Origin: Candidatus Nanopelagicales bacterium
GTDB taxonomy: Bacteria; Actinomycetota; Actinomycetes; S36-B12
Assembly (NCBI GenBank): GCA_023264215.1
Contig: JALQSY010000003.1
Span: 1-22,492 of the forward strand
Direction: 5' to 3'
Length of the DNA stretch: 22,492 nt
Of this stretch, positions 1-22,492 are shown in pieces. A program made the translations under genes and the position numbers. Under the pieces are notes generated by a model. It saw only the letters and a program-made list of their open reading frames with translations, was not told where the DNA came from and made no database searches. The first letter of the stretch is position 1; each line of letters starts with the position of its first letter.

Positions 1-1335
<1,335 letters not shown>

Positions 1336-1345
1336 GACATCGTCG

Positions 1346-2233
1346 ATGAGCGAGTGGCGATCTCCTGACCGCCCCGTCTTCGTAGGCGGCACCGGGCGCA
1401 GCGGCACCACGGTCGCGGGTCGCCTCCTGGGCCATCACCGCGAGCTGCGCGCGACCAACCCTCGCGAGATCCGATTCATCGCCTCCCGCGGCGGTCTCGC
1501 CGACGCGTATGCCGGGCTGGTCGGGCCCGATGACGTCGTCGATGCGCTGTGGGAGCACTGGTACGTGCGCGTGAAGCCCTCGGGAGCCCGTTCGGGGCTC
1601 TTCCGGCGCCTGGATGAGGCGCACATGCGCCGCGCCTGCGCGGAGTACGTGGAGGGCTTCGCCGCCGACCCCTACGCGGCATCGCGCCACTTCGCCGAGA
1701 CGATCGTGTCGTCCGGACCGGAGTCCGGAGCGAGGGGGGAGGCGAGCACGAAGCCCCGCTGGGTCGACACCACGCCCGCCAACGCGCGCGCAGCCGACCG
1801 GGTTCTCTCCCTGTTCCCCGAGGGCATCGTCGTGCACATGATGCGCGACGGACGAGACGTGGCAGCGTCGTTCGTCTCCAAGCCCTTCGGTCCCACGGAT
1901 GTCTTCTCCGCGCTCGATGCGTGGCGCGATCGGATGCTCGAGGCTCACCGCGCCGAGCAGGCCAGCCCGCCCGGCAGAGTGCATCGCGTCGACCTGCACG
2001 CTCTGAGCGTGACCGATCGCGAGACGACCCTTGCCGCCCTGCTCGATGCCATCGACGTGGCCCCGGATCGCAGGATGCAGGAGTGGTTCGACACGCACGT
2101 GCTGCCTCAGCAGGCGCATATCGGCAGGTGGCGACGGGACTACGACGACTCCACCGCCGCCCGCATCGATGCGCGCTACGACGCCATCTGCGCCGAGCTC
2201 GACGCCGCGGGCGCGCCCTACCCGCGGTCCTAG
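1346..2233 (+). CDS. PAPS-dependent sulfotransferase family protein
   Basis: A 295-residue protein of the P-loop sulfotransferase family, which moves a sulfuryl group from PAPS to a hydroxyl or amine acceptor. The N-terminal motif FVGGTGRSGTT (residues 12-22) is the 5'-phosphosulfate-binding loop. HMMRDGRDVAASF, near the middle, fits the 3'-phosphate-binding motif. The ATG at 1346 is chosen because it puts the P-loop at the usual distance from the N terminus; the frame stays open to 1226 but that stretch lies inside secA. No clear Shine-Dalgarno is seen and the gap to secA is only 10 bp, so cotranscription is likely. The 3' end overlaps the convergent membrane-protein gene by 4 bp. The acceptor cannot be read from sequence; in actinobacteria such enzymes often act on glycolipids or polysaccharides. 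Confidence 0.85.
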   Translation: MSEWRSPDRPVFVGGTGRSGTTVAGRLLGHHRELRATNPREIRFIASRGGLADAYAGLVGPDDVVDALWEHWYVRVKPSGARSGLFRRLDEAHMRRACAEYVEGFAADPYAASRHFAETIVSSGPESGARGEASTKPRWVDTTPANARAADRVLSLFPEGIVVHMMRDGRDVAASFVSKPFGPTDVFSALDAWRDRMLEAHRAEQASPPGRVHRVDLHALSVTDRETTLAALLDAIDVAPDRRMQEWFDTHVLPQQAHIGRWRRDYDDSTAARIDARYDAICAELDAAGAPYPRS

Positions 2234-2637
2234 GGCTCCGGGGTCGCGAGCGGCTCGGGGCGGCCGAGCATCCACCACGCCAGGCCGGCGGTGAGGGTGC
2301 AGGCTGCGCCGCCCAGCAGCCCCCACCAGGTCGATGCGAGTGCGATGGCCAGGGCAGCACCCAGGATGGCGTAGGCGACAGCCACGGCGCGAGCTGCCCG
2401 CCGACGCAGGGCAAGTGACGCGGGTCGGGTCAGCGCGAGCACGACGATGAAGGCGAGCGTGGCGATCGCGGCGATGGGGCCGAAGAAGAACACCGCTGTC
2501 TGCACGGTGGCGATGCCGGCCTGCTCATCCGCGGTCGATGCGCCGGCTGCGAATACGGCCAGCACGAGCCCGACACAGACCGCGGCCAGGCAGAACGCCG
2601 CGAGTCGGAGCAGGGCCACCCCTGCCTGGGAGGTCAT
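2230..2637 (-). CDS. Small four-helix membrane protein, unknown function
   Basis: A 135-residue protein with about four hydrophobic segments (approximately residues 8-30, 43-67, 84-103 and 105-123). A short basic loop, RPASLALRRRAAR, lies between helices two and three. I recognise no family motif. The ATG at 2637 overlaps the stop of the upstream gene (ATGA, 4 bp), so it is probably translationally coupled as the last gene of a minus-strand operon. Its 3' end overlaps the sulfotransferase gene by 4 bp. Ordinary coding composition and the operon position make it a real gene. Function is unknown. Confidence 0.75.
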   Translation of the reverse strand: MTSQAGVALLRLAAFCLAAVCVGLVLAVFAAGASTADEQAGIATVQTAVFFFGPIAAIATLAFIVVLALTRPASLALRRRAARAVAVAYAILGAALAIALASTWWGLLGGAACTLTAGLAWWMLGRPEPLATPEP

Positions 2638-3551
2638 GCGGGCACCCGTGCGGTCAGCGCGTCATCCAGTGCCGCGATGAGGGTGGCTCGCAGTCCGGAA
2701 GCCCGCTCGGCGAAGTCCCGCTGATGAGCGACGTACTCGGCCCGTCCGTCGCTGGTCTCGATGGCGATCGGCTCGTATCCGAGAGCTGTGAAGTCGTAGG
2801 GCGACGCCCGCATATCGACTGCGCGCACCTCGCGAGCGAGCTCGAAGCAGTCCGCGGTGAGTTCGGCACCGACCGCGGGGTACGAGCGGAAGCACCACTT
2901 GTACAGGTCCATCGAGGCGTGCAGGCAGCCGGGCTGCTCCAGGTCGATCTGGGTGGCGCGCGTGGGCTGAATGGCGTTGAGCGGACGCGCTGGATCGGTG
3001 TAGAAGCGGAACGCATCGAAGTGCGTGCAGCGCAGGGGAGCCGATTCGACGACGTCGTCGACGACACCCGACCCCACGCGAAGAGGCCAGGACGAGTGCC
3101 GGATGCCCGCGTGCTCCGCTCGGTAGATCATCGCCCATTCGTGGCGCCCGAAGCAGGTGAATGCCGCCGGGCGCGACGCGGTCGCTTCGAGCAGCGCGAG
3201 GGTGGCGCGCATCTGGTCGGTCGGGAACTGCGCGGGATCGGCGTAGGCGCGCGTGCCCTCCACCGCGTAGCCGCGCACGGATCGGAATTCGCCCACGTCG
3301 CCGGTGAGGCAGACGCCCGCCCCCGGATGCCAGCGAGCGAGCTGTCCGGGTCGCCACGAGTAGTAGTCGAAGAGGAAGTCGTCGACGGGATGCGTGCGAC
3401 CGAGCTCGCGTCGCTGGAGTCGAGGCGCGATCCACGGCTGCACCCGCTCGGCGTGGGCGGCGGCACGGATCCGCCACTCGCGCTCGTCGAGGCGGCATGG
3501 CAGGTGCGGTGCCGACAACGTCGGACCGTCGCCTCGGTTCACATCGGACAT
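2634..3551 (-). CDS. Uncharacterised actinobacterial protein (often annotated 3-methyladenine DNA glycosylase)
   Basis: A 305-residue soluble protein of an actinobacterial family recognisable by THPVDDFLFDYYSWRPGQL followed by RWHPGAG near residues 53-78. Databases often label this family 3-methyladenine DNA glycosylase. I see no helix-hairpin-helix with a catalytic Asp, nor other features of the AlkA, Tag or AAG folds, so the label should not be taken as a function. Conserved-looking His, Cys, Trp and Tyr residues (CFGRHEWAM, CTHFDAFRFY, LYKWCFRSYP) suggest an enzyme or a metal-binding protein. The start at 3551 lies 11 bp after the stop of the reductase gene, and the 3' end overlaps the membrane-protein gene by 4 bp, so this is the middle gene of a three-gene operon. 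Confidence 0.8.
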   Translation of the reverse strand: MSDVNRGDGPTLSAPHLPCRLDEREWRIRAAAHAERVQPWIAPRLQRRELGRTHPVDDFLFDYYSWRPGQLARWHPGAGVCLTGDVGEFRSVRGYAVEGTRAYADPAQFPTDQMRATLALLEATASRPAAFTCFGRHEWAMIYRAEHAGIRHSSWPLRVGSGVVDDVVESAPLRCTHFDAFRFYTDPARPLNAIQPTRATQIDLEQPGCLHASMDLYKWCFRSYPAVGAELTADCFELAREVRAVDMRASPYDFTALGYEPIAIETSDGRAEYVAHQRDFAERASGLRATLIAALDDALTARVPA

Positions 3552-3562
3552 GGGTGGCTGGC

Positions 3563-4696
3563 CTACGTCACCGCGACGAGTCCCATGTCGGCGCAGCCGC
3601 GCTCGAGATCGTCGAGGCCGAAGGCGTCGACCGGGCCGTGCGCGCCGGGCGGGATCGCGCGCGTCGCCGCCATGGCCGCGCCCCAGGCGAGCAGCTCGGC
3701 GGTGAGGTCATAGGGAGAGGGACCCTCGACGCGCACGCTGGCAAGCGGGCGTCCCACGGCGTCGCACGCTTCGGCTTGGACCACCGTGCGCGCGCCCGCC
3801 CGCGCCGCCGCGTCAGGTCCGGTCCCGGTGGTGCGCGCAAGGCGCCGTCGGACCCCGCGCATGGCGCGGTCCCCGAGGCCCGGAACGGCGGCGACCGCAC
3901 CGAGCGCCCCGCCGGCGACTGACGCGGCCGACGTCCATCGGCCCGCCCAGCCAAGCCACACCTCGACATCGCGCACGTCCGGATCGGCGAGGGGCAGGGC
4001 GAGGTGCTCCGACCCGGCCACCGGAAGCCCGCGCCAGACGCGACCACGACCGAGATCGAACTCGCGGGTGCGTGCGCCGGTGGAGCGACGTTCGACGAGC
4101 TCGCCGCCATGCAGGGCGTAGCCCGGCGCGAGCAGCACGCCGGCGGCGCTCGCGCGCGTGCCGGAACTGATGCCGAAGGAGCCGTCGATGAAGTAGCCGA
4201 TGTCCACGCGGGTCGCAGGGCGCCCGGCCCGGCGGCAGCGCCGCAGCGCCAGCGCACCCGCGAGATTGCCGGGGACGTAGTCGTAGCCGAACGCCGTGAT
4301 CAAGCGCGCTCCGGTTGCCTCCGCGCGGGGGCCGTACTCCTCGAAGACGCGGCGGATGAAGGGAGGCTCGCCGGTCGAGTCCAGGTACGCCGCGCCCGCG
4401 TGGACCGCCGCATCGACCGCCGCATCCCCGTACTCGACGAAGGGTCCGACCGTCGTCACGAGCACGTCCGAGGGCGACTCCAGCAGCCGCCTGACCGACG
4501 CGGGGTCGCTGGCGTCGGCGATCGCGATCGTGGGCTGCGCGGCCGCACGAGGGGAGAGCGGCGCGAGCCGGTCGGCCAGGCGCGACACCGCGTCGTGCCG
4601 TCGCCCGGCCAGCACGGGCGCGATGCCGGCCCGCACCATCGCCTCCGCCGTGAGGCGACCGGTGTAGCCGGTGGCGCCGAGCAGCACGATGCGCAT
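3563..4696 (-). CDS. Saccharopine dehydrogenase-like NAD(P)-binding protein
   Basis: A 377-residue protein of the saccharopine dehydrogenase NADP-binding / trans-acting enoyl reductase-like group. It opens with a Rossmann nucleotide-binding motif, GATGYTG, about 7 residues from the N terminus, followed by a short basic segment (AGRR). A second recognisable block, TTVGPFVEYGDAAVDAAVHAGAAYLD, is typical of this family. The ATG at 4696 is preferred over a GTG at 4705 because a minus-10-like TAGCGT lies exactly 7 nt before it and would overlap the GTG, so the mRNA is predicted to be leaderless. It is the first gene of a minus-strand operon and diverges from the aminotransferase across only 23 bp. 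In this family some members reduce lipid intermediates and others are of unknown role. The substrate here is not known. Confidence 0.85.
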   Translation of the reverse strand: MRIVLLGATGYTGRLTAEAMVRAGIAPVLAGRRHDAVSRLADRLAPLSPRAAAQPTIAIADASDPASVRRLLESPSDVLVTTVGPFVEYGDAAVDAAVHAGAAYLDSTGEPPFIRRVFEEYGPRAEATGARLITAFGYDYVPGNLAGALALRRCRRAGRPATRVDIGYFIDGSFGISSGTRASAAGVLLAPGYALHGGELVERRSTGARTREFDLGRGRVWRGLPVAGSEHLALPLADPDVRDVEVWLGWAGRWTSAASVAGGALGAVAAVPGLGDRAMRGVRRRLARTTGTGPDAAARAGARTVVQAEACDAVGRPLASVRVEGPSPYDLTAELLAWGAAMAATRAIPPGAHGPVDAFGLDDLERGCADMGLVAVT

Positions 4697-4703
4697 GGGT
4701 GTC

Positions 4704-4709
4704 ACGCTA
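4704..4709 (-). promoter_or_regulatory. Minus-10-like box TAGCGT of the reductase operon
   Basis: TAGCGT on the minus strand fits TANNNT and ends 7 nt before the ATG at 4696, the layout of leaderless actinobacterial promoters. It shares bases 4708-4709 with the plus-strand box of the aminotransferase. No minus-35 motif is apparent. Prediction only. Confidence 0.55.
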
Positions 4710-4713
4710 GCCT
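4708..4713 (+). promoter_or_regulatory. Minus-10-like box TAGCCT of the aminotransferase gene
   Basis: TAGCCT ends 6 nt before the GTG at 4720, predicting transcription that starts at or next to the start codon. It overlaps the opposing minus-strand box by two bases within the palindrome GCTAGC. No minus-35 motif is apparent. Prediction only. Confidence 0.55.
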
Positions 4714-4719
4714 GCGCGC

Positions 4720-6144
4720 GTGGAACCCGTGAACCCCGTGGCGTCGAGCATGACGAGGCTCTGGCACCCGTTCGCCGACATGGCCGCGGTGGCCGACTCG
4801 GGCGAGCTCGTCATCGAGAGCGGCAGCGGCAGCCATGTCACGGACAACCGCGGACGCCGCTACCTCGATGCCGCCGCCGGCCTGTGGTACTGCAACGTGG
4901 GGCACGGGCGCGAGGAACTCGCCGATGCCGCTGCTCGCCAGATGGCCCGCCTCGCCTCCTACTCGGCATTCGGGGACCTCGCGACCCAGCCCGCGATCGA
5001 TCTCGCCGAGCGCCTCGCCCTCATGGCCCCCATGGACGATGTGCGGGTCTTCCTCACCAGCGGCGGGAGCGACGGCGTGGACACCGCGGTCAAGCTGGTC
5101 CGGCGCTACTGGGCCGAGCGCGGCCACGCGGAGCGGCACGCCATCGTCACGCGCGAGCACGCCTACCACGGCATGCACCTGGCTGGCACCAGCCTGGCGG
5201 GCATCGACGCCAATCGGTCGGGCCACGGCGAGCTCGATCCCGCCGTACTGCGGGTGCCATGGGATGACGCGGAGGCGCTGGAGGACCTCCTGCAGTCCCG
5301 GCGCGATGTCGGAGCGTTCTTCTGCGAGCCGGTGATCGGGGCCGGAGGGGTCTACGCCCCGCCCGAGGGCTACCTGGCGCGCGTGCGGGAGATCTGCCGG
5401 GCCCATGACGTCATCTTCGTCGCGGACGAGGTCATCTGCGGATACGGCAGGACGGGCCGGATGTTCGCCAGCGACCGGTGGGCACTCGATCCGGACGTGG
5501 TGCTCACCGCGAAGGGCATCACCTCCGGCTACATCCCCCTGGGCGCGGTCCTGGTCTCCGGACGCATCGCCGAGCCCTTCTGGTCCGGTGAGCACGGTCC
5601 GGTGATGTGGCGTCACGGGTACACCTACTCCGCCCACGCGACAGCCTGCGCGGTGGCGCTCGCCAACCTCGACATCGTCGCCCGCGAGGATCTCGTGCAG
5701 CGGGTCGACCGGTTGCAGCACCGGCTCGGATCGGCGCTCGCGCCGCTCGCGGCGTACGACGTCGTCAGCGAGGTGAGGGCAGGGGTGGGGCTCCTCGCCG
5801 CCGTCGACTACACGGCGCAGGCCAAGGACGCCGGGGTTGCGGCGCAGGTCCTCGCCGGGCTGCGCGAGCGCGGCGTGCTCACGCGCAACCTCGCCTCGGG
5901 AGCCCTGCAGATCTCGCCGCCGTTCGTCATCGAGGAGCAGGACATCGACCTGCTCGCTGCGGCCGTCTCCGACGCCATCGTCGCCGCCGGCGGGGCCCGG
6001 CGGGAGGGTCACGCCGCCCCTGTCGGGCTTCGCCGCGCGCGTCCGGAGTCACATGGCCTGCTGCCGGACATCACCATGGACGAGGGGATCGACGCCTTCG
6101 ACGATCGGCACTACCTCGAGCAGCGGCCACCGCATCACGGCTGA
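4720..6144 (+). CDS. Class III (omega-type) PLP-dependent aminotransferase
   Basis: A 474-residue fold-type I, class III aminotransferase. Visible elements are an N-terminal LWHPFADM block, FLTSGGSDGVDTAVKLVRRYW for cofactor phosphate binding, the Asp236 region VADEVICGYGRTG that contacts the pyridine nitrogen, and the PLP lysine in LTAKGITSGYIPLG (Lys265). A cytosolic enzyme moving amino groups between an amine or omega-amino acid and a keto acid is expected; the exact substrates cannot be told. GTG at 4720 fits the leaderless promoter, and an in-frame ATG at 4750 is the alternative. The usual fold ends near residue 428. About 45 residues follow, basic then acidic (DITMDEGIDAFDDRHYLEQ), an extension I do not recognise. 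It converges with mscL with a 25 bp gap. Confidence 0.92.
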   Translation: MEPVNPVASSMTRLWHPFADMAAVADSGELVIESGSGSHVTDNRGRRYLDAAAGLWYCNVGHGREELADAAARQMARLASYSAFGDLATQPAIDLAERLALMAPMDDVRVFLTSGGSDGVDTAVKLVRRYWAERGHAERHAIVTREHAYHGMHLAGTSLAGIDANRSGHGELDPAVLRVPWDDAEALEDLLQSRRDVGAFFCEPVIGAGGVYAPPEGYLARVREICRAHDVIFVADEVICGYGRTGRMFASDRWALDPDVVLTAKGITSGYIPLGAVLVSGRIAEPFWSGEHGPVMWRHGYTYSAHATACAVALANLDIVAREDLVQRVDRLQHRLGSALAPLAAYDVVSEVRAGVGLLAAVDYTAQAKDAGVAAQVLAGLRERGVLTRNLASGALQISPPFVIEEQDIDLLAAAVSDAIVAAGGARREGHAAPVGLRRARPESHGLLPDITMDEGIDAFDDRHYLEQRPPHHG

Positions 6145-6169
6145 GACCGCGATCGCCGCATGCTCGCCG

Positions 6170-6583
6170 TCAGTCAGCGGCCTTGGGCCCGCCTTCGGCC
6201 TGCTGGCGCAGCAGGTCCCGGATCTCCTCGAGGAGCTTGACGTCGGCCGGTCGGGTGTCCACATCGCCCTGCCCGGAGATCTGACGGTACTTGTTCATCG
6301 GCGCCACGAAGAAGACGTACAGCGCGGCGAGGGTGACGAAGAAGGTGATCACGGCACCGATGAGCAGGGCGAAGTTGAGCTCGTATCCCTCGGCCAGCGT
6401 GATGGTGCCGCCGATACTGCCGTCCGAGCCCCCGAGAAGGCTGAGGATCCATCCGACGATGGGCTCGATGAGCGCCTGGGTCACCGCGGCGACCAGCGCG
6501 GCGAGCGCGGTGCCGACGGCGACCGCGACGGCGAGGTCGATGACATTGCCGCGGAAGACGAATTCCTTGAAGCCCTTGATCAT
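6170..6583 (-). CDS. mscL: Large-conductance mechanosensitive channel MscL
   Basis: MscL is a homopentameric inner-membrane channel that opens under membrane tension to release solutes during hypo-osmotic shock. This 137-residue protein has the family length. It starts with the conserved MIKGFKEFVFRGNVIDLAVAVAVG (N-terminal amphipathic helix and TM1 with its Gly/Ala pore-lining face). It then has a periplasmic loop of about 30 residues, TM2 around residues 71-95, and a C-terminal amphipathic helix (VKLLEEIRDLLRQQ). A Shine-Dalgarno-like GGAAGGG lies 5 nt before the ATG. It follows the SAF-domain gene by 40 bp on the same strand and could be cotranscribed with it. Confidence 0.97.
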   Translation of the reverse strand: MIKGFKEFVFRGNVIDLAVAVAVGTALAALVAAVTQALIEPIVGWILSLLGGSDGSIGGTITLAEGYELNFALLIGAVITFFVTLAALYVFFVAPMNKYRQISGQGDVDTRPADVKLLEEIRDLLRQQAEGGPKAAD

Positions 6584-6623
6584 GATGGCCCTTCCCGTGC
6601 TCGCGTGCTGTAGGGGTGAGCGG

Positions 6624-7229
6624 TCAGCGCATCACGACGCCGAGGCCGGGCTGCGATCCCACTGCCGCAAGGGTCACGGCCGTCCGCCGGTCCGCTGCGA
6701 CGACGATGAGACTACCGGCGCGGCGGGCGCCGGAGCCCAGTCCCGTGGAGGTCATCGGACGGGGCACGGTGACGACCTGCACGCCCTCGGCCAGGACCCG
6801 GTCGGCCTGGGCCCCTTCGATGATCACGAGGTCGATCAGGCTGCCGGGCGCGAGCAGATCGGCGGCGTCGGGGTCGGCGAGCCTCACCGGCACCAGGTGC
6901 ATGCCGTCGGTGCGGGCGCCGGTCGCGACGAGCCGGGTGGGCGTGACCGCCTCGCCGACGACCATGCCCGTGGCGGTGGTGCGGCCGACGACGGCATCGC
7001 GATCCTGCAGGGCACCCGGAGCGGCGTAGTCGATCGGGACGCTGCGCAACTCGAGGTCGTCGGCGGTCAGCCTGGCGCCCGCCGGGAGGTCGACGGCTGC
7101 CACGACGATGTCCACCTGCGCGGGGTGTCCCGGGCGGGCGGCGGCGAAGGCCAGGAGCGCGGCAAGTGCGGCGCACCCTGCGGCGATCGGGCGGCGGAAG
7201 CGATGGACGAACAGGCGTACGGCGGTCAT
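6624..7229 (-). CDS. SAF-domain protein, CpaB/RcpC-like
   Basis: A 201-residue protein with a basic N terminus, one membrane-spanning or signal-anchor segment at about residues 14-32, and an extracytoplasmic SAF domain around residues 40-105. The SAF signature is visible as VVAAVDLPAGARLTADDLEL followed by VVGRTTATGMVVGEAVTPTRL. CpaB/RcpC proteins of this kind belong to Flp/Tad pilus assembly, but no pilus gene lies in this window and stand-alone SAF proteins are common in actinobacteria. The ATG at 7229 is supported by TAACGT ending 6 nt upstream, so this gene probably has its own leaderless promoter between it and the FmdB/Ruc gene. mscL follows after 40 bp. Family assignment is good; function is unknown. 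Confidence 0.82.
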   Translation of the reverse strand: MTAVRLFVHRFRRPIAAGCAALAALLAFAAARPGHPAQVDIVVAAVDLPAGARLTADDLELRSVPIDYAAPGALQDRDAVVGRTTATGMVVGEAVTPTRLVATGARTDGMHLVPVRLADPDAADLLAPGSLIDLVIIEGAQADRVLAEGVQVVTVPRPMTSTGLGSGARRAGSLIVVAADRRTAVTLAAVGSQPGLGVVMR

Positions 7230-7235
7230 GCCGTG

Positions 7236-7241
7236 ACGTTA
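7236..7241 (-). promoter_or_regulatory. Minus-10-like box TAACGT of the SAF-domain gene
   Basis: TAACGT on the minus strand ends 6 nt before the ATG at 7229, the same geometry as at other starts in this window. It implies a leaderless transcript separate from the CIRCE-controlled gene upstream. Prediction only. Confidence 0.5.
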
Positions 7242-7269
7242 GGCGGCGGCGGCCCCAGAGCGCGCTGGG

Positions 7270-7278
7270 TTGTCCACA
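7270..7278 (+). promoter_or_regulatory. DnaA-box-like nonamer TTGTCCACA
   Basis: TTGTCCACA matches the DnaA box used by high-G+C actinobacteria such as Streptomyces. It lies alone in the 55 bp between the FmdB/Ruc and SAF-domain genes, upstream of the SAF promoter. A 13-of-14 inverted copy of its surroundings lies at 7707-7720. One box is not an origin. It could be a regulatory or titration site, or chance. Confidence 0.3.
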
Positions 7279-7284
7279 GGGGCG

Positions 7285-7638
7285 TCAGGCCGACGATGTC
7301 GTCGAGGACGCCGTGCCGCTCGATGACGGTGACGTCGATGACGGTGACGTCGATGACGATGACTTCGAGTCCGACTTCGAGCCCGACTTCGAGTCCGACT
7401 TCGCGGAGTCGGTCTTCGCGGAGTCGGTCTTCGCGGAGTCGGCCGTGGAGGAGTCCGAGCCGGAGCGGGAGTCCGTGCGATAGAAGCCCGAGCCCTTGAA
7501 GACCACGCCGACATTGCCGAAGAGCTTGCGGAGTCGGCCGGAGCATTCCGGGCACTGCGTCAGCGCATCGTCGCTGAAGGACTGCACGGCCTCGAAATCG
7601 TGGCCGCAATCGGTGCAGGCGTACTGATAGGTGGGCAC
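7285..7638 (-). CDS. ruc: FmdB-family zinc-ribbon protein, Ruc-like redox-regulated chaperone
   Basis: A 117-residue protein with an N-terminal zinc ribbon, CxxC at Cys8/Cys11 and CxxC at Cys29/Cys32, then the conserved RLRKLFGNVGVVFKGSGFYRTDSR. From about residue 59 the protein is a disordered Ser/Lys/Asp/Thr tail with short repeats (TDSAK, SDSK, SSTSP). This architecture matches M. tuberculosis Rv0991c (Ruc), a chaperone activated by oxidation of its zinc-binding cysteines and coregulated with Hsp60 and Hsp70 genes. GTG at 7638 is fixed by the strong Shine-Dalgarno GGAGG 4 nt upstream. A perfect CIRCE overlaps the predicted minus-10 box, so HrcA repression and heat induction are expected. 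It lies upstream of the SAF-domain gene and mscL on the same strand. The family call is firm; the chaperone role is transferred by similarity. Confidence 0.88.
   Translation of the reverse strand: MPTYQYACTDCGHDFEAVQSFSDDALTQCPECSGRLRKLFGNVGVVFKGSGFYRTDSRSGSDSSTADSAKTDSAKTDSAKSDSKSGSKSDSKSSSSTSPSSTSPSSSGTASSTTSSA
7322..7447 (-). repeat. Short in-frame tandem repeats encoding the disordered tail of the FmdB/Ruc protein
   Basis: Three repeat types follow one another. A 15-bp unit (GATGACGGTGACGTC on the plus strand) occurs three times at 7322-7366, the last copy varied. A 12-bp unit (GAGTCCGACTTC) occurs three times at 7367-7402. A 15-bp unit (GCGGAGTCGGTCTTC) occurs twice exactly at 7403-7432 and starts again at 7433. 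All keep the reading frame and encode the low-complexity tail, so copy number can vary without frameshift. Confidence 0.85.
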
Positions 7639-7657
7639 GGGACCTCCTCGGCCGCCC

Positions 7658-7663
7658 AGGTTA
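7658..7663 (-). promoter_or_regulatory. Minus-10-like box TAACCT of the FmdB/Ruc gene
   Basis: TAACCT on the minus strand would place the transcript start about 13 nt before the GTG at 7638, leaving a short leader that carries the GGAGG ribosome site. Its upstream three bases are also the first three bases of the CIRCE element, so bound HrcA would block polymerase. Confidence 0.5.
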
Positions 7664-7687
7664 GCACTCGAAGCTATGGAGTGCTAA
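7661..7687. promoter_or_regulatory. CIRCE operator (HrcA-binding inverted repeat)
   Basis: TTAGCACTC at 7661-7669 and GAGTGCTAA at 7679-7687 form a perfect 9-bp inverted repeat with a 9-bp spacer, the canonical CIRCE consensus. HrcA binds it and represses chaperone genes, classically groESL and dnaK, until heat shock. Here it overlaps the predicted promoter of the FmdB/Ruc gene on the minus strand. The divergent ABC-exporter promoter is about 60 bp away, so control of that side is less likely. No hrcA or groEL gene is in the window. Confidence 0.95.
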
Positions 7688-7744
7688 GTCGAATCGGGGG
7701 AGCGGGCCTGGGGACAACCCACGGGGCCGGTTGCCGCGCGCGAG

Positions 7745-7750
7745 TAGTGT
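7745..7750 (+). promoter_or_regulatory. Minus-10-like box TAGTGT of the ABC exporter operon
   Basis: TAGTGT ends 7 nt before the GTG at 7758, predicting a leaderless transcript and supporting that start over a TTG at 7731. No minus-35 motif is seen. Confidence 0.5.
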
Positions 7751-7757
7751 CCCTGGG

Positions 7758-8678
7758 GTGGCCATCCTCGTCGAGCACCTCGGGAAGTCCTTCGGCAGCG
7801 TGCGTGCCGTCGACGACCTGTCCTTCACCGTCCCCGACGGCGTCGTCACCGGATTCCTCGGGCCCAACGGCGCGGGCAAGTCCACGACGATGCGCCTGAT
7901 GCTGGGGCTGGATCGCGGGGAGGGCACGACCCTCTTCGACGGCATGCCGCTGCGCGATCACGCGCACCCCAGCCGCGTGGTCGGCACGCACCTGGACGCG
8001 CGACCCTTCCTGCCCGGGCGCACGGCGCGGGACCACCTGCGCATGCTGGCGACCGAGGCGAAGCTGCCCGCATCGCGCATCGATGAGGTGCTGGCGATGG
8101 TGGGCCTGACCGAGGTCGCCGACGACCGCCCGAAGTCGTTCTCGCTCGGCATGGCCCAGCGACTCGGACTGGCCGGGGCCGTGCTCGCCGACCCCCACGC
8201 GCTCATGCTCGATGAGCCGGCGAATGGCCTGGATCCGCAGTCCATCCAGTGGCTGCGCGAGTTCCTGCGCCACTACGCCGCCGAGGGGAGATCGGTCCTG
8301 GTGTCGAGTCATCTGCTCAGCGAGATGCAGCTCATGGCCGATCATGTCGTCGTCATCGCTCGTGGCAGGCTCGTGGCTGACGGCACGATCGACGAGCTCG
8401 TCTCCCAGCGCAGCGATGTCTTCGTCAGATGCACCGACTCCGCGCGCCTGGCCGCACTGCTCCGAGCGGCTGGCGGCACGGTCACGACCGAAGGCCAGGC
8501 CCTGGCGGTCACCGGTCTGACGACCGATCAGGTGGGGCACCTGGCCTTCGACGCCGAGGTGACCATCCTCGAGCTCACCACGCGCAAGGCGAGCCTGGAG
8601 GAGACCTTCATGCAGCTGACCGGTGACGGCCAGCAGTACGCCTTCGGCAGCGTGGACGTCGCGCAGGAGGCGTCATGA
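7758..8678 (+). CDS. ABC transporter ATP-binding protein (ABC-2 exporter type)
   Basis: A 306-residue ATPase subunit of an ABC-2 type exporter. Walker A is GPNGAGKST (residues 35-43). The signature region reads SLGMAQRL, and Walker B with D-loop is LMLDEPANGLDP; the switch His lies in VSSHLLSEM. The C-terminal ~80 residues form the accessory domain usual for the DrrA/CcmA/YhaQ-like group. GTG at 7758 starts the protein at the usual distance from Walker A (LVEHLGKSFG) and sits 7 nt after a minus-10 box. The stop overlaps the start of the permease gene by 4 bp (ATGA), so the two form one complex. The transported substrate is unknown; drugs, peptides and lipids are the usual possibilities. Confidence 0.94.
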   Translation: MAILVEHLGKSFGSVRAVDDLSFTVPDGVVTGFLGPNGAGKSTTMRLMLGLDRGEGTTLFDGMPLRDHAHPSRVVGTHLDARPFLPGRTARDHLRMLATEAKLPASRIDEVLAMVGLTEVADDRPKSFSLGMAQRLGLAGAVLADPHALMLDEPANGLDPQSIQWLREFLRHYAAEGRSVLVSSHLLSEMQLMADHVVVIARGRLVADGTIDELVSQRSDVFVRCTDSARLAALLRAAGGTVTTEGQALAVTGLTTDQVGHLAFDAEVTILELTTRKASLEETFMQLTGDGQQYAFGSVDVAQEAS

Positions 8679-9424
8679 CCGGCGAGCTGCGCTACGAGTG
8701 GGTGCGCATCAGCACCGTGCGGTCGACCTGGGTGCTGATCGGATTCGCGATGCTCGTCCCCGCGGGCCTGGCGCTCTTCGTGTCCTGGCTCGTCGGCAAT
8801 CTGGGCTCGGATGCCGGCGGCCCGCCGGACGGGCAGGCAGGCGGGTTGTCCGGATTCCTCCCGCTGACCGCAGCGGTGCTCTGCGCGATCGGGGCCGCGG
8901 CGTTCGGGCAGGAGTACCGCCACGGTCTCATCCGCATCACGCTGGCGATCTTCCCCCGGCGCACACCGGTGTTCATCGCCAAGGCCGTGATGGTCGCCGC
9001 GGTCATCACGGTGGCGGCGATCCTGGCGATCGCGACCATCGTGCTCGCCCAGGCGCTCGGCGGCGTCATCTCCGGCGGGGGAGTCGTCTGGGACGAGACG
9101 GCCTGGGGCGGATCGGGCGTGCGCGCCATCATGTACGTCGTCCTGTTCGTCCTCATCGCCTTCGCCATCACGGCGCTCACGCGCAATCAGCCGGTCGGCG
9201 TGATCGCGCCGATCGTGCTGGCGGTCCTCATCGAGCCGATCATCGGCACCATCGCCTTCGTCCAGGGCTGGACCTGGATCGACTGGGTGCTGCCCTTCTC
9301 CGGCGGGGCCGCGGCCGTCTCCACCGAGGGTGCGGAGGCGTGGGGACACCTGGCGGTCTTCGGAGGCTGGTTCCTGCTGCTGGCGATACCGGCCTGGGCG
9401 CTCTTCGTGCGCCGTGACGCCTGA
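8675..9424 (+). CDS. ABC-2 type transporter permease
   Basis: A 249-residue integral membrane protein with about six hydrophobic segments, matching the permease half of ABC-2 exporters. The first helix lies near residues 17-38 after a short cytosolic segment ending VRSTWVLIG. A characteristic cytosolic motif, FGQEYRHGLIRITLAIFPRR, follows the second helix and is the usual coupling region of this family. The gene is translationally coupled to the ATPase (4 bp overlap). The fluoride-channel gene starts 3 bp after its stop, so all four genes may share one mRNA. I cannot predict its substrate. Confidence 0.88.
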   Translation: MTGELRYEWVRISTVRSTWVLIGFAMLVPAGLALFVSWLVGNLGSDAGGPPDGQAGGLSGFLPLTAAVLCAIGAAAFGQEYRHGLIRITLAIFPRRTPVFIAKAVMVAAVITVAAILAIATIVLAQALGGVISGGGVVWDETAWGGSGVRAIMYVVLFVLIAFAITALTRNQPVGVIAPIVLAVLIEPIIGTIAFVQGWTWIDWVLPFSGGAAAVSTEGAEAWGHLAVFGGWFLLLAIPAWALFVRRDA

Positions 9425-9427
9425 GCC

Positions 9428-9835
9428 TTGGGACGCTCCCGCGACCTGATCGCTGTCGCCGCCGGCGGCGCCGTCGGCGCTCTCGCCCGCTACGGCGTCT
9501 CGCTCACCGCGTCGGCTCTGGGCGTCGCTTCTCCCTGGGCCACCCTCGCGGTCAACGTGGTCGGCTGCCTCCTCATGGGCCTGCTCGCGGCCGCCGTGCT
9601 GGCACGCCCGGCCCGGGCTCGCGACGCGCTCTGGCGCTCATTCCTCGGCGTGGGGGTGCTCGGGGGATTCACCACCTTCTCGGCTTTCGCCGGCGATGCC
9701 GTCGTCCTTGCCGAGCGCGGCGATGCGGTCGCCAGCGCGGTCTACGTCGCCGGCACCCTCGCGGCGGGGCTGGTGGCGCTGCGCCTGGGCCTGTCGATCG
9801 GCGGTCATCATCGGTCGCGGCGGAGTCCGGCGTGA
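9428..9835 (+). CDS. crcB: CrcB/Fluc fluoride ion channel subunit 1
   Basis: Fluc/CrcB proteins are small four-helix membrane proteins that form dual-topology dimeric channels exporting fluoride and protecting enolase and pyrophosphatase. This 135-residue subunit shows the N-terminal GGAVGALARYG motif, an Asn-containing second helix (LAVNVVGCLLMG), and GVLGGFTTFSAFAGD, which carries the phenylalanine and Thr/Ser residues lining the fluoride path. A TTG at 9428 is taken as the start because it lies 3 bp after the permease stop and leaves a normal N terminus. The second crcB overlaps its end by 4 bp. With two paralogous genes, the working channel is probably a heterodimer of oppositely inserted subunits. 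Confidence 0.93.
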   Translation: MGRSRDLIAVAAGGAVGALARYGVSLTASALGVASPWATLAVNVVGCLLMGLLAAAVLARPARARDALWRSFLGVGVLGGFTTFSAFAGDAVVLAERGDAVASAVYVAGTLAAGLVALRLGLSIGGHHRSRRSPA

Positions 9836-10182
9836 CGGCCGCGATCCTCGTCGCCCTGGGCGGTGCCCTGGGTGCGAGCGCCCGTTACGCGCTCGCATCG
9901 TGGTGGACCGCGCGATTCCCCTGGGCGATCCTCGTCGCCAACGCGGCGGGCTCCTTCGTCCTGGGGGTCCTGCTCCATGAGGCACCCCGTGAGTCCATGC
10001 TCCTCATCGGCGTCGGATTCTGCGGCGCCCTCACGACGTTCTCGACGTTCGCGCTCGACACCGTCGTCCTCGCGCGCGAGGGGCGACCGAAGGCGGCGGT
10101 CGCCAACGTCATCGCATCGACCGCGGGCAGCATCCTCGCCCTCGCGCTCGGCCTCGCGCTTGCGCGCGCGCTGTTCGGCTAG
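9832..10182 (+). CDS. crcB: CrcB/Fluc fluoride ion channel subunit 2
   Basis: A 116-residue second subunit of the fluoride channel, at the usual family length. The same marks are visible: GGALGASARYAL near the N terminus, LVANAAGSFVLG in helix two, and GFCGALTTFSTFALDTVVL in helix three. GTG at 9832 overlaps the first crcB stop (GTGA), so translation is coupled, as expected for partners needed in equal amounts. Charge distribution differs between the two proteins, which fits opposite membrane orientation of a heterodimer; that is inference. The gene ends in a 4 bp overlap with the convergent cyclo-ligase gene. No fluoride riboswitch can fit upstream, since the genes are contiguous with the exporter genes. 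Confidence 0.93.
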   Translation: MTAAILVALGGALGASARYALASWWTARFPWAILVANAAGSFVLGVLLHEAPRESMLLIGVGFCGALTTFSTFALDTVVLAREGRPKAAVANVIASTAGSILALALGLALARALFG

Positions 10183-10760
10183 CCGTGCGCGCCCCGGCAC
10201 TCGATCACGCGGGTCGGCGTGACGATCCAGTCCACGCGCTGGTCATGCTCCTGCGACGGCACGTGCTCCACGACATCGGCGTCGCCGACGACGGCGATCA
10301 CCTCGGGCCGGTCATCGCCGAGCTCAGCGAGCACGCGATCGTAGAAGCCACCGCCCTTGCCGAGCCGATCGCCGAGTGCGGTGACGGCGAGCGCCGGGAT
10401 GAGCAGCGCTCTCGCGGGCAACAGGCTCACCGCCGGTCCCGTCGGTTCCTCGATGCCCATCGACGACATCGTCGTCGCCCCCTCGTCGAGCACCCACTCC
10501 AGTCGGTCGCCGGCCACGCGCGGCAGGAGGACCTCGAACCCCGACGCGTCCAGCATCGAGCGCATGGCATCGGTGGAGGGCTCGGTGCCGTAGGAGGCGT
10601 AGCACGTGACGCGGCGGGCCCCGGGGAATCCCATGACGAGGTCGTGCGCCCGCCGGGCGAGGAGGACCGGATCGGGGGACGGGCCCGACCTGCGGCGGGC
10701 GCGCGCCTGCTGCCGTGCCTCGGCCTTGACCGCGGATGGACCGGTGTCGGGGGTGCCCAC
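10179..10760 (-). CDS. 5-formyltetrahydrofolate cyclo-ligase
   Basis: This enzyme converts 5-formyl-THF to 5,10-methenyl-THF with ATP, returning folate to the one-carbon pool. The 193-residue protein has the normal family length. An N-terminal Arg/Lys-rich helix (RQQARARRR) is followed by a substrate-binding strand (YASYGTEPSTDAM) and the signature IPALAVTALGDRLGKGGGFYDRVL, whose Gly-rich loop binds ATP phosphates. GTG at 10760 is supported by GAGAAT ending 6 nt upstream, although that hexamer lacks the first T of the TANNNT consensus. It diverges from galU over 25 bp and its 3' end overlaps crcB by 4 bp. From memory, the same divergent pair with galU occurs in M. tuberculosis (Rv0992c/Rv0993). 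Confidence 0.94.
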   Translation of the reverse strand: MGTPDTGPSAVKAEARQQARARRRSGPSPDPVLLARRAHDLVMGFPGARRVTCYASYGTEPSTDAMRSMLDASGFEVLLPRVAGDRLEWVLDEGATTMSSMGIEEPTGPAVSLLPARALLIPALAVTALGDRLGKGGGFYDRVLAELGDDRPEVIAVVGDADVVEHVPSQEHDQRVDWIVTPTRVIECRGAHG

Positions 10761-10766
10761 CCTCGC

Positions 10767-10772
10767 ATTCTC
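10767..10772 (-). promoter_or_regulatory. Minus-10-like box GAGAAT of the cyclo-ligase gene
   Basis: GAGAAT on the minus strand ends 6 nt before the GTG at 10760. It keeps the A, A and T that matter most (NANAAT) but not the first T. It lies one base from the opposing galU box. Prediction only. Confidence 0.4.
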
Positions 10773-10773
10773 C

Positions 10774-10779
10774 TAGGGT
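10774..10779 (+). promoter_or_regulatory. Minus-10-like box TAGGGT of galU
   Basis: TAGGGT ends 6 nt before the galU ATG at 10786, predicting a leaderless transcript. No minus-35 motif is evident, and a full promoter would extend into the cyclo-ligase coding region. Prediction only. Confidence 0.5.
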
Positions 10780-10785
10780 GTCCCC

Positions 10786-11661
<876 letters not shown>

Positions 11662-11662
11662 G

Positions 11663-12880
11663 ATGAGGTCGGTCGAAGAGCACCAGAAGGTCGTGCTCGG
11701 GGACGCCCGTCCCATGCCGGTCGAGCGCGTCCCCCTCCTGGACGCGGACGGCCTCGTGCTCGCCGAGGCGGTGTCCGCGCACTGGCCGCTGCCGTCGTTC
11801 GACAACAGCTCGATGGACGGTTACGCCGTGCGCGCCGCCGACGTCGCGGGGGCGTCCGAGGATTCCCCCGTGCGACTGCCGGTGCGCGGCGACCTCGCTG
11901 CCGGCCAGGAGGCCACGGCCCGGCTCGACCCCGGGACCGCGGTGCGCATCATGACCGGTGCGCCGCTGCCGGAGGGAGCTGATGCCGTCGTCCCCGTGGA
12001 GTGGACCGACGGCGCGACCGGCGATGTGTCCATCACCCGCATCCCCGACGTCGGCGCGCACATCCGGCGACGCGGCGAGGATGTCGCGTCGGGCGCGCAG
12101 GTGCTCGAACCCGGCATGCCGGTGCACGCGCGCGTGATCGCGATGCTCGCTGCCGTCGGGCTGGCCGACGTACCCGTCCATCGGCGTCCTCGCGTCGGCG
12201 TGATCTCGACGGGCGATGAACTCGTCGATCCCGGGGTGGAGCCGGGACCGGGTCAGATCGTGGACTCCAACAGCTACATGCTGGCCGCCGCCGTTCGCGA
12301 GACGGGTGCCGAGGGCGTGCGCGTCGGCCCTGTCCGCGATGACGAGGATGCCCTCGAGCGGGTACTGCTCGAGGAGGCCGAGCGCAGCGACCTGATCCTC
12401 ACCTCCGGCGGGGTCAGCATGGGCGCCTACGACACGGTGAAGGCGGTCCTGACGCGCATGGGCGGCGTGGAGTTCGTCAAGGTCGCCATGCAGCCCGGCA
12501 TGCCCCAGGGGTCGGGCCGCGTGGGAAGCACGCCCATCGTCACCCTCCCGGGGAATCCCGTGAGCTCCTATGTCTCCTTCGAGGTGTTCGTCCGTCCCCT
12601 GATCCGACGCCTCCTGGGCCACGCGCAGCTTGACCGGCCGCGCCTGCACGCGATCTGCGCCCGCGAATTCGGCTCGCCCTCGGGCAAGACCCAGTTCGCG
12701 CGAGTCCGACTGAGCATCCACGATGGACTGGTGCGGGCCGAGCCCGAGGGCGGTCAGGGATCGCACATCATCGGCGGACTGTCGCGCGCCGATGGCCTCG
12801 CGGTGGTCCCGGCTTCGGTCGATCGCGTGCGTGAAGGCGACGAGCTCACGGTCTGGGACCTGCGCGGAGGTGCGGCATGA
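11663..12880 (+). CDS. glp: Gephyrin-like molybdotransferase Glp (MoeA family)
   Basis: A 405-residue MoeA/gephyrin-E family protein. Visible blocks are SSMDGYAVRAAD (about 49-60), the MoeA substrate motif VISTGDELV (about 180-188), SGGVSMGAYDTVK, and VTLPGNPVSSYVSFEVF before the C-terminal domain. MoeA enzymes insert molybdate into adenylated molybdopterin. Its position between galU and moaC/rimJ, with glpR two genes downstream, identifies it with the actinobacterial Glp that in Corynebacterium glutamicum binds FtsZ and the membrane receptor GlpR. ATG at 11663 is chosen by the ribosome site GGGAGAGG just upstream; the frame runs back to 11531 but inside galU. It overlaps moaC by 4 bp. Whether it still works in cofactor synthesis cannot be told. 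Confidence 0.92.
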   Translation: MRSVEEHQKVVLGDARPMPVERVPLLDADGLVLAEAVSAHWPLPSFDNSSMDGYAVRAADVAGASEDSPVRLPVRGDLAAGQEATARLDPGTAVRIMTGAPLPEGADAVVPVEWTDGATGDVSITRIPDVGAHIRRRGEDVASGAQVLEPGMPVHARVIAMLAAVGLADVPVHRRPRVGVISTGDELVDPGVEPGPGQIVDSNSYMLAAAVRETGAEGVRVGPVRDDEDALERVLLEEAERSDLILTSGGVSMGAYDTVKAVLTRMGGVEFVKVAMQPGMPQGSGRVGSTPIVTLPGNPVSSYVSFEVFVRPLIRRLLGHAQLDRPRLHAICAREFGSPSGKTQFARVRLSIHDGLVRAEPEGGQGSHIIGGLSRADGLAVVPASVDRVREGDELTVWDLRGGAA

Positions 12881-13353
12881 GCGGTGAGTTCACCCACCTC
12901 GATTCCCAGGGTGCTGCGCGCATGGTGGACGTGACGGGCAAGGACGTCACCGTGCGCTCGGCGACCGCGTCGGGCCGGGTCCGGGTGAGCGCCGAGGTCA
13001 TCGGGCTGCTCCGCGGGAGCGGGGTGCCCAAGGGCGATGCCCTCGCCGTGGCGCGGATCGCCGGCATCCAGGCCGCCAAGCGGACCCCCGATCTCATCCC
13101 GCTGTGCCATCCGCTGGCCATCCACGGCGTCGAGGTCGCCCTCGAGGTGGAGGACGACGGGGTGCGGATCGGCGCCACGGTCCGCACGGCCGATCGGACC
13201 GGGGTGGAGATGGAGGCGCTCACCTGCGTCGCCGTCGCCGGGCTTGCGCTCATCGACATGGTCAAGGCCGTCGATCCCGCCGCTGTGATCAGCGATGTGC
13301 GACTCGAGGAGAAGTCCGGCGGCAAGCGCGGTCACTGGGTGCGCCCATCGTGA
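12877..13353 (+). CDS. moaC: Cyclic pyranopterin monophosphate synthase MoaC
   Basis: MoaC makes cyclic pyranopterin monophosphate from the MoaA product in the first step of molybdenum cofactor synthesis. This 158-residue protein has normal length and contains THLDSQGAARMVDV near the N terminus, AAKRTPDLIPLCHPL (about 66-80, active-site region), TGVEMEALT, and DMVKAVD with the catalytic Lys and Asp. It is coupled to glp at its start (ATGA overlap) and to the acetyltransferase at its end (GTGA overlap). No moaA is in the window, so the rest of the pathway must lie elsewhere. Its place beside glp suggests the pair keeps a molybdopterin link. Confidence 0.97.
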   Translation: MSGEFTHLDSQGAARMVDVTGKDVTVRSATASGRVRVSAEVIGLLRGSGVPKGDALAVARIAGIQAAKRTPDLIPLCHPLAIHGVEVALEVEDDGVRIGATVRTADRTGVEMEALTCVAVAGLALIDMVKAVDPAAVISDVRLEEKSGGKRGHWVRPS

Positions 13354-14033
13354 CGCGGGGCTGGCCCGCGCGCCTGCGGCACGAACGCATCGAGTTGCGG
13401 CCGCTGCGACTGCGCGACGCCGTTGCGTGGCGCGAGGTGCGCACGCGCAACGCTCGCTGGCTGCGGCCGTGGGAAGCCACCCTTCCCCTGTCGGAGCACG
13501 ACGCGCCCACCACGTACGGCGCCATGGTGCGACGGCTGCGAGCCGAAGCACGGGAGGGTCGGAGCCTGCCCTTCGCTCTCCTGGTGGACGGGGCATTCGC
13601 CGGGCAGGTGACCGTCGGCGGGATCTCCCGCGGATCGCTGCTCGGCGCCTACATCGGCTACTGGATCGACGAGCGGTTCGCAGGTCAGGGCATCATGCCG
13701 ATGGCGGTAGCGCTCGTCACCGATCACTGCTTCGGTGAGGTCGGTCTGCATCGAGTGGAAGTCAACATCCGCCCGGAGAACACGGCGTCGCTGAGGGTCG
13801 TCCACAAGCTCGGGTTCCGCCAGGAGGGTGTGCGGGAGAGGTACCTCCACATCGACGGGGACTGGCGCGACCACCTGACGTTCGCCCTCTGCGCCGATGA
13901 TGTGCCTCGCGGGCTCCTCGCCCGGCTGACGGGCTCGGCAGCCGCATCGGGCGGTGCGAGCGACCCGGTGCCCTCCGCGACACGCAGTCCGCTCGGCGGC
14001 CAGATCCCGCAGTCTGGGCAGGTGTCCACCTAA
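13350..14033 (+). CDS. GNAT-family N-acetyltransferase, RimJ/RimL-like
   Basis: A 227-residue GNAT acetyltransferase of the RimJ/RimL class, which acetylates protein N-terminal or small-molecule amines with acetyl-CoA. The family core is visible as GYWIDERFAGQGIMPMAVALVTDHCF, with the acetyl-CoA pyrophosphate loop in RFAGQGI, followed by VGLHRVEVNIRPENTASLRVVHKLGFRQEG, then RYLHIDGDWRDHLTFAL. GTG at 13350 overlaps the moaC stop by 4 bp. The ~40 C-terminal residues after RGLLARL are low-complexity Gly/Ser/Pro and probably disordered. From memory, Rv0995 occupies the same place in M. tuberculosis. Its stop codon TAA forms the first half of the minus-10 box of glpR. The natural substrate is unknown. 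Confidence 0.92.
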   Translation: MTRGWPARLRHERIELRPLRLRDAVAWREVRTRNARWLRPWEATLPLSEHDAPTTYGAMVRRLRAEAREGRSLPFALLVDGAFAGQVTVGGISRGSLLGAYIGYWIDERFAGQGIMPMAVALVTDHCFGEVGLHRVEVNIRPENTASLRVVHKLGFRQEGVRERYLHIDGDWRDHLTFALCADDVPRGLLARLTGSAAASGGASDPVPSATRSPLGGQIPQSGQVST

Positions 14034-14036
14034 CGT
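14031..14036 (+). promoter_or_regulatory. Minus-10-like box TAACGT of glpR
   Basis: TAACGT ends 8 nt before the GTG at 14045. Its first three bases are the stop codon of the acetyltransferase gene. It predicts that glpR also has its own leaderless transcript. Prediction only. Confidence 0.45.
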
Positions 14037-14044
14037 TCATTGAT

Positions 14045-14575
14045 GTGACGGGATTGATCTATGTGGCGATCGTCGCCCTGTGGGCCGCCGTCCTGATCCC
14101 GATGTGGCTGCGCCGCCACGATGACGACCAGGCGCGACGCATCGAGCGGCACCGGGTCGCCATGGGCACCCTGGCGCGCATGTCCGAGGACCTCGATGTC
14201 GCCCCCGCGGCCGCGTCGCGCCGGCGCCGGCTCGTGCTCGCCTGCACCGCCACCGTCGGAGCCCTTGGCGCCGCGGCATGGGTCGCGGGGATGAGCCCGG
14301 GCCTGCTGACCGCCGCCCTGTGGCTTCCCTTCGCGGTCTTCCTCCCCGTGGCACTCGTCCTCGAGCGTCGCCAGGCGCGGGCTGCTGCGACGCGCGCGCT
14401 TGCGGTTCGTCGCGATCAGCGCGCGGCTCGCGCGGCGGTCGCCGAGACTGCGCCCGCCGAGTCGGCGTCCGAGCAGGCCGGCACACCTGAGTCGTCGCGC
14501 ACCGCTGCTCCCGGCATGGCGATCCCTGTCCGGTCGACGGTGCCGTGGGATGAGGTCTTCGATCAATCGGCGTGA
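14045..14575 (+). CDS. glpR: Membrane protein GlpR (receptor of gephyrin-like Glp)
   Basis: A 176-residue membrane protein. An N-terminal helix (residues 4-21, IYVAIVALWAAVLIPMWLRR) matches the start typical of actinobacterial GlpR proteins. A basic cytosolic-looking stretch (about 22-62) precedes two further helices (63-82 and 87-107). A charged, Ala/Arg-rich tail ends in STVPWDEVFDQSA. In Corynebacterium glutamicum GlpR anchors Glp at the membrane and links it to FtsZ and septum formation. GTG at 14045 is the only sensible start; the ATG two bases earlier runs straight into a stop. Position downstream of glp-moaC-rimJ agrees with Rv0996. The assignment rests on topology, N-terminal pattern and synteny. 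Confidence 0.8.
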   Translation: MTGLIYVAIVALWAAVLIPMWLRRHDDDQARRIERHRVAMGTLARMSEDLDVAPAAASRRRRLVLACTATVGALGAAAWVAGMSPGLLTAALWLPFAVFLPVALVLERRQARAAATRALAVRRDQRAARAAVAETAPAESASEQAGTPESSRTAAPGMAIPVRSTVPWDEVFDQSA

Positions 14576-14627
14576 TGAGCCGTCACCGCGGCGATCACCT
14601 CATCGGGGAGTCGACGTCCTCCTGGTG

Positions 14628-14633
14628 TAGGGT
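14628..14633 (+). promoter_or_regulatory. Possible minus-10 box TAGGGT of tRNA-Ala
   Basis: TAGGGT lies about 46 nt before the mature tRNA 5' end in the glpR-tRNA gap, which would give a precursor with a leader of about 40 nt. No convincing minus-35 motif is visible. Confidence 0.35.
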
Positions 14634-14663
14634 CTCGGGCTGTCCGGGCTCGCCTCGGGCGAC

Positions 14664-14677
14664 GGGGCTTCGGCCCT
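14664..14677 (+). other. UUCG-capped hairpin just upstream of tRNA-Ala
   Basis: GGGC (14665-14668) and GCCC (14673-14676) pair around a UUCG tetraloop, extended by a G-U pair. The hairpin ends 2 nt before the tRNA 5' end. It may shape the precursor for RNase P. The fold is seen; the role is inferred. Confidence 0.4.
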
Positions 14678-14679
14678 CC

Positions 14680-14753
14680 GGGGCTGTAGCGCAGTCCGGT
14701 AGCGCACCTCGTTCGCATCGAGGGGGTCAGGGGTTCAAATCCCCTCAGCTCCA
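14680..14753 (+). tRNA. tRNA-Ala (anticodon CGC)
   Basis: The 74 nt fold into a complete cloverleaf. The acceptor stem is GGGGCTG/CAGCTCC, with the G3-U70 wobble pair that is the alanine identity signal. The D stem is GCGC/GCGC, and the anticodon stem CCTCG/CGAGG encloses loop TTCGCAT, giving anticodon CGC for GCG codons. The variable loop is 5 nt, and the T stem AGGGG/CCCCT carries loop TTCAAAT. The discriminator base is A. The genome continues CCG, so the terminal CCA is not fully encoded and must be completed by CCA-adding enzyme. It lies alone between glpR and a secreted-protein gene. Confidence 0.97.
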
Positions 14754-14852
14754 CCGCACGATCTCGCGCGCACCCGGCGTCGATCCTGGGAATTTCCGCA
14801 GCCGCGCGCCGACTCCCGGACGAGCCACCGGGCATCACGGTCGCACGCCGCC

Positions 14853-14858
14853 TACGGT
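14853..14858 (+). promoter_or_regulatory. Minus-10-like box TACGGT of the secreted-protein gene
   Basis: TACGGT precedes a strong Shine-Dalgarno sequence (GAGGAGG, 14867-14873) and the ATG at 14880, giving a short-leader transcript, unlike the leaderless starts elsewhere here. Prediction only. Confidence 0.45.
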
Positions 14859-14879
14859 AGGGGCCCGAGGAGGATCACC

Positions 14880-15383
14880 ATGCATGCACACGGACGGCGG
14901 CTGACCGCCGTCGCGGCCGCGTCGGCCTTCATGGCCAGCGCGATCGTCATCATGCCGAGCGCGCGCGCCGAGGGCGTCGTGTCCGCATGCCACTGGATCG
15001 ATCGGGAGTACTCGCAGACCTACACGTGCGAGGAGCCGGTCGAGGAACTCACTCACCTCGACATCATCGAGTGCTGGAAGTTCCCCGCATCGCCTCGCAC
15101 GTACGTGCGCCAGAAGACGGACGCGGGCTGGGTGCGCAACAAGGCCATCACCGTGAAGGTGACTGGCAATCGTGGCTGCGAGGAGCCGTACCAGTACCGC
15201 ACGGTCGTACGGGTGCCCGCGGAATTCCTCGCGGACATGGCCACGACGCGACTGCGGCTGACGATGCCGGCGAGCACCGGCGAGCTCCCCGACGGCACCG
15301 AGTACGCGTTCGGCAAGACGGTCGTGACCTACGGCGCCTGCCTGATGCCCGAGGACGCCAGCGACTGGTGCCCCGAGCGCTGA
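14880..15383 (+). CDS. Small secreted six-cysteine protein, unknown function
   Basis: A 167-residue protein with a clear Sec signal peptide: basic N terminus (HGRR), a hydrophobic core at about residues 9-25, and a signal peptidase I site after ARA (residue 30). The mature part of about 137 residues has six cysteines (37, 50, 65, 100, 154, 164), an even number that suggests up to three disulfides in a compact extracytoplasmic domain. No lipobox, repeat or known domain is recognised. GAGGAGG 6 nt before the ATG fixes the start. It stands alone after the tRNA and converges with the mannosyltransferase gene, the two stops being 3 bp apart. The real-gene call is strong; no function can be given. 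Confidence 0.85.
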   Translation: MHAHGRRLTAVAAASAFMASAIVIMPSARAEGVVSACHWIDREYSQTYTCEEPVEELTHLDIIECWKFPASPRTYVRQKTDAGWVRNKAITVKVTGNRGCEEPYQYRTVVRVPAEFLADMATTRLRLTMPASTGELPDGTEYAFGKTVVTYGACLMPEDASDWCPER

Positions 15384-15386
15384 CGG

Positions 15387-16979
15387 CTACACCCAGGTAG
15401 GCATCCACATGCGCCAGGTCCACTGCGTGTAGGGGATCACCTCGGCCGTCCAGATGGGGTAGAACCACCACGCTGCCGCGACCACCAGGAGCATGACCCC
15501 CGCGGCGATCCACGTGCCCACGCGCCGTCGGTCCCGGTCCGCTCCCGGCGGGCCCACGAGGGCGCCGAGCATCATGGCGAGGGCCATCGCGAGGTAGGGC
15601 AGGAACACCACGGAGTAGAACGAGAAGATCGTGCGGTCGAGGTACAGCAGCCACGGGACCCAGCCGGCGAGGACCGCGAGGAGGATCGCCCCGGCCCGCC
15701 AGTCGCGGCGGGCGAACCATCGCCACACGAGGTAGAGCAGGGCGATCGACCCGATCCACCAGATGATCGGGTTGCCGAGCGCCAGGACCTCAGCGGCGCA
15801 CGACTCCGCCGCGCATCCGGACTCGCCGGCCTCCAGGCTGGACCAGTAGAACGACGTGGGCCGCGTCTGCACGAACCAGCTCAGTGGGTTGGACTGGTAG
15901 GAGTGATCCCCGGTGAGTCCGACGTGGAAGTTCCAGGCCTGCGAGTGGTAGTTCCACAGTGAGCGCAAGGCGGCCGGGATCGGGGACGACGTGGCGTCCG
16001 CCCACTGCCTGCCCCAGCCGCCCTCGGTCAGCAGCCATCCGGACCAGCTCACGACGTAGGCCACCGCAGCGGTCCCCACCATCGCCACGAACGCGATCGG
16101 TGCGCTGCGCACCAGCGTGACGGACCAGGCGCGGGGCACGCCGAGGCGCCGTCGAAGCGACGCATCCCAGAAGACCGTGAGCAGGCCGAACGCCGCGAGG
16201 TACCACAGCCCGGACCACTTGACCGCGCACGCGAGGCCCAGCGCAACCCCGGCGGCCCATCGCCAGGGCCGGCTGCCCAGGCGGGGCCCCCACGCGTCCA
16301 TGAGTCCCGGCGGATGCGTGGCCAGCCGGTGGCGGACCTGATCGCGGTCCAGGAGCAGGAAGCCGAAGGCCGCCAGGACCGTGAACGACAGGACCATGTC
16401 GAGGAGTGCGGTGCGGCTGGTGACCAGGTGCATGCCGTCCAGTGCCACCAGCAGGCCCGTGAGCACGCCGATGAGGTCGGATCGGGTCAGGCGTCGGGCG
16501 ATGCGGGCCGCCATGAGGATCGACAGCGTGCCCAGGACGGCCACGGCGAAGCGCCAGCCGAACGGCGTGACGCCGAACAGCCACTCGCCCCCGGCGATCA
16601 CCCACTTGCCGAACGGCGGATGGACGACGAAGGCGGGATCGTCCTTGAACACCTCGATAGTGCGCCAGTTGCCGTCCGACGCCAGGATCAGCTCGTTGGC
16701 ACTGTCGTCGAATTGCTGCTCGTGGCCGTAGCGCAGGAGCGCGAGCGCATCCTTGGCGTAGTACACCTCGTCGAAGGCGAAGGCATCGGGGCGTCCGAGG
16801 TTGACGAACCGCAGGATGCCGCCGACTGTCATGGCGAACAGGGGTCCGATCCATCCCCGCCAGCCGGCCGACGGCATAGGCGCGAAGAGGGCCGCCGCCG
16901 AGGCGGCCACGGACGCACCGGAGCCCGAGGCGGGAGGCCCGGCCGTCCCGCCGGCCCGGAGCGCGGTCGCGGCTGGCAT
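15387..16979 (-). CDS. pmt: Protein O-mannosyltransferase (dolichyl-phosphate-mannose-protein mannosyltransferase, GT39)
   Basis: A 530-residue polytopic membrane protein that transfers mannose from polyprenyl-phosphate-mannose to Ser/Thr of proteins crossing the membrane by Sec. The N terminus is a ~40-residue Ala/Gly/Pro-rich cytosolic extension. After the first helix comes the catalytic loop GRPDAFAFDEVYYAKDA with the acidic pair Asp70-Glu71. About ten more hydrophobic segments follow, with a large external loop containing HPPFGKWVI and SYQSNPLSWFVQTRPTSFYW, both family marks. Length agrees with the mycobacterial enzyme (Rv1002c). The ATG at 16979 sits 6 nt after TACGAT. It diverges from rsmI over 38 bp and ends 3 bp from the secreted-protein gene. 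Confidence 0.95.
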   Translation of the reverse strand: MPAATALRAGGTAGPPASGSGASVAASAAALFAPMPSAGWRGWIGPLFAMTVGGILRFVNLGRPDAFAFDEVYYAKDALALLRYGHEQQFDDSANELILASDGNWRTIEVFKDDPAFVVHPPFGKWVIAGGEWLFGVTPFGWRFAVAVLGTLSILMAARIARRLTRSDLIGVLTGLLVALDGMHLVTSRTALLDMVLSFTVLAAFGFLLLDRDQVRHRLATHPPGLMDAWGPRLGSRPWRWAAGVALGLACAVKWSGLWYLAAFGLLTVFWDASLRRRLGVPRAWSVTLVRSAPIAFVAMVGTAAVAYVVSWSGWLLTEGGWGRQWADATSSPIPAALRSLWNYHSQAWNFHVGLTGDHSYQSNPLSWFVQTRPTSFYWSSLEAGESGCAAESCAAEVLALGNPIIWWIGSIALLYLVWRWFARRDWRAGAILLAVLAGWVPWLLYLDRTIFSFYSVVFLPYLAMALAMMLGALVGPPGADRDRRRVGTWIAAGVMLLVVAAAWWFYPIWTAEVIPYTQWTWRMWMPTWV

Positions 16980-16985
16980 CGGCCC

Positions 16986-16991
16986 ATCGTA
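16986..16991 (-). promoter_or_regulatory. Minus-10-like box TACGAT of the mannosyltransferase gene
   Basis: TACGAT on the minus strand ends 6 nt before the ATG at 16979, predicting a leaderless transcript. It lies 14 bp from the opposing rsmI box. Prediction only. Confidence 0.5.
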
Positions 16992-17005
16992 GGTTCGAGC
17001 CCTGC

Positions 17006-17011
17006 GAGGAT
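17006..17011 (+). promoter_or_regulatory. Possible minus-10 box GAGGAT of rsmI
   Basis: GAGGAT ends 6 nt before the GTG at 17018, the spacing used at other starts here, but it lacks the first T of TANNNT. Read instead as a ribosome site, GAGG would sit 8 nt before the start, so the two interpretations compete. Confidence 0.3.
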
Positions 17012-17017
17012 GGGCGG

Positions 17018-17896
17018 GTGTCCGAGCCCGGGATCCTCACGATCGCCGCAACCCCCGTGGGGAATCCCGGGGATGCGAGCGTCCGCCTCGTGGAAGCGCT
17101 CTCGCGTGCCCGCGTGATCGCGGCCGAGGACACGCGCAGGCTGCACCGCCTGGCGCGCGACCTCGGCGTCGCCTTGGTCGGCGACGTCATATCGCTGCAC
17201 GACGCGGTCGAGGAGACACGGGCGCGCAGGCTGCTCGAGCGCCTGCATCGCGGCGAGGGAGTGCTGCTCGTCAGCGATGCGGGGATGCCCCTGGTGAGCG
17301 ACCCGGGCTATCGCCTCGTGCGCGCGTGCATCGACGAGGGGATTGCGGTGACCGTCCTGCCGGGACCGAGTGCGGTGCTCGCGGCCTTGGCCGTCTCCGG
17401 GATGCCGGTCGACCGCTTCTGCTTCGAGGGCTTCCTGCCGCGCAGGCCGGGGGAGCGCCGACGGCGCATCGACGAGCTCGCCGACGAGCGTCGCACCCTG
17501 ATCTTCTTCGAGGCGCCGCATCGATTGGCGGACATGCTCTCCGCGCTCGCCGAGGGCTTCGGCGAGGATCGCCCGGCGGCGATCTGCCGGGAACTCACGA
17601 AGACCTACGAGGACGTGCGTCGAGGCACCCTCGGGTCGCTCCTCGACGCACTCGGCGATCCTCGCGGCGAGATCACCGTCGTCGTCGCCGGTGCGACAGC
17701 GGTGCGGCACGCGGGTCAGCCTGCGGAGTGGGCGGTCGATGTCGCCAGCCTCGAGGCGACGGGCGTCGATCGTCGCGAGGCGATCTCGATGGTGGCGCAC
17801 CGCCGGGGCGTTGCCCGACGCGACGTCTACGACGCGGTCGTCAGAGCCAAGGCGGGTGCGCCGGGCACGGACAGCTCGACGGTCGCCGGAAAGTAG
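17018..17896 (+). CDS. rsmI: 16S rRNA (cytidine-2'-O)-methyltransferase RsmI
   Basis: RsmI methylates the 2'-OH of C1402 in 16S rRNA, fine-tuning the decoding centre. The 292-residue protein has normal length and the tetrapyrrole-methylase fold. The N-terminal TIAATPVGNPGD binding loop is followed by VIAAEDTRR, LLVSDAGMPLVSDPGYRLV, VLPGPSAVLAALAVSGMP and FEGFLPRR, all RsmI signatures. The C-terminal region contains FEAPHRL and REITV-like segments of the second domain. GTG at 17018 gives the standard N terminus. Its TAG stop is part of the minus-10 box of metG 11 bp downstream. It diverges from the mannosyltransferase gene, as in mycobacteria. Confidence 0.97.
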   Translation: MSEPGILTIAATPVGNPGDASVRLVEALSRARVIAAEDTRRLHRLARDLGVALVGDVISLHDAVEETRARRLLERLHRGEGVLLVSDAGMPLVSDPGYRLVRACIDEGIAVTVLPGPSAVLAALAVSGMPVDRFCFEGFLPRRPGERRRRIDELADERRTLIFFEAPHRLADMLSALAEGFGEDRPAAICRELTKTYEDVRRGTLGSLLDALGDPRGEITVVVAGATAVRHAGQPAEWAVDVASLEATGVDRREAISMVAHRRGVARRDVYDAVVRAKAGAPGTDSSTVAGK

Positions 17897-17899
17897 GAT
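17894..17899 (+). promoter_or_regulatory. Minus-10-like box TAGGAT of metG
   Basis: TAGGAT ends 8 nt before the metG ATG at 17908, and its first three bases are the rsmI stop codon. It predicts a separate leaderless metG transcript. Prediction only. Confidence 0.45.
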
Positions 17900-17907
17900 C
17901 GCGCGCT

Positions 17908-19488
17908 ATGGCCGCCTACTACGTCACGACGCCGATCTATTACGTCAATGACGCCCCCCACATCGGCCATGCATACACCACGACAGCGGGCGATGTCCTT
18001 ACGCGCTGGCGTCGCCAGCGCGGTGATGACGTGTGGTACCTCACGGGCGTCGACGAGCACGGCACCAAGGTCCAGCGAGCAGCTGAATCGGGTGGCGTGT
18101 CACCGCAGGAATGGGTGGATCGACTCGTGGACGAGTCGTGGCGTTCGGTCCTGGAGACCATCGACGCGGCCAATGATGACTTCATCCGGACGACGGAGCC
18201 GCGCCACAAAGACCGGGTTCAGCACTTCTGGGAGGTCGTCCGGGCCCGCGGCTTCGTCTACGAGGCCGACTACGAGGGCCCCTACTGCGTGGGATGCGAG
18301 GAGTTCAAACTCGCGGGCGATCTCGTTTCCGGGCCGGCCGGCGAGCAGTTGTGCCCCGTGCACCAGCGCCCCGTTGAGATGCTCAAGGAGACCAACTGGT
18401 TCTTCCGGCTCTCGGCCTTCACGGATGCACTCATCGCCCACTACGAGGCCCATCCCGATGCTGTCGAGCCCCAGAGCGCCTACAACGAGGTCATGTCCTT
18501 CCTGCGGCAGGGCCTGGTGGACATCTCGATGTCACGCAGCAGCGTGTCATGGGGAATCGGTCTGCCCTGGGACGAGCGGCAGGTCGTCTACGTCTGGTTC
18601 GATGCGCTCCTGAACTACGCCACGGCCGTGGGCTACGGCGCGCCCGCGGGCAGCGCTGACGCCGAGTTCTTCGATCGCACGTGGCCGGCAGACGTGCACC
18701 TGGTCGGCAAGGACATCCTGCGCTTCCACGCCGTCTACTGGCCCGCGATGCTCATGGCGGCGGATGTCGCCCTCCCGCGCAAGGTCTTCGCCCATGGCTG
18801 GCTGCTCGTCGGCGGAGAGAAGATGAGCAAGACCCGGCTCACGGGAATCGCCCCCGAGCAGATCGTCGACCACTTCGGGTCGGACGCCTTCCGCTACTAC
18901 TTCATGGGCGCGATCCAGTTCGGCCAGGACGGATCCTTCTCGTGGGAGGACATGTCGGCGCGCTACACCGCCGAGCTCGCCAACGGGCTGGGCAACCTCG
19001 CCTCGCGCGCCACCGCGATGGTGCAGCGGTACCGCTCGGGGGTGCTCCCGGCACCGGGTAGGGACACCGCGGCCGAGGAGCGGCTGCAGGCACTGCTGGC
19101 CGACACCGTCCCGCAGGCGGACGCGGCCATGTGCGCGCTGGACTTCGCCGGCGGCATCCTCGCCGTCCGGCGCTTCATCGATGCGGTCAATCTCTACGTC
19201 ACCGAGGAGGAGCCGTGGGTTGTCGCCAAGGACGACTCGCGCGCTGAGCGGTTGGACACGATCCTCTACACGGTCTGCGAGGCGCTCCGTGCCATCGCGA
19301 CGCTCTACAACCCGGTGATGCCGAAGGCGATGACGAGCCTGTGGGAGCAACTGGGTGCGGCCGCCACGCTTGGGCCGATCGGCGAGCAGCGCGTGGATGC
19401 CGTGGCCACGTGGGGTCAGTTGCCTGCCGGTGCCCAGGTGGCCAAGGGCGCGATCCTGTTCCCGCGGCTCGAGGACGATCCCGAGTGA
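17908..19488 (+). CDS. metG: Methionyl-tRNA synthetase
   Basis: A class I aminoacyl-tRNA synthetase that charges initiator and elongator tRNA-Met. The 526-residue protein carries HIGH at residues 18-21 and KMSKT at 305-309. The connective-peptide zinc site appears as CVGC (127-130) and CPVH (149-152), one zinc knuckle with a His replacing the last Cys. VWFDALLNY and the C-terminal helical anticodon-binding domain follow. There is no C-terminal tRNA-binding EMAP domain, which fits the short actinobacterial form. The ATG at 17908 is chosen because the protein then starts MAAYYVTTPIYYVND, as the family does; the frame upstream lies inside rsmI. Its stop overlaps tatD by 4 bp. Confidence 0.98.
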   Translation: MAAYYVTTPIYYVNDAPHIGHAYTTTAGDVLTRWRRQRGDDVWYLTGVDEHGTKVQRAAESGGVSPQEWVDRLVDESWRSVLETIDAANDDFIRTTEPRHKDRVQHFWEVVRARGFVYEADYEGPYCVGCEEFKLAGDLVSGPAGEQLCPVHQRPVEMLKETNWFFRLSAFTDALIAHYEAHPDAVEPQSAYNEVMSFLRQGLVDISMSRSSVSWGIGLPWDERQVVYVWFDALLNYATAVGYGAPAGSADAEFFDRTWPADVHLVGKDILRFHAVYWPAMLMAADVALPRKVFAHGWLLVGGEKMSKTRLTGIAPEQIVDHFGSDAFRYYFMGAIQFGQDGSFSWEDMSARYTAELANGLGNLASRATAMVQRYRSGVLPAPGRDTAAEERLQALLADTVPQADAAMCALDFAGGILAVRRFIDAVNLYVTEEEPWVVAKDDSRAERLDTILYTVCEALRAIATLYNPVMPKAMTSLWEQLGAAATLGPIGEQRVDAVATWGQLPAGAQVAKGAILFPRLEDDPE

Positions 19489-20330
19489 AGCAGCGACCGG
19501 AGCCGACGCAGCCACTGCCGCGACCTGTCGTCGACACCCACTGCCATCTCGACGTGGTGGATCGCCACCTCGGCGAGACCCTTCCGCCCGAGGACGCCAT
19601 CGCGCTGGCAGGCGATGCAGGCGTCACGCGGATCGTTCAGGTGGGGTGCGATGTGCGGTCGTCGGAGTGGGCCGCGCAGCTCGCGCGGACCAGGCCCGAG
19701 GTGGTCGCCGCCGTGGCACTCCACCCCAATGACGCACCGCGCATCCGGGAGCGCGAGGGTGAGGGCGGCCTGGAGCGCGCACTCGAACGGATCGAGGAGC
19801 TCGCGCGGGATCCGCGGGTCAGGGCGGTGGGGGAGACCGGTCTCGACTACTACCGCACGCGCGATGACGCGGCGCAATCCGTCCAGCACGAGTCGTTCCG
19901 CAGGCATATCGACATCGCCAAGCGCCTCGACCGCACCCTGGTGATCCACGACCGCGATGCGCACTCGGACATCCTGCGCATCCTCGACGAGCAGGGCGCT
20001 CCCGATCGGGTCGTCTTCCACTGCTTCTCCGGTGACGCCGACATGGCTCGCATCTGCGCGGATCGCGGCTGGCACTGCTCCTTCGCGGGCGTCGTCACCT
20101 ACAAGAACGCCGGGGACCTGCGTGATGCGCTGCGGGCGCTGCCTCGCGACCTGGTGCTCGTCGAGACTGATGCGCCGTACCTCACTCCCGTGCCCCATCG
20201 CGGTGCTGTCAATGCGTCCTACCTCGTGCCCCTCACCGTCAGGGCCATGGCCGAGACTCGCGGCGAGCCGCTCGAGCAGCTGTGCACTGACCTGTGGGAC
20301 AACGCGATGCGCGCCTTCGGGGAGTGGTAG
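19485..20330 (+). CDS. tatD: TatD-family metal-dependent deoxyribonuclease
   Basis: A 281-residue TatD hydrolase, a TIM-barrel metal-dependent nuclease with 3'-5' exonuclease activity on DNA or RNA in characterised members. The metal ligands are seen as the HxH of VDTHCHLD (residues 16-23), the Glu of VGETGLDYY, His in [10 protein letters not shown], His in FHCFSGD, and Asp in [11 protein letters not shown] near the C terminus. GTG at 19485 overlaps the metG stop (GTGA). A ~12-residue Pro-rich lead precedes the barrel. The metG-tatD-rsmA-ispE order is widespread in actinobacteria. In mycobacteria rpfB stands between tatD and rsmA; here it is missing. Confidence 0.96.
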
Positions 20331-20335
20331 GCGGC

Positions 20336-21184
20336 GTGGGAGCCGACCTGCTGGGGGCGTCGGATCTGCGCGCCATCGCCGAGCGATGGGGCATCCGGCC
20401 GACCAAGCAGTGGGGGCAGAACTTCGTGGTCGATGCCAATACGGTCCGTCGCATCGTGCGGCTGTCCGGCGTGCAGGCCGACGATGTGGTCCTCGAGGTC
20501 GGCCCCGGGCTGGGCAGTTTGACCCTCGGGCTGCTCGCGGTCGGAGCGCGCGTCGTCGCCGTCGAGATCGATCCCGTGCTCGCCGAGGCCCTTCCGGACA
20601 CCGTGGGTCACCAGAACCCCGGGGGGATGGAGCGCCTCGACGTGATCCACGGCGATGCCCTGACGCTGACCGAGCTGCCGCGGGACCCGACCGCGCTGGT
20701 GGCCAACCTTCCCTACAACGTCGCGGTGCCTGTCGTACTGCACCTGCTCTCGACCTTCGCCTCGGTGCACAGCGGGCTGGTGATGGTGCAGGCGGAGGTG
20801 GCCGATCGCCTCGTCGCGCCCCCGGGCAGTCGCACCTACGGGGTCCCGTCCGCCAAGTTCGCGTGGTTTGCCCGCGCCGAGCGCGCCGGCGCCGTGCCCG
20901 CGAGCGTCTTCTGGCCCGTGCCCCGCGTGGAGTCCGGCCTCGTCGCCTTCCGGCGACACGACCCACCGGCCACCACCGCAACGCGATCCGAGGTCTTCGG
21001 TGTGGTCGATGCGGCCTTCGCCCAGCGTCGCAAGACCCTGCGCGCCGCTCTCGCCGGCTGGGCGGGATCGCCATCGTCCGCCGAGGCGATCTGCCTGGCG
21101 GCGGGGGTGGACCCGAGCGCACGGGGGGAGAGCCTCGACATCGGGGCCTTCGCTCGCATCGCGGCCGCGCGCACGCTCGCGTAG
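20336..21184 (+). CDS. rsmA: 16S rRNA dimethyladenosine transferase RsmA (KsgA)
   Basis: RsmA dimethylates A1518 and A1519 in 16S rRNA with four SAM molecules and serves as a late 30S assembly checkpoint. The 282-residue protein has the N-terminal block [12 protein letters not shown] (residues 22-33), the SAM motif [15 protein letters not shown] (about 53-67), [11 protein letters not shown], and the catalytic NLPYN at 124-128. The C-terminal domain shows VESGLVAF and [12 protein letters not shown] at 20336, 5 bp after the tatD stop, is preferred; the frame extends further upstream inside tatD without family similarity. Its TAG stop is 21 bp before ispE. Confidence 0.97.
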
Positions 21185-21193
21185 CACCGCCGA

Positions 21194-21199
21194 TACGGT
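21194..21199 (+). promoter_or_regulatory. Minus-10-like box TACGGT of ispE
   Basis: TACGGT ends 6 nt before the GTG at 21206 in the short rsmA-ispE gap, predicting an internal leaderless promoter. No minus-35 motif or ribosome site is seen. Prediction only. Confidence 0.5.
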
Positions 21200-21205
21200 C
21201 GGCAT

Positions 21206-22132
21206 GTGACCTTCGTCCGTGCTGTCGCACCCGCCAAGATCAACCTCAGCCTGCGGGTGCTGGGCGTCCGCGACGACGGCTACCACGAGCTCGCGACCGT
21301 CTTCCATGCCGTATCCCTCACCGATGAGGTCTGCGTCCGACCCGGCACCCCCGGAAGCGGACGGCGGGTATCGACGTCCGGCGACCGCGCCGAGGGCGTG
21401 CCGTCGGGGGACGCCAATCTCGCGTCGCGCGCGGTACGCGACCTGGCCCGCGTCGCCGGTATCGGGGACGGCGATGCGGTGATCGAGATCGCCAAGTCGA
21501 TCCCGGTCGCGGCGGGCATGGCCGGAGGGAGCGCGGACGCGGCAGCCGCGCTCGTGGCAGCCAGGGCGCTGTGGGGGCTGGCGCTGTCGGACGAGGACCT
21601 CAGCGAGATCGCCGCCGGCCTCGGCTCGGACGTGCCCTTTGCGCTCGCGGGCGGAACAGCCCAGGGCACGGGCCGCGGCGAGGTGCTCGCGCCCGTCCTG
21701 TCTTCGTCCTCGCTGCACTGGGTCGTCGCCATCAGCGACGGCGAGCTGGCGACGCCCGAGGTCTACGCCGAGTGGGATCGGCTTGTGGCCTCCGGCGACG
21801 TGCAGCCGAGCGCCGGGGTCGACGATGCCGCTCTGCTTGCGGCCCTTCGTCGGGGCGAGGCGCCCGATGTCGCGCAGCATCTGGTCAATGACCTCGAGCC
21901 GGCGGCGATCTCCCTGCGACCCTCGCTCGCTCGCGTCCTCGATGCGGGTCGCGAGTGCGGTGCGCTCGCCGGGCTCGTCTCCGGCAGCGGACCGACATGC
22001 GTCTTCCTCGCGACTGACCGCGAGGCAGCGATCGCGCTGGCGGCCGAGATCTCCGGCCTCGGGCTCGTGCGTGCCGTCAGGTACGCCCACGGCCCCGTGC
22101 CGGGGGCTCGCGTGGTCGACCGATCCCACTAG
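21206..22132 (+). CDS. ispE: 4-diphosphocytidyl-2-C-methyl-D-erythritol kinase
   Basis: IspE phosphorylates CDP-methylerythritol in the MEP pathway for isoprenoid precursors, including the polyprenyl phosphate that feeds cell-wall synthesis and protein mannosylation. This 308-residue GHMP kinase has APAKINLSLRVLG at the N terminus (catalytic Lys11), the ATP-binding PVAAGMAGGSADAAAALVA (Asp111 within), the catalytic Asp142 in GLGSDVPFAL, and the C-terminal GLVSGSGPTCVFL. Length is normal. GTG at 21206 is the first codon of the conserved N terminus and sits 6 nt after a minus-10 box. Its stop lies 5 bp before that of the convergent TetR-like gene. Confidence 0.97.
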   Translation: MTFVRAVAPAKINLSLRVLGVRDDGYHELATVFHAVSLTDEVCVRPGTPGSGRRVSTSGDRAEGVPSGDANLASRAVRDLARVAGIGDGDAVIEIAKSIPVAAGMAGGSADAAAALVAARALWGLALSDEDLSEIAAGLGSDVPFALAGGTAQGTGRGEVLAPVLSSSSLHWVVAISDGELATPEVYAEWDRLVASGDVQPSAGVDDAALLAALRRGEAPDVAQHLVNDLEPAAISLRPSLARVLDAGRECGALAGLVSGSGPTCVFLATDREAAIALAAEISGLGLVRAVRYAHGPVPGARVVDRSH

Positions 22133-22137
22133 GCGCT

Positions 22138-22492
22138 CTAGGCGCGCACAGCCCGGGGCTTGGGCTCCAGATGAGCCAGTCCGTTCCACGCGAGGTTGAC
22201 CAGGTGCGCCACGACCTCGTCCTTGCGCGGCTTGCGAGCGTCGAGCCACCACTGCCCGGTGAGGGCGGTCATGCCGACGAGCATCTGCGAGTACATCGGG
22301 GCCAATCGGGTCGGCAGGCCGTGCGCCTTGAACTGCTCAGCGAGGAGGTGCTCCACCTGCCCGGCCACGTCGACGACGACGCGCCCGCCGCTCTCCGCTG
22401 TGCCATCGGGCGCCGGGCCACCCGTCGGATCGGCCCGGGCCGAGACCTCGAGCGGTCGGTCGACGTCGGACGTGCGCGGCCGCTCTGCCAGG
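22138..22492 (-). CDS. TetR-family-like transcriptional regulator, C-terminal part (cut by window end)
   Basis: The minus-strand frame is open from the window end to a TAG at 22138-22140, about 117 codons. The last ~75 residues contain MYSQMLVGMTALTGQWWLDARKPRKDEVVAHLVNLAWNGLAHLEP, which resembles the ligand-binding C-terminal domain of actinobacterial TetR regulators. About 30 residues before it are Gly/Pro/Asp-rich (from VSARADPTGG to AESGG) and look like a flexible insert or loop. The helix-turn-helix N terminus would lie beyond the window, so the family call rests on the C-terminal pattern alone. A GTG at 22368 is an internal codon, not the start. The gene converges with ispE. Confidence 0.65.
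   Translation of the reverse strand, partial: LAERPRTSDVDRPLEVSARADPTGGPAPDGTAESGGRVVVDVAGQVEHLLAEQFKAHGLPTRLAPMYSQMLVGMTALTGQWWLDARKPRKDEVVAHLVNLAWNGLAHLEPKPRAVRA

Follow-up and report, generated by a model that had tools for sequence, protein, structure and literature searches.

An exact CIRCE element before the chaperone gene ruc may double as its promoter in an actinobacterial family

In a 22,492-nt stretch of DNA from a Candidatus Nanopelagicales bacterium (contig JALQSY010000003.1, positions 1 to 22,492; the window), a 27-bp palindrome that matches the CIRCE element without a mismatch lies in front of ruc, a gene for a small zinc-ribbon chaperone. By comparison with relatives and with M. 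tuberculosis, the palindrome is very probably the HrcA operator of ruc: transcription would be derepressed in heat, the protein would be activated by oxidation, and in one of two promoter arrangements (type B, to which the window belongs) the operator arms would double as the -35 and -10 elements. HrcA control of ruc is already known from M. tuberculosis and is not new here; the ruc of the window is, on sequence grounds, a new member of a known HrcA regulon with a well-conserved operator. The part that seems new is the promoter anatomy of ruc: in the family to which the window is related by synteny, CIRCE may double as the ruc promoter.

The precedent comes from M. tuberculosis, where HrcA is described as directly repressing ruc (Rv0991c); the level of Ruc protein goes up strongly at 45 C, and an hrcA mutant contains abundant Ruc at 37 C (PMC7448276). 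The HrcA-controlled set of that organism is given as groEL2, groES-groEL1, rv0991c-rv0990c, and hrcA-dnaJ2 (PMC8557902), and the window resembles its Rv0991c-Rv0990c operon in having an HrcA site upstream of an FmdB zinc-ribbon chaperone gene (PMC7448276; PMC8557902). The same study reports that Ruc gains chaperone activity on oxidation and that this activity requires its disordered tail (PMC7448276). The protein is in this way like the Hsp33-type redox-activated holdases, which hold zinc on four cysteines and are activated by oxidation (PMC7448276); unlike them, Ruc is a small zinc ribbon with a disordered tail. The first-pass annotation of the window had proposed two switches for the gene, transcription by heat and activity by cysteine oxidation. 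The idea appears right but is already published, because the M. tuberculosis work shows both HrcA control and oxidative activation (PMC7448276); for the window, repression and redox activation are carried over from that work. A search of a limited set of papers returned none that pairs FmdB with CIRCE or Rv0991c with CIRCE.

There are two differences from the M. tuberculosis arrangement. First, ruc is there also induced by SigH, and the SigH and HrcA sites are described as overlapping (PMC7448276); in contrast, neither the window nor any of 13 close relatives has a SigH-like motif (GGAAY-N16-19-GTT) in the 150 nt upstream of ruc, and SigH co-control of the window's ruc was rejected for lack of the motif. 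Second, unlike in the M. tuberculosis operon, the SAF gene downstream of ruc has a predicted leaderless promoter of its own.

The element at 7661-7687 reads TTAGCACTC-GAAGCTATG-GAGTGCTAA, with 0 mismatches over 18 of 18 arm bases. It is the sole match in the window at up to three mismatches, and a chance palindrome was rejected, as 100 dinucleotide shuffles of the window gave 0 CIRCE matches. The exact element of the first-pass annotation is thus borne out, and so is its zinc-ribbon gene similar to Rv0991c (Ruc). The product scores 77.5 bits against TIGR02605 (cut-off 31.3) and 64.8 bits against PF09723 (cut-off 34.4), and carries cysteines at 8, 11, 29, and 32 and a Ser-rich tail. Like M. tuberculosis Ruc, it has its cysteines at the positions mutated in the published study, where the family is described by four N-terminal cysteines arranged as CxxC-N17-CxxC and a hydrophilic tail (PMC7448276); in the window protein this motif lies within the roughly 50 N-terminal residues and a hydrophilic tail follows. 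A structure search with the protein sequence matched no solved structure at E 0.01. The segment coding for the tail (7285-7464) is of low complexity, Ser/Asp/Lys-rich, with short repeats (SAKTD units). On the minus strand, 22 nt separate the end of CIRCE from the ruc start codon, GTG at 7638-7636, which puts the element in the promoter or leader region of ruc, and comparison with relatives points to overlap with the promoter. The features are collected in Table 1.

Table 1. Coordinates of ruc, its neighbours, and the observed and predicted control elements in the window
Feature	Position	Strand	Basis or remark
CIRCE operator, TTAGCACTC-N9-GAGTGCTAA, exact	7661..7687	minus	sequence match; kept before orthologues
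Putative -35, TTAGCA	7682..7687	minus	inside left CIRCE arm; type B register, 18 nt before -10
Putative -10, TAACCT	7658..7663	minus	right CIRCE arm plus 3 nt; type B comparison
Predicted transcription start, about 13-nt leader	7650..7651	minus	from three type B relatives with 6-nt spacing
Shine-Dalgarno, GAGGAGG	7643..7649	minus	read from sequence
ruc, FmdB-family zinc-ribbon protein, 117 aa	7285..7638	minus	profile matches
SAF/CpaB-like gene, downstream of ruc	6624..7229	minus	own predicted leaderless promoter TAACGT 7241-7236
ABC transporter ATPase, divergent	7758..8678	plus	own predicted leaderless promoter TAGTGT 7745-7750

A scan for ruc covered 84,980 species, each represented by a single genome, and the best 80 loci (L001-L080) were searched up to 300 nt upstream of the gene for a CIRCE with no more than four mismatches in its 18 arm bases. 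Comparing the upstream regions of orthologues, as the first-pass annotation had suggested, finds the element conserved: it precedes ruc in 69 of these best 80 loci, and 1600 shuffled upstream regions gave 0 matches at four or fewer mismatches (all had at least five). A SigH-like motif stands upstream of ruc in 16 of the same best 80. One of these loci, L002 (genome G002, a metagenome-assembled genome), is the only one syntenic with the window (the shared gene order runs from secA as far as the GNAT gene that follows moaC), and "family" here means the family of G002. A ruc match was found in 76 of its 85 genomes. The family upstream set comprises 73 relatives and the window; G253, G284 (partial), and L209 (too short) were left out, and the second ruc copy of G219 (L233) was read but not counted. 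A CIRCE precedes ruc in 63 of the 73 relatives at up to four mismatches, in 61 at up to two, and perfectly in 32 (64, 62, and 33 with the window included). In an order-level sample, the best 30 of 92 matching genomes, CIRCE was present in 19 of 30. Judged from these upstream regions, HrcA-ruc wiring is common among the related actinobacteria examined.

The repressor gene was matched in 78 of the 85 family genomes, over cut-off in 75. The other seven, with no hrcA match and with genome completeness not given, would fit a relic, that is, a palindrome inherited with no HrcA acting on it in this organism. Such a history can hardly be credited: the window has kept all 18 arm bases, whereas relatives differ freely from one another in the spacer, and hrcA is present in the two genomes closest to the window by the divergent ABC protein among 13 relatives compared (L168/G247 at 91.2% and L170/G245 at 90.6%). 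Both belong to a set of ten chosen family genomes, all with hrcA over cut-off and at least two CIRCE each; nine of the ten have CIRCE at ruc, G250 being the one without. Examined gene by gene in three family genomes (G002, G210, and G212), the regulon has the following composition. G002 carries six CIRCE at up to three mismatches: groES-groEL1 and groEL2 are each preceded by a pair, hrcA by one at a distance of 27 nt, and ruc by one that is perfect. G212 has the same six, and G210 has five, with none at hrcA at up to three mismatches; the full set (groES-groEL1, groEL2, hrcA, and ruc) is found in two genomes, G002 and G212. The M. tuberculosis precedent, the conserved CIRCE, and the regulon in these three genomes together argue for the earlier placement of ruc in the HrcA regulon.

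Absence of CIRCE at ruc shows no clear link to absence of hrcA. The repressor gene was searched in 36 genomes among the best 80 (a match in 35, over cut-off in 34), which include all 11 without CIRCE at ruc, and nine of the 11 have hrcA over cut-off. Within the family, 10 of 73 relatives are without a good CIRCE at ruc, and seven of these ten (G250, G274, G273, G275, G168, G208, and G139) have hrcA over cut-off. In one of them, locus L175 of G250, the CIRCE at ruc has decayed to 8 mismatches and TAATCT is retained; hrcA is still present in this genome, as are CIRCEs before groEL2 and near hrcA.

CIRCE lies in the 119-bp intergenic region shared by ruc and the ABC gene, and all 13 close relatives compared have an ABC homologue on the other side, divergent from ruc; both findings would suit an operator that controls the ABC gene (7758 onward), alone or with ruc. 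This is nevertheless very unlikely on account of distance, strand reading, and conserved position before ruc. CIRCE is 70 nt from the ABC start, and the gene has its own TAGTGT 7 nt before its GTG; the right arm on the plus strand reads TAAGTC, not TAANNT; CIRCE lies 8-50 nt before ruc in 64 of 64 CIRCE-bearing family rows; and L175, which lost CIRCE, kept the box on the ABC side and a TAGGGT. Because the ABC and SAF genes on either side each seem to have a leaderless promoter of their own, the target of HrcA is probably ruc, whether or not transcription reads through into SAF. A terminator search of 7150-7850 found none.

Control of ruc by HrcA leaves the question of where the promoter lies, and here the 64 CIRCE-bearing family upstream regions (window included) divide into two registers: 39 are type A, 24 type B, one is both, and none is neither. 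In type A, CA(C/G)A(A/C) stands immediately before the first T of CIRCE, i.e., the -10 adjoins the left arm, and the best -35 match is 17-18 nt before this motif. In type B, the window included, there is no type A motif and the right arm reads TA(A/G)NNT, which together with TTAGCA in the left arm (4 of 6 bases of TTGACA) gives an 18-nt spacer. Fisher's test of the exclusivity of the two registers gave 1e-16, a value uncorrected for relatedness and obtained with motifs defined after viewing the same sequences. Better evidence for type B is the conserved T at the sixth place: all 24 type B loci, the window among them, have it, whereas the preceding two bases occur in seven combinations and T makes up 13% of leader bases. 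The position that mirrors it is G in 17 of the 24, C in 5, T in 2, and A in 0; the mirror place is never A, and therefore the conserved T is not part of a longer palindrome, an explanation that was rejected. In three type B relatives exactly 6 nt lie between TAANNT and GTG. This is the spacing of leaderless starts in actinobacterial promoters, and in these three it fits a leaderless start; there is no room for a usual Shine-Dalgarno sequence because GTG follows only 6 nt past TAANNT.

For the window itself, the -10 box proposed in the first-pass annotation, TAACCT, keeps its location (7663-7658, minus strand) and its overlap with CIRCE and gains the type B comparison, but it is a poor match to consensus and finds no echo in a sigma-70 consensus scan of 7150-7850, which gave 0 promoters (shuffles, mean 0.0); because of this, the assignment rests on comparison with relatives. 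A true HrcA operator could also lie in a transcribed leader, as in type A, with the promoter upstream around TTGTCC (7717-7712, minus strand). Most CIRCE-bearing loci of the family are type A, and the sequence that runs from CIRCE through to the start codon forms the expected stem (-19.7 kcal/mol, z -1.5), which hardly stands out from shuffled sequence: 20 of 200 shuffles were equally good. An upstream promoter is still unlikely, given that neither the window nor any of the 23 other type B loci has the type A motif in front of CIRCE, that all 24 have TA(A/G)NNT, and that the three relatives with GTG 6 nt past TAANNT fit a leaderless start at that point.

If the operator is the promoter, the following course could be expected. 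At normal temperature, we infer, HrcA would be bound on both CIRCE arms. In type B the left arm would supply TTAGCA as the -35 and the right arm TAA, completed by NNT, as the -10, and bound HrcA would hide the whole promoter because the arms themselves are the -35 and -10. In heat stress HrcA would be lost or inactivated and RNA polymerase would use the same bases, with transcription predicted to start 7 nt downstream of the -10, about 10 nt beyond the operator, to give a short-leader ruc mRNA. Ruc would then remain inactive, its four cysteines holding zinc, until oxidation turned it into a holdase.

The other members of the family regulon (groES-groEL1, groEL2, and hrcA) share with ruc the 9-9-9 palindrome, presumably the same repressor, and a predicted promoter that overlaps the operator; they differ from type B ruc in how the two overlap. 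At groES, TTGAC(C/G) lies in the spacer of the distal CIRCE (9 of 10 pairs). At groEL2 the arrangement resembles type B but is looser: of 10 cases, 3 have the T at the sixth place and 7 have it one position further on. At hrcA, read in two genomes, TAGNNT ends on the first T of CIRCE (left arm). One operator seems to be overlaid on promoters in several registers, because the predicted promoters of groES, groEL2, hrcA, and ruc sit differently on CIRCE. Type B as a general rule was rejected: outside the family there are 13 loci with a right arm that starts with TA, and none of them follows the NNT rule (eight of these 13 carry a SigH-like motif upstream), and groEL2 has T at the sixth place in only the 3 of 10 cases above.

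Switching between registers is a new but modest point. A quick-method HrcA tree of 58 genomes implies four A/B switches, or three without three long-branch rows; it excludes the window and the CIRCE-bearing genomes G256, G231, G278, G241, G271, and G233, which are without a usable hrcA. It is rather probable that the ruc operator became a promoter, its arms serving as -35 and -10 and made one-directional by the single conserved T three bases past the right arm, that the promoter moved to or from the upstream register at least three times with the repressor site kept, and that ruc mRNA is leaderless in three genomes.

The M. tuberculosis-type wiring of HrcA and ruc is indicated as widespread among Actinobacteria, and Ruc would therefore count alongside GroEL as part of the HrcA core set in these bacteria. 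The family also offers natural variants, some with the operator kept and the promoter moved, and one (G250) with the -10 kept and the operator lost, which make the evolution of a repressor site and a promoter on shared bases testable.

Some further observations concern the surroundings of ruc. Words of the DnaA-box-like form TTNTCC(A/C)CA occur only twice in the window, at 7270-7278 and 7709-7717, flanking ruc. Each lies 36-37 nt before a TANNNT that is itself 6-7 nt before the start codon of a neighbour (the SAF/CpaB-like gene and the ABC ATPase gene, respectively). On the SAF side, the pair of word and TANNNT is present in 41 of 55 loci, spaced by 35, 36, and 37 nt in 1, 32, and 8 of them; the first RTG follows 6-7 nt further on in 29 of the 41, and a same-length reversed control gave 0. 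On the ABC side there are 13 cases of the pair at 34-37 nt. The word might be where an activator or DnaA binds at leaderless promoters. Among the best 80 loci (L001-L080), 45 of 78 actinobacterial ones carry a DnaA-box-like word in the 150 nt that follow the ruc stop; the density there is 5.9 per kb, and in the rest of the loci 0.10 per kb. In 23 of those 45, two such words form a pair 17-20 nt apart. Elsewhere in the window, two adjoining CrcB-like genes (fluoride exporter family) occupy 9428-10179, the first scoring just below the NCBIfam cut-offs, and a tRNA-Ala (CGC) gene lies at 14680-14755.
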